From the NCBI RefSeq assembly GCF_030818935.1, contig NZ_JAUTBD010000001.1:1736001-1800000 (forward strand): a DNA stretch of 64,000 bases, written 5' to 3'. The DNA is from Microbacterium sp. SORGH_AS_1204 (GTDB lineage: Bacteria; Actinomycetota; Actinomycetes; Actinomycetales; Microbacteriaceae). Below the pieces are notes generated by a model that did not search any database, was not told the DNA's origin, and was given only the letters and a program-made list of their open reading frames with translations. Positions 1-64,000 of this stretch are shown here, one piece after another. The position numbers and the translations under genes were made by a program. Position 1 is the first letter of the stretch. Each line of letters opens with the position of its first letter.

Positions 1-204
1 GTCGAGGTTGCGTCCCTTGAACAGCTGCACGTCGGCGACCATGAACGGCTCCAGACGAGAGCCGAAACGCGACGAGGTGCGCCGCACGCCCTTCGCGACG
101 GCGCGGATCTTGCCGTTGCGCCGGCTGAGGAGGGTGAGGATGCGGTCCGCCTCCCCGAGTTTGTGGGTACGCAGGACCACGACTTCGTCGCGGTAGGTGG
201 GCAC
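1..204 (-). CDS. recO: DNA repair protein RecO, N-terminal fragment (runs off left edge)
   Basis: The minus strand reads [20 protein letters not shown] from a GTG at 204, followed by [20 protein letters not shown]; this is the OB-fold N-terminus of RecO, which in the RecFOR pathway anneals single strands and helps load RecA. Only 68 residues are present; the zinc-binding C-terminal part lies outside the window. The GTG is preferred because the ATG at 211 is out of frame. A -10-like GATAAT at 210-215 ends 5 nt before the GTG, so the mRNA is probably leaderless. It is divergent from the TRIC gene. Identification is firm; the start is an inference. Confidence 0.9.
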
Positions 205-209
205 AGTCC

Positions 210-215
210 ATTATC
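210..215 (-). promoter_or_regulatory. -10 box of recO (GATAAT)
   Basis: GATAAT on the minus strand matches the TATAAT consensus at five of six bases and lies 5 nt from the recO GTG. No convincing -35 hexamer was found. The spacing predicts transcription starting at or next to the start codon. Confidence 0.55.
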
Positions 216-277
216 GACCTCGCCCGCTGCGAGGGGCCTGCGCGGCGCACCGCCCGGCGCGCCTCGCGAACGGAACA

Positions 278-982
278 ATGGATGCCGTGGACACGCCGAC
301 CTTCGTCATCCCCCTGTGGGCGGATCTCACCGCCGTCGCCCTCGGCGGCGTGCAAGGGGCGCTGTTCGCCTCCGGCTTCCAGGGTCAGCGGCGCCTCGAC
401 CTGCTCGGGGTGGCGATCATCGGCATCCTGCTGGGAATGGGCGGTGGCCTCATCCGCGACCTGTTGTTGGGGCTGACCCCCGCGACGTTGCAGAGCAACT
501 GGTACCTCGTCACCGCGACCCTGGCATCGCTCGTCGGTATGCTGCTGTCGGGCATCTTCCAGCGCCTCAACCGCGCGATCGTCATGCTCGATGCCCTCGT
601 GATCGGCCTGTTCGGCGCGTTCGGCACGTCGAAGGCCCTCGCGCTCGGCATGCCGGCGGTGCCCGCGATCTTCGTCGGTGTGCTCGCGGCCGTCGGCGGC
701 AGCGTGCTGCGCGACGTGCTGATGGGCCTTCCCGTCGCGATCATGCACGTCGGTTCGCTCTACGCGGTGGCGGCCGGCGGCGGATGCGCCGTGCTCGCCC
801 TCACGGCGTCGTTCGGCGTGCCGCTTCCGATCGCGGCGGTGGTCGGACTGGCCGTGACCACCGTGGTGCGCGTGCTGGCGGTGCTGTTCGACCTGTCACT
901 CCCCGAACAGCGCAAGCTCTACCGCCGCAAGGTCGCGGTCGAGACCACCGGCATCCCGATCATCCGCCCCGACGACGCGTGA
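278..982 (+). CDS. TRIC-type (UPF0126 family) cation channel membrane protein
   Basis: A 234-residue, strongly hydrophobic protein with about seven membrane segments. It contains the two internal repeats typical of bacterial TRIC/UPF0126 proteins, visible as GGGLIRDLLLG (about residue 54) and GGSVLRDVLMG (about residue 140). Family members form trimeric monovalent-cation channels in the plasma membrane; the physiological role in bacteria is not settled. The ATG at 278 is chosen because the first hydrophobic helix begins just after it; the in-frame upstream extension to 197 is basic and does not look like family sequence. The gene is divergent from recO and converges on the MOSC gene. Confidence 0.85.
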   Translation: MDAVDTPTFVIPLWADLTAVALGGVQGALFASGFQGQRRLDLLGVAIIGILLGMGGGLIRDLLLGLTPATLQSNWYLVTATLASLVGMLLSGIFQRLNRAIVMLDALVIGLFGAFGTSKALALGMPAVPAIFVGVLAAVGGSVLRDVLMGLPVAIMHVGSLYAVAAGGGCAVLALTASFGVPLPIAAVVGLAVTTVVRVLAVLFDLSLPEQRKLYRRKVAVETTGIPIIRPDDA

Positions 983-1049
983 TCGCGCGAGGGGTCAGGA
1001 AGTGTCGCCTCCGCGGCGCCCCGGCGACACTTCTTGACTCCTCACGCGA
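983..1049. terminator. Long bidirectional hairpin between TRIC and MOSC genes
   Basis: Arms 989-1009 and 1023-1043 pair over 21 bp in plus-strand RNA with two G-U pairs; five more pairs (983-987 with 1045-1049) follow after one mismatch. The loop is 13 nt. It sits exactly between two convergent genes and overlaps the MOSC stop codon, so it probably terminates both. There is no T-tract. Confidence 0.75.
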
Positions 1050-1824
1050 TGAGGGTGACCTCGTCGCCGATGCGGATCGTGCCGCCGCCGTCGGTGGGGA
1101 GGAGCAGGATGCCGAGGGTCGGCTCGTCCTGGCCGAACGCGGTCGTGAGCACGCGCAGCAGCCGCGCATCGCGGACGCCCGTGTCGGGGTTGGCGGTGAT
1201 CGCGGCGCAGCGCTCGATGGGCTTCTGCACCTCGAACTCCACCCCACCGATCCGAACGCGTCCGCGCCAGTCGAGCTCGGCCCACGCCTCGACGCCCGAC
1301 ACCACGATGTTCGAGCGGAAACGCCGGTCGTCGACGGGCGCGGGCACCGCGGCATCCAGTGCGTCGACCGAGGCCGCGCCGTGCAGGGAGACGAAACCGC
1401 GGGGTCGGTCCTGAAAACGCGCGGTCACGCCGTCGCCGAGGAGGCCGAGGGGCAGGATGCCGTCGGCGTCGAGGAGCTTCGCGTCGCTGGTCGTGCGCAG
1501 GTACGCCGTGACGGCGTCGGAGAGGCGCGCGCGGCCGGACTCGCTGAGGTCGGCCGTGAGATCGATGTCGTCGACGCGAAGGCGAAGTGTGCCCGCCGCG
1601 TCGTCGAAGGTGAGGTCGACACGAGCGAGCGTGGGGAACGTCATCAACGCGAGTCCGCGGCTCTTCGGATAGGTGGCGTCCGCGGGCTCGAGGGCGTCGG
1701 CGAAACGGAACACGAGCGCGCGGTCGCCCTGCACGCGACCGTCGGACTGGATGACGAGACTCTCACGCCTCTCGGGCGTGAAGCCCTTCACGGGGTAACG
1801 GTAGAGGGCGTCGACGCGGATCAC
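1042..1824 (-). CDS. MOSC-domain protein (molybdenum-cofactor-sulfurase-like C-terminal family)
   Basis: 260 residues beginning MIRVDALYRYPVKGFTPERR, the N-terminal beta-barrel seen in YcbX/YiiM-type proteins, followed by a MOSC domain with FRSNIVVSGVEAWAELDW (about 165-185) and a conserved Cys in IERCAAITANPDTG (about 205). MOSC proteins handle sulfur or the molybdenum cofactor, often in detoxifying N-hydroxylated compounds; the substrate here cannot be told. The gene is transcribed alone on the minus strand and converges with the TRIC gene over a shared hairpin. Confidence 0.85.
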   Translation of the reverse strand: MIRVDALYRYPVKGFTPERRESLVIQSDGRVQGDRALVFRFADALEPADATYPKSRGLALMTFPTLARVDLTFDDAAGTLRLRVDDIDLTADLSESGRARLSDAVTAYLRTTSDAKLLDADGILPLGLLGDGVTARFQDRPRGFVSLHGAASVDALDAAVPAPVDDRRFRSNIVVSGVEAWAELDWRGRVRIGGVEFEVQKPIERCAAITANPDTGVRDARLLRVLTTAFGQDEPTLGILLLPTDGGGTIRIGDEVTLIA

Positions 1825-1859
1825 GCCTTCATCCTCGCAGGCGGAGGCTCGGAGACGGC

Positions 1860-1892
1860 GAAGCGCCGCCGAGGTCTGCTCGGCGGCGCTTC
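1860..1892 (-). terminator. Terminator hairpin downstream of leuA
   Basis: Perfect 14-bp stem (1860-1873 with 1879-1892) around a 5-nt loop, starting just after the leuA stop at 1901 on the minus strand. All-GC-rich stem and no U-tract, as is common in actinobacteria. Confidence 0.8.
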
Positions 1893-1900
1893 ACACGCGG

Positions 1901-3817
<1,917 letters not shown>

Positions 3818-4765
3818 TCACGGCAGCAGCGCCACCTTGCCGCCGGGGTGCCCGTCCATCACGAACCGCACGGCCGCGACCGCGTCGGCGAGCGGGTAGG
3901 TACGCGCGATGGGCACCTCGAGGGCACCGGATGCCGCGAGCTCGAGCACCCGCGCGCGGGCGATGTCGCGAAAGCGTGCACTTTCAGGTCGCGAACCGGC
4001 GATCCACAGCACGCCCTCCGTCTTCGCCCGCTCGGGGTCGACGATCGTGACGATGCGGTCCCGCTCCGCGACGAGGGCGAGAGAGACCTCGAACGCCTCG
4101 TCGGTGCCGACGGCATCCCACGCGGCAGCGACGGGGGCGCCCTCCGCGGCCGCCTCGACGCGCTCGCGCAGCCCGTCGCCGTAGGCCACCGGGATTCCGC
4201 CGTACCGACGCACGCGTTCGGCCGAGAGCTCGGCATCCGGGCCCACCGTGCCGATCACGCGCACACCGAGCTCGCGCGCCTGCTGGAGCAGGCTCACCCC
4301 GACCGCGCCGGAGGCGGCGTGCAGCAGAACGGTCTCGCCCTTCCCGACGCGGGTCACCTGGATCATCTCGGCCGCGGTGGTGCCGGCGAGCAGCAGGTTC
4401 GCTGCCTCGGGGTGGGTGAGCTTCGCCGGCTTGGCGAAGACGTCGCGCGCGGGGACCGTGAGCTCGGTGGCGTACGCCCCCTGCACCCGGAACGCGACGA
4501 CCTCGTCGCCCACCGCGAGAGCGCCCGAGCCGCCGACGGCATCGGGGCCGACGGCCGTGACCTCCCCCGACAGCTCGTAGCCGATCGGCATCGGGTAGGC
4601 GGCACCGGGGCGCGCTGTGGCGACGTGCTTGGCATCCGCGGGGTTGACGCCCGCCGCCCGGATCCGCACGGTCACCTCGCCCGGGCCGGGAGGCGCGACC
4701 TCTGCCTCGTCGAAGCGCCAGTCCTCGATCGGGCCCGGAGCGGGTGCCGTCCACCTCATCGCCAT
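3818..4765 (-). CDS. NADP-dependent quinone oxidoreductase-like MDR protein
   Basis: 315 residues of the zinc-independent medium-chain dehydrogenase/reductase family. The GroES-like fold is visible as GEVTVRIRAAGVNPADAKH and PIGYELSGEVTAVGP, and the Rossmann fold as GETVLLHAASGAVGVSLLQQ. The zinc-ligand Cys residues of alcohol dehydrogenases are absent, which favours a quinone/enone reductase. The ATG at 4765 is preferred over the GTG at 4771 because GAAAGG lies 7 nt upstream of it. It follows era by 69 nt in the same direction and may be read from that operon. Substrate unknown. Confidence 0.82.
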   Translation of the reverse strand: MAMRWTAPAPGPIEDWRFDEAEVAPPGPGEVTVRIRAAGVNPADAKHVATARPGAAYPMPIGYELSGEVTAVGPDAVGGSGALAVGDEVVAFRVQGAYATELTVPARDVFAKPAKLTHPEAANLLLAGTTAAEMIQVTRVGKGETVLLHAASGAVGVSLLQQARELGVRVIGTVGPDAELSAERVRRYGGIPVAYGDGLRERVEAAAEGAPVAAAWDAVGTDEAFEVSLALVAERDRIVTIVDPERAKTEGVLWIAGSRPESARFRDIARARVLELAASGALEVPIARTYPLADAVAAVRFVMDGHPGGKVALLP

Positions 4766-4834
4766 GGTCACGCCTTTCGTCGCGGTCGGTCGGCGCCGAG
4801 CGCAGCCCGCACCGGAAGAGTCGGGTGGGGCCCG

Positions 4835-5728
4835 TCAGAAGCCGAGACGCCCCAGCTGCTTCGGGTCGCGCTGCCATTCCTTCGCCACGCGCACGTGCAG
4901 CGACAGGTACACGCGACCGCCGACGAGCGGTTCGATGCCCTGACGCGAGCGGGCCCCCACATCGGCCAGGCGCGAGCCCTTCTTGCCGATGATGATGGCC
5001 TTCTGACTGTCGCGCTCGACCACGATGTTGGCGTACACGTCGGTCAGGTCGCTGTCTTCGCGCTTGGCGACGTCGTCGACGGTCACGGCGATGGAGTGCG
5101 GCAGCTCGTCGCGCACGCCGTGCAGCGCCGCCTCGCGGATGATCTCGGCGATACGGTCTTCGAGCGTCTCATCGGTCACGACGTCGTCGTCGTACAGAGC
5201 GGGACCCACGGGCATGAGCGCGAGCAGTTCGTCGCTCAGCACGTCGAGCTGATCGTTCGTGACGGCCGAGAGCGGGATGACGGCGGCCCAGTCCTCGCGC
5301 AGCGCGTCGACCTCGACGAGGCGCTCGGTGATCTGGTCGCGCGTGGCGGCATCGGTTTTGGTGACCAGCGCGACCTTCTTGGCGCGCGGATAGCCTGAGA
5401 GCGACTCGGCGATGCGGCGGTCGCCGGGGCCGACCTTTTCGGTCGCCGGGGCGCAGAACGCGATCACGTCGACATCGCCCAGCACCTGCTCGACGAGGTC
5501 GTTCAGCCGCTGGCCGAGGAGGGTGCGAGGGCGATGGATGCCGGGGGTGTCGACGACCACGAGCTGACCGCCGGGGCGGTTCACGATTCCGCGGATGGCG
5601 CGGCGGGTGGTCTGCGGCTTCTCGCTCGTGATGGCGACCTTCTCGCCGACGAGGGCGTTGGTCAGCGTGGACTTGCCGACGTTCGGTCGACCCACGAAGG
5701 TCACGAATCCGGAGCGGGTGTCGGTCAT
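4835..5728 (-). CDS. era: GTPase Era
   Basis: 297 residues. The GTPase domain has G1 GRPNVGKSTL, switch-region DTPGIHRPRTLLG and G4 TKTD; the C-terminal KH domain has IVVERDSQKAIIIGKKGSRL, which binds the 3' end of 16S rRNA. Era assists small-subunit assembly. The ATG overlaps the stop of the upstream CorC/HlyC gene in an ATGA, so it is the last strongly coupled gene of HIT-phoH-ybeY-corC-era, an order conserved in many bacteria and consistent with ribosome maturation. Confidence 0.97.
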   Translation of the reverse strand: MTDTRSGFVTFVGRPNVGKSTLTNALVGEKVAITSEKPQTTRRAIRGIVNRPGGQLVVVDTPGIHRPRTLLGQRLNDLVEQVLGDVDVIAFCAPATEKVGPGDRRIAESLSGYPRAKKVALVTKTDAATRDQITERLVEVDALREDWAAVIPLSAVTNDQLDVLSDELLALMPVGPALYDDDVVTDETLEDRIAEIIREAALHGVRDELPHSIAVTVDDVAKREDSDLTDVYANIVVERDSQKAIIIGKKGSRLADVGARSRQGIEPLVGGRVYLSLHVRVAKEWQRDPKQLGRLGF

Positions 5729-7035
5729 CTGTCGTTCCTCTCACGCGCCGGGGCATCGGCCTCGGCGTCTTCGTCTGCGGGGGTCTCGGCGCGTTCGACG
5801 ATGACCGTGGCGATGCCGCGGTTGCGGCCGCGCGAGGCGCCGCCGGTCAGCACGAGACCCGAATGCTCGGCCGTGGCCCCGGGCTGCGGGATGCGCCCGA
5901 GCGCCTTGCCGAGCAGCCCGCCGACCGAGTCGACGTCGTCATCGTCGAGTTCGAGGCCGAACAGGTCGCCCACCTCGTCGAGGCTCAGCCGGGCGTTGAC
6001 CCGGTAGCGCCCGTCGCCCAGCTCGACGACTTCGGTCGAGGGCGCGTCGTACTCGTCGGCGATCTCGCCCACGAGTTCCTCGATGAGGTCTTCCATCGTC
6101 ACCAGGCCCGCCACGCCGCCGTACTCGTCGACGACGAGGCACACGTGCACGGCATCCTTCTTCATCTGCTGCAGCAGGGTCTCGGCCTTCATCGACTCGG
6201 GCACGAAGACCGCCGGACGGGCGATGCGGCGGATGGGCGCGTCACGCCAGCCCGCCTCGTCGCGGAAGCCGTACTGGACGAGGTCTTTGAGGTAGAGCAT
6301 GCCCACGACGTCGTCGGCCTCGTCGTCGGCCAGCGGAACGCGCGAGACGCCCTTCTCGAGGAACAGCGACAGTGCTTCGCGGGAGGTGGCCGCGGCATCC
6401 ACGCTCACCATGTCGGTGCGCGGCACCATGACCTCGCGCACGTAGCGGTCGGTGAAGTCGAAGACGGAGTGGATCAGCTCGCGGTCGTCTTCTTCGATGA
6501 GCTCGTTCTCGGCGGCCTCGTCGATGATGCTGAGCAGCTGCTCTTCCGACGCGAACGACGTCGAGTGCGAGACACCCGGTGTGACGCGGTTGCCGACGGC
6601 GACCAGACCGTGGGCGAGCGGGCCGAGCAGGATGCGCATGCCGCGCACGACCGGTGCGCCGCCGGTCAGCAACCCTCGCGCGTGCTGCCGGCCCACAGAC
6701 CGGGGGCTGGCGCCCACCGCGACGAACGAGATGCCGGTCATCAGCACGGCCGCGGCGATCACCGCGAGAAGGATGTTGTCGAACATCAGCATGAACGCGG
6801 CCGCCACGAGCACGGCGGCCGTGGTTTCGGAGAGCACGCGGATAAACGACACCGCTGTGATGTGCGCGTTGGTGTCGTCGGCGATGCGCCGCAATGCTCG
6901 GGCGTTGCGGCCGGAGACGCCGAGGTCGAGCAGGTCGGCTCGCGAGGTGACTCCGAGTGCTGCCTCGAATGCCGCCATCAAGCCGCCGAAGGCGACGAGC
7001 AGGAAGGCGACGACGAGGAGCAGCGCCTCGGTCAT
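5725..7035 (-). CDS. CNNM/CBS-domain transporter-like protein (hemolysin C/CorC family)
   Basis: 436 residues. The N-terminal DUF21/CNNM membrane domain (about 1-190, several hydrophobic segments) is followed by a CBS pair (about 205-325, [20 protein letters not shown] and ..[20 protein letters not shown]) and a C-terminal CorC_HlyC domain. Related proteins act in magnesium or cobalt efflux/homeostasis; the old name hemolysin is misleading. Both ends overlap neighbours by ATGA (ybeY upstream, era downstream), so expression is coupled to ribosome-maturation genes. Ion specificity cannot be read from sequence. Confidence 0.9.
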
Positions 7036-7499
7036 GCGCGACGCTGGCGCTCGACGGCCTGGAATCCGGCGATGAGTTCGCGCTGCAGACCGAACATCTC
7101 GCGCTCCTCGTCGGGTTCGGCGTGGTCGAAACCGAGCAGGTGCAGCAGACCGTGGGTCGTGAGCAGGATCAGCTCGTCTTGCGTGGAGTGCTTCGCGGCG
7201 ACGGCCTGCGTCTCGGCCACGGCCGGGCAGAGCACGATGTCGCCGAGCAGGCCCGCGGGCGTCGGGGCGTCTTCGGAGCCGGGACGCAACTCATCCATGG
7301 GAAAGCTGAGCACGTCAGTGGGACCGGGCTCGTCCATCCACTGCACGTGGAGCGACTCCATGGCACCCTCGTCGACGAGCACGATGGCGACGTCGGCGTC
7401 GGCGCTGACGTGCAGCTCGGCCAGGTTGTACTCCATCAGACGCAGCAGCACCTGCTCGTCGATCTGGTGGTCGGACTCGTTGTTGATCTCGATCGTCAT
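7032..7499 (-). CDS. ybeY: Endoribonuclease YbeY, rRNA maturation factor
   Basis: 155 residues, normal family length. The zinc-binding signature HxxxHxxxxxH is seen as [11 protein letters not shown] near residue 113. YbeY takes part in 16S rRNA 3'-end processing and 70S quality control. It overlaps phoH upstream and the CNNM gene downstream, both by ATGA, which is the usual phoH-ybeY-corC-era order. Acidic, cytoplasmic, no signal sequence. Confidence 0.96.
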
Positions 7500-8578
7500 G
7501 AGCGGCTTCGTCTCGGGAGGTGATCGCGGGGACCGGCGGCGCCCTGGCCGCGTCGCTCCGCACGGGTGGCGAATTCGGAGGCTTCGTCGCGCTCGCGGCG
7601 CGCGGCGAGGCGTTTCTCGTCGTACTCGCTGTAGGCGTCGACGATGCGCCCGACGAGCGAGTGGCGCACGACGTCGTCGCTGGTCAGGCGCGAGAAGTGG
7701 ATGTCGTCGATGTCGCTCAGCACGCGGGTGACAAGCCGCAGACCCGAGGCACCCTGGGGCAGGTCGACCTGGGTGATGTCGCCGGTCACGACCATGCGCG
7801 TGCCGAAGCCGAGGCGGGTGAGGAACATCTTCATCTGCTCGGGCGTGGTGTTCTGCGCCTCGTCGAGCACGACGAAGGAGTCGTTGAGCGTGCGACCGCG
7901 CATGTACGCCAGCGGCGCGACCTCGATCGTGCCCGTGGCCATGAGCTTGGGGACGATGTCGGGGTCCATCATCTCGTTGAGCGCGTCGTAGAGCGGACGC
8001 AGGTAGGGGTCGATCTTGTCGGTGAGGGTTCCGGGCAGGAACCCGAGCCGCTCGCCCGCCTCGACCGCCGGGCGCGTGAGGATGATGCGGTTGACCTCTT
8101 TGCGCTGCAGCGCCTGCACGGCCTTCGCCATGGCGAGGTAGGTCTTGCCGGTACCGGCGGGACCGATGCCGAACACGATGGTGTTCTCGTCGATCGCGTC
8201 GACGTACTCTTTCTGGCCGGCGGTCTTCGGTCGTATCACCTTGCCGCGCGACGAGAGGATGGCCTCGCCCATCACTTCGGAGGGACGCGGGCCCCCGTCG
8301 GAGCGCAGCATGCGGTTGGAGCTGGACACGTCGGACGGGTCGAGACCCTGTCCGGAACGCTTCATCGACAGCAGCTCGTCGACGAGCCCGCGAGCTGCCC
8401 GCACCGCGTCGGGCGCGCCCGACAGGGTGATCTCGTTGCCGCGCACGTGCACGTCGACATCGGGATGCTCTTTCTCGACGACGCGCAGCAGACGGTCCTG
8501 CGGGCCGAGGAGCTGCACCATGGCCACGCCGTCGACCTCGATGCGGTCGGAGACGGTCTCTTCGGGGAAATCAGCCAC
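7496..8578 (-). CDS. phoH: PhoH-family ATPase
   Basis: 360 residues. Walker [17 protein letters not shown] and Walker [21 protein letters not shown] lie in the PhoH core; the N-terminal 90 residues resemble a KH-like nucleic-acid-binding segment ([20 protein letters not shown]). PhoH proteins are ATPases or helicases linked to RNA metabolism and phosphate stress. The GTG start overlaps the end of the HIT gene by 8 nt, and the stop overlaps ybeY, so it is translationally coupled on both sides. The last ~40 residues are charged and probably disordered. Confidence 0.93.
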
Positions 8579-8918
8579 CCAGGCTCTTTTCGTTCAGGCC
8601 ACCCGCGAGGACGTGGGCGTGCACATGGAAGACGGTCTGACCGGCGCCCTCGCCGGTGTTGAAGATCAGGCGGAAATCGCCGTCGGCGTGCTCGGCGGCG
8701 ACGGCGTTTGCAAGGCCCACGACCTCGGTGAGCAGATCGGGGTCGCCCGCGGCCAGCTCGACGACGTTGCGGTACTGCGACGTCTTGGGGATGACGAGCA
8801 GATGCACCGGCGCCTGCGGTGCGATGTCGCGGATCGCGAAGGCGTTCTCGGTCTCGGCGACGATCTCGGCGGGGATCTCGCCCTGCAGGATGCGCGTGAA
8901 GATCGACGGTTCGCTCAT
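8571..8918 (-). CDS. HIT-family nucleotide-binding hydrolase (HinT-like)
   Basis: 115 residues. The histidine-triad motif is HVHAHVLAGG near residue 98. HinT-type enzymes hydrolyse nucleoside phosphoramidates and acyl adenylates. The ATG at 8918 (MSEPSIFTRILQGEIPAEIV) is chosen: a -10-like TAGACT ends 7 nt before it, giving a leaderless transcript, while the longer frame would place the promoter inside the gene. It is the first gene of the HIT-phoH-ybeY-corC-era operon, so this -10 is the likely operon promoter. Confidence 0.92.
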   Translation of the reverse strand: MSEPSIFTRILQGEIPAEIVAETENAFAIRDIAPQAPVHLLVIPKTSQYRNVVELAAGDPDLLTEVVGLANAVAAEHADGDFRLIFNTGEGAGQTVFHVHAHVLAGGLNEKSLGG

Positions 8919-9239
8919 GGCATCCAGTCTAGTGAGGGCCTCCGACACCGGGGCGGGCGCGCCGGCGAGCGGTGGCAGGCATGGGCGAGAGGATGCGAGC
9001 CGTGGCGTCGGCCGCGGCGGCGCTGCTTCTCTCGGCGTGGGGCGGATTCGCCGGTTGGGGCGGGTCTCGCCGGTTGGGGCAGGTCTCGCTGTTCGGCGCA
9101 GGATCCGCCCGCCCCAAGGCGCCGATTCCGCCCCGAACCCGGGGAACGTCTTCGTTCCGCGATCCGCAGACGCGCCGACGGGTCGCGCCGCCCCCGACCG
9201 CGCGAGCCGCTCGCCCCGCAGCGCGTGAAGCCGTGCGCG
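8919..9239. repeat. Non-coding spacer with two tandem 19-bp repeats (9050-9087)
   Basis: No plausible gene. The spacer between rsmE and the HIT operon contains two adjacent 19-bp copies beginning GCCGGTTGGGGC at 9050-9068 and 9069-9087, differing at one base, and looser GC-rich sequence. The HIT operon promoter lies at its left end. No clear terminator for rsmE was identified. Confidence 0.6.
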
Positions 9240-9974
9240 TCACCAGCGCCCGTGCGCCGCCGACAGCACCGAGAGGGCCGCAGCGCCCGCGGTCGAGGTG
9301 CGCAGCACCGTGTCGCCGAGGCGCACGAGCCGGGCGCCCGCGTCGGCCAGCGCCGACAGCTCCTCGGGCGCGATGCCGCCTTCGGGACCGACGATCAGCA
9401 CCACGTCGCGCTCGTCCGACGGGTCGGTCGCGACAGCCGTCAGCCGAGTGGATGCCGAGGGCTCCAGCACGAGCACCAGCGCGGTCTGCGCGAGGGAGAC
9501 CAGGTCGGCCGTTCGTGCGACGCCCCCGACCTCGGGTATCCACGCGCGGTGCGCCTGCTTGGCGGCCTCGCGCGCGATCGTCTGCCAGCGGGCGATGCCC
9601 TTGTCGGCCTTCGCATCCCACCGCGAGACGCTGCGCGCGGCCTGCCACGGCACGATGGCGTCGACGCCGAGCTCCGTCGCGGCTTGCACCGCGAGCTCGT
9701 CGCGATCGCCCTTGGCCAGGGCCTGCACGAGCACGAAGCGCGGCGACGGGGCCGGGCGTTCGTCGCGCGCCGTCACAACGACCTCGACCTGCTTCGGGCT
9801 GGTCGCGCTCACCGTGCCGTCGAGCCAGACGCCGCGACCGTCGCCGAGCGTCACCGCTTCGTCGACCCGCACACGCCGTACGCTCGCGGCGTGGTGCGCC
9901 TCAGCGCCCGTGAGCACCACGGTGTCGCCCGGCTGAGCGGATGCCGCCTCGTCGGTGACGAAGTGCAGCGCCAT
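9240..9974 (-). CDS. rsmE: 16S rRNA (uracil-1498-N3)-methyltransferase
   Basis: 244 residues. The SPOUT knot is visible in IVGPEGGIAPEELSALADAG and RLGDTVLRTSTAGAAALSVL, the AdoMet-binding loops, with an N-terminal PUA-like RNA-binding part (GAEAHHAASVRRVRVDEAVT). RsmE methylates U1498 in the decoding region of the small subunit. It starts 2 nt after the dnaJ stop, so it is the third gene of hrcA-dnaJ-rsmE, the common actinobacterial order. Confidence 0.95.
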   Translation of the reverse strand: MALHFVTDEAASAQPGDTVVLTGAEAHHAASVRRVRVDEAVTLGDGRGVWLDGTVSATSPKQVEVVVTARDERPAPSPRFVLVQALAKGDRDELAVQAATELGVDAIVPWQAARSVSRWDAKADKGIARWQTIAREAAKQAHRAWIPEVGGVARTADLVSLAQTALVLVLEPSASTRLTAVATDPSDERDVVLIVGPEGGIAPEELSALADAGARLVRLGDTVLRTSTAGAAALSVLSAAHGRW

Positions 9975-9976
9975 CG

Positions 9977-11098
9977 TCAGTGCCGGAAGCGGTCGCGGAA
10001 CTTGCTGAACATGCCCTGCTGGTGCTCGGCGAGCCGCGGCTTGGGGGCCTTCGTGCGCTTCGCGAACTCCTCGATGAGGGCGCGTTCCTTGTGGTCGAGG
10101 CGTGTGGGTGTGACCACGTGCACACCGACCTTCAGGTCGCCGCGCTGACTGCCGCGCAGTGGCGTGATGCCGCGGCCCTTGATGGTCAGCACGTCGCCGG
10201 ACTGCACGCCCGGACGCACCTCGAGGTCGACGCTGCCGTCGAGAGACTGGATGGTCGTTGTGGCGCCGAGGATGGCATCCGGCATCGAGACCTCGAGGGT
10301 CGCGACGAGGTCGTCTCCTTCGCGGCTGAAGGCGTCGTGCGCCTCGACGGTGATCTCGAGGTAGAGGTCGCCGTTGGGGCCGCCGGCGGGGCCCACCTCA
10401 CCCGACCCGGGCAGCTGCAGGCGCAGCCCCGACTCGACGCCGGCGGGGATGTCGACCGACACGGTGCGGCGGGCGCGCACGCGTCCCTGGCCCTGGCAGG
10501 TGCCACAGGGGTACGGGATGGTCGTGCCGTGGCCCTGGCAGACGGTGCAGGGGGCGCTGGTGACGACGTTGCCCAGCAGGCTGCGGACCGAGCGCTGCAC
10601 GTGACCGGAGCCGTGGCAGATGTCGCACGTGACCTCGCTCGTGCCGGGCTGCGTGCACGCGCCCTGGCACGTCTCGCACAGCACGGCCGTGTCGACCTCG
10701 AGGTCGCGGTGCGTGCCGAACACGACATCGCCGAGCTGCAGGGTGACGCGCACGAGGGCGTCCTGTCCGCGCTCCCGGCGCGACCGCGGACGCGGGCCAC
10801 GACCTCCGCCGCCCTGGGCGCCGCCGAAGAACGTCTCGAAGATGTCGCTGAAGCCGCCGAAGCCGCCCGCTCCCCCGCCACCGAAGGGGCCCTGATCGCC
10901 ACCCATGTCGTAACGGCGGCGCTGCTCGGGGTCGCTGAGCACGTCGTAGGCGTGCGTGACGAGCTTGAATCGCTCCGACGCATCGTCGCCGGGGTTCACG
11001 TCGGGGTGCAGTTGGCGTGCCAGGCGTCGATACGCCTTCTTGATGTCTTCGGGGCTGGCGTCGCGTTCGACGCCCAGGACCTCGTAGTGGTCAGCCAC
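9977..11098 (-). CDS. dnaJ: Chaperone protein DnaJ (hrcA-linked copy)
   Basis: 373 residues, GTG start. J domain with the HPD motif ([15 protein letters not shown]), a short Gly/Phe region ([18 protein letters not shown]), four zinc-finger motifs and the C-terminal substrate-binding domain. The first finger reads [10 protein letters not shown], departing from CxxCxGxG; the other three are [16 protein letters not shown] and CGTCQGQG. DnaJ stimulates DnaK ATPase and delivers substrates. It lies 48 nt after hrcA and should share the HrcA/CIRCE heat-shock control. Actinobacteria usually have a second dnaJ beside dnaK, so this is probably DnaJ2. Confidence 0.96.
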
Positions 11099-11146
11099 AA
11101 TCGCCTTCCTGCCCGCTCGCGCGGGGTCGTTCGGGTGGGATGCTCG

Positions 11147-12187
11147 TCAGCGCGCGCTGTCGTCGTCTTCGAGCATGCGGGTCAGATAGTGCGCGACGGC
11201 ACGGACCGCCGCGAGGTTCGAGGAGTAGTCCATGCGCATCGGTCCGAGCAGGCCCACTCGGGCGCCGCCGGTCGAGCCGTCGTACCGGCTGGCGAGCACG
11301 GAGGCCTCGACCAGACCGAACGGCTCGTTCTCCCGGCCGATGCTTGCCGACAGTCCCTTGTCGTCGGCCACCATCTCGCTCATCAGTCGCAGCAGGGTCA
11401 CCTGCTCTTCGATGGCCTCGAGCAGAGGGTAGATGCTGCCGCGGAAGTCTTGCTCGCGCTTGGCGAGCGTGGCCGCGCCCGCCATGACGAGGCGGTCTTG
11501 ACGGAACTCTTCGAGCTCCTCGCCCACGATGCGCAGCACCGCGTCGGCGATGGCGTCGAGGGCGACGCCCGGGCGCGGTCCGGCGGCGACCGCGTCGGCC
11601 ACCCGCTGGACGCAGTCGGCGACGCTGCGCCCCACCAGCACGGCGCCCACGCGGGCACGGAGTTGGATGATGTCGGCTTCGGTCGGCTCGGCGGGCACGA
11701 GGGCGATGCGCTGCGAGACCCGGCCGGTGTCGGTGACCAGGATGACGAGCACACGGGGCCCGCCGAGGGCGACCAGCTCGACGTGCGTGAGGTTGGCGCG
11801 TGCGAAAGAGGGGTACTGCACGATCGCGACCTGGCCGGTCAGTTGCGTGAGCGCGCGCACGGTGCGGGCCAGGAGGTCGTCGAGATCGCCCGCTTCGTCG
11901 AGGAACGAGGTGATGGCGCTGCGCTGCGCGCTGGAGAGCGGGCGCAGCTCGGCGAGATGGTCGACGAAGACGCGGTAGCCCTTGTCGGTGGGTACGCGCC
12001 CCGACGAGGTGTGCGGGGCGACGATGAGCTCCTCGTCTTCGAGCAGCGCCATGTCGTTGCGGATCGTCGCGGCTGACACACCGAACGCGTGACGGTCGAC
12101 GATGGCCTTGCTGCCGACGGGCTCGCGCGTGTCGACGTAGTCCTGCACGATTGCGCGGAGCACCTGAAGGCCGCGTTCCGACACCAT
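11147..12187 (-). CDS. hrcA: Heat-inducible transcription repressor HrcA
   Basis: 346 residues. The N-terminal winged-helix begins MVSERGLQVLRAIVQDYVDT with REPVGSKAIVDRHAFGVSAA as recognition region; the GAF-like middle and C-terminal parts follow. HrcA represses chaperone genes by binding CIRCE and needs GroESL for folding. A strong GGAGGAG Shine-Dalgarno lies just upstream of the ATG. The CIRCE element at 12204-12230 overlaps its promoter, so hrcA-dnaJ-rsmE is autoregulated and heat inducible. Confidence 0.97.
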   Translation of the reverse strand: MVSERGLQVLRAIVQDYVDTREPVGSKAIVDRHAFGVSAATIRNDMALLEDEELIVAPHTSSGRVPTDKGYRVFVDHLAELRPLSSAQRSAITSFLDEAGDLDDLLARTVRALTQLTGQVAIVQYPSFARANLTHVELVALGGPRVLVILVTDTGRVSQRIALVPAEPTEADIIQLRARVGAVLVGRSVADCVQRVADAVAAGPRPGVALDAIADAVLRIVGEELEEFRQDRLVMAGAATLAKREQDFRGSIYPLLEAIEEQVTLLRLMSEMVADDKGLSASIGRENEPFGLVEASVLASRYDGSTGGARVGLLGPMRMDYSSNLAAVRAVAHYLTRMLEDDDSAR

Positions 12188-12203
12188 GCGCTGCTCCTCC
12201 CGT

Positions 12204-12230
12204 TTGGCACTCGGCTCGACTGAGTGCCAA
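12204..12230 (-). promoter_or_regulatory. CIRCE operator upstream of hrcA
   Basis: TTGGCACTC (12204-12212), a 9-nt spacer, then GAGTGCCAA (12222-12230): the 9-9-9 inverted repeat of CIRCE (consensus TTAGCACTC-N9-GAGTGCTAA) with the symmetric A-to-G change. A -10 TAGAAT on the minus strand (12231-12236) abuts it, so bound HrcA would cover the transcription start. Confidence 0.93.
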
Positions 12231-12320
12231 TTCTACGCGATGGGTGCGACACCGCGTCGGGGGCTCGCTGCGCGTCTTCCGCCCCCCTCAGCGGCGCAGC
12301 GCGGCGTGCTGCTCTCGGGA

Positions 12321-12480
12321 GGAACGCTCCGCCGGGCGCGGCGCTTCCGCGAGAAACGCTCCGCCGGGCGCGGCGGTCTTCCGAGAAACGCTCCGCCGGT
12401 TGCGGCGCTTTCGCGAGAAACGCCTCGCCGGTCGCGGCGCCTCCGCGAGAAACGCCTCGTCGTAGAGGAAACGGCGCGAC
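12321..12480. repeat. 32-bp tandem repeat, five units
   Basis: Units start at 12321, 12353, 12385, 12417 and 12449, exactly 32 bp apart. Each begins GAAACGCYYCGCCGG or a close variant and ends CGCGA. Further pairs of units occur at 12601/12633 and 12785/12816/12848. The units are similar over their full length, so this is a minisatellite and not a CRISPR array. Confidence 0.85.
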
Positions 12481-13122
12481 GCGGCGTTTCTGCCGGGCGA
12501 TCGCGTTTCTCGGCATCCCGGTCCCCATCCCGCCGTCGGCGACTGCGCGCGCGGTCACGTCGAGTCGAGGATGCGGCGCGCGGGGCGCGCGCGGTCGCGA
12601 CAAACGCTCCGCCGGTCGCGACGCCTCCGCGAGAAACGCCTCGTCGTGGAGGAAACGGCGCGACGCGGCGTTTCTCTCGGGCGATCGCGTTTCTCGGCAT
12701 CCCGGTCCCCATCCCGCCGTCGGCGACTGCGCGCGCGGTCACGTCGACTTGGGGATGCCGCGCGGCGGGCGCGCGCGGTAGCGACAAACGCTCCGTCGGG
12801 CGCGCGCGGTCACGAGAAACGCTTCGACGGGCGCGGCGCTTCCGCGACAAACGCCTCGCCGTGGAGGAAACGGCGCGACGCGGCGTTTCTGCCGGGCGAT
12901 CGCGTTTCTCGGCATCGATCTGCGCGTCCCGCCGCCGGCAGATCCTCGAACGGCCGCTCCGGCCTCGGGATGCTGCGCGACGGCCGCGCGACGTCGCGGG
13001 AAACGCTTCGACGGGCGCGAGCTCGGGTGCGGCGACCGGAGGGCGAGGGCTTCGTGAGAAACGCTCCGCCGCCGAGGAAACGGCGCGACACAGCGTTTCG
13101 TCCGCGCGATGCCGTTTCTCGG
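12446..13122. repeat. Four 67-bp nested-hairpin modules in a gene-free region
   Basis: Modules at 12446-12512, 12630-12696, 12845-12911 and 13056-13122. Each has an outer stem, CGAGAAACGC with GCGTTTCTCG (perfect in the first two, slightly varied in the others), enclosing an imperfect 23-bp palindrome that begins GAAACGGCGCG and ends CGTTTC (12468-12490, 12652-12674, 12867-12889, 13077-13099). The first two are followed by an identical stretch of about 50 bp. The whole stretch from the CIRCE element to the hemW stop at 13202 holds no convincing gene. Confidence 0.8.
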
Positions 13123-13201
13123 CGATCCGCGGGAGACCGCGGCCCCGACGCGATCGCACCGGGCGACTGCGACGCCGACGCGACCGCTCCGGGCGACCGC
13201 C

Positions 13202-14419
13202 CTACTCTGTCAGCGCCCGCACCACGGCATCCGCCAAGAGGCGTCCTCGGCGCGTGAGCACGATGCGCCCGCGCACGGCATCCGCCCCCTCGACGAGTCC
13301 GTCGGCGATGAGGGATGCCACGGCCTTGCGCCCTGCGCCCTGAATCTCGGATACCGCCAGGCCCTCGCGGATGCGGCTCCGCAGCAGCACCGACTCGAGG
13401 CGCCGGGCCGTCTCGTCGGGCCGTTCGCGGGCGGCGGCGGGTGATTCGCCGGCGGCGAGTCGCTGCGCGTAGGCGGCGGGGTGCTTGACGTTCCACCAGC
13501 GCAGGCCGGCCACATGGCTGTGCGCGCCGGGCCCGAAGCCCCACCAGTCGGTTCCGCGCCAGTAGGCGAGGTTGTGTCGCGAGCGGTGGGTCACGCCCCG
13601 CGACCAGTTCGACACTTCGTACCAGTCGTACCCGGCGGCGGCGAGCAGATCGTCGGCCAGCTCGTACATGTCGGCCTGCAGGTCGTCGGAGGGCTGCGCC
13701 ACGACACCCGAGCGGATCTGCCGGGCGAGCTTCGTGCCGTCTTCGACGATGAGCGCGTACGCCGAGATGTGATCCGGCTCGAGCACGATCGCCGCCTCGA
13801 GTGACGCGCGCCAGTCGCCGAGCGACTCCCCCGGTGCGCCGTAGATGAGGTCGAGCGACACGTCGAGGCCTGCGCGGCGCGCGGCGGCGACGGCGGTCGC
13901 AACGTTGGCGGGGTCGTGCGTGCGATCCAGAGCGGCGAGCACGTGCGGCCGGGCCGACTGCATGCCGATCGACACACGGGTCACGCCGGCTGCGGCGAGG
14001 GTCGCCATGACGGCGTCGTCGACGGTGTCGGGGTTGGCCTCGACCGTGACTTCGGCGCCGTCGGCGATGCCGAACTCGGCACGCACGGCATCCAGCATGC
14101 GAGCCAGATCACCGGCCGGGAGCAGCGTCGGCGTCCCACCCCCGAAGAAGACGGTGGATGCCGTGCGCCGGCCGCCCGCGACACCCATGACCGCACCTGC
14201 CAGGCGCACCTCGGCGACGAGCGTGTCGGCGAAGTCATCTTGCCGCGCGCCGCGGAGCTCGCTCGCGGTGTAGGTGTTGAAGTCGCAGTAGCCGCATCGC
14301 ACCCGGCAGAACGGGACGTGCAGGTAGACGCCGAAATCGGTGGCGTTGTCGATCGGCAGGTCGCCGGGGAGGCGACCGTCGGCGGGAGCGGGGTCTCCGA
14401 GCGGAAGGGGACCGCCCAT
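13202..14419 (-). CDS. hemW: Radical-SAM heme chaperone HemW-like protein
   Basis: 405 residues. The radical-SAM cluster motif is CRVRCGYC (about residue 38), preceded by VYLHVPF typical of HemW/HemN; FFGGGTPTLLP and VEANPD follow in the barrel, and a HemN C-terminal domain ends the protein. HemW delivers heme to acceptors; true oxygen-independent coproporphyrinogen oxidases carry an additional cysteine in CxxxCxxCxC, which is absent here (C-D-F follows). The ATG at 14419 shares its A with the upstream DUF1990 stop (TGATG). It is the last gene of lepA-DUF1990-hemW and ends at the repeat array. Confidence 0.92.
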   Translation of the reverse strand: MGGPLPLGDPAPADGRLPGDLPIDNATDFGVYLHVPFCRVRCGYCDFNTYTASELRGARQDDFADTLVAEVRLAGAVMGVAGGRRTASTVFFGGGTPTLLPAGDLARMLDAVRAEFGIADGAEVTVEANPDTVDDAVMATLAAAGVTRVSIGMQSARPHVLAALDRTHDPANVATAVAAARRAGLDVSLDLIYGAPGESLGDWRASLEAAIVLEPDHISAYALIVEDGTKLARQIRSGVVAQPSDDLQADMYELADDLLAAAGYDWYEVSNWSRGVTHRSRHNLAYWRGTDWWGFGPGAHSHVAGLRWWNVKHPAAYAQRLAAGESPAAARERPDETARRLESVLLRSRIREGLAVSEIQGAGRKAVASLIADGLVEGADAVRGRIVLTRRGRLLADAVVRALTE

Positions 14420-15063
14420 CAGGACGTGTACAGCGGCGAGATCGCGCGCAGATACCGCGCGAACAGCGCCTTGCGGCGGCGGCGCACGCGGCTGGTGAAG
14501 AGCTTGTAGGTGGGCGCGGTCGGACGATCGAACGCGCGCACGACGAACCAGACCTCGTCGTTGTCGCGCCATTCGAGCGAGAACAGCTCTTCGCCGCTGA
14601 CGATGGAGTGACCGACGGTCCCGAGGATGAAGCCCACGCGGCGGGGCTCCTCGAAGACGGAGATGACCCGCAGCTCGGCGTCGGCGCGGTGACCGTCGAC
14701 CTTGCCGTGCAGTCGGACGCCCGTGCCGGGGCTCACGAACGGGGTGCCGTCGGCGGCGAAGCGCTGTTCGGCCTCGAGGCGGCTCGGGGCGACGGGTGCG
14801 CCCTCGGCGTCGAAGCCGACGCCGGCGTAGCCCTCTCCGGAGGCCGGCCGCACGTCGGTGATGCTGAGCTCCTCGACGCGCAGCGGCGCCCACGACAGCA
14901 GCAGCTCGCCGGCCGCGGCGAAGCGTTCCTCGCCGCTGCCGATACGCCAGGCGTCTTCGGCGGGCACGGAGTGCTCCGGCGGATACTGCATCAGATCGGG
15001 CGCCTGAGTCGCACCGACTGCCGCGTAGTCGACCGTGTCATCGGTGAAGTTCTGCCGTCGCAT
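14419..15063 (-). CDS. DUF1990-family protein
   Basis: 214 residues. Contains the features of DUF1990, such as YPPEHSVPAED near the N-terminus and the C-terminal block GHSIVSGEELFSLEWRDNDE followed by VWFVVRAFDRPT. No catalytic motif is recognised and the function is unknown. It lies 26 nt after lepA and shares one base with hemW, so it is in the lepA-hemW operon. No signal peptide or membrane helix. Confidence 0.85.
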   Translation of the reverse strand: MRRQNFTDDTVDYAAVGATQAPDLMQYPPEHSVPAEDAWRIGSGEERFAAAGELLLSWAPLRVEELSITDVRPASGEGYAGVGFDAEGAPVAPSRLEAEQRFAADGTPFVSPGTGVRLHGKVDGHRADAELRVISVFEEPRRVGFILGTVGHSIVSGEELFSLEWRDNDEVWFVVRAFDRPTAPTYKLFTSRVRRRRKALFARYLRAISPLYTS

Positions 15064-15089
15064 GATCCACCCCTCTCGGTTGTCGTGCG

Positions 15090-16934
15090 TTACTTCTTGG
15101 CTTCGACGTCGCCCGACAGCGCCGCGATGAAGGCCTCTTGCGGCACTTCGACGCGACCCACCATCTTCATGCGCTTCTTGCCCTCTTTCTGCTTCTCGAG
15201 CAGTTTGCGCTTGCGGGTGATGTCACCGCCGTAGCACTTGGCGAGCACGTCTTTACGGATCGCGCGGATGGTCTCGCGCGCGATGATGCGGGCGCCGATC
15301 GCGGCCTGGATGGGCACCTCGAACTGCTGGCGCGGGATGAGCTTGCGCAGGCGCTCGGCCATGAGCGTGCCGTACGCGTAGGCCTTCTCGCGGTGCACGA
15401 TCGAGCTGAACGCGTCGACCTTCTCGCCCTGCAGCAGGATGTCGACCTTGACGAGGTCGGCGGTCTGCGATCCGGCCGGTTCGTAGTCGAGGCTCGCGTA
15501 GCCCTGGGTGCGGCTCTTGAGGTGGTCGAAGAAGTCGAACACGATCTCACCGAGGGGCATGTGGTAGCGCAGCTCGACGCGGTCTTCGCTGAGGTACTCC
15601 ATGCCGAGCAGGGTGCCGCGGCGCGACTGGCAGAGCTCCATGACCGTGCCGACGTAGTCCTTCGGGAGCAGGATGCCGACCTTGACGATCGGCTCCGACA
15701 CCGAGGCCACGCGCCCGTCGGGGTATTCGCTGGGGTTCGTGACCGACACGGTCTCGCCGGTGTCGGTGGTGACCTCGTACGTCACCGACGGGGCGGTGGT
15801 GATGAGGTCGAGTCCGAACTCGCGCGAGAGCCGCTCGGTGATGATCTCGAGGTGCAGCAGGCCGAGGAAGCCGGCGCGGAAGCCGAAGCCGAGCGCGACG
15901 GAGGTCTCGGGCTCGTACTGGAGCGACGCGTCGGACAGCTTGAGCTTATCGAGCGCTTCGCGCAGTTCGGCGTAGTCGCTGCCGTCGATCGGGTAGATGC
16001 CCGAGAAGACCATGGGCTTCGGGTCGGTGTACCCGGCGAGGGCCTCGGTGGCGGGCTTGCGCTGGTTGGTGATGGTGTCACCGACCTTGGACTGGCGCAC
16101 GTCTTTCACGCCCGTGATGAGGTAGCCCACCTCGCCGACGCCGAGACCCCTGGTGGGGATCGGCTCGGGGCTCGAGACGCCGATCTCGAGCAGCTCGTGC
16201 GTCGCGGTCGTGGACATCATCTGAATGCGCTCGCGCGGCGACAGGGAGCCGTCGACCATGCGGACGTACGTGACGACGCCGCGGTAGGCGTCGTAGACGG
16301 AATCGAAGATCATCGCGCGCGCCGGGGCGTCGGCCGTGCCGACGGGGGCGGGGATCTTGTCGACGATGAGGTCGAGCAGTTCTTCGACGCCCATGCCCGT
16401 CTTGCCGCTGACGCGCAGCACGTCGGCGGGGTCTCCCCCGATGAGGCCGGCGAGCTCGGCAGCGTACTTCTCGGGGTCGGCCGCGGGCAGGTCGATCTTG
16501 TTGAGCACGGGGATGATCGTCAGATCGTTCTCGAGCGCGAGGTAGAGGTTGGCCAGCGTCTGCGCCTCGATACCCTGGGCCGCGTCGACGAGCAGGATCG
16601 CGCCCTCGCACGCGGCGAGCGATCGGCTGACCTCGTAGGTGAAGTCGACGTGGCCGGGCGTGTCGATCATGTTGAGGGCGAACGTGCCGTCGGCGGTGGA
16701 CCACGGCATCCGCACCGCCTGCGACTTGATCGTGATGCCGCGCTCGCGCTCGATGTCCATGCGGTCGAGATATTGCGCGCGCATGTCGCGGTCGGCGACG
16801 ACGCCGGTGATCTGCAGCATGCGGTCGGCCAACGTCGACTTGCCGTGGTCGATGTGAGCGATGATGCAGAAGTTGCGGATCTGCTCCGGCGGAGTGGCAG
16901 ACGGCTCGAGGGGCTTCAGGGCGCGCGGTGACAT
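15090..16934 (-). CDS. lepA: Elongation factor 4 (back-translocating GTPase LepA)
   Basis: 614 residues. G domain with [32 protein letters not shown] and [12 protein letters not shown]; the LepA-specific C-terminal domain ends with [22 protein letters not shown]4 acts on stalled or mistranslocated ribosomes. A -10-like TAGAAT (16944-16949) lies 9 nt from the ATG, so the 5' leader is only a few nucleotides. First gene of an operon with DUF1990 and hemW. Confidence 0.97.
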
Positions 16935-17028
16935 GTTCCGTCGATTCTACGGTGGCCCGCCGACATCGCCGTCCCCGGATGCCCAGGCAGGTGGCATCCC
17001 GCGTCCCGCACGCGACTCATTGGGCGCG

Positions 17029-17142
17029 AGATCACGTGATCTGGACGAGACCACACGTCAATTCGTGCGATCTCGCCGAATGCACGTGATGTCGTCGGAG
17101 CGTCGGAGCGTCGGAGCGTCGGAGCGTCGGAGCGCCGGAGTG
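17029..17142. repeat. Spacer with a 14-bp palindrome and an 8-bp microsatellite
   Basis: AGATCACGTGATCT at 17029-17042 is a perfect palindrome. Five exact copies of TCGGAGCG run from 17095 to 17134, with a sixth degenerate copy (CCGGAGTG) to 17142. The rest of the 247-bp spacer between lepA and the hydrolase holds no gene that can be supported; only the hydrolase promoter TAGGGT lies at its right end. Confidence 0.8.
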
Positions 17143-17181
17143 CCGGGTCCAGGGGGATGCTGCGCTCGTAGGGTGGATGCC

Positions 17182-17904
17182 ATGGCGGTCCAGGTCGTGC
17201 TCGTGCACGGCATCCGCACGTCGGCAACGATGTGGCGAGCGCAGCTCGTATACCTCGCAGAGCGGGGCACGACGGCGGTCGCCGTCGACCTGCCCGGTCA
17301 CGGCACGCGCCGGGGTGAGCCGTTCACCCTCGACGAGGCGTTCGAGACCATCGATCGGGCGGTTCGGGATGCCGCCACCCGCGGCCCCGTGCTGCTGGTG
17401 GGGCACTCGATGGGCGGGCTGTTGTGCATCGAGTACGTCGGGCGGGAGGAAGCGCCGCCGGTCGCCGCCCTCGTCGCGGCGTCGTGCACGTCGATCCCGC
17501 GCGGCGCGGGACTCGCGGCCTACCGGTTCTTCACGCGGCGCTTCGACAGCCTCCCCGACCGCGGTCTCGGGCTGACCAATCGCGTGCTCGATCGCACGCT
17601 GCCGCCGGAGACGCGTCCGGACTTCGGAGCCGGCGGGTACGCCTTCGACGCGCAGGACACGGCGCTCGCCTCGCTCTCAATGCTCGACCTGCTGGCATCC
17701 CTTCGACGGATCGAGATCCCGCTGTGGTTCGTCAACGGCCAGTGGGATCAGCTGCGTATGAACGAGAAGCTGTTCTTGTCTGTGGCCCGTCATGCGGAGC
17801 TCGTCGTTGTGCCCCGCACCACCCATCTCGTGACCGCAATGCGGCCCAGGGTGTTCAACGCGGTGCTGAACGTGGCGCTCACCACGGTGGAGGCGTGTTG
17901 CTGA
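17182..17904 (+). CDS. Alpha/beta-fold hydrolase
   Basis: 240 residues. Oxyanion region [13 protein letters not shown] at the N-terminus, nucleophile elbow GHSMGG (about residue 77), acid region NGQWDQLRM and catalytic His in [11 protein letters not shown] near the end: a complete triad in order. The ATG at 17182 is chosen since strand beta-1 starts immediately, and TAGGGT ends 7 nt upstream, giving a leaderless mRNA. Substrate unknown. It reads toward rpsT with 119 nt between them. Confidence 0.85.
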
Positions 17905-18023
17905 TAGACTCGGCTCTTGGCTTGCGTGTGGGGTTTTTCCCGACCTCCACGATCGCCGGTGCGGCGTCCCTCTACCGCTCGCCCGGCACTTCCAACACCC
18001 ATTTCAAACGAAAGACCGTCGAC

Positions 18024-18284
18024 GTGGCGAACATCAAGTCGCAGATCAAGCGCAACAAGACCAACGAGAAGGCGCACGAGCGCAACAAGGCCGTCAAGAG
18101 CGAGCTGAAGACGCACGTGCGTCGCACCCGCGAGGCCATCCTGGCCGGTGACAAGGAGGCTGCCGAGAAGGCCCTCCTGTCGGCGACCCGCAAGCTCGAC
18201 AAGGCCGTGAGCAAGGGTGTCATCCACCAGAACCAGGCCGCGAACCGCAAGTCGGCCATCGCGAAGGCGGTCGCCGCTCTCTGA
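18024..18284 (+). CDS. rpsT: 30S ribosomal protein S20
   Basis: 86 residues, GTG start, [20 protein letters not shown] at the N-terminus. Very basic, all-helical; binds the 5' domain of 16S rRNA. GAAAG lies about 10 nt before the GTG. A -10-like TAGACT follows the hydrolase stop (about 17908) and can supply its own promoter with a leader of about 100 nt. Ended by a strong hairpin at 18304-18331. The GTG start of S20 is common in actinobacteria. Confidence 0.97.
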
Positions 18285-18303
18285 GCCGCCCGACTTCTTC
18301 GAC

Positions 18304-18340
18304 AGCCCGTCCCGCTTCGGCGGGGCGGGCTTCGTCGTTT
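18304..18340 (+). terminator. Terminator of rpsT
   Basis: 12-bp stem (18304-18315 with 18320-18331, one G-U pair) closed by a TTCG tetraloop and followed by TCGTCGTTT. Directly after the rpsT stop. Confidence 0.9.
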
Positions 18341-18451
18341 CGGAGGCGCTTCCCCGCCGGAGCCGGCGCCATCGAGCGCGCATTCTACGCTCACCGGCCA
18401 GGTGGGCCGTCTCCGGCCGTCTGACGTCGGGTGACCGGCGACAATCGAGCG

Positions 18452-19261
18452 ATGCCGACAACATCCGCAGACCTGACCGCCGTGCGACCGGGCGTCGATC
18501 CCCGCGTCACAGCCCTGATACTCGAGCACCGCGGGCTGACGCTGCGCGGCTGGCAGTGGGATGACGGGGCGCCCGCCGTGGACGCACCTCGGGTGCTTTT
18601 CGTCCATGGCTTCAGCAGCACATCGGCGGGTTCGACGCAGCTTTTCGTGCAGGCAGCGCGGCACCTCGTGTCGCGGGGCGCCGTGGCGCGATCCTACGAT
18701 CGTCTCGGGCAGGGGGTGAGCGACGGCGACTTCTTCGAGATCACCGTGCGCGACGAGGTCGACCAGGTCGTCGCGATGATCCGCGAGACCGCGGGTGACG
18801 GACGTGTGCACGTGGTCGCTCACAGCCTCGGCGGGGTGGAATCGGCCCTCGCCGCGGCGCGGGAGCCTGATCGAGTGGCATCGGTGACGCTGTGGTCGCC
18901 GGCGGGAGTGGTGGTCGACGACATCACCGTGCACGACCGCGTCATGGGCGAGCCGCTTTCGGCGATGCGGGAGCGCGGCTTCGTCGATCTCGGGGGCATG
19001 GCGGTGGGCCCGGCGCTCGTCGAAGACGTGCGCGATGGCCTCGACGTCTATGGACCGGTCGCCGCGTACACGGGGCCTGTTGACGTGATGCACGGCTCGG
19101 CCGACGAGGTGGTGCCCTTCTCGTACGGGCAGCGGTACGCCGATGCGATGCCCGGCGGCACGATGACCCTCGTCGACGGTGCCGATCACGGGTGGTCGTC
19201 GCTGGCGTGGCGCCGTCTGCTGTTCGACGCGCTCGACCGGCGGCTGGACGCGACGGCCTGA
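18452..19261 (+). CDS. Alpha/beta-fold hydrolase
   Basis: 269 residues. VLFVHGFSSTSAGS (oxyanion strand), AHSLGG nucleophile elbow (about residue 128), HGSADEVVPF with the acidic residue and DGADHGWSS with the catalytic His. The ATG at 18452 is preferred; a -10-like GACAAT ends 6 nt before it. The last ~17 codons (19210-19261) are repeated twice in the downstream spacer. Related to the hydrolase at 17182 only by fold. Substrate unknown. Confidence 0.82.
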   Translation: MPTTSADLTAVRPGVDPRVTALILEHRGLTLRGWQWDDGAPAVDAPRVLFVHGFSSTSAGSTQLFVQAARHLVSRGAVARSYDRLGQGVSDGDFFEITVRDEVDQVVAMIRETAGDGRVHVVAHSLGGVESALAAAREPDRVASVTLWSPAGVVVDDITVHDRVMGEPLSAMRERGFVDLGGMAVGPALVEDVRDGLDVYGPVAAYTGPVDVMHGSADEVVPFSYGQRYADAMPGGTMTLVDGADHGWSSLAWRRLLFDALDRRLDATA

Positions 19262-19404
19262 GGGTGCGCACGCAGCGGGCGTGGCGTCGTCGGTGTGACG
19301 CGCTCGACCGGTGGCTGCACGCAACGGTCTGACGGTGCGCACGCAGTCGGCGTGGCGTCGTCTGTGTGGCGTGCTCGACCGGTGGCTGCACGCGACCGCC
19401 TGAG
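19205..19404 (+). repeat. Three tandem copies of a hydrolase-gene 3' end
   Basis: Units start with GCGTGG at 19205, 19279 and 19350 (74 and 71 bp apart). The first is the true end of the hydrolase gene, WRRLLFDALDRRLDATA-stop. The other two, in the spacer, still read WRRRCDALDRWLHATV-stop and WRRLCGVLDRWLHATA-stop. No other gene is seen between 19262 and 19479. Confidence 0.85.
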
Positions 19405-19479
19405 GGGGCTCCCGTGCATCCGGTGCGATGGCGGGATGCCGTGCACCCGCGGCCGTCGAGCCGGGGTCGGCCCGGCGGA

Positions 19480-20517
19480 TCAGTCGCCGTAGGGCGCGCG
19501 GGTGGCGATGATCGTGATCATGCGTTCGAGGGCGAACACGGGGTCGCGCGATGCGCCCTTGACCTCGGCGTCGGCGCGGGCGGTGGCGTGGATGGCCATG
19601 CCGAGCGTGTTGCCGGTCCACCCGACGAGGTCGCGGCGAGCCCGGTCGACCTGCCAGTCCTTCATGCCCAGCCGCTGGGCGAGCATCGACGACGACTCAC
19701 GGGTGCCGGCGACGCGCGCCATCGTGCGCAGCTTCATGGCGACGGCGGCGACGAGGGGCACGGGGTCGGCTCCGGATGCCAGGGCGTGCCGCAGCGCGAG
19801 CAGCGCGGGCCCGTACTGACCGGCGATGGCGGTGTCGGCCACGGTGAAGGCGGAGGTCTCGACGCGGCCGCCGTAGTAGCGCTCGACCGTGCGCTCGTCG
19901 ATGTCGCCGGGTACGTCGGCGATGAGCTGCTGGCAGGCGGCGGCGAGCTCGGTGAGGTCGTCGGCGAAGGCGGAGACGAGCGAGCGCAGGGCGACGGGGG
20001 CGATGCGCTTGTGCGCCGCCTTGAACTCCCCGACGGCGAAGTCGAACCGGTCGGAATCGCGCTTGACGGCGGGGCACGCGATCTCGATCCCGCCGCCCTG
20101 GCCGGATCGGATGCCGTCGAGCAGCTTCTTGCCGCGCACGCTCGCCCCGGTGTGCCGGAGCACCACGGTCGCGCCGTCTTGCGGGTGGGCCAGGTACGAC
20201 ACAGCCTCGGTGAGGAAGGTGTCGCTGCACTTCTCGACCCCGGTTACACGGACGAGCCGGGGCTCGCCGAACAGCGACGGCGAGGTGACGCTCAGCAGGG
20301 TGCCGGCGGCGTAGTCATCGGCGCGGATGTCGGTGACCTCGAGGCTCGGGTCTTCGCTCTTCAGCATGGCCCGGATGCCGGCCGTCGCGCGCTCGGCGCA
20401 GACCTCTTCGGGACCCGAGACGAGCACGATCGGCGCCGGCTGGGGGCTGCGCCACGACACCTGCGGGATGGCCGACTTCGCCTTCGCGGGGGCTGCGCGT
20501 CGAGGAGCCGGAGTCAC
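19480..20517 (-). CDS. holA: DNA polymerase III subunit delta
   Basis: 345 residues. N-terminal region PIVLVSGPEEVCAERATAGI and central TVVLRHTGASVRGKKLLDGI are typical HolA; the C-terminal all-helical collar domain follows. Delta opens the sliding clamp in the clamp-loader complex. The GTG start lies 9 nt after comEC; a TAGGCT ends 6 nt before it and overlaps the comEC stop, so the gene may also be transcribed alone as a leaderless mRNA. comEA-comEC-holA is a standard order. Confidence 0.93.
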   Translation of the reverse strand: MTPAPRRAAPAKAKSAIPQVSWRSPQPAPIVLVSGPEEVCAERATAGIRAMLKSEDPSLEVTDIRADDYAAGTLLSVTSPSLFGEPRLVRVTGVEKCSDTFLTEAVSYLAHPQDGATVVLRHTGASVRGKKLLDGIRSGQGGGIEIACPAVKRDSDRFDFAVGEFKAAHKRIAPVALRSLVSAFADDLTELAAACQQLIADVPGDIDERTVERYYGGRVETSAFTVADTAIAGQYGPALLALRHALASGADPVPLVAAVAMKLRTMARVAGTRESSSMLAQRLGMKDWQVDRARRDLVGWTGNTLGMAIHATARADAEVKGASRDPVFALERMITIIATRAPYGD

Positions 20518-20526
20518 TCCCCCAGC

Positions 20527-22908
20527 CTACCGACCGGCTCCGACATCCCGTCTCGGAGGGTCCCGAGCGGGCGACGCGGTAGACGCGGTCGACGCGCCGA
20601 GCCACGACGCCGTCGTCGCCCGTTCCCGCCAGAACGTGAGGCCGCCGTCGGCGTCGATCCACAGGGCCAGCGCCCCGTCCTGATCGGTTCGCCCGACCGT
20701 CGCACCGAGCGCGGTCAGCATCGAGAGCAGTTTCGCCGTCGGGTGACCGTAGGTGTTGTCGGCGCCGACGCCGATCAGACCGACGGCGGGATGCAGCGCC
20801 CGGTACAGTCCGGCATCCTGATCCGCGCTGCCGTGGTGCGACACCTTGACGACCTGCACGCGGGGGACGTCGACGCGCGCGCGCAACGCCGCTTGCGACC
20901 GTTCGCCGAGGTCTCCGAGCAGCACGGTGCGGGGGAAGCCCACACCGGCGACGTCGATCGCGACGCTCGCGTCGTTGCCGGGCGCGGCACGGGGAGGCGG
21001 CCCGAGAGCCTGCCAGCGGGTCGCGCCGAGCGTTCCGCTCGTGCCGGTCGTCGCTTCCTGCAGCCGGGCGCCCGCGGCCTCGAAGCGATCGAGCAACCGC
21101 TGGTCGGCAACGCCGTCGATGGGACCGTGCACGACAAGGGCCGCGTGCCCGATGACGGCGGGCGAGCCTCCGACGTGGTCGAGATCGAAATGCGTCAGAA
21201 CGAGCAGGTCGAGTCGCTCGATGCCGAACTGCGTCAGACAGCGTGCGAGAGCCTCGGGCTCGGGACCCGTGTCGACCAGGGCGACGGCGGTCCCGGAGCG
21301 CCACAGGGTCGCGTCGCCTTGCCCGACGTCGCACATCGCCACCTGCCAGGCCGATGGCACGGTCAGCGGCCCCGCGACCGTGCGCACGGCGGTGCTGCCC
21401 AGCACGAGTCCCGCCACGACGGCCATCGCCACGGTGGCCACGCCGACGAGGCGGGGCGCACTCCGAGGCCGCACCACGACGAGAGAGATCGCCGCCCCGA
21501 CGAGCGCGAGCATCGCTGCGCCCGTCAGTCCGTCGGGCCAGGGGAGGTTCTGCGCGCCCACCGATGCGCTCGTGTGCGCCACCGCGGCGATCCACGCCGC
21601 CGGTACCCACGCCAGCGCCGTCAGCCCGTCGCGCAGCCAGGGGAACGGCGCGATGCAGGCGAGGGCTCCGGCGATGGTGGCCGGAGCCGCCGCCGGGTCG
21701 GCGACGATATTGGCGGCGATACCGAGCAGCGGCACGTGCGGATCGATCAGCACGACGAGCGGCCCGCAGACCAGCTGCGCCGACGTCGGCACCGCAATGG
21801 CCAGGGCGAGGGCGCGTGGCATCCATCGCTCGAGTCCGCCGGCCAACGGGCGCGCGAGCAGGAGCAAAGCAGCCGTCGCCGCGGCCGAGAGCGCGAAGCC
21901 CAGGGAGCGCGCCAGCCACGGATCGAGCACCAGCAGCACGGTGACCGCGAGCGACAGCACCGCGATGCCCACGGCGGGGCGGCCCAGCGCCAGCGCGAGC
22001 ATCGCGACCGATGCCATGGCCGCCGCTCGCACGACGCTGGGTTCTGGTGTGACGAGGGCGACGAAGGCGGCGAGCACGACGAACGCTCCGACGACGCGGA
22101 GCCCCCGCGAGGCCCCGCACAGCGCGAGAAGGGCGAAGGCCGCGCCGACGACGATCGCGCAGTTGGCACCCGAGACGGCCGTCAGATGAGACAGCGACGA
22201 GGCGTTCATCGCGGCTTCGGTCGCCGGGTCGAGACTCGACGTATCGCCGACGGCGAGTCCCGGTACGAGCCCCGCGCCCGGCTGCGGCAGACCTGTCGTC
22301 GAGGCGACGAGTGCGTCGCGCAAGTTCTCGAACCACGCCCAGACGCCGCCCGGTTCGGTGGCCGAGTCGATGTCGCCCGCGCGGACGATCAGCGCCGCCC
22401 GCTCCCCCGGGTCGGCGGGGATCGCTCGGCCCGACAGCGCCACGACGCTTCCCATGCTCGCCCGCGTCAGCGCGGCTCTGCCGTCGGCGTCGACGAGCAC
22501 GCGGGCGGGGATGGCGCCGGCCACGGTCGCATCGCCCGCGCGCACCGTCGAGGCCACCGCATCGAACCACGCTCCCCCGTCTGCCGAGCCGTCGATGCGC
22601 CCGGTGACCGTCACGTCGAGCTCGAGGTGCCGACCACCGTCGGCCTGCAGCGCGGCGATCTGCGACCGGACGGGAGCGAGGGATGCCACCGTGCCCGCCG
22701 TGGCGGCGGCGCAGGCCAGCGCGACAGCGGCGACGGCGATCGCCGGATGCCGCCACCGCACCAGGACGACGGTGGCCAGGCAGGACAGGAGGCCGCATGA
22801 GACGGCGAGGAGGATGGCATCCGGGATCGACGTCGCCACGCCCGCGCCGACCCACGTCGCCGCCGCGACGGAGACCGGCCGCAGCGCCCGGCGCCGCAGC
22901 GCCTTCAC
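20527..22908 (-). CDS. comEC: ComEC/Rec2-family DNA-uptake channel with metallo-beta-lactamase domain
   Basis: 793 residues from a GTG that overlaps the comEA stop (GTGA). N-terminal DUF4131-like part, a polytopic competence domain (about 220-480) with many helices, and a C-terminal metallo-beta-lactamase-like domain with VLTHFDLDHVGGSP (about 600). ComEC carries single-stranded DNA across the membrane in naturally competent bacteria. Actinobacteria often keep comEA/comEC with holA even where competence has not been shown, so activity is uncertain. The longer frame to 23010 would overlap comEA and is not needed. Confidence 0.93.
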   Translation of the reverse strand: MKALRRRALRPVSVAAATWVGAGVATSIPDAILLAVSCGLLSCLATVVLVRWRHPAIAVAAVALACAAATAGTVASLAPVRSQIAALQADGGRHLELDVTVTGRIDGSADGGAWFDAVASTVRAGDATVAGAIPARVLVDADGRAALTRASMGSVVALSGRAIPADPGERAALIVRAGDIDSATEPGGVWAWFENLRDALVASTTGLPQPGAGLVPGLAVGDTSSLDPATEAAMNASSLSHLTAVSGANCAIVVGAAFALLALCGASRGLRVVGAFVVLAAFVALVTPEPSVVRAAAMASVAMLALALGRPAVGIAVLSLAVTVLLVLDPWLARSLGFALSAAATAALLLLARPLAGGLERWMPRALALAIAVPTSAQLVCGPLVVLIDPHVPLLGIAANIVADPAAAPATIAGALACIAPFPWLRDGLTALAWVPAAWIAAVAHTSASVGAQNLPWPDGLTGAAMLALVGAAISLVVVRPRSAPRLVGVATVAMAVVAGLVLGSTAVRTVAGPLTVPSAWQVAMCDVGQGDATLWRSGTAVALVDTGPEPEALARCLTQFGIERLDLLVLTHFDLDHVGGSPAVIGHAALVVHGPIDGVADQRLLDRFEAAGARLQEATTGTSGTLGATRWQALGPPPRAAPGNDASVAIDVAGVGFPRTVLLGDLGERSQAALRARVDVPRVQVVKVSHHGSADQDAGLYRALHPAVGLIGVGADNTYGHPTAKLLSMLTALGATVGRTDQDGALALWIDADGGLTFWRERATTASWLGASTASTASPARDPPRRDVGAGR

Positions 22909-23522
22909 ACCCGCACCAGGTCGCGGAGAGCCGCCAGCATCTTCTCGCCGAATCCGGGCACGGACTGCAGGTCGTCGACGCTGGTGAAACGGCCGTTCGT
23001 CTCGCGCCACTCGATGATGCGGTCGGCCATCGCGGGACCGACACGGGGAAGCGTGTCGAGCTCTTCGCGGGTCGCCGTGTTCAGGTCGATCAACCCGTCG
23101 CCGGCGGCACCGCCCTGCGCGTTGCCGGACGGCTCCGCCCCGACCACCGGTACGACGATCTGCTCGCCGTCGGCCACCTGTCGCGCGAGATTCACGGCAT
23201 CACGGGCCGCGTCATCGGCGAAGCCGCCCGCCCGCGCGATCGCGTCGGCCACCCGGTCGCCCGCATCAAGGCGGTACAGCCCCGCCGCGCGCACGGCCCC
23301 CGCGACGTGGACGAACAGGCCGGCCTCGGCGGGCAGGAGCGGTTCAGACGATGCCGTCGACACGGGCTCGACGACCTGCGTCCCCGTCGCGCCGCGCAGC
23401 ATTCCGATGCCGATCGTCACCGCGAACGCCAGCAGCACCAGCACGATGACCGCGCCGATGCCGAGCCGCGTGCGCGGCGGCAGGCGGTCGCTGGCTCCGT
23501 CGGTCGGGGGTGTCTCGGTCAC
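22905..23522 (-). CDS. comEA: ComEA-family helix-hairpin-helix DNA-binding protein
   Basis: 205 residues. Single N-terminal membrane anchor (GIGAVIVLVLLAFAVTIGIG), an SLBB-like domain (LFVHVAGAVRAAGLYRLDAG) and a C-terminal double HhH (LIDLNTATREELDTLPRVGP). ComEA is the extracellular double-stranded DNA receptor of the uptake machinery. GTG start, with TAGCTT ending 6 nt upstream, hence probably leaderless and the operon promoter. It is coupled to comEC by GTGA. Confidence 0.93.
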   Translation of the reverse strand: MTETPPTDGASDRLPPRTRLGIGAVIVLVLLAFAVTIGIGMLRGATGTQVVEPVSTASSEPLLPAEAGLFVHVAGAVRAAGLYRLDAGDRVADAIARAGGFADDAARDAVNLARQVADGEQIVVPVVGAEPSGNAQGGAAGDGLIDLNTATREELDTLPRVGPAMADRIIEWRETNGRFTSVDDLQSVPGFGEKMLAALRDLVRV

Positions 23523-23705
23523 GGCACGAAGCTAGACAGTCGTGCGCGTGCGCCGTCGTCGACACCGTCCGATCCGTGGACGCGCCGAAGGATCCGAGAC
23601 GCGGGGAGGAGCCGCGCCCAGCCTGATGTCCGAAAACTCCCGGCATCCCCTCGTCGATGACCGGGCTCGCGAGGTCTACGCGCACCTCCGCAGCACCGTG
23701 ACGAA

Positions 23706-23763
23706 CGACGGATGCCACGCCCCCGACCCTCCGCAGAGAGCCGGCCGACGTGGCATCCGGTCG
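23706..23763 (-). terminator. Possible leuS terminator hairpin
   Basis: GGATGCCACG (23710-23719) pairs with CGTGGCATCC (23749-23758), extended by CGAC/GTCG across one bulge; loop of 29 nt. It follows the leuS stop on the minus strand. The large loop makes it less certain. Nothing else is seen between comEA and leuS apart from the comEA promoter. Confidence 0.5.
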
Positions 23764-23770
23764 TCGACGC

Positions 23771-26344
23771 TTACTTCGTCGAGAAGCTGACCACCTTCGG
23801 CGGGCGCACGACCGCGCGGACGATCTCGCGGTCGCCCAGCGCTCGGCGCACCTTCTCGTCGGCCCGGGCGAGCTTCTCGAGCTCGTCGGCGCCGATCTTG
23901 GCCGAGACCTCGAGGGTGCCGCGCACCTTGCCGTCGATCTGCACGACGGCCACGACGTTGTCTTCGACGAGCAGAGTCGGGTCGGCCTGACGCCAGGTCG
24001 CAAGACCCACGAAGCCGTCGTAGCCGAGCGTCTGCCACATCTCTTCGGCCGTGTGCGGCGCGAACAGGTCGAGGGTCATCGCGATGACCTCGGCGGCCTC
24101 GCGCACGGCGGGGTCGCTCGCGCCGGCCGCGCCGTCGATGGTCTTGCGGGTGACGTTGACCAGCTCCATCAGGCGCGCGACGACGACGTTGAACTTCGTC
24201 TGCTCGACGAGGTTCGGCGCCTCGGCCAGCAGGCGGTGCGTCGCGCGGCGGAGCGCCTTGTCGCCCTCGGCCCACACGACGTCGGTCTCGCTGTCGACGT
24301 CGTGCGCGATGCGCAGGGCGCGGGCGAGGAACTTCGCCGCACCGGTCGTGGAGACGTCGTTCCAGTCCTTGTCGTCCTCCACCGGGCCGGCGAAGGCGAG
24401 GGCCACGCGCAGCGCGTCGGCGCCGTGGGCGTCGAGCTCCTCCTGGAACAGCACGAGGTTGCCCTTGCTCTTCGACATCTTGGCGCCGTCGAGGATGACC
24501 ATGCCCTGGTTGATGAGGCTCGAGAACGGCTCGGTGAACTCAACCAGCCCCATGTCGAACAGCGCCTTCGTGATGAAGCGCGCGTACAGCAGGTGCAGGA
24601 TCGCGTGCTCCACACCGCCGATGTAGAAGTCGACCGGACCCCACTTCGCCGCCTCGCGACCCGAGAACGCCTCGGTCTCGCTGTTCGGCGACAGGAAGCG
24701 CAGGTAGTACCACGAGCTGTCGACGAAGGTGTCCATCGTGTCGGGGTCGCGCAGCAGCGTCTGACCCGTCTCGGGGTCGGCGACCTGCACCCACTCGGTC
24801 GCAGCTCCCAGCGGCGAGGTGCCCTTGGGCTTCAGGTCGAGACCCTCGACAGAGGGCAGCACGACCGGCAGCTGGTCGGCCGGCACGGGCGTGATCGACC
24901 CGTCTTCGCCGTGCAGCATCGGAATCGGCGTTCCCCAGTAGCGCTGGCGCGAGATCAGCCAGTCGCGCAGGCGGTAGGTCTTGGCCGCACGGCCGACGCC
25001 CTTGGCCTCGAGCTCCTCGATCATGCGGGCGATCGCGTGACGCTTGGACAGTCCGTTCAGCGAGCCCGAGTTCATCATGCGGCCGTCGCCGGTCAGGGCG
25101 ATGCCGGTCTTGACCGGGTCGAGATCGTCGATGTCGCCGAACGGGTCGATCGGCACACCGTCGTCATCCAGCTCGATGACCGGGATCGCACCCGTGACGG
25201 GGGCGTTCGTGTCGACGACCACCTTCACGGGCAGGTCGAACGCGCGGGCGAAGTCGAGGTCGCGCTGGTCGTGCGCGGGCACGGCCATGACGGCGCCGTG
25301 ACCGTAGTCGGCCAGCACGTAGTCGGCGGCCCAGATCGGCAGCTTCTCGCCGTTGATCGGGTTGATCGCGTAGTGGCCGAGGAACACGCCCGTCTTGGGA
25401 CGGTCGGTCGCCTGACGCTCGATGTCGGTCGCGCGCTGCACCTGCGCGAGGTACGCCTCGAACGTCTCGCGCACGCCCTGATCAGCGGATGCCGCCAGCT
25501 CGGCCGCGAGGTCGGACTCGGGCGCCACGACGAAGAACGTCGCGCCGTGCAGCGTGTCGGGGCGCGTGGAGAAGACCGTGATCTTCTCGTCGCGGCCCTC
25601 GATCTCGAACTCGATGTCGGCGCCGACCGAGCGGCCGATCCAGTTGCGCTGCATCTGGATGACCTTGCTCGGCCAGAAGCCCTCGAGCTGGTTGAGGTCG
25701 TCGAGCAGGCGGTCGGCGTAGTCGGTGATGCGCAGGAACCACTGCGTCAGCTTCTTCTTCACCACGACGGCACCGCTGCGCTCGGACGTGCCGTCGGGCA
25801 GCACCTGCTCGTTGGCGAGCACGGTCTGGTCGACCGGGTCCCAGTTGACCAGCGCGTCCTTGCGGTACGCCAGGCCCTTCTCGTACAGCTTCTGGAACAG
25901 CCACTGGTTCCAGCGGTAGTACTCGGGGTCGCTGGTGTGCAGCACGCGGCTCCAGTCGAACGAGACGCCGTAGTCCTTCAGGCTCGCCTTCTGCTGGGCG
26001 ATGTTGGCGTAGGTCCACTCGACGGGGTCGGCGCCGCGCTTGATGGCGGCGTTCTCGGCGGGCAAACCGAACGAGTCCCACCCGATGGGGTTCAGGACGT
26101 TGTAGCCGCGGTGGCGCCAGAAGCGCGCCACGATGTCACTGTAGAGGTAGTTCTCGGCGTGGCCCATGTGCAGGTCGCCCGAGGGGTACGGGAACATCGC
26201 GAGCACGTACTTGCGGGGGCGGGTATCGTCGTCGCCGCCGGCGCGGAACGGGTCTTTCTCGGCCCACGCCTGCTGCCACTTCGCCTGGATGGCGTGGGTG
26301 TCGAAGCCACCGTCGCGGGCGTCGGGTGCGGAGTTCTGAGACAC
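23771..26344 (-). CDS. leuS: Leucyl-tRNA synthetase
   Basis: 857 residues, class I. HIGH-type motif in [16 protein letters not shown], editing CP1 domain in the middle, [10 protein letters not shown] before the anticodon-binding domain. Charges tRNA-Leu and edits mischarged products. GTG start ([20 protein letters not shown]) follows TTTTCC with no Shine-Dalgarno, so it may be leaderless. No T-box motif was found upstream. The pabB-like gene lies 64 nt upstream in the same direction and might feed transcription into leuS. Confidence 0.97.
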
Positions 26345-26408
26345 GGAAAAGCCAATCGTGTGAGTCGGGAGGCCGCGAGGCCAGCGTCCAGGCTATCGGA
26401 ACCGCGCG

Positions 26409-27647
26409 TCACCACCCGGGCGGCACCACGGCCCCGAGGGCCGCGAGCGGGGCGCGCGCCTTGATGCCGACCTCGGCGACCTCGGATGCCGCGGCCGACC
26501 GCCACGTGATCCCTCCCCCGGCGCCGACCCAGGCGGCATCCGGTTGCGCGACGATGCTGCGGATCACCATGGCGAGATCCGCCGCCCCGTCGTCGCCGAT
26601 CCACCCGAACGCCCCCGAGTACAGACCCCGCGGGGCGGCCTCGAGATCGGCGAGGATGTGCATCGCCGACTCCTTCGGCGCGCCGGTCATGCTGCCGGCC
26701 GGGAAGGTCGCGTCGAGCAGCGCGCCGATCGTCGTGCCGGCCGTCAGCCGACCCGACACCTCGCTGACGAGCTGGTGCACGTGCGGGTAGCTCTCGACCT
26801 CGAGCAGCCGGTCGACGCCCACCGTCGACGGCTCGCACACGCGAGAGAGGTCGTTGCGCATCAGGTCGACGATCATGACGTTCTCGGCCCGCTCCTTCGC
26901 ATCCGTCCGCAGGTCGTCGGCGAGGGCCGCATCGCGCGCCGGATCGGCCGCACGAGGGCGGGTGCCCTTGATCGGGTGCGTGTGCACGGCACCGCCGCGC
27001 ACCTCGAGGAAGCGCTCGGGCGATGCGCTCACCAACGTCGTCTCCGCGATGCGCACGAAGCCGGCGTGGTGCGAGGTCGACGCCCGGCGGAGCCGCCGGA
27101 ACACCGCCAGCGCATCCGTGGGCCCGGCGACGGTGAAGCGCGTGGTGAGGCACAGCTGGTACGCGTCGCCCTCGCGGATGCGGTCGCGGCACGCGGCGAT
27201 GAGCTCGGCGTAGCGTTCGGGGGTGACGCGGGCGGATGCCACGCCGCGGTCGTCGGCGGGGGCGACGTCCCGGGGCGCGGGGGCGTCGGCGATGCGCTCG
27301 GCGAGGGCCGGGTCGCCGATGGCGTACGCCTGCCGCGACGCGTGGTCGAAGGCGAGCATCGCGTCGACGCGCAGCCACGACCCCTCGCCCTCGTACGTAC
27401 GCCAGCCGACCCATCCGCCGCGGAACGGACCGCCTTCGCCTCCACGGGCACCGGATGCCGCGGCATCCTGCTGCATCGGGCGGGACGACGCGTCGAGGTG
27501 CCCCGTGCCCATCCAGCTCCACCCGGCGGTGGCGGCGGGCCCCGCATCGAGCCAGAAGGCTCCCGGAGCGTCGGCGAACAGGTGCAGGAACGCCGCCTCG
27601 GGATCGACCCACGCGGCGCGGGTGAACGAGGGGGCGGAGTGCGGCAC
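26409..27647 (-). CDS. pabB: Aminodeoxychorismate/anthranilate synthase component I (chorismate-binding)
   Basis: 412 residues. Chorismate-binding core with HPIKGTRPR, DLMRNDLSRVCEPSTVGVDR and the C-terminal FPAGSMTGAPKESAMHIL, followed by RGLYSGAFGWIGDDGAADLA. This set is typical of PabB-like enzymes that make aminodeoxychorismate for folate; trpE cannot be excluded by motif alone. No glutamine amidotransferase partner is adjacent. GTG start with TAGCCT ending 6 nt before it, so leaderless. Only 42 bp separate it from the divergent dedA gene. Symbol is tentative. Confidence 0.8.
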   Translation of the reverse strand: MPHSAPSFTRAAWVDPEAAFLHLFADAPGAFWLDAGPAATAGWSWMGTGHLDASSRPMQQDAAASGARGGEGGPFRGGWVGWRTYEGEGSWLRVDAMLAFDHASRQAYAIGDPALAERIADAPAPRDVAPADDRGVASARVTPERYAELIAACRDRIREGDAYQLCLTTRFTVAGPTDALAVFRRLRRASTSHHAGFVRIAETTLVSASPERFLEVRGGAVHTHPIKGTRPRAADPARDAALADDLRTDAKERAENVMIVDLMRNDLSRVCEPSTVGVDRLLEVESYPHVHQLVSEVSGRLTAGTTIGALLDATFPAGSMTGAPKESAMHILADLEAAPRGLYSGAFGWIGDDGAADLAMVIRSIVAQPDAAWVGAGGGITWRSAAASEVAEVGIKARAPLAALGAVVPPGW

Positions 27648-27689
27648 GCTCCCAGGCTAGGGGTGCGTGACGGCTCTAGGCTGACGGGG

Positions 27690-28370
27690 GTGAACGAGAT
27701 CCTCACGTGGCTGCTCGACGTCGTCCAGAACGTCGACCCCGTGCTGCGCACCGTCATCGCCGGTATCGCGGTCATGCTCGAGACGAGCGTGCTGGTGGGT
27801 CTCATCGTTCCCGGCGACACGATGGTCATCGTGGCGGGGACGGCCGTCGGGTCGCCGCTCGAAGGCGTGGTGCTCGCCGCAGCCGTGGTGCTGGGCGCGC
27901 TGCTGGGCGAGAGTTTCGGGTTCTGGCTCGGACGCTACTTCGGTCCTCGCATCCGCGCGTCGCGACTCGGCCGCAAGCTGGGCGAGCGCAACTGGGACCG
28001 CGCCGACCGCTATCTCCGGCGCCGCGGCGGCCTGGCGATCTTCCTGTCGCGGTTCCTGCCCGTGCTGCACTCGCTCGTGCCGCTCACGGTGGGGATGAGC
28101 GGCTACAGCTACCGGAGATTTCTCGCCTGGACCACCCCGGCGTGCGTCATCTGGGCATCGCTGTACATCTCGGTGGCGGCGACCGCCGCGGGAACCTATC
28201 GCGAGCTCGCGGATCGCCTTCATTACGCGGGGTACATCTTCGTCGGCATCCTCGTGGTCTTCCTCGTGCTCGTCTTCGTCGGCAAGAAGCTCATCGAGCG
28301 GGCGGAGCGCCGACATCTCGCCGAAGACGAACAGAACCTCGAACACGCGGACGGTGACGTGAAAGACTGA
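27690..28370 (+). CDS. DedA-family membrane protein
   Basis: 226 residues, GTG start. The DedA/SNARE-associated core is present: GLIVPGDTMVIVAGT near residue 42, GALLGESFGFWLGRYFG near 73 and RFLPVLHSLVPLTVGMSGYS near 122, with about five membrane segments. DedA proteins are linked to lipid (undecaprenyl phosphate or phospholipid) flipping. TAGGCT ends 7 nt before the GTG. A second gene, App1-like, starts 5 nt after the stop and is probably co-transcribed. Confidence 0.88.
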   Translation: MNEILTWLLDVVQNVDPVLRTVIAGIAVMLETSVLVGLIVPGDTMVIVAGTAVGSPLEGVVLAAAVVLGALLGESFGFWLGRYFGPRIRASRLGRKLGERNWDRADRYLRRRGGLAIFLSRFLPVLHSLVPLTVGMSGYSYRRFLAWTTPACVIWASLYISVAATAAGTYRELADRLHYAGYIFVGILVVFLVLVFVGKKLIERAERRHLAEDEQNLEHADGDVKD

Positions 28371-28375
28371 GGCGG

Positions 28376-29416
28376 ATGCCTCGTTCTTCCCGCTCCACTC
28401 GCGTCAAGGTGCTCTGGTTCGCCCGTCTCGAACGCCGCTTCCACCGCTGGCGCGAGCGGCGCGCCCGCGCGCGCGGCCTGCGGCCCTCCGTCGTGGGCTT
28501 CCCCGGCTACGGCACCGAGGAATGGGTCCGCGTCCTCGGGCGGGTGCTCATCGCCCCGCCGCAGAAGCGCACGTCCACCGGCGAGTTCGCCAGCCTCCGC
28601 GGGTGGCGCAGTTTCGCGGCGGTGCCGGTCGGCATGGCCAAGGTCGAGGTGGTCATCGACGGCGTCACCCACCGCCTCGCGGCCGATCGCGGCGGCGTCA
28701 TCGACGCGAAGCTCCCCGCAACGCTCGCGCCCGGGTGGCAGACCGTGACGATGTCGGTGGAGGGCAGCGAACCGACCGAGACGCGGGTCTTCATCGTGGG
28801 GGCCGACGTGCGTTTCGGCGTCGTCAGCGACATCGACGACACCGTGATGGTCACCGCCCTCCCCCGCCCGCTGCTCGCGGCCTGGAACTCGTTCGTCGTC
28901 GACGAGCACGCGCGTCAGCCCGTGCCCGGCATGGCGGTGATGCTCGAACGGCTCTCGCGCGAGCACCCCGGCACCCCGGTGATCTACCTCTCGACCGGCG
29001 CGTGGAACGTCGCGCCGACGCTGACGCGTTTCATGCGCCGACACCTGTTCCCGTCGGGGTCGTTCCTGCTCACCGACTGGGGGCCGACGCACGACCGCTG
29101 GTTCCGCAGCGGCCGCGACCACAAAGAAGTGAGCCTCCGCCGCATTGCGCAGGAGTTCCCGCACGTGAAGTGGCTGCTCGTCGGCGACGACGGTCAGCAC
29201 GACGATGCGATCTACACGGGCTTCGCGATCGAACGGCCGCAGAGCGTCGCCGCGGTCGCCATCCGCCGCCTTCTGCCCGCCGAGGCCGTTCTCGCCGGTG
29301 GACGCACGGTGGTCGACGACCACTCCGCGGCCGAGGTGCCGTGGGTGACCGGCTCCGACGGCGCGGCGCTGCTCGACCGGCTGCAAGACGTCGGGGTCGT
29401 CTCGCGCGACGCCTGA
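28376..29416 (+). CDS. App1/DUF2183-family phosphatidate phosphatase-like protein
   Basis: 346 residues. The HAD-like signature FGVVSDIDDTVMVTA (about residue 150) and later YLSTGAWNVAPTLTRF and LLVGDDGQHDDAIY are typical of the App1 family, whose yeast founder is a phosphatidate phosphatase. It directly follows dedA, which fits a membrane-lipid role, but that is inference. The N-terminal 45 residues are very basic. No signal peptide. Confidence 0.85.
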   Translation: MPRSSRSTRVKVLWFARLERRFHRWRERRARARGLRPSVVGFPGYGTEEWVRVLGRVLIAPPQKRTSTGEFASLRGWRSFAAVPVGMAKVEVVIDGVTHRLAADRGGVIDAKLPATLAPGWQTVTMSVEGSEPTETRVFIVGADVRFGVVSDIDDTVMVTALPRPLLAAWNSFVVDEHARQPVPGMAVMLERLSREHPGTPVIYLSTGAWNVAPTLTRFMRRHLFPSGSFLLTDWGPTHDRWFRSGRDHKEVSLRRIAQEFPHVKWLLVGDDGQHDDAIYTGFAIERPQSVAAVAIRRLLPAEAVLAGGRTVVDDHSAAEVPWVTGSDGAALLDRLQDVGVVSRDA

Positions 29417-29497
29417 CCCGCGCACGGCCGGCCCGCACGGATGCCGCCGGCGCACCCGGCAGGGCGCGATGTCGGAGGGGGCGCGTACGGTGGAAGC

Positions 29498-30208
29498 ATG
29501 TGCGGTCGATTCGTCGTGGCCAATGTGGCATCCGAGCTCGTGGGGGTGCTGCGCGTCGATGTCGAGGCCGACGAGCTGCCCCCGCCCTCGTACAACATCG
29601 CACCGACCTCGCGCGTCGGCATCGTGCTCGACTCGATCAAGAGCGAGCCGCCCGTGCGGCGGCTCGAGGTCGCCCGGTGGGGGCTCGTTCCCGGGTGGGC
29701 GAAAGACGTCAAGATCGGCGCGCGGGCGTTCAACGCCCGCTTCGAAGAGGTCGAAGACAAGCCGATGTTCCGCAACGCCCTCATCAAACGGCGCGCGGTG
29801 ATCCCGGCATCCGGGTACTACGAGTGGAAGACCACCGACGCGGGCAAGACGCCCCATTACATCCATCCGGCCGACGGCTCGCCGCTGTTCTTCGCCGGGC
29901 TCTACGAGTGGTGGAAAGACCCCGCGCTGGCCGACGACGACCCCGCTCGATGGGTGTTGAGCTGCACGATCCTCACGCGCGACTCCATCGGGCGACTCGG
30001 GTCGATCCACGACCGCATGCCCCTGTTCATGGACCCCGACTTCGCCGACGCCTGGCTCGACCCGACCACCGAGAACGTCGGTGACATTTTGGATGCCGCG
30101 ATCGACGCCGCCCCCGATGTCGCCGAGACCCTCGACGACCATGTCGTCTCGCTCGCGGTCGGCAACGTGCGCAATGATTCCCCCGACCTCATTGAAGCGG
30201 TCGAGTGA
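29498..30208 (+). CDS. SRAP-family (HMCES/YedK-like) abasic-site-processing protein
   Basis: 236 residues starting MCGRFVVANV, in which Cys2 is the residue that crosslinks to abasic sites after Met removal. Other SRAP landmarks are YNIAPTSRVGIVL, ARWGLVPGWAKD, FNARFEEVEDKPMFRN, IPASGYYEWK (with the catalytic Glu) and DRMPLFMD (with the His region slightly varied). The ATG at 29498 is decisive since Cys must be second. TACGGT ends 6 nt upstream: leaderless. GTGA overlap couples it to the next gene. Confidence 0.93.
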   Translation: MCGRFVVANVASELVGVLRVDVEADELPPPSYNIAPTSRVGIVLDSIKSEPPVRRLEVARWGLVPGWAKDVKIGARAFNARFEEVEDKPMFRNALIKRRAVIPASGYYEWKTTDAGKTPHYIHPADGSPLFFAGLYEWWKDPALADDDPARWVLSCTILTRDSIGRLGSIHDRMPLFMDPDFADAWLDPTTENVGDILDAAIDAAPDVAETLDDHVVSLAVGNVRNDSPDLIEAVE

Positions 30209-31113
30209 GCACGCTGGTCGACACCCCCACGCTGACCCGCGCGGAATGGACCGCTGCCGCGGCCGCGCACGCTGAGCGCGCCGACGCGCTCACCGCCGAC
30301 CATCGGGCGCGCGCGAGCCGCGCCGAGAAGCACCCGGTCGAGGACTTCCTGTTCACGTACTACTCGTACAAGCCCGCCATCCTCCGGCGCTGGCATCCCG
30401 GGCCCGGCGTCGTGCTCGCCGACGCGCACGAGCGCGCCGGCTGGCGGTGGTACGTCTCGCACGGCGAGGGCGTCGAGGTGGATGCCGCGCGCTTCCGCGT
30501 CGAGCGCGGATCGCTGTACCGCGGGGTCGTCAACCTGCTGCGGGCGACGCGCGACCGTCCGGCGCAGTTCGGTTGCTTCGGTCTGCACGAATGGGCGATG
30601 GCCTACCGCGTCGACGATGTGCGCCACGCCGTGCCCCTGCGACTCGGACGCGACGGCACCGACGCGGTCGTCGAGGCGCACGAGCTCAAGTGCACGCATT
30701 TCGACGCGTTCCGCTTCTTCACGCCCGACGCCGTACCGCGCAACCGTCGGCTCCTCTCGCGCGACGAGCAGGCCGAGCACGAGCAGCCCGGCTGCCTTCA
30801 CGCCGGCATGGACGTCTACAAGTGGGCGGTCAAGCTCGGCCCGCTCGTACCGGGCCCGTTGCTGCTCGACGCGTTCGCGCTCGCGCGCGACATCCGCACC
30901 CTCGACATGGAGGCGTCGCCCTACGATCTCACCGCCTGGGGGTACCGCTCCGTGGCCATCGAGACCGCCGACGGCAAAGCCGAGTACGTCACCCGTCAGC
31001 GGGCTCTGAGCGAGCGCGGACAGCTGCTCCGCCGGGCCGTGATCGACGCCGTCACGGGTACCGGCGACACGCCCGGCGGCGCCGATTTCTTGCCGTCGCG
31101 AACTGTGTTGTAA
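30205..31113 (+). CDS. Conserved actinobacterial protein (often auto-named 3-methyladenine DNA glycosylase)
   Basis: 302 residues, GTG overlapping the SRAP stop by 4 nt. Conserved-looking blocks include HPVEDFLFTYYSYKPAILRR, WHPGPGVVL, LKCTHFDAFRFFTPDA and LDMEASPYDLTAWGY. Such proteins carry the glycosylase label in databases from memory of similar sequences, but I see no helix-hairpin-helix glycosylase signature, so the function should be treated as unknown. Coupling to a SRAP gene hints at DNA or base-damage handling. A tRNA-Ala gene follows by 42 nt. Confidence 0.75.
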   Translation: MSTLVDTPTLTRAEWTAAAAAHAERADALTADHRARASRAEKHPVEDFLFTYYSYKPAILRRWHPGPGVVLADAHERAGWRWYVSHGEGVEVDAARFRVERGSLYRGVVNLLRATRDRPAQFGCFGLHEWAMAYRVDDVRHAVPLRLGRDGTDAVVEAHELKCTHFDAFRFFTPDAVPRNRRLLSRDEQAEHEQPGCLHAGMDVYKWAVKLGPLVPGPLLLDAFALARDIRTLDMEASPYDLTAWGYRSVAIETADGKAEYVTRQRALSERGQLLRRAVIDAVTGTGDTPGGADFLPSRTVL

Positions 31114-31155
31114 GCTCATGGAGTTGCCTCGAACGGGGCGGAAAACAAAACATAC

Positions 31156-31228
31156 GGGCCTGTGGCGCAGCTGGTAGCGCACCTGCATGGCATGCAGGGG
31201 GTCAGGGGTTCGAGTCCCCTCAGGTCCA
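31156..31228 (+). tRNA. tRNA-Ala (anticodon GGC)
   Basis: 73-nt cloverleaf. Acceptor GGGCCTG pairs with CAGGTCC, including the G3-U70 pair that identifies alanine tRNAs. The anticodon loop is ATGGCAT with anticodon GGC; the T-arm has GGTTCGAGTCC. The discriminator is A and CCA is not encoded. A -10-like TAAGCT (31111-31116) overlaps the stop of the preceding gene. Confidence 0.97.
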
Positions 31229-31236
31229 CCCAGAAA

Positions 31237-31271
31237 GAAAGCCTCCGCTTCGGCGGGGGCTTTCTTCGTTC
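31237..31271 (+). terminator. Terminator of tRNA-Ala
   Basis: 12-bp stem (31237-31248 with 31253-31264, one G-U pair), TTCG tetraloop, then TTCGTT. Starts 8 nt after the tRNA. Confidence 0.9.
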
Positions 31272-31406
31272 CGGCGTGGCGCGCGGCTCCGGGTCTCTCA
31301 CAGGCTCCAACACCTCGCAGCGCGACGAGGTGTTCAGGCTCGTCGACGCCTCCCGCACCGCGCACGCCGGAATGGCGCGGCATCCCTCCCCGTCATGCCC
31401 GAAGGC

Positions 31407-31439
31407 GCGGACGCCCCTCGACGCTAGAGGGACGTCCGC
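31407..31439 (-). terminator. Terminator of the MHS transporter gene
   Basis: 13-bp stem (31407-31419 with 31427-31439) that is fully paired only in minus-strand RNA, where the one imperfect pair becomes G-U; 7-nt loop. The strand preference fits the transporter gene ending at 31450. Confidence 0.8.
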
Positions 31440-31449
31440 GCGGGCGGGG

Positions 31450-32832
31450 TCAGCGCGACGCGACCGGCACGCGGGTCTTCGTCTGCTGCGCCTCGCGCAT
31501 GACGAGCTCGTCGTCGAGCCAGTTGGGCGCCTTGTTGCGCAGCGCGAAGATGTACACCGCAAGCGAGGCGGCGATGATGACCGTCACGTACACGATGAAC
31601 AGCGGCACCTGCTCGGTGGACTGCGCTCCGGCGTACAACAGGGGCGCCGTGCCGCCGAACAGCGAGTTGGCGAGCGCGTACCCGAGGCCGACGCCGAGCG
31701 CCCGCACGTGGGTCGGGAACAGCTGCGCCTTCACGAGCGCGTTGATCGAGGTGTATCCGGTGAGGATGACGAAACCGCCCAGCAGGATGGCGAAGGCCGC
31801 GAACTCGTTCGTCTGCTGCGGGAGCATCGTGATGAGGAACCAGGTGTAGACAACTCCGCCGACGCCGAAGAAGACCAGGAGCGACTTGCGGCCGACCTTG
31901 TCGCTCAGCCACCCGCCGAGCGGCTGCATGAGCATGAGCGCCGTGAGGGCGATGAGGTTGATGACGGTGCCGGTGACGACGTCACCGCCCGAGAACGCCG
32001 TCTTGACGATGTTCGGGCCCGTGACGGAGTAGGTGTAGAACGCGACCGTGCCGCCCGCGGTGACGGCGAAGCAGAGCAGCAGCGGACGCCAGTTGTTCAC
32101 GAGCAGGTCGCGCATCGAGCCCGAGTCCTTCGACCGGCCCGACTTCGTGTCGGCGATGACGCTCTTCTCCAACGACTCGTCCATGGTGCGCCGCATCCAG
32201 AAGACGGCGACCGCGGCGACGCCGCCGATGGCGAAGGCGACGCGCCAGCCCCACGACGTGATCGCTTCTTCGTCGAGGGTCAGCACCATGATCAGCAGCG
32301 TCGTCTGCGCCAGCACGTGGCCGCCGACGAGGGTGACGTAGTGGAACGACGACAGGAAGCCGCGTCGGCCCGGCATGGCGGCCTCCGACATGTAGGTCGC
32401 GCTCGTGCCGTACTCGCCGCCGGTCGCGAACCCCTGCACGAGACGGGCGAAGACGAGGATGACGACAGCGCCGACGCCGATCATCTCCGCTGTGGGAGCG
32501 AAAGCGATCACCAGCGAGCAGAACGCCATGAGCGAGACCGAGACGGTGAGTGAGAGGCGGCGGCCGTACCGGTCGGCGAACCTCCCGAAGAACCACGACC
32601 CGATCGGACGCATGAGGAAGGTCACGGCGAAGATCGCCCACACGTAGATCGTGGAGTTCTTGTCGTCGGAGCTGAAGAACTGCGACTCGAAGTACACCGC
32701 GAACACCGAGTAGACGTACACGTCGTACCACTCGACGAGGTTGCCCGCCGAGCCCTTCAGGGTGTTCGAGATCGAGCGTCGGAGGCTCGTCGGAATCGTC
32801 GTGGTGGTGGCCGGTGTCGTCGTCGTTGACAT
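31450..32832 (-). CDS. MHS-family MFS metabolite:proton symporter
   Basis: 460 residues, about 12 membrane helices. GNLVEWYDVYVYSVFAVYF at the first helix and GRFADRYGRRLSLTVSVSLM (the MFS loop 2-3 motif) match the metabolite:H+ symporter group (citrate, alpha-ketoglutarate, shikimate, proline/betaine). RLVQGFATGGEYGTSATYM is the typical helix 4 region. The ATG at 32832 follows a poly-Thr N-terminus MSTTTTPATTTTIP. It is divergent from a two-component operon that also encodes a TAXI-type binding protein, so it may be the regulated target. Substrate not determinable. Confidence 0.88.
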   Translation of the reverse strand: MSTTTTPATTTTIPTSLRRSISNTLKGSAGNLVEWYDVYVYSVFAVYFESQFFSSDDKNSTIYVWAIFAVTFLMRPIGSWFFGRFADRYGRRLSLTVSVSLMAFCSLVIAFAPTAEMIGVGAVVILVFARLVQGFATGGEYGTSATYMSEAAMPGRRGFLSSFHYVTLVGGHVLAQTTLLIMVLTLDEEAITSWGWRVAFAIGGVAAVAVFWMRRTMDESLEKSVIADTKSGRSKDSGSMRDLLVNNWRPLLLCFAVTAGGTVAFYTYSVTGPNIVKTAFSGGDVVTGTVINLIALTALMLMQPLGGWLSDKVGRKSLLVFFGVGGVVYTWFLITMLPQQTNEFAAFAILLGGFVILTGYTSINALVKAQLFPTHVRALGVGLGYALANSLFGGTAPLLYAGAQSTEQVPLFIVYVTVIIAASLAVYIFALRNKAPNWLDDELVMREAQQTKTRVPVASR

Positions 32833-32833
32833 G

Positions 32834-32978
32834 AAGGATCCGATCGGTCGATGGACGCGTTGTCGTCTCGCATGCCGTCGGACGGTCCCGGCGACGGCGA
32901 CGAGGCGTATGCAGACATCCTGGTGGGGTCGCCACCGCCAGCGACGGATCCTTACGTGCGCCTTACATTCGGATCCTT
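32834..32978. promoter_or_regulatory. Repeated CGGATCCTT sites in the divergent promoter region
   Basis: CGGATCCTT occurs at 32945-32953 and 32970-32978 (25 bp apart) and its reverse complement AAGGATCCG at 32834-32842, next to the transporter start. Spacer is 189 bp between the transporter and the response-regulator gene. They are candidate operator sites; binding is an inference. Confidence 0.4.
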
Positions 32979-33021
32979 CCGGCCGCCCGGTTCGACGCAC
33001 CGGCATGCCTACGATGAAGGC

Positions 33022-33678
33022 ATGCACGTACTCGTCGCGGAGGACGACGGCTCCGTCGCCGCAGCCCTCGTGTCGGCGCTGCAGCGCGCCGGGCACAGCT
33101 GCACGCGCGTCGCCCGCGGCAGCGACCTACTGCTGCGCCACCACGACGCGCACATCGTGCTGCTCGACCTGGGCCTGGAAGACATGGACGGCCTCGACGC
33201 CCTGCGCCGGTTGCGGGCGGTGAGCCAGGTGCCCGTGATCGTCGTCACGGCCCGCGGCGACGAGCGCTCCACCGTGAAGGCCCTGTCCCTCGGCGCCGAC
33301 GACTACCTCGTCAAGCCCGTGCGCCTGCACGAGCTGCTGGCGCGTCTGGTGGCCGTCACGCGGCGGTACACCCCGCCTGACGAGCCGATGAGAGTGCTCG
33401 CCGGGAGCATCGACATCGACATCGAAGCCCGGCGCGTCACCGCGGGCGAGCGCGAGGTGTCGCTGACCCCCAACGAATTCGGCATCCTGGTCTCGCTCGC
33501 CCGTCGCGCGGGGCAGATCGTCACGCGCAGACAGGTGCTGGATGAGGTGTGGGGCGACGCGTACGCGACCTCGTCGCGGTCGTTCGACGTGCATCTCGGC
33601 CAACTGCGCCAGAAGCTGCCCGAGGCGACCATCACGACCGTCCGGGGCGTCGGCTATCGCTTCGAGCACAGGCCATGA
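33022..33678 (+). CDS. OmpR-family response regulator
   Basis: 218 residues. Receiver domain with acidic pair ED at 7-8, phospho-acceptor Asp49 in IVLLDLGLED and Lys in DDYLVKPVRL (about 99); C-terminal winged helix with LTPNEFGILVSLARRAGQIV and VRGVGYRFE. The ATG at 33022 has TACGAT ending 6 nt upstream, so it is leaderless. ATGA overlap with the kinase gene. Genomic position suggests that it controls the divergent MHS transporter and perhaps its own operon. Confidence 0.93.
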   Translation: MHVLVAEDDGSVAAALVSALQRAGHSCTRVARGSDLLLRHHDAHIVLLDLGLEDMDGLDALRRLRAVSQVPVIVVTARGDERSTVKALSLGADDYLVKPVRLHELLARLVAVTRRYTPPDEPMRVLAGSIDIDIEARRVTAGEREVSLTPNEFGILVSLARRAGQIVTRRQVLDEVWGDAYATSSRSFDVHLGQLRQKLPEATITTVRGVGYRFEHRP

Positions 33679-35063
33679 AACTGCGCGTGCTGCTCCCGCT
33701 GCTGGTGTTCGGGTTGATCACCGTGGTCGCGGTGCTCGCCCCGGTCGCGCAGTCGATCGCCGATTCGCGGACGCAGCAGCTCGCCCTGCAGCGCACCGCC
33801 GCTCTCGACCAGGTCGTGCAGCGTGCCCGCACCGCGCTCGTCCAGGGCGATGTCGATGGCCTGCAGACGTACCTCGAGCGGTTCCACGCGGTGTACGCCG
33901 AGTCCGTCCTGGTGCTCGACGAGGGCGGGGATGCCGTCGCCTCCGCCGGCGACCTCGTGCGCGACGAGCGGGTCGACGAGCTCGTCACCGCGGCATCCCG
34001 AGCCCTTCCCCAGCTCTCGCTCCCCCGCGTCACACCGTGGGCGCCCAGCACCGCCCTCGTTGCCGTGCCGGTGATCGCTGCGGGCGACCTGTCCACCGGT
34101 GTCGTGGTGCTGCGCGTCGACCTCCGGGGTGCGCAGACGGACGTGCTTCGCGCGTGGGCCCTCATCGCCGTGACCGGAGTGCTGCTGCTCAGCGCGCTGA
34201 TGGGCGCGTCGCTGCTGTGGACGCGCTGGATCCTGCGGCCGGTGCGCGCCCTGGACGCCGCCGTCGCCGACGTCACCGCGCACCGCGACCCCGCTCTGCT
34301 GCATCCCACCGGCCCGCCCGAACTGCGCCGGCTGAGTCGCGCATTCCTGACGATGACGGAGGAGGTCGAGAACAGTCTCGAGCAGCAACGCGGTTTCGTC
34401 GCCGACGCGTCGCACCAGCTGCGCACGCCGCTGGCCGCGATCCGGCTCCGCGTCGACGGTCTGCCGCGCGAGGGGGAAGCCGCAGACGATCTCGCGGCGG
34501 TCGACGACGACCTCGATCGCCTCGAACACACGGTGGAGCGGATGCTGACGCTCGCCAACGCCGAGCACCGGGCGTCGGCGCAGTCGCAGGGGCGCGACGT
34601 CGCCCGCGACGAGGGGGCGCCGCGGGAGTGCACGGTCACCGTCGCCGAGCTCGTGGCGCGGCACCGCGAAGGCGTCGAGGCGGCAGGCCTCCGGCTCGTC
34701 GCCGAGGCGGGACCGGCGGTGACCGTTCCGTGCGGACGCGCCGACCTCGACGAGATGGTTGACGTGCTGCTCGACAACGCGACGAAGTACGCCGGCGCCG
34801 GAGCGACCGTGCACGTGAGCCTCGCCCAGGATGCCGACGGCACCCGGCTCGCGGTCGACGACTCCGGGACGCGGCTCGCCGACGACGACCTCGCCCGCAT
34901 GGGAACGCGGTTCTGGCGGGCCGGGCGCGACGCGACGCAGACCGGCTCCGGGCTCGGACTGGCCATCGTCGCCCAGCTGATGCGCGCCGCCGGCGGACGG
35001 CTCGACCTCGACCGCTCCGCTTGCGGGGGCCTCGCCGCGCGTCTCGTCTGGGAGCAACCATGA
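33675..35063 (+). CDS. Sensor histidine kinase
   Basis: 462 residues. Helix 1 (about 5-28), extracytoplasmic sensor of about 130 residues, helix 2 (about 165-188), HAMP, then HisKA with the phospho-His in DASHQLRTPLAAIRL (about 250), N box LLDNATKYAG and G2 box GSGLGLAIVAQLM. TctE-like layout. Coupled by ATGA to the response regulator upstream and to the TAXI gene downstream. The ligand is unknown; a secreted TAXI binding protein from the same mRNA is a natural co-sensor. Confidence 0.93.
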   Translation: MKLRVLLPLLVFGLITVVAVLAPVAQSIADSRTQQLALQRTAALDQVVQRARTALVQGDVDGLQTYLERFHAVYAESVLVLDEGGDAVASAGDLVRDERVDELVTAASRALPQLSLPRVTPWAPSTALVAVPVIAAGDLSTGVVVLRVDLRGAQTDVLRAWALIAVTGVLLLSALMGASLLWTRWILRPVRALDAAVADVTAHRDPALLHPTGPPELRRLSRAFLTMTEEVENSLEQQRGFVADASHQLRTPLAAIRLRVDGLPREGEAADDLAAVDDDLDRLEHTVERMLTLANAEHRASAQSQGRDVARDEGAPRECTVTVAELVARHREGVEAAGLRLVAEAGPAVTVPCGRADLDEMVDVLLDNATKYAGAGATVHVSLAQDADGTRLAVDDSGTRLADDDLARMGTRFWRAGRDATQTGSGLGLAIVAQLMRAAGGRLDLDRSACGGLAARLVWEQP

Positions 35064-35996
35064 CGGGGCTGACCCGACGCGGGTTCCTCCACGCCGGCGT
35101 GGTCGCGGGCGGCCTGGCTCTCGCGGGCTGCGCCCCCGCCCCGCCCCGCGTTCTCGTCCTCGGCTGCGGCGAGGCGGGAGGCAGTTACCTGCAGTTCGGC
35201 GAGCTGCTGAGCTCCGTCGCTCGCGACGACGGGGGCGTCGCGATCACGGCGCTCGCCACCGAGGGCAGCGTCGAGAACCTCGCCCTGCTCGATGCCGGAC
35301 GAGTCGACCTGGCGCTCTCGCTCGCCGACTCGGCTGCGGCGGCGAGCACGCGCGCCGACCTCGTCGCCATCGGTCGCGTGTACCAGAACTACCTGCAGTG
35401 CATCGTGCGCTCAGCCGATGGGATGACCTCGCTCGGCGATCTGGCGGGCCGGACCGTCTCGCTGGGCGCGTCCGGATCGGGGGCCGCGGCCACCGCACGT
35501 CGACTTCTGGATGCCGCGGGTCTGACAGCGACGCCGGAGGCCCCCCCTCACCGTCGAACGGCCGTTCCGTGACGCGATCGACGACCTCGAGCGGGGCCGC
35601 ATCGACGCCCTCTTCTGGTCGGGCGGTGTGCCGACGCCCCAGATCGCCGAGCTCGCCGACCGCACCTCGATCCGCGTGCTCGACACGACGCCGGTGCTGC
35701 CGGCACTCCTGCGCCGCTACCCCGACGCCTACGTGTCGACCACGATCCCCGCGGGCGTCTACGGCGCAGACGCGCCCGTCCCCGCGATCGGTGTCGCCAA
35801 CCTGCTGCTCGCCCACCCCGACCTCGACGACGACCTCGCCCGGCGGCTCGTCGACGTGCTCATCGACGACGCTGCCCGTCTCGTGCCGCCCGGCTCGCTC
35901 GGCATCCAATATCTGACGCCGGCGAGTCTGATCGACACGGTTCCGGTGGCGCTGCACCCCGCCGCCGAGCGACGCTACCGCGAGCGGTACGGCTGA
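35060..35996 (+). pseudogene. TAXI-family solute-binding lipoprotein, frameshifted at a C7 tract
   Basis: ATGA overlap with the kinase stop. The N-terminus has a Tat-type lipoprotein signal: TRRGFLHAGVVAGG then LALAGC, with Cys as lipidation site. TAXI landmarks are GCGEAGGSYLQFGELL, TEGSVENLALLDAGRVDLAL and VGRVYQNYLQ-like sequence. The frame breaks at seven Cs (35541-35547) and ends at 35572; the rest of the protein (LTVERPFRDAIDDLERGRID onward to 35996) continues one frame over. Removing one C restores about 311 residues. It may be a true pseudogene, a phase-variable tract or a sequencing error. No TRAP permease genes are nearby. Confidence 0.85.
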
Positions 35997-36074
35997 CGAC
36001 GCTGGCTGATCCGGCGTGCGCCGCGCGGGTGCCCGCGCGAGATGCCGCCCTCGCCGGGACAGCCGCGACGACGA

Positions 36075-36103
36075 ACGCCCCCGGCTGGAACGGCCGAGGG
36101 CGT
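36075..36103 (-). terminator. Terminator of the nadD-rsfS operon
   Basis: 11-bp stem (36075-36085 with 36093-36103), fully paired only in minus-strand RNA through one G-U pair; 7-nt loop. It lies 15 nt after the rsfS stop. Confidence 0.8.
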
Positions 36104-36117
36104 ACGAAGCGGGTGTA

Positions 36118-36495
36118 TCAGTCGGCCGTCGCCGGCGTCGGGATCTCGAGGGGCACGACGGGACAGTCTTTCCACAGGCGCTCCAGGCCGTAGTAGACGC
36201 GCTCCTCTTCGTGGAAGACGTGCACGACGAGGTCGCCGAAGTCGAGCAGCACCCAGCGGGACTCCTGACGGCCCTCGCGGCGCAGACGCTTGTGGCCGGC
36301 CTCGAGCAGTTTCTCTTCGACCTCGTCGGCGATCGCGGCGACGTTGCGCTCGTTGCGACCGGTGACCAAGAGGAAGACGTCGACGAGGGGAAGCGGCTCC
36401 GACACGTCGAGGGCGACGAGGTCGTCGCCGCCCTTCGCGTCGGCGGCGAGGGCGGCGATCTGCGCCATCTCTTTGCCGTTGGTGGTGGCGGTCAT
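36118..36495 (-). CDS. rsfS: Ribosomal silencing factor RsfS
   Basis: 125 residues, usual length. Core sequences DVSEPLPLVDVFLLVTGRNE and WVLLDFGDLVVHVFHEEERV match the RsfS/Iojap/YbeB family, which binds L14 and blocks subunit joining under starvation. ATGA overlap with the LTRRQ membrane protein upstream; last gene of the nadD operon, as in most bacteria nadD and rsfS are linked. Confidence 0.95.
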   Translation of the reverse strand: MTATTNGKEMAQIAALAADAKGGDDLVALDVSEPLPLVDVFLLVTGRNERNVAAIADEVEEKLLEAGHKRLRREGRQESRWVLLDFGDLVVHVFHEEERVYYGLERLWKDCPVVPLEIPTPATAD

Positions 36496-37601
36496 CGGAA
36501 GACTCCTGTCGTGAAGGCGAGGCCGAGAGTGACGGCCACCCCCAGTGCGAGAACGCCCGTGGTGATGATGAGGGCGATGAGGAGCTTGCTCCCCTTCTCG
36601 GGTGCCGGGGGGCGGATGATCTCGCCGGGTTGCTTGACGGTGCTGATCGCGGCGCTCGCGGCGATCGGGGTTGGTGACGAGGCGGCGGGGAGTTCCCCGT
36701 CGAGGAGGACGGCGTCGGCGTCGCGTCCGTCGGTGGTGCCGGGGGCGTGCCCGACGGAGCCGAGCCCCTCGGGAAGGTCGAACGTGCCCGTGATCATGAT
36801 CTCGCCGGTGGCGTTGACGGGGCCGACGAGCGGCACACCGGCCGGCGTCTGCGACAGGATCAGGGAGTTCGGGGTCGAGACGGTTCCCGTCGCGCCCGTG
36901 GTGCGGGACAACAGCTGGTCGAACGACGCGGGCAGAGTGACGTCGGGCGTCGCGCCCTCGAGCAGCTCGGAACCGAGCGCGGGATTCACGACCGACGCCG
37001 CGGGGGTGTCGACCGGCGCGGGCTCCTCTGCCGCCGCCGGGCGGAAGATGGCCGGCAGCGACGATTCGTCGTGCGTCGTCGAGGTGCCGACGAGTGAGGG
37101 AGAGGGCTCGAGGTCGGGGCTGATGACGGGCACGGATGCCGTGCGGATCTTCTCCTGCGCGCGCGCCTGCCGGCGCGTGAGCCCGGCGACGCCCAGGTCT
37201 GCGGAGGCATCGGGGTACGACCCGAAGGCGGCGGGCGACGCGGAATCGTCGGTCGGGGCGGGACGCTTCGCGGAGGCGGCGCCCATGCGCGGCGCGTGGG
37301 TGGACGGCTGTTCGCCGGGCGTCTGCCGCGCATCGGCCCCGGGCACCGCCTCGATGACGGACGGCGCGTCGGCCTGGGCGGCGGGGGCCTCGGGTGCGGG
37401 GGCCTCGGGCTCGGGTGCGGGGGCCTCGGGCTGGGGTGCGGCGGCGGGGGCCTCCGCAGCGGGTGCCTGGGGCTCGGCGGCGGGCTCGGCCTCGGCTGCC
37501 TGCATCTGCGGCGTGATGATCGGCGTCGCGCCGGTCTGACGCAGCTCGCGCAACTGACGGCGGGTCAGGGCGGGCGTCTCGGGGGTGTCGGGAGTGCTCA
37601 T
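36492..37601 (-). CDS. LTRRQ-repeat Pro/Ala-rich protein with C-terminal membrane anchor
   Basis: 369 residues, function unknown. Two copies of a motif occur: [20 protein letters not shown] (residues 12-31) and [20 protein letters not shown] (about 143-162). Between them is a Pro/Ala/Glu-rich, probably disordered segment ([13 protein letters not shown]). A single hydrophobic helix near the C-terminus ([20 protein letters not shown]) leaves the bulk on the cytoplasmic side if the N-in topology of a tail-anchored protein applies. It overlaps nadD and rsfS by ATGA, so it is co-translated with both. Confidence 0.8.
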
Positions 37602-38194
37602 GCCTTGCTCCGGTAGAGATGGTGCTTCGCGATGTACTGCACGACGCCGTCGGGCACGAGGTACCACACCGGGTGTCCTCGGCGCACGCGGGCGCGGCAG
37701 TCTGTGGACGAGATCGACAGGGCGGGGATCTCCAGTTGGCTCACGTTCTCGGAGGGAAGGCCCTCGGTGTTCAAGACGTGCCCGGGGCGGGAGACGGCGA
37801 CGAAGTGCGCCAGATCCCACAACTGCTGATGGTTGCGCCAGCTCAGGATCTGCGCGACCGCGTCGGCGCCGGTGATGAAGAACAGCTCGGCACCGGGGCG
37901 CTGCTGTTTCAGGTCGCGCAACGTGTCGATCGTGTAGGTCGGGCCCGCGCGGTCCACGTCAACCCGGCTCACGGTGAACTGCGGATTGGATGCCGTCGCG
38001 ATCACCGTCATGAGGTAGCGGTGCTCGCTCTCGGTGACGTCGTCTTTCTGCCACGGGCGGCCCGTGGGGACGAACACCACCTCATCGAGGTCGAACGACT
38101 GCGCGACCTCGGACGCAGCGACCAGGTGACCGTGATGGATGGGATCGAACGTCCCACCCATGACCCCGATGCGAGGGGCGCGCGTCACCGACAT
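37598..38194 (-). CDS. nadD: Nicotinate-nucleotide adenylyltransferase
   Basis: 198 residues. Nucleotidyltransferase motif [20 protein letters not shown] and the C-terminal [20 protein letters not shown] (SxTxxR family signature). Converts NaMN to deamido-NAD in NAD synthesis. ATG start. It overlaps the following LTRRQ gene and is preceded, 10 nt away, by the small His-rich gene. Confidence 0.96.
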
Positions 38195-38204
38195 ATGGTG
38201 GGCC

Positions 38205-38429
38205 TCAGTGGCCGTGCGCCTCGGGGACGGGAGTGCCGTGCTTCTGCGTGTAGGCCTCGGCCTTGTGCGCGTGACGGTTGGCCACGTTGCGGTACGACAG
38301 CGTGACCAGGCTCAGGCACACGAAGACAACGAACGCCACGGCACCGATCCAGAACGTCTCGGCCTGCACGTTGCCGCCGTGGTGACCGCCCTCTTCAGCG
38401 GCGTGGGCGAGAAGCGTGGCGAAAGTCAT
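38205..38429 (-). CDS. Small His-rich single-pass membrane protein
   Basis: 74 residues: [19 protein letters not shown], one helix ([19 protein letters not shown]), then a basic, His-rich tail ending PVPEAHGH. Nine histidines in total flank the helix, seven of them in two clusters. No family is recognised. GGAG lies 8 nt before the ATG and a -10 TAAAAT lies at 38469-38474, so it is the first gene of the nadD-rsfS operon. Metal binding is only a guess. Confidence 0.75.
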
Positions 38430-38468
38430 CAGTACTCCGTTCGAGTGGTCTGCGCGGCGCGCAAAGCC

Positions 38469-38474
38469 ATTTTA
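38469..38474 (-). promoter_or_regulatory. -10 box TAAAAT of the nadD operon
   Basis: TAAAAT on the minus strand, just after the proA stop, 40 nt upstream of the small His-rich gene; a good GGAG Shine-Dalgarno follows. No clear -35. Confidence 0.5.
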
Positions 38475-38479
38475 GGCGG

Positions 38480-39739
38480 TCAGGCGCGGACCTGGCCGTC
38501 GCCGCGCCCGAGCCACTTGGTGCTCGTCAGCTCGGCGAGACCCATGGGGCCGCGGGCGTGCAGTTTCTGGGTCGAGATGCCGACCTCGGCGCCGAAGCCG
38601 AACTCGCCCCCGTCGGTGAAGCGGGTGGACGCGTTGACGAGCACCACGGCCGAGTCGACCTCGGCGAGGAAGCGGTCGGCCGCGGCCTGGTCGGCGGTCA
38701 CGATCGACTCGGTGTGGTGGGTCGAGAAGCGGCGGATGTGGGCGAGAGCGTCGTCGAGATCGTCGACGACGCGTACGGCGAGGTCGAGCGTGCCGTACTC
38801 GCGAGCCCAGTCGTCGTCGGTGGCGGCGACGACGCGCTCGTCGTGCGCGCGGGTCGCCTCGTCACCGTGCACGGTGACACCGGCATCCGACAGGGATGCC
38901 AGCAGCTCCGGCAGCAGACGGTCGGCGGCCCCGCGGTGCACGAGCACGGTCTCGACGGCGTTGCACACGCTCGGACGCTGGGTCTTGGCGTTGAGGACGA
39001 TGTCACGGGCCCAGTCGTCGCGGGCGGTCGCGTCGAGGAAGACATGCACGACACCCGCACCCGTCTCGATCACCGGCACCGTGGACTCGGTGACCACGGT
39101 CTCGATGAGCCCGGCGCTCCCACGGGGAACGAGCACATCGACGAGTCCGCGGGCGTTCATGAGGGCGCGGGCTCCCTCGCGACCGAAGTCGTCGACGCTC
39201 TGGACGGCCTCGGGCGAGACCCCCTGCGCCTGCAGGGAATCGCGCATGACGGCGACGAGCACCGCATTGGTGCTCTGCGCCGCCGATCCCCCGCGCAGCA
39301 CGACGGCGTTGCCGGAGCGCAGCGCCAGCGCGGCGATGTCGACCGTGACGTTGGGCCGCGCCTCGTAGATCGATCCGACCACACCGAACGGCACCGCGAC
39401 CTTCTGCAGGCGCAGCCCGTTGGGCAGGGTGCGCTCGTCGAGCACGCGCCCGACCGGATCGGGCAGCACGGCGACGTCGCGCACGGCGGCGGCCAGCGCG
39501 GCCACGCGCTTGTCGTCGAGACGTAGACGGTCGAGCAGCGCCTCGCCGATGGCATCCGCCCGACCGCGTTCGAGGTCTTCGGCGTTGGCCGCGACGATGT
39601 CGTCGGAGCCGGCGATCAGCGCGTCGGCGACGGCGAGCAGCAGCGCGCTCTTCTGCGCGGAATCGAGCAGGGCGATCTCGCGCGCCGCGTCTTTCGCCAG
39701 ACGCAGGCGCTCGTCGACGGAGGCGGCGATGACGGTCAT
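38480..39739 (-). CDS. proA: Gamma-glutamyl phosphate reductase
   Basis: 419 residues. Aldehyde-dehydrogenase superfamily; catalytic Cys in TQRPSVCNAVETVLVH-type sequence (KTQRPSVCNAVETVL) and NVTVDIAALALRSGNAVVLR are typical. Reduces gamma-glutamyl phosphate to glutamate semialdehyde in proline synthesis. The ATG lies 4 nt after the proB stop. TACACT ends 6 nt before the ATG and overlaps the proB stop, so an internal leaderless promoter is possible besides operon transcription. Confidence 0.96.
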   Translation of the reverse strand: MTVIAASVDERLRLAKDAAREIALLDSAQKSALLLAVADALIAGSDDIVAANAEDLERGRADAIGEALLDRLRLDDKRVAALAAAVRDVAVLPDPVGRVLDERTLPNGLRLQKVAVPFGVVGSIYEARPNVTVDIAALALRSGNAVVLRGGSAAQSTNAVLVAVMRDSLQAQGVSPEAVQSVDDFGREGARALMNARGLVDVLVPRGSAGLIETVVTESTVPVIETGAGVVHVFLDATARDDWARDIVLNAKTQRPSVCNAVETVLVHRGAADRLLPELLASLSDAGVTVHGDEATRAHDERVVAATDDDWAREYGTLDLAVRVVDDLDDALAHIRRFSTHHTESIVTADQAAADRFLAEVDSAVVLVNASTRFTDGGEFGFGAEVGISTQKLHARGPMGLAELTSTKWLGRGDGQVRA

Positions 39740-39743
39740 GCGC

Positions 39744-42474
<2,731 letters not shown>

Positions 42475-42492
42475 CTCTGCGTCTCCTGGCTC

Positions 42493-42801
42493 TTACTTGA
42501 TGCCGGTGATCTTGACGCGCGTGAGGTCCTGACGGTGGCCCTGGCGCTTCTTGTAGCCGGTCTTGTTCTTGAACTTCTGGATCACGATCTTCGGACCGCG
42601 CTCCTCGCCGAGCACCTCGGCCGTGACCGAGACCTTCGCGAGCTTGTCGGCGTCGGTCGTGACCGCGTCGCCGTCGACGAACAGGACGGCGGGCAGCTGG
42701 ATGCTCTCGCCGATCTTCGCCTTCTGGCGGTCGAGCACGACGACCGTGCCGACCTGGACCTTCTCCTGGCGGCCGCCGGCGCGCACAACTGCGTAAACCA
42801 C
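42493..42801 (-). CDS. rplU: 50S ribosomal protein L21
   Basis: 102 residues, GTG start: [20 protein letters not shown], ending [15 protein letters not shown] with the conserved HRQ..T block. Binds 23S rRNA in the 50S subunit. A promoter with good -35 and -10 lies about 145 nt upstream, leaving a leader of roughly 140 nt that contains the segment 42802-42940; no autoregulatory structure was identified in it. First gene of rplU-rpmA. Confidence 0.98.
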
Positions 42802-42947
42802 TTCACACCTGTTTCATTCGGGAGCGCGGGGCTCCGGTTGTCTGATGACGTTGGGAGGGTCTGATGACCCAAGTCTCGGTGCGATCCGGCCGACGAAAGT
42901 CAGCGGGGTCACGCTCCCGTAGGGCGGACGCGACGCACCAAGGGTCA

Positions 42948-42976
42948 AGTTTAGCTCACCGGGCGGCATCCGGCAA
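42948..42976 (-). promoter_or_regulatory. Promoter of rplU-rpmA (TTGCCG-N17-TAAACT)
   Basis: On the minus strand -35 TTGCCG (42971-42976) and -10 TAAACT (42948-42953) are separated by 17 nt, the best vegetative promoter in the window. It fits strong ribosomal-protein expression. Confidence 0.75.
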
Positions 42977-43013
42977 AAGCATCCGACCCGCGTGTCGATC
43001 GTAGGATCGCGGG

Positions 43014-43289
43014 ATGGCGATCCTCATCGATGACCCGCAGTGGCCTGCGCACGGACGCCTGTGGGCGCACCTGGTGAGCGACAGCGACCTCGACGAGCTG
43101 CACGCCTTCGCCGCCGCGACGGGAATCCCCCGCCGCGCGTTCGACCGCGACCACTACGACGTGCCCGACGAGCGCCATGCCGATTTGGTCGCGGCCGGCG
43201 CCGAGCACATCGGCGGCAAGGAGCTCGTGCGTCGTTTGCGTGCCTCGGGCCTGCGCATCACCGCGCGGGAGCGCCGGGGCGGCGTCTGA
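43014..43289 (+). CDS. DUF4031-family protein
   Basis: 91 residues: MAILIDDPQWPAHGRLWAHL, then SDSDLDELHAFAAATGIPRR, FDRDHYDVPDERHADL and a basic end. This is the actinobacterial DUF4031 family; function unknown. The conserved His, Asp and Trp residues suggest a small metal- or nucleotide-binding fold, but that is a guess. TAGGAT ends 6 nt before the ATG: leaderless. Divergent from rplU. Confidence 0.88.
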   Translation: MAILIDDPQWPAHGRLWAHLVSDSDLDELHAFAAATGIPRRAFDRDHYDVPDERHADLVAAGAEHIGGKELVRRLRASGLRITARERRGGV

Positions 43290-43384
43290 GGGAATGCCGC
43301 GGCCGTCGGCGCTGGCTGCGCCCGCCCAGCGCGGGGCGCGGCCGCGCGGCGGGGCACCGCGGCGCGTCGGGGCACCGCTGGCCG

Positions 43385-43451
43385 CGATAAACGCTATCCG
43401 CGGGGGGAAACGCGCCGACGATGTGTGTTCCCCCGCGGATGGCGTTTATCG
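43385..43451. terminator. Long hairpin between DUF4031 and rne
   Basis: Arms 43385-43406 and 43430-43451 pair over 22 bp with one G-U; two more pairs may form. The arms begin CGATAAACGC and end GCGTTTATCG. It lies between two convergent genes, so it can act as a two-way terminator, but its AAACGC arms resemble the hairpin modules at 12446-13122. The 271-bp spacer has nothing else recognised. Confidence 0.75.
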
Positions 43452-43560
43452 ACAGATGGACGCCACGTTGCGGCATCCGTCTGTCCTCACGGAACGGCTG
43501 AGGTGCCGGCATCCGTCGTCCCATCGAGGGGACGCCGGACCCCGGCACCTCGCACGCCTC

Positions 43561-46317
43561 TTACGCCTCGGAGGGCGGCTGCGCGTTGACCGGGGTGCCG
43601 GTGAGGGCGGCCGTCGTGACGCGGCGGCGCGAGCGCCCCTGACCGGGCGCCTTCGGCTCGGGGAGCGCCTCGAGCACCGATTCCAGTAGCGCGTCCTTCT
43701 CGGTGCGCGGCGCCTTCGGCTCGCGCTTCTTGCGCGGACGCTTCTCGCGCGCCGGGGCCGGCGCCTCGTTCTCGGTCTTGGCGTCGAGCACGGCCTCGAC
43801 GGATGCCACGACAGCCGCCTCGACGACGGCGGGGTCGTCGATGCTCGGCTTGACGGTGGATGCCGCGATCTGCGCGAGCGCCGACTTCACGCCCTCGGTG
43901 ATGACGTGCGTGCCGCCGTTCGGGGCCGCCGCGGCGCCGTTCTGGCCGCCGTTCGCGGTGGATGCCGATGCGCCGTTCGTCGAGCCGCCGTTGCCTCCGC
44001 GTCCGCGACGGTTGGAGGAGCCGTTGCCGTTTCCGCCACCGTTCGGGGAGCCGGTGGGCCGGTGCTTGACCACGGGGTCGTGGTGCACGACGACGCCGCG
44101 ACCGGCGCACACCTCGCACGCCTCGCTGAAGGTTTCGAGCAGTCCGAGACCGAGCTTCTTGCGGGTCATCTGCACGAGACCCAGCGAGGTCACCTCGGCG
44201 ACCTGGTGCTTCGTGCGGTCGCGGCTGAGGCACTCGATGAGGCGGCGCAGCACGAGGTCGCGGTTGGACTCGAGGACCATGTCGATGAAGTCGACGACGA
44301 TGATGCCGCCGATGTCGCGCAGGCGCAGCTGGCGCACGATCTCTTCGGCCGCCTCGAGGTTGTTCTTGGTGACCGTCTCTTCGAGGTTGCCGCCCGAGCC
44401 GACGAACTTGCCGGTGTTGACGTCGACGACGGTCATGGCCTCGGTGCGGTCAATGACGAGCGATCCGCCGGAGGGCAGCCAGACCTTGCGGTCGAGGGCC
44501 TTCTCGATCTGCTCGGTCACGCGGAAGGCGTCGAACGGGTCCTGCTCGCCCTCGTACTTCTCGACCCGCTCGAGCAGGTCGGGCGCGACGCCCTGGAGGT
44601 AGCTCGAGATCGTCTGCAGCGCTTCGTCGCCCTGGATGAGCATGCGCGTGAAGTCCTCGTTGAAGACGTCGCGCACGATCTTGACCAGCAGATCGGGCTC
44701 GGAGTGCAGCAGCGACGGGGCCTGGATCGTCTTGACCTGGCTGGAGACGTGCTCCCACTGCGAGGTGAGGCGCTGCACGTCGAGCGTCAGCTGCTCCTCT
44801 GTCGCGCCCTCTGCCGCCGTGCGGACGATGACGCCCGACGACTCGGGCAGCACCTCTTTGAGGATCTTCTTCAGGCGGGCGCGCTCGGTGTCGGGGAGCT
44901 TGCGCGAGATGCCGTTCATCGTGCCGTTGGGCACGTAGACGAGGTAGCGGCCGGGTAGCGAGATCTGGCTCGTCAGGCGAGCGCCCTTGTGGCCCACGGG
45001 GTCTTTCGTGACCTGCACGAGCACGCGGTCGCCCGACTTGAGCGCGAGCTCGATGCGTCGCGGCTGGTTGTTGGTCTCGACGCCGTCCCAGTCGACCTCG
45101 CCGGAGTAGAGCACCGCGTTACGACCGCGGCCGATGTCGACGAACGCCGCCTCCATGCTGGGCAGCACGTTCTGCACACGGCCGAGGTAGACGTTGCCGA
45201 TGAGCGAGGCGTCCTGATTGCGGGCGACGTAGTGCTCGACGAGCACGTTGTCTTCGAGCACGGCGATCTGGATGCGACCGGCCTTGGAGCGCACGACCAT
45301 GACGCGGTCGACGGCCTCGCGGCGTGCGAGGAACTCGGCCTCGGTCACGACGGGGCGACGGCGTCCGGCCTCGCGGCCGTCACGGCGACGCTGCTTCTTG
45401 GCCTCGAGACGCGTCGAGCCCTTGATGCGCTGCGGCTCGGTGATGACCTCGACGGCGCGCTGGCGAACGGGCGCGGCGGGCGCGTCGTTCTGCTCGACGG
45501 GGGCCGCATCGCTGCCGCCGCGGCGGCGGTTGCGGCGGCGGGCATTGGCCGACCCGCGCTCGGCGGGGCCGTCGTCGTCGCGGTCGTCGCGGTCGAAGTA
45601 CGTCTCGCGGGCGGGGAGGGGCGGCAGCTCGGGCGCGTAGAAGTGCAGCGCCGTCGTCACGGCCGAGACGAAGTTCTCCGGCAGCAGTCCGAGCGAGACC
45701 GCCGTCGGGCGCGCCGGCTTCTGCGGCTCGGCGGGGACTTCGGGCTCGGCGGCCGCCGCGGGCTCGGACGGAGCCTCGGTTGCGGCGGCAGCCTTCGTGT
45801 CCGTGGTCGACGCCGGCTCGGCCGAGGCGTCGGTGTCGGACTCCGTGGCGGCCGTCGATTCGCTCGCCGCCGCGTCGTCGGCACCGGATGCCACGGGGGC
45901 GACCTCGGCATCGACGACGCTCGTCAGGGCTGCGTCGTCGCCCGCGGGCAGGTCAGCGGCCTCGACCGCCGGTGCGCCAGCGGCTTCGGACGCCGCGTCG
46001 GACGACGGAGCATCCGTCGCCGCCTCGGCGTCAGCGGATGCGGGGGCGTCACTCTCTGCGGGCGTCGTCGCGTCGTCGGCGGCGGGCGTCTCGTCGCCGC
46101 CGGCCGGTGCGGCATGGGCCGCGAGCACCGCGGGCTCCTGGGTGTCGTCGGCAGCGGCCTCGACGGCATCCTGAACCGCCGCCTCTTCCTCGTCGACCGA
46201 GCCGGCATCGGTGTCGGCCGGAGCCTCCGTGGGAGCCGTGGTGTCGGGCGCCTGTGCGTCGGGGGTGTCGGGCGTCGTCTCGTCGGCGGGGGTCTGATCG
46301 TCGGTCACATCGGCCAT
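43561..46317 (-). CDS. rne: Ribonuclease E/G family endoribonuclease
   Basis: 918 residues. A long acidic, Ala/Pro/Thr-rich N-terminus (about 1-230) precedes the catalytic part: S1-type RNA-binding region around IGNVYLGRVQNVLPSMEAAF, the metal site in VDVNTGKFVG and VVDFIDMVLESNRDLVLRRL, and the zinc-link CEVCAGRG. A basic, Gly/Asn-rich tail with GSPNGGGNGNGSSNRRGRGG and KRPRKKREPK follows, typical of actinobacterial RNase E. Initiates mRNA decay and rRNA/tRNA processing. The ATG at 46317 starts MADVTDDQTPADETTPDTPD. The 5' leader of about 180 nt could allow autoregulation, as known for E. coli rne. Confidence 0.94.
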   Translation of the reverse strand: MADVTDDQTPADETTPDTPDAQAPDTTAPTEAPADTDAGSVDEEEAAVQDAVEAAADDTQEPAVLAAHAAPAGGDETPAADDATTPAESDAPASADAEAATDAPSSDAASEAAGAPAVEAADLPAGDDAALTSVVDAEVAPVASGADDAAASESTAATESDTDASAEPASTTDTKAAAATEAPSEPAAAAEPEVPAEPQKPARPTAVSLGLLPENFVSAVTTALHFYAPELPPLPARETYFDRDDRDDDGPAERGSANARRRNRRRGGSDAAPVEQNDAPAAPVRQRAVEVITEPQRIKGSTRLEAKKQRRRDGREAGRRRPVVTEAEFLARREAVDRVMVVRSKAGRIQIAVLEDNVLVEHYVARNQDASLIGNVYLGRVQNVLPSMEAAFVDIGRGRNAVLYSGEVDWDGVETNNQPRRIELALKSGDRVLVQVTKDPVGHKGARLTSQISLPGRYLVYVPNGTMNGISRKLPDTERARLKKILKEVLPESSGVIVRTAAEGATEEQLTLDVQRLTSQWEHVSSQVKTIQAPSLLHSEPDLLVKIVRDVFNEDFTRMLIQGDEALQTISSYLQGVAPDLLERVEKYEGEQDPFDAFRVTEQIEKALDRKVWLPSGGSLVIDRTEAMTVVDVNTGKFVGSGGNLEETVTKNNLEAAEEIVRQLRLRDIGGIIVVDFIDMVLESNRDLVLRRLIECLSRDRTKHQVAEVTSLGLVQMTRKKLGLGLLETFSEACEVCAGRGVVVHHDPVVKHRPTGSPNGGGNGNGSSNRRGRGGNGGSTNGASASTANGGQNGAAAAPNGGTHVITEGVKSALAQIAASTVKPSIDDPAVVEAAVVASVEAVLDAKTENEAPAPAREKRPRKKREPKAPRTEKDALLESVLEALPEPKAPGQGRSRRRVTTAALTGTPVNAQPPSEA

Positions 46318-46637
46318 ATCGGGGTTTCTCCCTGGCGGGCGACACCGCGCGTCGCCCGACGAAATCTCATGCGGCGCCGCACCCGGCGGGGCCGCGAACT
46401 CATTCGGTCTGCAGCAGGCCTGTGGCGCGTGCTGCGAAGGGCGGTCATCGCCCGAAGTCTTCTGGTGATGTTCCTGCAGCGCGGCCGCGGTCACATCAGC
46501 CTTCATTATCGCACGGACCGGCGTCACGACCAGCGGACGCGTCCGTTCGCCGTCCGCGGAACGCCCTCGGCGCTGCCGTCCGGTGCGGATGCCGCGCCCT
46601 CAGCGACCCCGAAACCGCGCGGTGGCAGGATTGCGGC
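46318..46637 (-). promoter_or_regulatory. rne upstream region with -10 GATAAT
   Basis: A strong -10 GATAAT lies at 46505-46510, predicting a 5' leader of about 180 nt before the rne ATG. GGAG lies 11 nt before the ATG. The VKOR gene on the other strand starts at 46638, where a CAGGAT ends 6 nt before its ATG. No gene is seen in these 320 bp. Confidence 0.6.
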
Positions 46638-47234
46638 ATGAGCGAAACCGTCACCCCTCGTCGCCCGATCGTCGTCGCGGTCTGGCTGATCTTCGCCGGC
46701 GTGATCGGCTGGTGGGCGGCGTTCTCCCTGACGATGGAGCGCTTCCACCAGCTGCAGAACCCGGGCGAGGCGGCATCCTGCGACTTCAGCGTGCTCGTGC
46801 AGTGCTCGACCAACCTGCAGTCCGCGCAGGGAGCGGTCTTCGGTTTCCCCAACCCGATCATCGGCCTCGGCGCGTGGATCGCCCCGATCGTCGTCGGAGC
46901 CGCGCTCCTGGCCGGTGCCCGATTCGCGCGGTGGTTCTGGGCCCTGTTCTGGCTCGGCTTCGCCTTCGCCCTGTCGTTCGTGATCTGGCTCATCGCGCAG
47001 AGCCTGTTCGTGCTGTCGACCCTGTGCCCGTGGTGCATGGTGACGTGGTCGGTGGTGATCCCGTCGTTCTTCGTCGTGACGCTGCACGTTCTGCGCGAGG
47101 GCGTCCTCCCCGGCGCGCGGGTCCGCGAGGTGGCGGACCGCCTCTTCGTGTGGGTGCCGCTGATGACGATCGTCGCGTTCGCCGTCGTCGCGGTGCTGGC
47201 GCAGGTGCGCCTGAACGTGCTCGCGCAGTTCTGA
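46638..47234 (+). CDS. Vitamin K epoxide reductase (VKOR)-family protein
   Basis: 198 residues, four or five membrane helices. The loop Cys pair is in CDFSVLVQC (about 49-57) and the active-site CPWC lies in the fourth helix (about 132). Bacterial VKORs reoxidise DsbA-like proteins using quinone, supporting disulfide formation outside the membrane. No thioredoxin-fold partner is adjacent. Divergent from rne. Start chosen because MSETVTPRRPIVVAVWLIFA leads directly into helix 1. Confidence 0.9.
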   Translation: MSETVTPRRPIVVAVWLIFAGVIGWWAAFSLTMERFHQLQNPGEAASCDFSVLVQCSTNLQSAQGAVFGFPNPIIGLGAWIAPIVVGAALLAGARFARWFWALFWLGFAFALSFVIWLIAQSLFVLSTLCPWCMVTWSVVIPSFFVVTLHVLREGVLPGARVREVADRLFVWVPLMTIVAFAVVAVLAQVRLNVLAQF

Positions 47235-47255
47235 TCCCGCGGGTTCGACGGCCGA

Positions 47256-47280
47256 GGTCCCTGAGCCTGTCGAAGGGACC
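47256..47280. repeat. Palindromic element, GGTCCCT...AGGGACC
   Basis: 25-bp element with 7-bp arms and an 11-nt centre GAGCCTGTCGA. Related elements occur at 53271-53295 and 53351-53374 within the ileS leader. Sequences of this type are common in actinobacterial intergenic DNA, by recollection. After the VKOR gene it may also serve as a weak terminator. Confidence 0.75.
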
Positions 47281-47391
47281 GGTCTCACGCGCCGGGCCCG
47301 AATTCGGCGGTCTGCGCGAGCTCCGCCCGCCCCGGGTGCGACTGCCCTGACACCGACTTCGTACCCACAGCCCCCCGCGACATCGGAGGCC

Positions 47392-47478
47392 GTGCACAAC
47401 CTCAGCGATGTGCACGAACTCCGCCCGATGGCCCCGGATGCCACTGATGTGACGCACATCACTGACTTTGTGCGCGGA
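47392..47478. repeat. Dispersed GTGCACA double-hairpin repeat, diverged copy
   Basis: Begins GTGCACAACCTCAGCGATG and continues to a CTGACTTTGTGCGC block; matches the 114-bp unit repeated at 58825-59140. GTGCACA (47392-47398) and TGTGCAC (47409-47415) form a perfect inverted repeat. The 354-bp spacer 47235-47588 otherwise holds only a palindrome and the ndk terminator. Confidence 0.75.
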
Positions 47479-47543
47479 CTCCTGGAGGGTCGGCCTCCGC
47501 TCAGGGCCTCAGCGATTCCCGCCGGCCACCCTGCGCACCGACG

Positions 47544-47574
47544 AAGGCCGTCACCCTCATGGGGTGACGGCCTT
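47544..47574 (-). terminator. Terminator of ndk
   Basis: Perfect 13-bp stem (47544-47556 with 47562-47574), 5-nt loop, 15 nt past the ndk stop. No U-tract. Confidence 0.85.
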
Positions 47575-47588
47575 CACGGCATCCGGGG

Positions 47589-48005
47589 TCAGGCGAACCA
47601 GATCGCGAGCTCGCGCTCGGCGGACTCGACGCTGTCGCTGCCGTGGACGAGGTTCTGCTGCACCTTCAGGCCCCAGTCGCGGCCGAAGTCGCCGCGGATC
47701 GTGCCGGGGGCGGCGGTGGTGGGGTCGGTGGTGCCGGCCAGCGAGCGGAAGCCCTCGATGACGCGGTTGCCGGCGAGGCGGATGGCGACGGAGGGGCCGG
47801 AGAGCATGAACTCCAGCAGCGGCTCGTAGAACGGCTTGCCCTCGTGCTCGGCATAGTGCCGGGCGAGGGTCTCACGGTCGGGCTCGACGAGGCGGATGTC
47901 GACGAGGGCGTAGCCCTTCGCCTCGATGCGGGCGAGGATCGCACCGGTCAGTCCGCGGGCGACGCCGTCGGGCTTGACCAGGACGAGGGTCTCTTCGGTG
48001 GCCAT
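47589..48005 (-). CDS. ndk: Nucleoside-diphosphate kinase
   Basis: 138 residues. MATEETLVLVKPDGVARGLT at the N-terminus and the active-site His in NLVHGSDSVESAERE. Balances nucleoside triphosphates by gamma-phosphate transfer. It starts 3 nt after the DUF4233 gene and is the last gene of ileS-folC-DUF4233-ndk, an order common in actinobacteria. Confidence 0.98.
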   Translation of the reverse strand: MATEETLVLVKPDGVARGLTGAILARIEAKGYALVDIRLVEPDRETLARHYAEHEGKPFYEPLLEFMLSGPSVAIRLAGNRVIEGFRSLAGTTDPTTAAPGTIRGDFGRDWGLKVQQNLVHGSDSVESAERELAIWFA

Positions 48006-48008
48006 GGG

Positions 48009-48422
48009 TCATTCTCCGTTCGAGAGGTCGGGGTCAGCGGCGAACCGGGCGTTGCGTCGGTCGAGCGCCGCTCCCTTGATCGTCGCATACGCCCACATGC
48101 CGCCGAAAATGACGGCGACCACCGCCAGCGCCGGCACGAGGAAACCGCCGAGCAGGAGCAGGACCTGCAGGCCCCATCCGGCGAACAGCGCCCAGCGGTG
48201 CCGGAGCATGCCCGATACCGCGACCATCGCGACGGCCATCACGACACCGCCGACGATCCCCCACCACGGCTCGATGCCGAACGGCAGCGCCTTGAGGCCG
48301 TACACGACGAGCCCGCCGAGGAAGACGACGATCGACTCGAAGCCGAGCACGACGGCGCCGAGCGACTCCAACGCTCCGCGCTGACGACGGGGGCGTGGAA
48401 CCCGGGGCTCGCGCGGACTCAC
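48009..48422 (-). CDS. DUF4233-family small membrane protein
   Basis: 137 residues from a GTG overlapping the folC stop (GTGA): [20 protein letters not shown], then about four hydrophobic segments (AVVLGFESIVVFLGGLVVYG and further), short charged tail. DUF4233 proteins accompany folC in actinobacteria; function unknown. Three nt separate it from ndk. Confidence 0.88.
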   Translation of the reverse strand: MSPREPRVPRPRRQRGALESLGAVVLGFESIVVFLGGLVVYGLKALPFGIEPWWGIVGGVVMAVAMVAVSGMLRHRWALFAGWGLQVLLLLGGFLVPALAVVAVIFGGMWAYATIKGAALDRRNARFAADPDLSNGE

Positions 48423-49771
48423 GCCTGCCACCCGGCCTTCCAGTCCTCGAGCTCCGACAGGCGCAGCGCCTCCCCGGCGAGCACGACGCTTCCCGCGATC
48501 ACCACGGCGCGGCGGTCGGACTCCGCGGCCCACGAGCGCGCGGCGTCCGCGGCGTCCTCAAGGGTGGGGTGCACGGTGACAGGCAGATCCGCGGCCTCGG
48601 CGACGTCGGCGATCGCGTCGGGATCGGTGGCGCGGTCGCTGTCGGGCGCGGTGGCGAACACGCGCGCCACGGCCGGAACGAGCGCCGACACGATGCCGGC
48701 GGCATCCTTGCCGTCGAGGATGCCGACCACGGCGCCCCACTCGTCGATGTCGAACGACTCGTCGAGCGCGGCGACCAGCGCGCGAGCGCCGTGCGGGTTG
48801 TGGGCGGCGTCGACGAGCACGGTCGGAGCGGTGCCGACGAGCTGCAGGCGCCCGGGCGAGGTGGCGGTGCCGAGGCCGTCGGCGACGACGTCGGCGGCGA
48901 GGGGCTGCGTGCCCCCGCCGATGAGCGATTCGACCGCGGCGACGGCGAGGGCGGCGTTGTGTCCCTGGTGGGCGCCGTACTGCGGCAGGTAGACCTCCGG
49001 GTAGCTTCCGGCCACACCGCGGACGGTGAGCTGCTGCCCGCCCACCGCGAGCGTCTGCGCCTCGAGACCGAACGCGGAGCCCTCGACGGCGAGCGTCGCG
49101 CCCTCCTTCTCGGCCCGGGCGCGGAGGACGCGCAGCGCCTCTGCGGGCTGCTCGGCCGAGACGACCGCGGCGCCCGGCTTGATGATCCCGGCCTTGACGG
49201 TGGCGATCTCGGCGACGGTCGAGCCCAGCCGGTCGACGTGGTCGATGTCGATGGGGGTGAACACGGCGACGTCGCCGTCGGCGGTGTTCGTCGAGTCCCA
49301 CTCTCCGCCCATGCCGACCTCGAGCACGAGCACGTCGATCGGCGCGTCCGCGCACGCGACGAAGGCCAGCACCGTCAGCAGCTCGAAGAACGTCAGCGGA
49401 GCGTCCCCGGATGCCGCGAGCTCGGCATCCACCATGTCGACGAACGGCTGGATCTCGTCCCACGCGTCAGCGATCGCGGCATCCGACACGGGCTCGCCGT
49501 CGATGAGGATGCGCTCGGTGAACCGCTCAAGGTGCGGGCTGGTGAACAGGCCCGTCCGAAGCCCCATCGCGCGCAGCAAGCTCTCGATCATGCGGCTCGT
49601 CGAGGTCTTGCCGTTCGTGCCGGTCACGTGGATCACGCGGTACGTGCGCTGCGGGTCGGCGAGCAGTTCGAGCACGCGGCGCGTGCGCTCGACGCGCGGC
49701 TGCACCCACTGCTCGCCCTGACGCTCCAGCAGCGCGCCGTAGACGGCGTCGGCCCGGGTGCGGTCGCTCAT
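48419..49771 (-). CDS. folC: Dihydrofolate synthase / folylpolyglutamate synthase
   Basis: 450 residues. Mur-ligase-type P-loop [40 protein letters not shown] and the C-terminal [19 protein letters not shown]. Adds glutamate to dihydropteroate or folates. The ATG at 49771 overlaps the ileS stop (ATGA). Coupled to ileS and DUF4233. Confidence 0.96.
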
Positions 49772-52700
49772 GCGGTTCCTCCGATCCGGGCGACGGCCAC
49801 CGTGACGGCGCCGGCGTTCGCGTAGGTCTTGGCGGCGATCTGCGTCTCGTACTCGGCGGGCAGGGCCGCGCCGCGCTTGATGAGTCGGCCCTGCGGACCG
49901 GCCAGCACGACCGCCTCCGCCAGGGTCTCGGATGCCACACCCGCGACCTCGAACGCCTGGGCGACGGCCTGCGCGTCGGCGTCGTCGACGAACGTCAGCG
50001 ACAGGAAGATGCGGTCGCTCACGTCGAAGCCGGCGGCCTTGCGGGTGTCCTGGATGCCGCGGATCATGTCGCGCGCCAAGCCCTCGGCCTCGAGCTCGGG
50101 GGTGGTGACGGTGTCGAGCAGCACGAAACCTCCGCTCGACAGCACCGCGAGAGCTTCGCCTTCGGGGCGACCGGCGGTCTCGACGACGAGGTCGTACTCG
50201 GCGGGCTCCAGCGGGATGCCGCCGGCGACGACCCGACCGTCGACCTCGCTCCAATCGCCCTCGCGGGCGGCCTTGATGGCCTGCTGAACCTGCTTGCCGA
50301 GGCGCGGGCCCGCGGCGCGCGCGTTCACCGAGAGGCGGTGGGTGATGCCGTACTCCCCCGCCGTGCCTTCTTCGAGGGCGACCTGCTCGACGGCCTTGAC
50401 ATTCAGCTCTTCGCGCAGGATGTCGTCGAACTGCGCCAAGCCCGTGGCATCCGGGGTCACCACCGTCAGACGCGGCAGCGGCAGGCGCACGCGCTTGCCC
50501 TCCTTCTTGCGCAAGGCGTTGGCGACGCTGGAGACCTCACGGACCGTGTCCATCGCGGTGCGGATGTCTGCCGCCGCGGGGAAGACCGACGCGTCGGGCC
50601 AGTCCTCGAGGTGCACGCTGCGGCCGCCCGTGAGGCCCTGCCACACGCGCTCCGAGACGAGCGGGATGAGCGGGGCCGCGACGCGCGTCAGCGTCTCGAG
50701 CACCGTGTACAGCGTGTCGAAGGCCTCGCGGCTCGACGGATCGTCGGTCACGCCCACCCAGAAGCGGTCGCGCGAGCGGCGGATGTACCAGTTGGTCAGC
50801 ACCTCGGCGAAGTCGCGCAGGCGCTCGGCCGCGGTCGTGGAGTCGAGGCCCTCGAGGTCGGCGGCGACATCGCGCACGAGGTCGCCGGTCAGCGCGAGGA
50901 TGTACCGGTCGAGCACGTCGGTCGAGTCGGTGCGCCACTCGGCGGTGTACCCGCCGGGACCCGAAGCGTTGGCGTAGGTCGCGAAGAAGTACCACGCGTT
51001 CCACAGCGGCAGCAGGAACTCGCGCACGCCCGAGCGGATGCCCTCCTCGGTCACGACGAGGTTTCCACCCCGCAGCACGCTGGACGACATGAGGAACCAC
51101 CGCATGGCATCCGACCCGTCGCGGTCGAAGACCTCGCGCACGTCGGGGTAGTTGCGCAGCGACTTCGACATCTTCTGCCCGTCGTTGCCGAGCACGATGC
51201 CGTGGCACGAGACGCCGGTGTACGCCGGGCGGTCGAACAGCGCGGTCGAGAGCACGTGCATCACGTAGAACCAGCCGCGGGTCTGCCCGATGTACTCGAC
51301 GATGAAGTCGGCCGGGGCGTGCTCGTCGAACCACTCGTGGTTCTCGAACGGGTAGTGCACCTGCGCGAACGGCATCGAGCCCGAGTCGAACCACACGTCG
51401 AGCACGTCTTCGATGCGGCGCATCGTCGACTGACCCGTCGGATCGTCGGGGTTGGGGCGTGTGAGGTCGTCGATGTAGGGACGGTGCAGGTCGACCTCGC
51501 CGTCGGCGTTCACCGGCAGGCGGCCGAAGTCGGCCTCCATCTCGGCGAGCGAGCCGTAGACGTCGACGCGCGGGTGGTTCGGGTCGTCGCTCTTCCAGAC
51601 CGGGATCGGCGAGCCCCAGTAGCGGTTGCGGCTGATAGACCAGTCGCGCGCGCCCTCGAGCCACTTGCCGAACTGGCCCTCCTTGACGTTCTCGGGCACC
51701 CAGGTGATTCGCTGGTTGTTCGCCAGCAAGTCGTCCTTGATGTCGGTCACGCGCACGAACCAGCTCGACACGGCCTTGTAGATGAGGGGGTTCCGGCAGC
51801 GCCAGCAGTGCGGGTACGAGTGCTCGTACGACGCCTCGCGCAGCAGCCGGCCCTCCTGCTTCAGCAGGCGGATGAGGGGGCGGTTGGCGTCCAGCCACAG
51901 CTCCCCCGCGACGTCGGTCACGGCCGAGAGGAACCGGCCGCCGTCGTCGAGCGAGATGATCGTCGGCAGGCCCGCAGCATCCGCGAGGCGCTTGTCGTCC
52001 TCACCGTAGGCGGGAGCCTGGTGCACGATGCCCGTGCCGTCCGAGACGGTGACGTAGTCGTCGACGAGGATCTTCCAGGCGTCCTGCGTGCCCCACACGG
52101 AGGCATCGGCGTAGTAGTCGAAGAGGCGGTCGTAAGAGACGCCCTCGAGCTCGGCGCCCGAGATGGTCGTCTGCACGGCCGCGCGGGCGGCATCCGCGCT
52201 CTCGTACCCGAGATCCTTGGCGTAGTTCGCCAGCAGATCTTCGGCGAGCAGGTAGCGGTGCGCGACGGCTTCGAACGCCTCGTCGGGCGTGCCGTCGGGG
52301 GTCGTGTGCACGTCGGCGGCGCCGTTCGGCCCGCCCTCGATGACGGCATAACGGATGCCGGGGCCCACCGCGAGAGCGAGGTTCGTCGGCAGGGTCCACG
52401 GCGTCGTCGTCCACGCGAGCGCCCGGACGCCGGTGAGGCCCAGCGCCTCGGCCTTCGCGCCGACGAGCGGGAAGGTGACGGTGACCGAGGGGTCCTGCCG
52501 CATCTTGTAGACGTCGTCGTCCATGCGCAGCTCGTGCGTCGACAGCGGCGTCTCGTCGCGCCAGCAGTACGGCAGCACGCGGTACCCCTCGTAGGCGAGG
52601 CCCTTGTCGTGCAGGGTCTTGAACGCCCAGAGGACGCTCTCCATGTACGTGGTGTCGAGCGTCTTGTACCCGCGCTCGAAGTCGACCCAGCGCGCCTGAC

Positions 52701-53199
52701 GGGTGACGTAGTCCTGCCACTCGCGCGTGTACTCGAGCACCGACTCGCGGGCCTTGGCGTTGAAGGTCGCCACACCCATGGCCTCGATCTCGTCTTTCTC
52801 GGTGATCCCGAGCTGCTTCATGGCCTCGAGCTCGGCCGGCAGGCCGTGCGTGTCCCACCCGAAGACGCGGTCGACCTTCTTGCCGCGCATCGTCTGGAAG
52901 CGCGGGAAGACGTCCTTGGCGTACCCGGTCAGCAGGTGCCCGTAGTGCGGCAGGCCGTTGGCGAACGGCGGGCCGTCGTAGAACACCCACTCCTCGGCGC
53001 CCTCGCGGTTCGCGATCGAGGCGCGGAAGGTGTCGTCGGCCGCCCAGAACGCAAGAGTGTCGTTCTCGATCTGGGGGAAGCGAGGGCTGGGGACGACGGA
53101 TGCCGTCGCGGCGGCGCCCTGCGCGGTCGCCGGGGCCGTGGCATCCGAGGAAGACGCGTCGGCGGCGGGGCCGAAGGATGAGGGGCGTGGGTAGGTCAT
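49768..53199 (-). CDS. ileS: Isoleucyl-tRNA synthetase, long (eukaryote-like) form
   Basis: 1143 residues. HIGH-type motif in [25 protein letters not shown] in [13 protein letters not shown], and [20 protein letters not shown] in the editing-domain region. The length, the GLPHYGH sequence and the long C-terminal domain point to the IleRS type found in eukaryotes and many actinobacteria, which in family studies tends to be mupirocin-insensitive; this is inference. A variable N-terminal stretch of about 40 residues (Ala/Ser-rich) precedes the core. Preceded by a T-box leader and GGAG Shine-Dalgarno. Confidence 0.96.
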
Positions 53200-53427
53200 G
53201 TCACTCCGCGGGTCGAGGTCTGCTCGCCGGGACGATCCATGCGGACCGCGGTACCACCCTGCATTGCGCCGGACCCTTCGACGAGCTCAGGGGCCGATGC
53301 CGCTCTCACTGCGGCTGTGACGGGCCTGCCCCGCGCGGTTCTAGTGATTCGGTCCTCGAGCGTGTCGAAGGACCGGACGTTCTTCCGCGAGCTCCCCGGT
53401 GATGGCCGGATCGGTGCTGATCACTCC
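53200..53427 (-). promoter_or_regulatory. ileS T-box leader (translational class) with embedded palindromes
   Basis: The T-box core AGGGTGGTACCGCGG is present at 53246-53260; its TGGT would pair with the ACCA end of uncharged tRNA-Ile. A compact stem I region reads GATCCGGCCATCACCGG with specifier ATC at 53401-53403, followed by GGAAGAACG and ACTAGAACC as in mycobacterial ileS leaders recalled from memory. No U-tract follows. Instead CCGCGG of the T-box recurs at 53206-53211 next to the Shine-Dalgarno and can pair with itself, so sequestering the start is likely. Palindromes lie at 53351-53374 and 53271-53295. Confidence 0.88.
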
Positions 53428-53433
53428 AGTCTA
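53428..53433 (-). promoter_or_regulatory. -10 box TAGACT of the ileS operon
   Basis: TAGACT on the minus strand, inside the last bases before the ABC ATPase stop region, about 230 nt before ileS and directly ahead of the T-box. No good -35. Confidence 0.55.
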
Positions 53434-53438
53434 CGCGG

Positions 53439-55151
53439 TCAGGGCGACGCGCCGGGGCCGAGGCCGGCGGCGTCCAGCAGCTCACGGGTGAACGGATGCC
53501 GCGGCGCGGTGAACACGGTCGCAAGCGGGCCCGCGTCGACGACCCGCCCGTCCTTCATCACCAGCACGTCGTCGGCGATCGCGGCCACCACGTCGAGGTC
53601 GTGCGTGACGAAGACCATCGCGAGGTCGCGCTCGGCCTGCAGCGCCCTCAGCCGGTCGAGGATCCGCGCGCGCACCGTCGCATCCAGCGCCGACACCGGC
53701 TCGTCGAGCACGAGCAGGTCGGGCGAGACGGCGAGGGCGCGGGCGATGGCGACGCGCTGGCGCTGACCGCCGGACAGTTGGGCGGGTCGCCGCCCGGCGA
53801 AGGCGGCTGTGAGCCCCACCTCGTCGAGCAGCGCCAAGACGGTGCGCCGCCGGTCGGAGCGTGCCACCCCCGCCGCGGCCACGGCCTCGGTGAGCGTGCG
53901 GCCGACGCTCCATCGCGGGTCGAGCGCGCCCCACGGATTCTGCTGCACGAGCTGCACACGCCGCCGGTCCGCCCCGCGGGCGATCGACACGCCCCACGGA
54001 CGTCCGTCGAAGACGAGCTGCCCCGCGTCAGCCGCGGTCACCCCCACCACCATGCGCGCGAGCGTCGTCTTGCCCGACCCCGACTCCCCGACGACGGCGA
54101 GCGTGCGACCGCGACGCACCTCGAACGACACGTCGTCGACGGCGACCCGATCGCCGAACCGCTTGCTCACCCGCGTGGCCGTGAACAGAGCCGCATCGGT
54201 GCGCGGGGCCCGAGCGAGCGGTTCATGCGACACGGCCGTGACGAGTTCGCGGGTCACCGGATGCCCGGGGGATGCCAGCACCTCGGCCGTGACGCCCGTC
54301 TCGACCACACGCCCGTCATGCATGACCACGATGCGATCGGCCACCCGCGCGACGGCGCCGAGGTCGTGACTGATGAAGACCACGGCCACCCCGTCGTCGG
54401 CGATGCGGCGCACGAGGTCGAGCACTCGCGCCTGCACCGTGGCATCCAGGGCCGTCGTCGGTTCATCGGCCACGAGAACCGACGGCGTCGCGGCGAGTGC
54501 CGAGGCGATGAGCGCGCGCTGGCGCAGTCCCCCGGAGAGCTCGTGCGGGTACTGCCGGGCGCGCAGGTCGGGCTCGGGAAGCGAGACGCGTTCGAGGTTT
54601 CCGCGCACGCGTGCGGCGAGGGCTGCGCCGCGGACGGAGGGGTCGTGGATGCGGATGGGCTCGGCCACCTCGGCGCCGATGCGGCGCAGCGGGTCGAGCG
54701 AGACGAGCGCGTCCTGCGAGACCAGGGCGATGCGGCGGCCGCGCAGAGCACGCCACTGCCTCTCGGTGGCCGCGCGGACGTCGACCCCGTCGACCGAGAG
54801 GGCGTCGACGGCGCTCGTGAGGCCGTCGGGCACGATGCCGAGCAGAGCCCGCGCGCTGAGCGACTTGCCGGCGCCGGACTCCCCCACGATCGCGACGCAC
54901 TCCCCCGGCGCGACGTCGAGGTCGAGGCCGTCGACGATGGCACCTGAAGGGCCGGCGATGCGCAGGCCGCGGAGGTGGAGACCGGACGCGGGCGGTGCTT
55001 CGCGGCGGGCGGCAGCGGCTCCCCCGGCGCGCGGCGGGGTGGCATCCGCGGCCCCCGCCGTCGGCGGAGCGTCTGTCGCATCGGCATCCCTTTCGTTCAC
55101 GCGCCGTGCGGCGTCGTCTGCGCCGGGCACCCCGGCATCCCGCCCGCTCAT
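53439..55151 (-). CDS. Fused dipeptide-type ABC transporter ATPase (DppD-DppF-like)
   Basis: 570 residues with two complete ABC domains: Walker A GESGAGKS and GESGSGKT, signatures LSGGLRQRA and LSGGQRQRV, Walker B VLVADEPTTALD and LLVLDEPVSALD. The N-terminal ~60 residues are Ala/Pro-rich and low complexity. Powers import of peptides, nickel or similar ligands together with the two permeases and the family 5 binding protein upstream. The ATG at 55151 overlaps, by ATGA, a 17-codon duplicate of the permease end. Confidence 0.93.
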   Translation of the reverse strand: MSGRDAGVPGADDAARRVNERDADATDAPPTAGAADATPPRAGGAAAARREAPPASGLHLRGLRIAGPSGAIVDGLDLDVAPGECVAIVGESGAGKSLSARALLGIVPDGLTSAVDALSVDGVDVRAATERQWRALRGRRIALVSQDALVSLDPLRRIGAEVAEPIRIHDPSVRGAALAARVRGNLERVSLPEPDLRARQYPHELSGGLRQRALIASALAATPSVLVADEPTTALDATVQARVLDLVRRIADDGVAVVFISHDLGAVARVADRIVVMHDGRVVETGVTAEVLASPGHPVTRELVTAVSHEPLARAPRTDAALFTATRVSKRFGDRVAVDDVSFEVRRGRTLAVVGESGSGKTTLARMVVGVTAADAGQLVFDGRPWGVSIARGADRRRVQLVQQNPWGALDPRWSVGRTLTEAVAAAGVARSDRRRTVLALLDEVGLTAAFAGRRPAQLSGGQRQRVAIARALAVSPDLLVLDEPVSALDATVRARILDRLRALQAERDLAMVFVTHDLDVVAAIADDVLVMKDGRVVDAGPLATVFTAPRHPFTRELLDAAGLGPGASP

Positions 55152-55245
55152 GCCCCGCGCTCCTCGGTCCGCGCGCGCAAGGTCCGTCCGACCACGCTCA
55201 TGCCCCACGCTCCTCGGTCCGCGCGCGCAAGGTCCGCCCGACCAC
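55146..55245 (-). repeat. 50-bp tandem duplication of the permease gene end
   Basis: Copies at 55146-55195 and 55196-55245 differ at a few bases. The duplicate carries a 17-codon ORF (55201-55148), MSVVGRTLRARTEERGA-stop, identical to the true permease C-terminus (SVVGRTLRARTEERGA). It has ATGA overlaps with both the permease stop and the ATPase start, so translational coupling is kept. Confidence 0.88.
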
Positions 55246-56040
55246 GCTCACGCTGACCACCGTCGCGGTGATCGCCAGCCCCGGGAACACGGCGACCCAG
55301 GGCGCCTGCAGCAGCAGGTTGCGCCCGGCCGACAACATGAGCCCCCACTCGGGCGTGGGCTCGGTGGGGCCGAGGCCGAGGAAGCTGAGACCGGCGGCGG
55401 CCAGGATGCTGGTGCCCACCCCGATCGTCGCGAGCACGCTCACGGCCCCGAGAACGCCGGGCAGCACATGCCGTACGTGCACGAGCACCGCGGGCACGCC
55501 GCTGATGCGCGCGGCCTCGACGTACTCGGCGGCGGCGAGCGTGCGGGTCTGCGCCCGCGCCAGGCGGATGTACACGGGCACGGCGGCGATCGTCACCGCG
55601 AGGGCGACATTCGTCGGCCCCGGTCCGAGCACCGCCACCACGAGTAGCGCGACGAGGAACTCGGGGAACGCCAGAAGCACGTCGACGATGCGCATCGCGA
55701 CGGTGTCGACGAGACGGTGGGCGACCGCGGTGAGCGAGCCGGTGACGACCCCGATGGCGAGAGCGAGTCCGGTGGCCAGCAGGCCGATCCCGACCGAGCG
55801 TCCGGCGCCGAAGACGACGCGCGAGTACACATCGCGTCCGCTCTGGTCGGTGCCGAACCAGTGCGCCGCGCTCGGCGGCTGCAGCGCCGCGCGCACGTCG
55901 GTGAGGAGCGGATCGTGCGTCGCCACCAGCCCCGGAGCGACAGCGGCGAGGGCGATGATCGCGAGCACCGCGCCGGCGACCGAGAGAGCGACCGTGCGAC
56001 CGCGTCGGCGCGTCCGGCCGCGGCTAGGAGCGACGCTCAC
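55198..56040 (-). CDS. ABC transporter permease (DppC-like)
   Basis: 280 residues, GTG start, about six helices. Family marks are HWFGTDQSGRDVYSRVVFGA and the EAA loop AAEYVEAARISGVPAVLVHV. N-terminal SRGRTRRRGRT is basic and cytoplasmic. Pairs with the DppB-like permease 73 nt upstream. Its last 16 codons are duplicated downstream. Confidence 0.9.
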   Translation of the reverse strand: MSVAPSRGRTRRRGRTVALSVAGAVLAIIALAAVAPGLVATHDPLLTDVRAALQPPSAAHWFGTDQSGRDVYSRVVFGAGRSVGIGLLATGLALAIGVVTGSLTAVAHRLVDTVAMRIVDVLLAFPEFLVALLVVAVLGPGPTNVALAVTIAAVPVYIRLARAQTRTLAAAEYVEAARISGVPAVLVHVRHVLPGVLGAVSVLATIGVGTSILAAAGLSFLGLGPTEPTPEWGLMLSAGRNLLLQAPWVAVFPGLAITATVVSVSVVGRTLRARTEERGA

Positions 56041-56113
56041 GAGGCCACCGCCGACCGCACCGCGACGTCGTCGACGTCGCCGCCCCGCGTTGCCGCACCC
56101 GCCCCGACGACGC

Positions 56114-57091
56114 TCACGCCGGCGCCCCCGCGCGCACGCGCAGCGCCGCCGGCGCGCTGCGCGGTCGCGGATCGATGAGCGGCACGACCAGGTCGACCAG
56201 CGTGTTGACGAGCACGAAGACGAGCGCGCTCAACATGATCACGCCCGTGATGACCGGCAGATCGCGGTCGGTGATCGCCGTGAGCGTCACGCGCCCGATC
56301 CCGGGTCGCGCGAAGACCGTCTCCACCAGCACCGCACCGCCCAGCAACGACCCCACCAGGTACGCCGCCAGGGTCACTCCCCCCACGCTCGCGTGGCGCA
56401 GCGAGTGGTGCAGGCTCTCGCGAAGCGGTCCCGCCCCGCGGGCGCGCACCGTCAGCAGGAACGGCTCGCGCTCCGCCGCCTCGACCCCGTCGCGCAGCAC
56501 CTGCGACAGCAGCGCCGCGACCGGCAGGGCGAGGGTCACCGCCGGCAGCACGATCGCGGCGGCATCCCGTGCCCCCGACACCGGGAACCACCCGAGTTGG
56601 AACGAGAACACGCTCAGCAGCACCAGGCCCGTCCAGAACACCGGCGACGACAGCACGACGAGTTCGACCCCGGATGCCACGGCCCGCCCGGTGCGCCCCC
56701 GCACGAGCAGGGCGGATGCCAGTGCCAGCACCACCGCGATCACCAGCGCGAGGGCCGAGAGCTGCAGCGTCGGTCCGAGTTGACGGCCGATGACCTCGGC
56801 CACCGGGAGCCGGAGCTGGTACGACTCCCCCAGGTCGCCGCGCACGAGCCGTCCGAGGAACGCGCCGTACTGCTCGACCACGGGTCGGTCGAGCCCGAGG
56901 TCGGCCCGCATCCCGTCCTTGACCGCGTCGCTCACCTGGGCCTGCGGCCCGAGCATCACCTCGACCGGATCGCCCGGGATGATCCGGAACGCCACGAACG
57001 CCAGCGTCGCCGCCCCCCACAGCACCAGGACGACGGATGCCACGATTCCGCCGAGGCGACTCAGCAGAGCGCGAGGGCGGGGTCGTGGCAT
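56114..57091 (-). CDS. ABC transporter permease (DppB-like)
   Basis: 325 residues, about six helices. FRIIPGDPVEVMLGPQAQVS and the EAA loop REPFLLTVRARGAGPLRESL are typical of oligopeptide/nickel permeases. ATG at 57091 (MPRPRPRALLSRLGGIVASV). It follows the binding-protein stop by 14 nt. Second gene of the operon. Confidence 0.9.
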   Translation of the reverse strand: MPRPRPRALLSRLGGIVASVVLVLWGAATLAFVAFRIIPGDPVEVMLGPQAQVSDAVKDGMRADLGLDRPVVEQYGAFLGRLVRGDLGESYQLRLPVAEVIGRQLGPTLQLSALALVIAVVLALASALLVRGRTGRAVASGVELVVLSSPVFWTGLVLLSVFSFQLGWFPVSGARDAAAIVLPAVTLALPVAALLSQVLRDGVEAAEREPFLLTVRARGAGPLRESLHHSLRHASVGGVTLAAYLVGSLLGGAVLVETVFARPGIGRVTLTAITDRDLPVITGVIMLSALVFVLVNTLVDLVVPLIDPRPRSAPAALRVRAGAPA

Positions 57092-57105
57092 CCGAGGGTC
57101 CGAGC

Positions 57106-58719
57106 TCAGCCGACCGAGGCGGTGGCGAACAGCGGGCGACCGTACAGGTCGAACGTGAGGCCGGTGACATCGGGGCGCACGGCGCTGATGAGCGAGGGGC
57201 TGTACAGCGGCACGATGGCGGCGTGCTGGGCGTTCCACTGCTGCACCTGGGCGTACACGGCGTTGCGCGCGGCCTGGTCGGTCGTCGACGCGCCCTCTTC
57301 GAGCAGCGCGTCGAGGGCCGGGTCGCTCACCTGCGAGGCGTTCTGGAAACCGTCGGTCTCGAGGTGGCTGCGCAGCAGATCGGCGTCCACGCCCGAGAAG
57401 CCCCAGTCGGTGACGTCGAACGTCTTGGGACCGTACTGCTCGTTGTACGCACCGGGCTCGAGCACCTCGCGCTGCAGGTCGAAGCCGACCGCCTTCAGGT
57501 CGCTCTGCACGGCGTTGGCGAGGGCGGCGCGGTCGTCGGGCACCGGGGTCCAGGCGATCCAGCGAGCCGTGAGGCGCTGGCCGTCCTTGGTGCGGACGCC
57601 GTCGGCATCCCGTCCCGTCCAGCCGGCCTCGTCGAGCAGGGCGTTGGCGGCGGCCTGGTCGACGGGCCACGAGTTCTCGAGACTCGCGTCGTAGCCGGGG
57701 GTGGTGGAACCGAGGATGCTCCACGCGCGGGGGTACTGGCCGAAGAAGATCTCCTGCACCGCGGTGTCGACGTCGATCGCGCGGGTGAACGCCTGGCGCA
57801 CCTTCTCGTCGGCGAAGACGCCGTACTTCTCGTTGAGGAAGAGCGAGTAGGGCAGGCCCGGGTACTCGAGCGACTCGACCGTGGCGTCGGCGGGCACCTG
57901 GCTGACGAGGTTCGGCGGGAGGTTCGTCACGACGTCGGCCTGGCCGCTCGACAGCGCGCCCACGCGCACCGACGCCTCGGGCAGGATGTCGACGCGCAGC
58001 GTCTGGAAGCTCGGCTTCCCGGCGCCGTCGGGGCCCCAGGTGTAGTCGTCGTTGCGGGTGTACACGATGTCCTGGTCGGGCGTGTACTCGGTCAGCTCGA
58101 ACGGGCCGGTACCCACCGTGACGCCGGGTCCGCCCGCGGCGAGCTGATCGGCCTTCGTCTCGAGCACGGCGGGTGAGTAGAAGCCGAGCAGCGCCGTGCT
58201 GGCCGCCTGCAGGAACGGTGCGTACGGCTGCGTGAAACGCACGCGCACGGTGTGGTCGTCGACCACGTCGGTGCCGGCATAGAGCTCGCCGCCGAGCACG
58301 GATGCCGCCTGCGCCGACGCCGTCTCCGGGTCGGCGATGCGGTCGAAGTTCGCCTTCACGGCCGCCGCGTCGAACGGCATGTCGTCGTGGAAGGTGACGT
58401 CGTCACGCAGCGTGAACAGGTAGCTCGCGCCGCCGTCCTCGACCTCCCACGAACTCGCGAGCCACGGCGAGAACGAGCCGTCGGCCTCCTGGAAGACGAG
58501 CGAGTCGAGCACGGCGCGCTGCACCATCGCGGTGACGTCGAGCTGACTGGTCTGGGGGTCCATCTTGCCGGCCGAGAGGTTCGCGCCCTCGATCGCCCAG
58601 ACGATCTCGCCGTCGCCCGCGGCTTCGGGGTCGGAGCCGGCGCACGCCGACAGCGACAGGGCGGCGACCGCGGCGACCGCCACCGTGGAGAGCACGCGGC
58701 GGGAAAGCTGTGAAGGCAT
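57106..58719 (-). CDS. Family 5 extracellular solute-binding lipoprotein
   Basis: 537 residues. Lipoprotein signal MPSQLSRRVLSTVAVAAVAA followed by LSLSAC (lipidated Cys about 26). Family SBP_bac_5 features include YLFTLRDDVTFHDDMPFDAA and PYSLFLNEKYGVFADEKVRQ with AFTRAIDV. Binds peptides, nickel or related ligands outside the membrane. GAGG lies 8 nt before the ATG. First gene of the four-gene transporter operon; ligand not determinable. Confidence 0.92.
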   Translation of the reverse strand: MPSQLSRRVLSTVAVAAVAALSLSACAGSDPEAAGDGEIVWAIEGANLSAGKMDPQTSQLDVTAMVQRAVLDSLVFQEADGSFSPWLASSWEVEDGGASYLFTLRDDVTFHDDMPFDAAAVKANFDRIADPETASAQAASVLGGELYAGTDVVDDHTVRVRFTQPYAPFLQAASTALLGFYSPAVLETKADQLAAGGPGVTVGTGPFELTEYTPDQDIVYTRNDDYTWGPDGAGKPSFQTLRVDILPEASVRVGALSSGQADVVTNLPPNLVSQVPADATVESLEYPGLPYSLFLNEKYGVFADEKVRQAFTRAIDVDTAVQEIFFGQYPRAWSILGSTTPGYDASLENSWPVDQAAANALLDEAGWTGRDADGVRTKDGQRLTARWIAWTPVPDDRAALANAVQSDLKAVGFDLQREVLEPGAYNEQYGPKTFDVTDWGFSGVDADLLRSHLETDGFQNASQVSDPALDALLEEGASTTDQAARNAVYAQVQQWNAQHAAIVPLYSPSLISAVRPDVTGLTFDLYGRPLFATASVG

Positions 58720-58824
58720 GACGAAACCTCGAAGTGTTCGGTGGGGAAGCCTCAGCCTACCCGCGTTCCTGGACCGCGTGCGGAAAGTCGGGATCCCCGC
58801 GCGCCCACGAGCGCCGCCCCACCC

Positions 58825-59140
58825 GTGCACAACCTCCGCGATGTGCACAGACTCCGTCGGCATCCCGCGCGTCCCGCCGACTTTGTGCACATCTTTCACC
58901 TTGCGCACAGCGCGGGCTGTGCGCGCGCCGTCCCACCCGTGCACAACCTCCGCGATGTGCACAAACTCCGTCGGCATCCGCACCCTGCCGCTGACTTTAT
59001 GCACATCTCTCACCTTGCGCACAGCGCGGGCTGTGCGCGCGCCGTCCCACCCGTGCACAACCTCCGCGATGTGCACAAACTCCGTCGGCATCCCGCGCCT
59101 CCCGCTGACTTTGTGCACACCACCGACCTTGCGCACGTCG
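58825..59140. repeat. 114-bp GTGCACA double-hairpin repeat in tandem (three copies)
   Basis: Copies start at 58825, 58939 and 59053, exactly 114 bp apart. Each has GTGCACA-N10-TGTGCAC (perfect 7-bp arms), then ACTCCGTCGGCATCC, then TGTGCACA-N10-TGCGCACA (8-bp arms, one mismatch). The third ends in CACCGACCTTGCGCAC. Single copies occur at 47392 and 60115. The 455-bp spacer between the binding protein and the DUF559 gene has no gene otherwise supported. Confidence 0.88.
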
Positions 59141-59174
59141 CCGGACGCCGAAACCCCCGGCGCACCCGTGCGAT

Positions 59175-60014
59175 TCACGCGCGATGAAGACCTTGCGCCA
59201 CCGCCTGCATGATCTGCTCCTGCACCTCGGGCCATCGATGCACCACCAGCTCGTAACTCACGCGGATGACGCGGAAACCGAGCAGCATGAGCGCTGCATC
59301 GTGCCGGATGTCCTCCGACCGCTGTCGGCCGACATGGTGACCGCCGTCGGTCTGCACCACGAGTCGTTCCCCGATAAGAAAGTCCACGCGGTGACCCTCG
59401 ATCCATATCTGCGTCCGAATCGGCAGGCGGAGCCAGCCCAGGCGCGTCACGAAGTAGGTCTCCAGTCCCGAGTCCGCCCAGGGCGTCACCTCCTGCGCGA
59501 GGCGCCGCGCGACGCCGACCCAGGGAAGTCGCTCCAGCCTGGGCCGGTCGACGAGTCGTTTGTTGAGCGCCGACTCCCACACCGCGCGGGCTTGTTCGTA
59601 GGGGCGGCACGCGGCGACGGTCATCAGCACGTTCTCTATGCCGTCTTCGAGAAGATCAGGATGCCGAGGAACGATCGCGCGCTGCCAATGCACGACCGCT
59701 GTCGTCGCGGCGATCTTCCCCCGCCCGGGATGGGCGACGTGCGGCTGGGGTGGACGCTCGTGCACCCAGAGTCCGAGTCGTTCCGCGGCCGTGACGCAGG
59801 ACAGAACGGTTCCGGTCCTCGCCGCCGCGACCAGGTACTCGTCGGCGCCGGGGCTCGCGATCCAGTCGCGCCGCACTCGTGCCACGAGACCGCGTGAAAC
59901 GGCCTCCGAGACCTGGCGACGCCCGTGGCCTTCCCGTACGAGTCGCGTGGGTCGGGCCACGCCGCCCAGCTCGGCGACGCGGTCGGCGACGGCGCGTACG
60001 CGATCGATCTGCAT
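59175..60014 (-). CDS. DUF559-domain protein with AbiEi-like N-terminal winged helix
   Basis: 279 residues. N-terminal RAVADRVAELGGVARPTRLV followed by HGRRQVSEAVSRGLVARVRR resembles the AbiEi antitoxin winged helix; the C-terminal part HRVDFLIGERLVVQTDGGHH and LMLLGFRVIRVSYELVVHRW is the DUF559 (Vsr-like endonuclease fold) domain with conserved Asp/His residues. Such proteins are widespread in actinobacteria and their role is unproven. ATG at 60014. It is flanked on both sides by copies of the GTGCACA repeat. Confidence 0.85.
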   Translation of the reverse strand: MQIDRVRAVADRVAELGGVARPTRLVREGHGRRQVSEAVSRGLVARVRRDWIASPGADEYLVAAARTGTVLSCVTAAERLGLWVHERPPQPHVAHPGRGKIAATTAVVHWQRAIVPRHPDLLEDGIENVLMTVAACRPYEQARAVWESALNKRLVDRPRLERLPWVGVARRLAQEVTPWADSGLETYFVTRLGWLRLPIRTQIWIEGHRVDFLIGERLVVQTDGGHHVGRQRSEDIRHDAALMLLGFRVIRVSYELVVHRWPEVQEQIMQAVAQGLHRA

Positions 60015-60114
60015 GACCACATGCTCCGCGACCGCCGCGCGCGCGAGGACGCATCCCGTCGCTTTCGGGGACAAGGTCGGCCTGTGGAGGACGGGTGAGG
60101 TCGTGGGCGCACCC

Positions 60115-60200
60115 GCGCACAACCTCCGCGATGTGCACAAACTCCGTCGGCATCCTGCCCCTCCGGCTGACTTCGTGCACATCACCGACCTTGCGCACAC
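60115..60200. repeat. GTGCACA double-hairpin repeat, single copy upstream of valS
   Basis: Begins GCGCACAACCTCCGCGATGTGCACA; the first arm has one changed base. It continues through CTCCGTCGGCATCC and CTTCGTGCACATCACCGACC. Lies between the DUF559 gene and valS, 140 bp before valS. The rest of the 326-bp spacer holds the valS promoter. Confidence 0.8.
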
Positions 60201-60272
60201 CCGGGACGCGCCGACAACGACACGCGCGCCCCGCACAACCCCCGTGCCCCGGACGCGACGAGCCCGGCCCGA

Positions 60273-60278
60273 TACGAT
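60273..60278 (+). promoter_or_regulatory. -10 box TACGAT of valS
   Basis: TACGAT, about 62 nt upstream of the valS ATG, gives a 5' leader of about 56 nt. No T-box motif was found in this region. Confidence 0.5.
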
Positions 60279-60340
60279 GGATGCCATACCCATCAGGCAC
60301 GCTCACACAGTGCCGCCCATATCGCTCGAGGAGTATCCCC

Positions 60341-62908
60341 ATGGCCACCATTCCCGATAAGCCCGCCCTGGAAGGCCTCGAGCAGAAGTGGGATGCCGCG
60401 TGGAACGAGCGCGGCACGTACGTGTTCGACCGTATCCGCGCCGCCGAGGCCGGTCGTCAGGGCGTCTACTCGGTCGACACGCCGCCGCCGACGGCATCCG
60501 GAAGCCTCCACATCGGCCACGTGTTCTCGTTCACGCACACCGACGTGAAGGTGCGCTTCGAGCGCATGCGCGGCAAGACGGTGTTCTACCCGATGGGCTG
60601 GGACGACAACGGCCTGCCCACCGAGCGCCGCGTGCAGAACTACTACGGCGTGCGCTGCGACCCCTCGCTCCCCTACGAGGCCGACTTCACCCCGCCGTTC
60701 GCGGGCGGCGACAACAAGAGCGGCAAGGCCGCCGACCAGGTGCCCATCAGCCGCCGCAACTTCATCGAGCTGTGCGAGCAGCTCACCGTCGAAGACGAGA
60801 AGCAGTTCGAAGACCTGTTCCGCGAGCTGGGCCTCAGCGTCGACTGGACGCAGACCTACCGCACGATCTCGGACGACTCGATCCGCACGAGCCAGCTGGC
60901 GTTCCTGCGCAACATCGAGCGCGGCGAGGCGTACCAGGCGCTCGCGCCGACCCTGTGGGACGTGGACTTCCGCTCGGCGATCGCCCAGGCGGAGCTCGAG
61001 GACCGCGACCAGCCCGCCGCCTACCACCGCGTGGGCTTCGTCAAGACCGACGGATCCGGCGACGTGTTCATCGAGACGACGCGCCCCGAGCTGCTCGCCG
61101 CGTGCGTCGCGCTCGTGGCCAACCCCGACGACGAGCGCTACCAACCCCTCTTCGGCACAACGGTGCGCACCCCGCTCTTCGACGTCGAGGTACCGGTGCT
61201 CGCCCACCCGCTCGCGCAGAAGGACAAGGGATCGGGCATCGCCATGATCTGCACCTTCGGCGACGTGACCGACATCATCTGGTGGCGCGAGCTCGACCTT
61301 CCCAACCGCACGATCATCGGCAAAGACGGTCGGATCGTCGCCGAGGCTCCCGACGTGATCGTGACGGATGCCGCGAAGGCGGCGTACGACGAGCTCGCGG
61401 GCAAGACCGTGTTCAGCGCCAAGAAGCGCATCGTCGAGCTGCTGCAGGAGTCCGGGGCCATGGAGGGCGCTCCCAAGCCCTTCACTCACCCGGTGAAGTT
61501 CTTCGAGAAGGGCGACCGGCCGCTCGAGATCGTGTCGACGCGCCAGTGGTACATCCGCAACGGCGCGCGCGACGCCGAGCTGCGCGAGCGTCTGATCTCT
61601 CTCGGGCGCGGAATGTCGTGGCATCCGGACTTCATGCGCGTGCGCTTCGAGAACTGGACCAACGGCCTCACCGGCGACTGGCTCGTGTCGCGCCAGCGCT
61701 TCTTCGGCGTGCCGATCCCGGTCTGGTACGCGCTGGATGAGAACGGCGAACGCGACTACGACCGCGTGCTCACGCCCGACCTCGCATCGCTCCCCGTCGA
61801 CCCGACCACCGACGTGCCCCCGGGCTACACCGAGGAGCAGCGCGGTGTCGCGGGCGGCTTCGACGCCGAGCGCGACATCCTCGACACGTGGGCGACCTCG
61901 TCGCTCACCCCGCAGCTGGCCGGCGGCTGGCAGCGCGACGAGGAGCTGTGGAACCTCGTGTCGCCGTTCGACCTGCGTCCGCAGGGGCAGGACATCATCC
62001 GCACCTGGCTCTTCTCGACCATGCTGCGAAGCGCCCTCGAAGACGACCGGAGCCCGTGGTCGGATGCCGCGATCTCGGGCTTCATCGTCGACCCCGACCG
62101 CAAGAAGATGTCGAAGTCCAAGGGCAACGTGGTCACGCCCGCCGACATCCTGAAGCAGCACGGCTCGGATGCCGTGCGCTACTGGTCGGCCTCGAGCCGC
62201 CTGGGCACGGATGCGGCCTTCGACCCGCAGAACCCGACGCAGGTGAAGATCGGCCGGCGCCTGGCGATCAAGCTGCTCAACGCGGCGAAATTCGTGCTGT
62301 CGTTCCCCGTGCCCGAGGGCGCCGAGGTCACGCACGCGCTCGACGCGTCGATGCTCGCGACCCTGGATGCCGTCGTGCGCGACGCCACCGCGGCCTTCGA
62401 GGCCTACGACCATGCCCGCGCGCTGGAGATCACCGAGTCGTTCTTCTGGACGTTCTGCGACGACTACCTCGAGCTGGTCAAGGAGCGCGCCTACGACCAG
62501 ACCGATGTCGGTCAGGCCTCGGCGGCTCTCGCCCTGCGCACGGCGCTGTCGACGCTCGTGCGCCTGTTCGCGCCCGTGCTGTCTTTCGCCGCGGAAGAGG
62601 TGTGGTCGTGGTTCGAGGAGGGCTCCGTGCACACCGCCGCGTGGCCCGAGCCGAGCGGCATCGAGGGCGACCCGGCCGTGCTCACCGCCGTGAGTGCCGC
62701 GCTGATCGGCATCCGTCGGGCCAAGACCGAGGCCAAGGCCTCGCAGAAGACGCCCGTGACCTCGCTCACCGTGGCAGGACCGAACGTCGAGGCTCTCCGC
62801 CTCGCCGAGGGCGACCTGCGCGCCGTGGGGCGCATCGAGACGATCTCGTTCGCCGAGGCCGACACCACCACCATCACCGACATCGTGTTCGCACCCCAGG
62901 AGGCCTGA
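60341..62908 (+). CDS. valS: Valyl-tRNA synthetase
   Basis: 855 residues, class I. HIGH in [36 protein letters not shown], editing domain between them, and a C-terminal anticodon-binding domain; the short form lacks the long coiled-coil tail of larger ValRS. GAGGAG lies 8 nt before the ATG. One-base TGATG overlap with a small gene after it. It is one of the few operons on the plus strand. Confidence 0.97.
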   Translation: MATIPDKPALEGLEQKWDAAWNERGTYVFDRIRAAEAGRQGVYSVDTPPPTASGSLHIGHVFSFTHTDVKVRFERMRGKTVFYPMGWDDNGLPTERRVQNYYGVRCDPSLPYEADFTPPFAGGDNKSGKAADQVPISRRNFIELCEQLTVEDEKQFEDLFRELGLSVDWTQTYRTISDDSIRTSQLAFLRNIERGEAYQALAPTLWDVDFRSAIAQAELEDRDQPAAYHRVGFVKTDGSGDVFIETTRPELLAACVALVANPDDERYQPLFGTTVRTPLFDVEVPVLAHPLAQKDKGSGIAMICTFGDVTDIIWWRELDLPNRTIIGKDGRIVAEAPDVIVTDAAKAAYDELAGKTVFSAKKRIVELLQESGAMEGAPKPFTHPVKFFEKGDRPLEIVSTRQWYIRNGARDAELRERLISLGRGMSWHPDFMRVRFENWTNGLTGDWLVSRQRFFGVPIPVWYALDENGERDYDRVLTPDLASLPVDPTTDVPPGYTEEQRGVAGGFDAERDILDTWATSSLTPQLAGGWQRDEELWNLVSPFDLRPQGQDIIRTWLFSTMLRSALEDDRSPWSDAAISGFIVDPDRKKMSKSKGNVVTPADILKQHGSDAVRYWSASSRLGTDAAFDPQNPTQVKIGRRLAIKLLNAAKFVLSFPVPEGAEVTHALDASMLATLDAVVRDATAAFEAYDHARALEITESFFWTFCDDYLELVKERAYDQTDVGQASAALALRTALSTLVRLFAPVLSFAAEEVWSWFEEGSVHTAAWPEPSGIEGDPAVLTAVSAALIGIRRAKTEAKASQKTPVTSLTVAGPNVEALRLAEGDLRAVGRIETISFAEADTTTITDIVFAPQEA

Positions 62909-63156
62909 TGCAACTCGGAACCCGTTGGACCGCCCGCGAGCAGCCGCCGAAGGCCGTTCCCGAGGCGCTGCACGCCCAGATCGCCGCGGTCGAGGCCGCG
63001 CTCACGCCCGACGGGCTGAGCGCCCCCGCTCCGCGATGGACGCTGACCTTCCTCGAGGGGCGCCCCGTCGCCGAACTCGACACCGGAGTCATCGTGACCC
63101 AGGATGCCGCGGGAGAGGTCGTCGTGCGCTACGACGACGACGCCGAATTCGCCTGA
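62908..63156 (+). CDS. Small conserved-type protein, function unknown
   Basis: 82 residues: MQLGTRWTAREQPPKAVPEA, then RWTLTFLEGRPVAELDTGVI and an acidic end VVRYDDDAEFA. No family recognised. The A of the valS TGA is the A of its ATG, so it is translationally coupled to valS. Ends before a strong hairpin. Confidence 0.75.
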   Translation: MQLGTRWTAREQPPKAVPEALHAQIAAVEAALTPDGLSAPAPRWTLTFLEGRPVAELDTGVIVTQDAAGEVVVRYDDDAEFA

Positions 63157-63172
63157 GCCGCGCTCACCACGG

Positions 63173-63205
63173 AGCCCGCTGCGCCCTTCGGGGCGTCAGC
63201 GGGCT
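63173..63205 (+). terminator. Terminator of valS operon
   Basis: 14-bp stem with one bulged T (63173-63186 with 63191-63205), TTCG tetraloop, then TCGTC. Confidence 0.85.
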
Positions 63206-63240
63206 TCGTCACGTCCGGCTCCCGCACCGCGATCCGCCGC

Positions 63241-63294
63241 CCCGGCCGAAAGCCCTCCCCCGGCCGAAAGCCCTCCCTCCGCCGAGATTCCTCC
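63241..63294. repeat. 18-bp tandem repeat (three units)
   Basis: Two identical units CCCGGCCGAAAGCCCTCC at 63241-63258 and 63259-63276 and a third, degenerate one to 63294. In the spacer before the M3 peptidase. Confidence 0.85.
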
Positions 63295-63330
63295 CCCCGT
63301 AACCGTCGCCCCTGCTCGTAGGCTGGAACG

Positions 63331-64000
63331 ATGACGGATGCCGTGACCAATCCCCTCCTCGCGCCGCCCTCGCTCCCCTTCGATCTGCCGCCCTACGGCC
63401 GCATCCGCGCGGAGCACTACCTGCCGGCGTTCCGCGAGGGGTTCGCCGCTCAGCGCGCCGAGGTCGACGCGATCACGGCGCAGACGAAGCCCGCGACGTT
63501 CGAGAACACCCTCGTCGCGCTCGAACGCAGCGGAGAACTGCTGGGGCGCGTGTCGCGCACGTTCTACACGGTGACGGGTGCCGACGGCACTGCCGAAATT
63601 CAGGCGATCGAGGAGCAGCTCGCGCCCCTCATGTCGGCGCACCGCGACGCCATCCAGCTCGACGCCGCACTGTTCGCCCGGATCGCCGCCGTGCACGCCC
63701 AGCTCGCCGACCTCGAATTGGATGCCGAGAGCCGGTACCTCGTCGAGAGGTACCACCGCGAGATGTCACTGGCCGGTGCGGGGCTCGACGACGAGCAGAA
63801 GCAGCGCCTGACCGACCTCAACCAACGTCTGTCGGTGTTGACCAACACGTTCGAGAAGAACCTCCTCGCCGATACGAACGATCTCGCCGTGGTCTTCGAC
63901 ACCGCCGCGGAGCTCGATGGTCTGAGCGACGGCGAACTCTCGGCCGCCGCACAAGCCGCCACGACGCGGGGTCTCGACGGCCGATACGTCGTCACTTTGA
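63331..64000 (+). CDS. M3-family oligopeptidase, N-terminal part (runs off right edge)
   Basis: 223 residues visible. MTDAVTNPLLAPPSLPFDLP and RIRAEHYLPAFREGFAAQRA, then FENTLVALERSGELLGRVSR, match the N-terminus of M3 oligopeptidase A or dipeptidyl carboxypeptidase. The zinc HExxH motif lies beyond the window. TAGGCT ends 6 nt before the ATG: leaderless. Cytoplasmic, no signal peptide. Exact specificity cannot be told. Confidence 0.88.
   Translation, partial: MTDAVTNPLLAPPSLPFDLPPYGRIRAEHYLPAFREGFAAQRAEVDAITAQTKPATFENTLVALERSGELLGRVSRTFYTVTGADGTAEIQAIEEQLAPLMSAHRDAIQLDAALFARIAAVHAQLADLELDAESRYLVERYHREMSLAGAGLDDEQKQRLTDLNQRLSVLTNTFEKNLLADTNDLAVVFDTAAELDGLSDGELSAAAQAATTRGLDGRYVVTL

Follow-up and report, generated by a model that had tools for sequence, protein, structure and literature searches.

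The window analyzed here, a stretch of 64,000 nucleotides from Microbacterium sp. SORGH_AS_1204, contains an ileS gene whose leader carries two palindromes resembling repeats found elsewhere in the same genome. The locus raises the question of whether a dispersed repeat became a structural part of a riboswitch, or whether the repeat family itself arose from riboswitch stems. Both possibilities had been put forward in a preliminary description of this DNA.

The ileS leader and its palindromes

The essential ileS gene, encoding isoleucyl-tRNA synthetase, occupies positions 49768..53199 of the minus strand as an ORF of 1143 aa with its start codon at 53199, and its best named relative is that of Microbacterium sp. 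T32 (93% identity). A sample of 149 Microbacterium genomes was used for comparison, in which G000 denotes the genome of the window and other G numbers denote the remaining genomes. The first 300 aa of IleS were matched in all 149, weakly in G055 and G132. The leader, approximately 240 nt in length, lies directly upstream of ileS on the minus strand and contains, as described before, a T-box core and the Ile specifier ATC. Stem I (CCGGCCATCACCGG) was placed from the sequence at 53396..53409 (minus strand), and the ATC in its loop at 53401-53403, which matches the amino acid of the gene, was found at the equivalent place in all 145 leaders with a readable stem I. Stem II (53332..53392, minus strand) consists of a base (CGCGG/CCGCG), an internal loop (AAGAAC/ACTAGAA), and a repeat-derived tip. 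Its base covaried among the 136 of 146 leaders that were parsed by script: pair 4 was T-A in 98, G-C in 25, and C-G in 6, pair 5 was C-G in 122 and T-A in 11, and pair 6 was mostly unpaired.

The stem IIA/B region (53318..53338, minus strand, limits approximate) was recognized by its position and by CGGGGCAGGCCCG; the name was taken from the literature, and the pseudoknot is putative. Stem III of the discriminator (53266..53303, minus strand), with GAGAG and AA at its sides, was delimited by sequence, leader comparison, and folding. A purine motif of comparable kind beside stem III is described in PMC7583486. The T-box core GGGTGGTACCGCGG (53246-53259) together with the antisequestrator spans 53229..53259 of the minus strand, as judged from the sequence and from an RF00230 alignment below gathering, and the UGGN-bearing T-box sequence GGTGGTACCGCG at 53247-53258 would face the NCCA end of the tRNA. 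The core or a close variant was present in 146 of 147 leader loci, the remaining one (G028) being truncated by a contig end. The sequestering CCGCGG reported earlier turned out to have two complementary copies, one within the T-box core (53246-53251) and the other at 53206..53211 (minus strand), where it overlaps the GGAG before the ileS ATG and is read from the sequence as a putative sequestrator. A universal sequestrator was also considered by comparing the 3' part of the T-box with the downstream DNA of relatives; the matches were mostly of 5-6 nt and inconsistent, and therefore the local CCGCGG pair alone is reported.

The proposed comparison with a covariance model yielded an alignment of the leader to the Rfam T-box RF00230, but with a score of 19.5 bits (E 0.023), which did not reach the gathering score of 93; an Rfam scan of the whole window likewise gave nothing reaching gathering score. 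In our reading, the low score may reflect the limit of the model for the short-stem-I class, and the T-box membership of the leader therefore rests on its anatomy and its relatives. The leader resembles the actinobacterial translational ileS T-box in its ATC specifier, S-turn-like stem II loop, IIA/B region, stem III, T-box bulge, and downstream ileS, and it is assigned to this class on these features, with predicted tRNA binding and translation control. Structures of the translational, short-stem-I ileS T-boxes of Nocardia farcinica and Mycobacterium tuberculosis are cited in PMC7583486. The present leader differs from the known actinobacterial ileS T-boxes in that its stem II and stem III tips are dispersed repeats.

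The two palindromes, GGTCCTCGAGCGTGTCGAAGGACC at 53351-53374 and GGACCCTTCGACGAGCTCAGGGGCC at 53271-53295, lie on the minus-strand leader exactly where they had been reported, but not as separate elements between stems: stem II ends in the former and stem III in the latter. The sense orientation is CCTTCGAC (plus) for the stem II copy, which is diverged, and CCCTGAGC..GTCGAAGGG (minus) for the stem III copy. The pattern CCTTCGACNNGCTCNNGG had 66 matches in the 3.7 Mb genome and 0 when the pattern was reversed as a control, and the repeat is a REP-like imperfect palindrome, CCCTTCGAC-NN-GCTCAGGG. Both leader copies and the one at 47256..47280 (unstranded) are among the 66 matches, consistent with the kinship claimed for the three. 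The stem III copy is exact at all 17 specified consensus positions. The stem II copy differs from the family consensus at 3 positions and is the sole one of the 66 without the terminal GCTCAGGG; its segment is predicted to fold locally (-15.1 kcal/mol).

The copy at 47256..47280 is intergenic by coding-bias gene calls, and positions 47259-47274 are identical to the 16-base core of the repeat. Among 30 sampled copies, 21 were intergenic and 9 lay within predicted genes according to the rough coding-bias gene caller. Around the copies of this genome, RNase P RNA was the only known RNA at Rfam gathering score, in a scan where copies near a scanned neighbor were covered by the locus of that neighbor. 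REP sequences with RAYT transposases are short dispersed imperfect palindromes, and the repeat is like them in being short, imperfectly palindromic, dispersed, and mostly intergenic in the sample. Unlike REP/RAYT systems, G000 showed 0 matches to Y1_Tnp (PF01797), with control matches in 5 of 14 genomes, and therefore the repeat is called REP-like only. Tandem copies with a 24 nt period, which would preserve the reading frame, were seen inside predicted genes at G000:C1:1606847-1606888 and 1904676-1904741. Copies with 0 or 1 mismatch were also seen downstream, in the ileS reading region of G030, G058, G084, and G101, all in one orientation, and are possibly protein-coding palindromes as in Rickettsia.

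Distribution among the leaders of the genus

The presence or absence of the palindromes was compared within the genus, as had been suggested. The 149 genomes gave 146 leaders, G028 (leader off the contig end) and G055 and G132 (no good ileS match) being left out, and stem II was counted in 145 of them, the stem II of G030 being N-masked. The repeat was found in stem III (at most 4 mismatches of 17) of 18 of the 146 leaders, compared with 0.33 in shuffles of the same segments, and in stem II (at most 3 mismatches) of 8 of the 145, compared with 0.015 in shuffles. The distribution of stem III mismatches has a gap, with no leader at 5 mismatches, and most other leaders carry short unrelated hairpins at the stem II and III positions. 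Universally conserved stems without likeness to intergenic repeats, the outcome named beforehand as speaking against capture, were sought in these leaders and were absent. The leader of G030 was seen to hold a tandem array of repeat-like units in its partly masked stem II.

At a threshold of 2 mismatches, the T-box sequences contained 21 copies in 23,998 nt, versus 0 in 59,254 nt of upstream DNA of the same leaders, a rough comparison because the control (up to 420 nt per leader) includes coding DNA of the neighboring gene. Exact copies in the leader tips numbered 9, against 0.49 expected even on the assumption that only 10% of each genome can receive copies. The presence of a leader copy followed the abundance of the repeat: the number of copies elsewhere in the genome had a median of 22 in the 24 leader carriers and of 0 in the other 122 (Mann-Whitney p 3.9e-9, kinship ignored), and where 10 or more copies lay elsewhere, 17 of 39 genomes had a leader copy, versus 7 of 107 with fewer. 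Copy numbers ranged from 0 to 319 over the 149 genomes, and the canonical copy was absent from 73 of them.

The carriers were scattered on an IleS codon tree built with the leader excluded (33 of 146 rows short, <150 aa; G057 omitted for a bad alignment start), on which the fewest state changes were 15 for stem III and 7 for stem II. As carriers are related, these counts are non-independent; events could also be overcounted through recombination or errors in the tree, and the changes do not separate gain from loss. In the 18-species clade of the window, the stem II carriers were G000, G058, G007, and G063, and the stem III carriers were G000, G058, G016, G084, and G070; the two sets overlap only partly, and therefore the two captures look like separate events. 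Close relatives inside this clade include leaders with unrelated tips, and no very close relative was found with the site exactly empty. Stem II of G111 contains the repeat in the opposite orientation, and stem III of G070 contains two tandem copies, one exact and one a near-copy.

A second dispersed family, containing GGTCGTTGAGCGAG, was found in stem III of G100 and G137. The GGTCGTTGAGCGAG 14-mer occurred 170 times in G137, 83 in G100, 35 in G064, and 5 in G062, with 0 in G000 and G121, and therefore stem III accepts more than one kind of dispersed repeat. A third family was suspected in stem III of G121 but was not confirmed, its 14-mer being found once in that genome. The stem III sequences of G062, G130, G101, G052, and G049 range from an exact copy through forms with internal losses that resemble ordinary hairpins; G101, G049, G052, and G130 are close together on the tree, and the nearest neighbors of G062 and G130 include non-carriers. 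If these five represent an erosion series, which is conjecture, captures of long ago may underlie some of the ordinary-looking hairpins found at stem III in other species.

Copies in RNase P RNA and strand orientation

RNase P RNA, scanned as a control for RNAs that might escape the repeat, proved the reverse: the repeat (at most 2 mismatches) was found there as well, with 19 copies in 16 of 30 repeat-rich genomes, G000 included. Twelve were located at one hairpin tip and 7 at another, hairpins that we take to be P12 and P19, respectively. The repeat-rich set comprised 28 genomes with at least 20 copies, together with G016 and G138, which were chosen by hand. At the 29 loci with full flanks, there were 19 copies in 11,047 nt of RNA versus 7 in 87,000 nt of flanks, a density 20 times higher, and exact copies numbered 11 versus 2.2 expected with confinement to a tenth of the genome. 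The change at P19 was clean, from GGGGCTCACGCCCCCG in several repeat-less species to GGGGTCCCTGAGCTTGTCGAAGGGCCCCCCG in G084. A repeat-free set of 30 was drawn from the 73 genomes that lack a canonical copy, and 29 of these 30 gave an RNase P match; no copy was found in these 29 loci even at 3 mismatches, exact copies being excluded by the definition of the set. The RNase P RNA of G000 (G000:C1:1689190-1689586, outside the window) was seen to carry a copy at both hairpin tips; one of these copies is exact and the other differs at 2 positions.

Two control RNAs of the repeat-rich genomes were free of the repeat. The TPP riboswitch loci had 0 copies inside the RNA and 2 in the flanks (30 loci scanned, 26 in the density count), and the tmRNA loci had 0 inside and 3 in the flanks (30 scanned, one of them, G016, a weak match only; 29 in the density count). 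Capture is therefore not general to all RNAs; it is frequent in the T-box and RNase P RNA, both of which have outer hairpins that vary freely, and is not seen in TPP riboswitches or tmRNA.

The orientation of the copies was biased. In the RNA sense, the CCCUGAGCNNGUCGAAGGG-like orientation was found for every one of the 18 copies in stem III and of the 19 in RNase P, a further RNase P copy of G124 with 3 mismatches running the opposite way, whereas 7 of the 8 stem II copies have the other strand. Copies between co-directional genes of G000 were 7 plus and 5 minus, both T-box copies counted. About 15 independent sites, counted by eye over broad lineages, all point one way, for which a sign test gives ~6e-5 as a rough estimate. 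These RNase P copies and the orientation bias go beyond what had been noticed in the first reading of the DNA.

The favored strand allows tandem G-A pairs in the stem, for which the sheared G-A motif is the known background, whereas the other strand has U-C/C-U mismatches. Of 30 genomic copies, 23 had a predicted energy in favor of the CCCUGAGCNNGUCGAAGGG-like strand (mean -10.7 vs -9.7). The predicted sense-strand hairpin was more stable in 17 of the 19 RNase P copies (mean -11.5 vs -9.6 kcal/mol) and in 12 of the 18 stem III copies (mean -9.6 vs -8.3 kcal/mol); it was less stable in the other 6 stem III copies, that of G000 among them, and in 7 of the 8 stem II copies, those with the other orientation. 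On the predicted energies, selection on the RNA hairpin may reasonably be inferred in RNase P and more weakly in stem III, and it is not seen in stem II. In the one lineage of G000 and G058, the stem II copy now reads CTCGAGG, so that UCGA is able to pair with UCGA; this looks like a repair of the mismatches.

Origin of the stem tips and relation to known systems

With the dispersal, patchiness, enrichment over flanks, recurrence, and orientation of the repeat observed, we consider it probable, with good confidence, that a dispersed REP-like palindrome came to occupy the stem II and stem III terminal loops, by insertion or by copying, with the T-box core intact. This is one of the two origins raised in the preliminary description, and the patchiness over 146 leaders, the repeat-richer genomes of carriers, the second family in stem III, and the RNase P copies all argue for it. 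The repeat CCCTTCGAC-NN-GCTCAGGG would enter the terminal loops of two variable T-box helices and, since it folds on itself, would merely lengthen the helix, leaving the riboswitch core whole: the specifier, the stem II internal loop, the purines that flank stem III, and the T-box bulge, by which the 3' end of the tRNA is sensed. With its core intact, the leader should still raise ileS translation with uncharged tRNA-Ile, so that carriers would be expected to switch normally and capture would probably be near neutral at tolerated sites. An equivalent capture of the same repeat would have taken place at the two RNase P RNA hairpin tips. The orientation at stem III and in RNase P may then be filtered by the RNA hairpin, and captured copies may later erode to ordinary hairpins. 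A broader scheme is offered as a tentative possibility, about which we are more doubtful than convinced: the outer helices of essential bacterial RNAs (T-box II/III, RNase P P12/P19) might be renewed by a cycle of mobile-palindrome capture and erosion with an RNA-hairpin orientation filter, and here the inverted double capture might also have made a competing helix of 22-26 bp, maybe an extra off state.

Other origins were weighed against capture. The stem II and III segments are hairpin-like in most leaders and naturally vary in length, and the palindromes could thus be normal T-box stems passed on by vertical descent, their likeness to the family being due to chance or to shared GC-rich palindromy; this is hardly credible against 18 and 8 observed copies versus 0.33 and 0.015 in shuffles, the unrelated tips of most relatives, even close ones in the 18-species clade, the higher genomic copy numbers of leader carriers, and the upstream-DNA control. 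An origin of the family in riboswitch or RNase P stems with later spread, the other proposal of the preliminary description, is disfavored by the unrelated hairpins of most leaders, the 73 of 149 genomes without any canonical copy, the occurrence of two unrelated repeat families in stem III, and the reversed stem II repeat of G111. That both kinds of RNA carry copies means that the direction is not readable from sequence alone, and in G140 a leader copy (1 mismatch) persists although the genome contains 0 canonical copies, but we still regard this origin as very improbable. A single early capture, in stem III of the ancestor of the genus, with many losses instead of repeated captures, would agree with the uniform orientation of all 18 stem III copies, with the apparent erosion series (G062, G130, G101, G052, G049), and with the same flanks in the closest relatives of the window (G000, G058, G016, G084). 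It is nevertheless unlikely, as the flanking helix sequences differ among more distant lineages, leader presence follows present-day genomic copy number, RNase P has the same orientation at two other sites, and the repeat is absent from the 30 other-genera leaders listed (judged by eye, with a pattern that limits stem length and could miss long insertions).

A further possibility is that the two copies were kept for mutual pairing, with a new long-range helix serving as an extra off state. Both copies were within the thresholds in only 2 of 146 leaders, those of G000 and its sister G058, G064 being borderline in both; in these two the copies are in inverted order and are therefore able to pair with each other, with arms of 23 nt that are 78% complementary in G000. 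Plain folding of the G000 leader gave no excess stability (z -0.07), with the palindromes pairing together; the structural argument was therefore moved to the comparative data. The unconstrained minimum-energy fold of the G000 leader differs from the T-box fold, with 26 predicted pairs between stem II and stem III (22 in G058), and lies 18.5 kcal/mol (21.3 in G058) below the T-box-like fold, compared with 1 to 12 in six other leaders. The predicted fold of G073, with neither copy, also has 15 stem II-stem III pairs. The diverged stem II copy of G000 pairs less well with stem III than the stem II of G063 would (predicted -40.8 vs -49.9), as though the pairing had been weakened. Because stem II emerges first during transcription and could form its own local hairpin, the long-range pairing was judged a risk, not a feature; its retention as an off state is improbable.

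The repeats of cyanobacterial rnpB are likewise located in RNase P RNA, but they are short tandem units, unlike the palindrome described here. In Rickettsia, palindromic elements (RPE) occur in two RNA genes, those of tmRNA and of the RNase P M1 RNA, according to Ogata 2002 as reported in PMC2229807. The present repeat is like RPE in that dispersed palindromes lie within structured RNA genes, here the T-box and RNase P, and are apparently tolerated; it is a different element in a different host, RPE units being ~100-200 bp according to that review. In contrast to RPE, the present case extends to a riboswitch, involves several sites as well as two repeat families, and shows a single orientation at stem III and in RNase P. 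No report of dispersed repeats within riboswitches was found among the matches listed in a search of the open-licence literature at the level of titles and abstract starts, and no occurrence of the repeat sequence itself was found in open-licence papers. The T-box class is known, and Rickettsia already offers examples of palindromes within RNA genes; the riboswitch case appears, within the scope of this search, to be new.

According to PMC7583486, stem III of translational T-boxes frequently has additional insertions, and the leaders of this genus show that captured dispersed repeats are one source of them. The finding connects dispersed palindromic repeats with the evolution of riboswitch and ribozyme architecture, usually separate subjects, and shows how such repeats can turn into parts of structured RNAs. 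It offers a concrete explanation of why T-box stem III and the RNase P outer helices vary in length, and the natural insertions mark where these RNAs tolerate growth. The question is testable because carriers, non-carriers, and degraded copies occur together in one genus.

Other repeats were also observed in the window. Three tandem units of 114 nt lie at 58808-59149, and an 87 nt stretch at 47390-47476, 11.4 kb away, has 69-74% identity to them. A 50 nt tandem duplication (96% identical) at 55145-55244 spans the junction of two ORFs, which, judged from their translations, look like ABC transporter genes.
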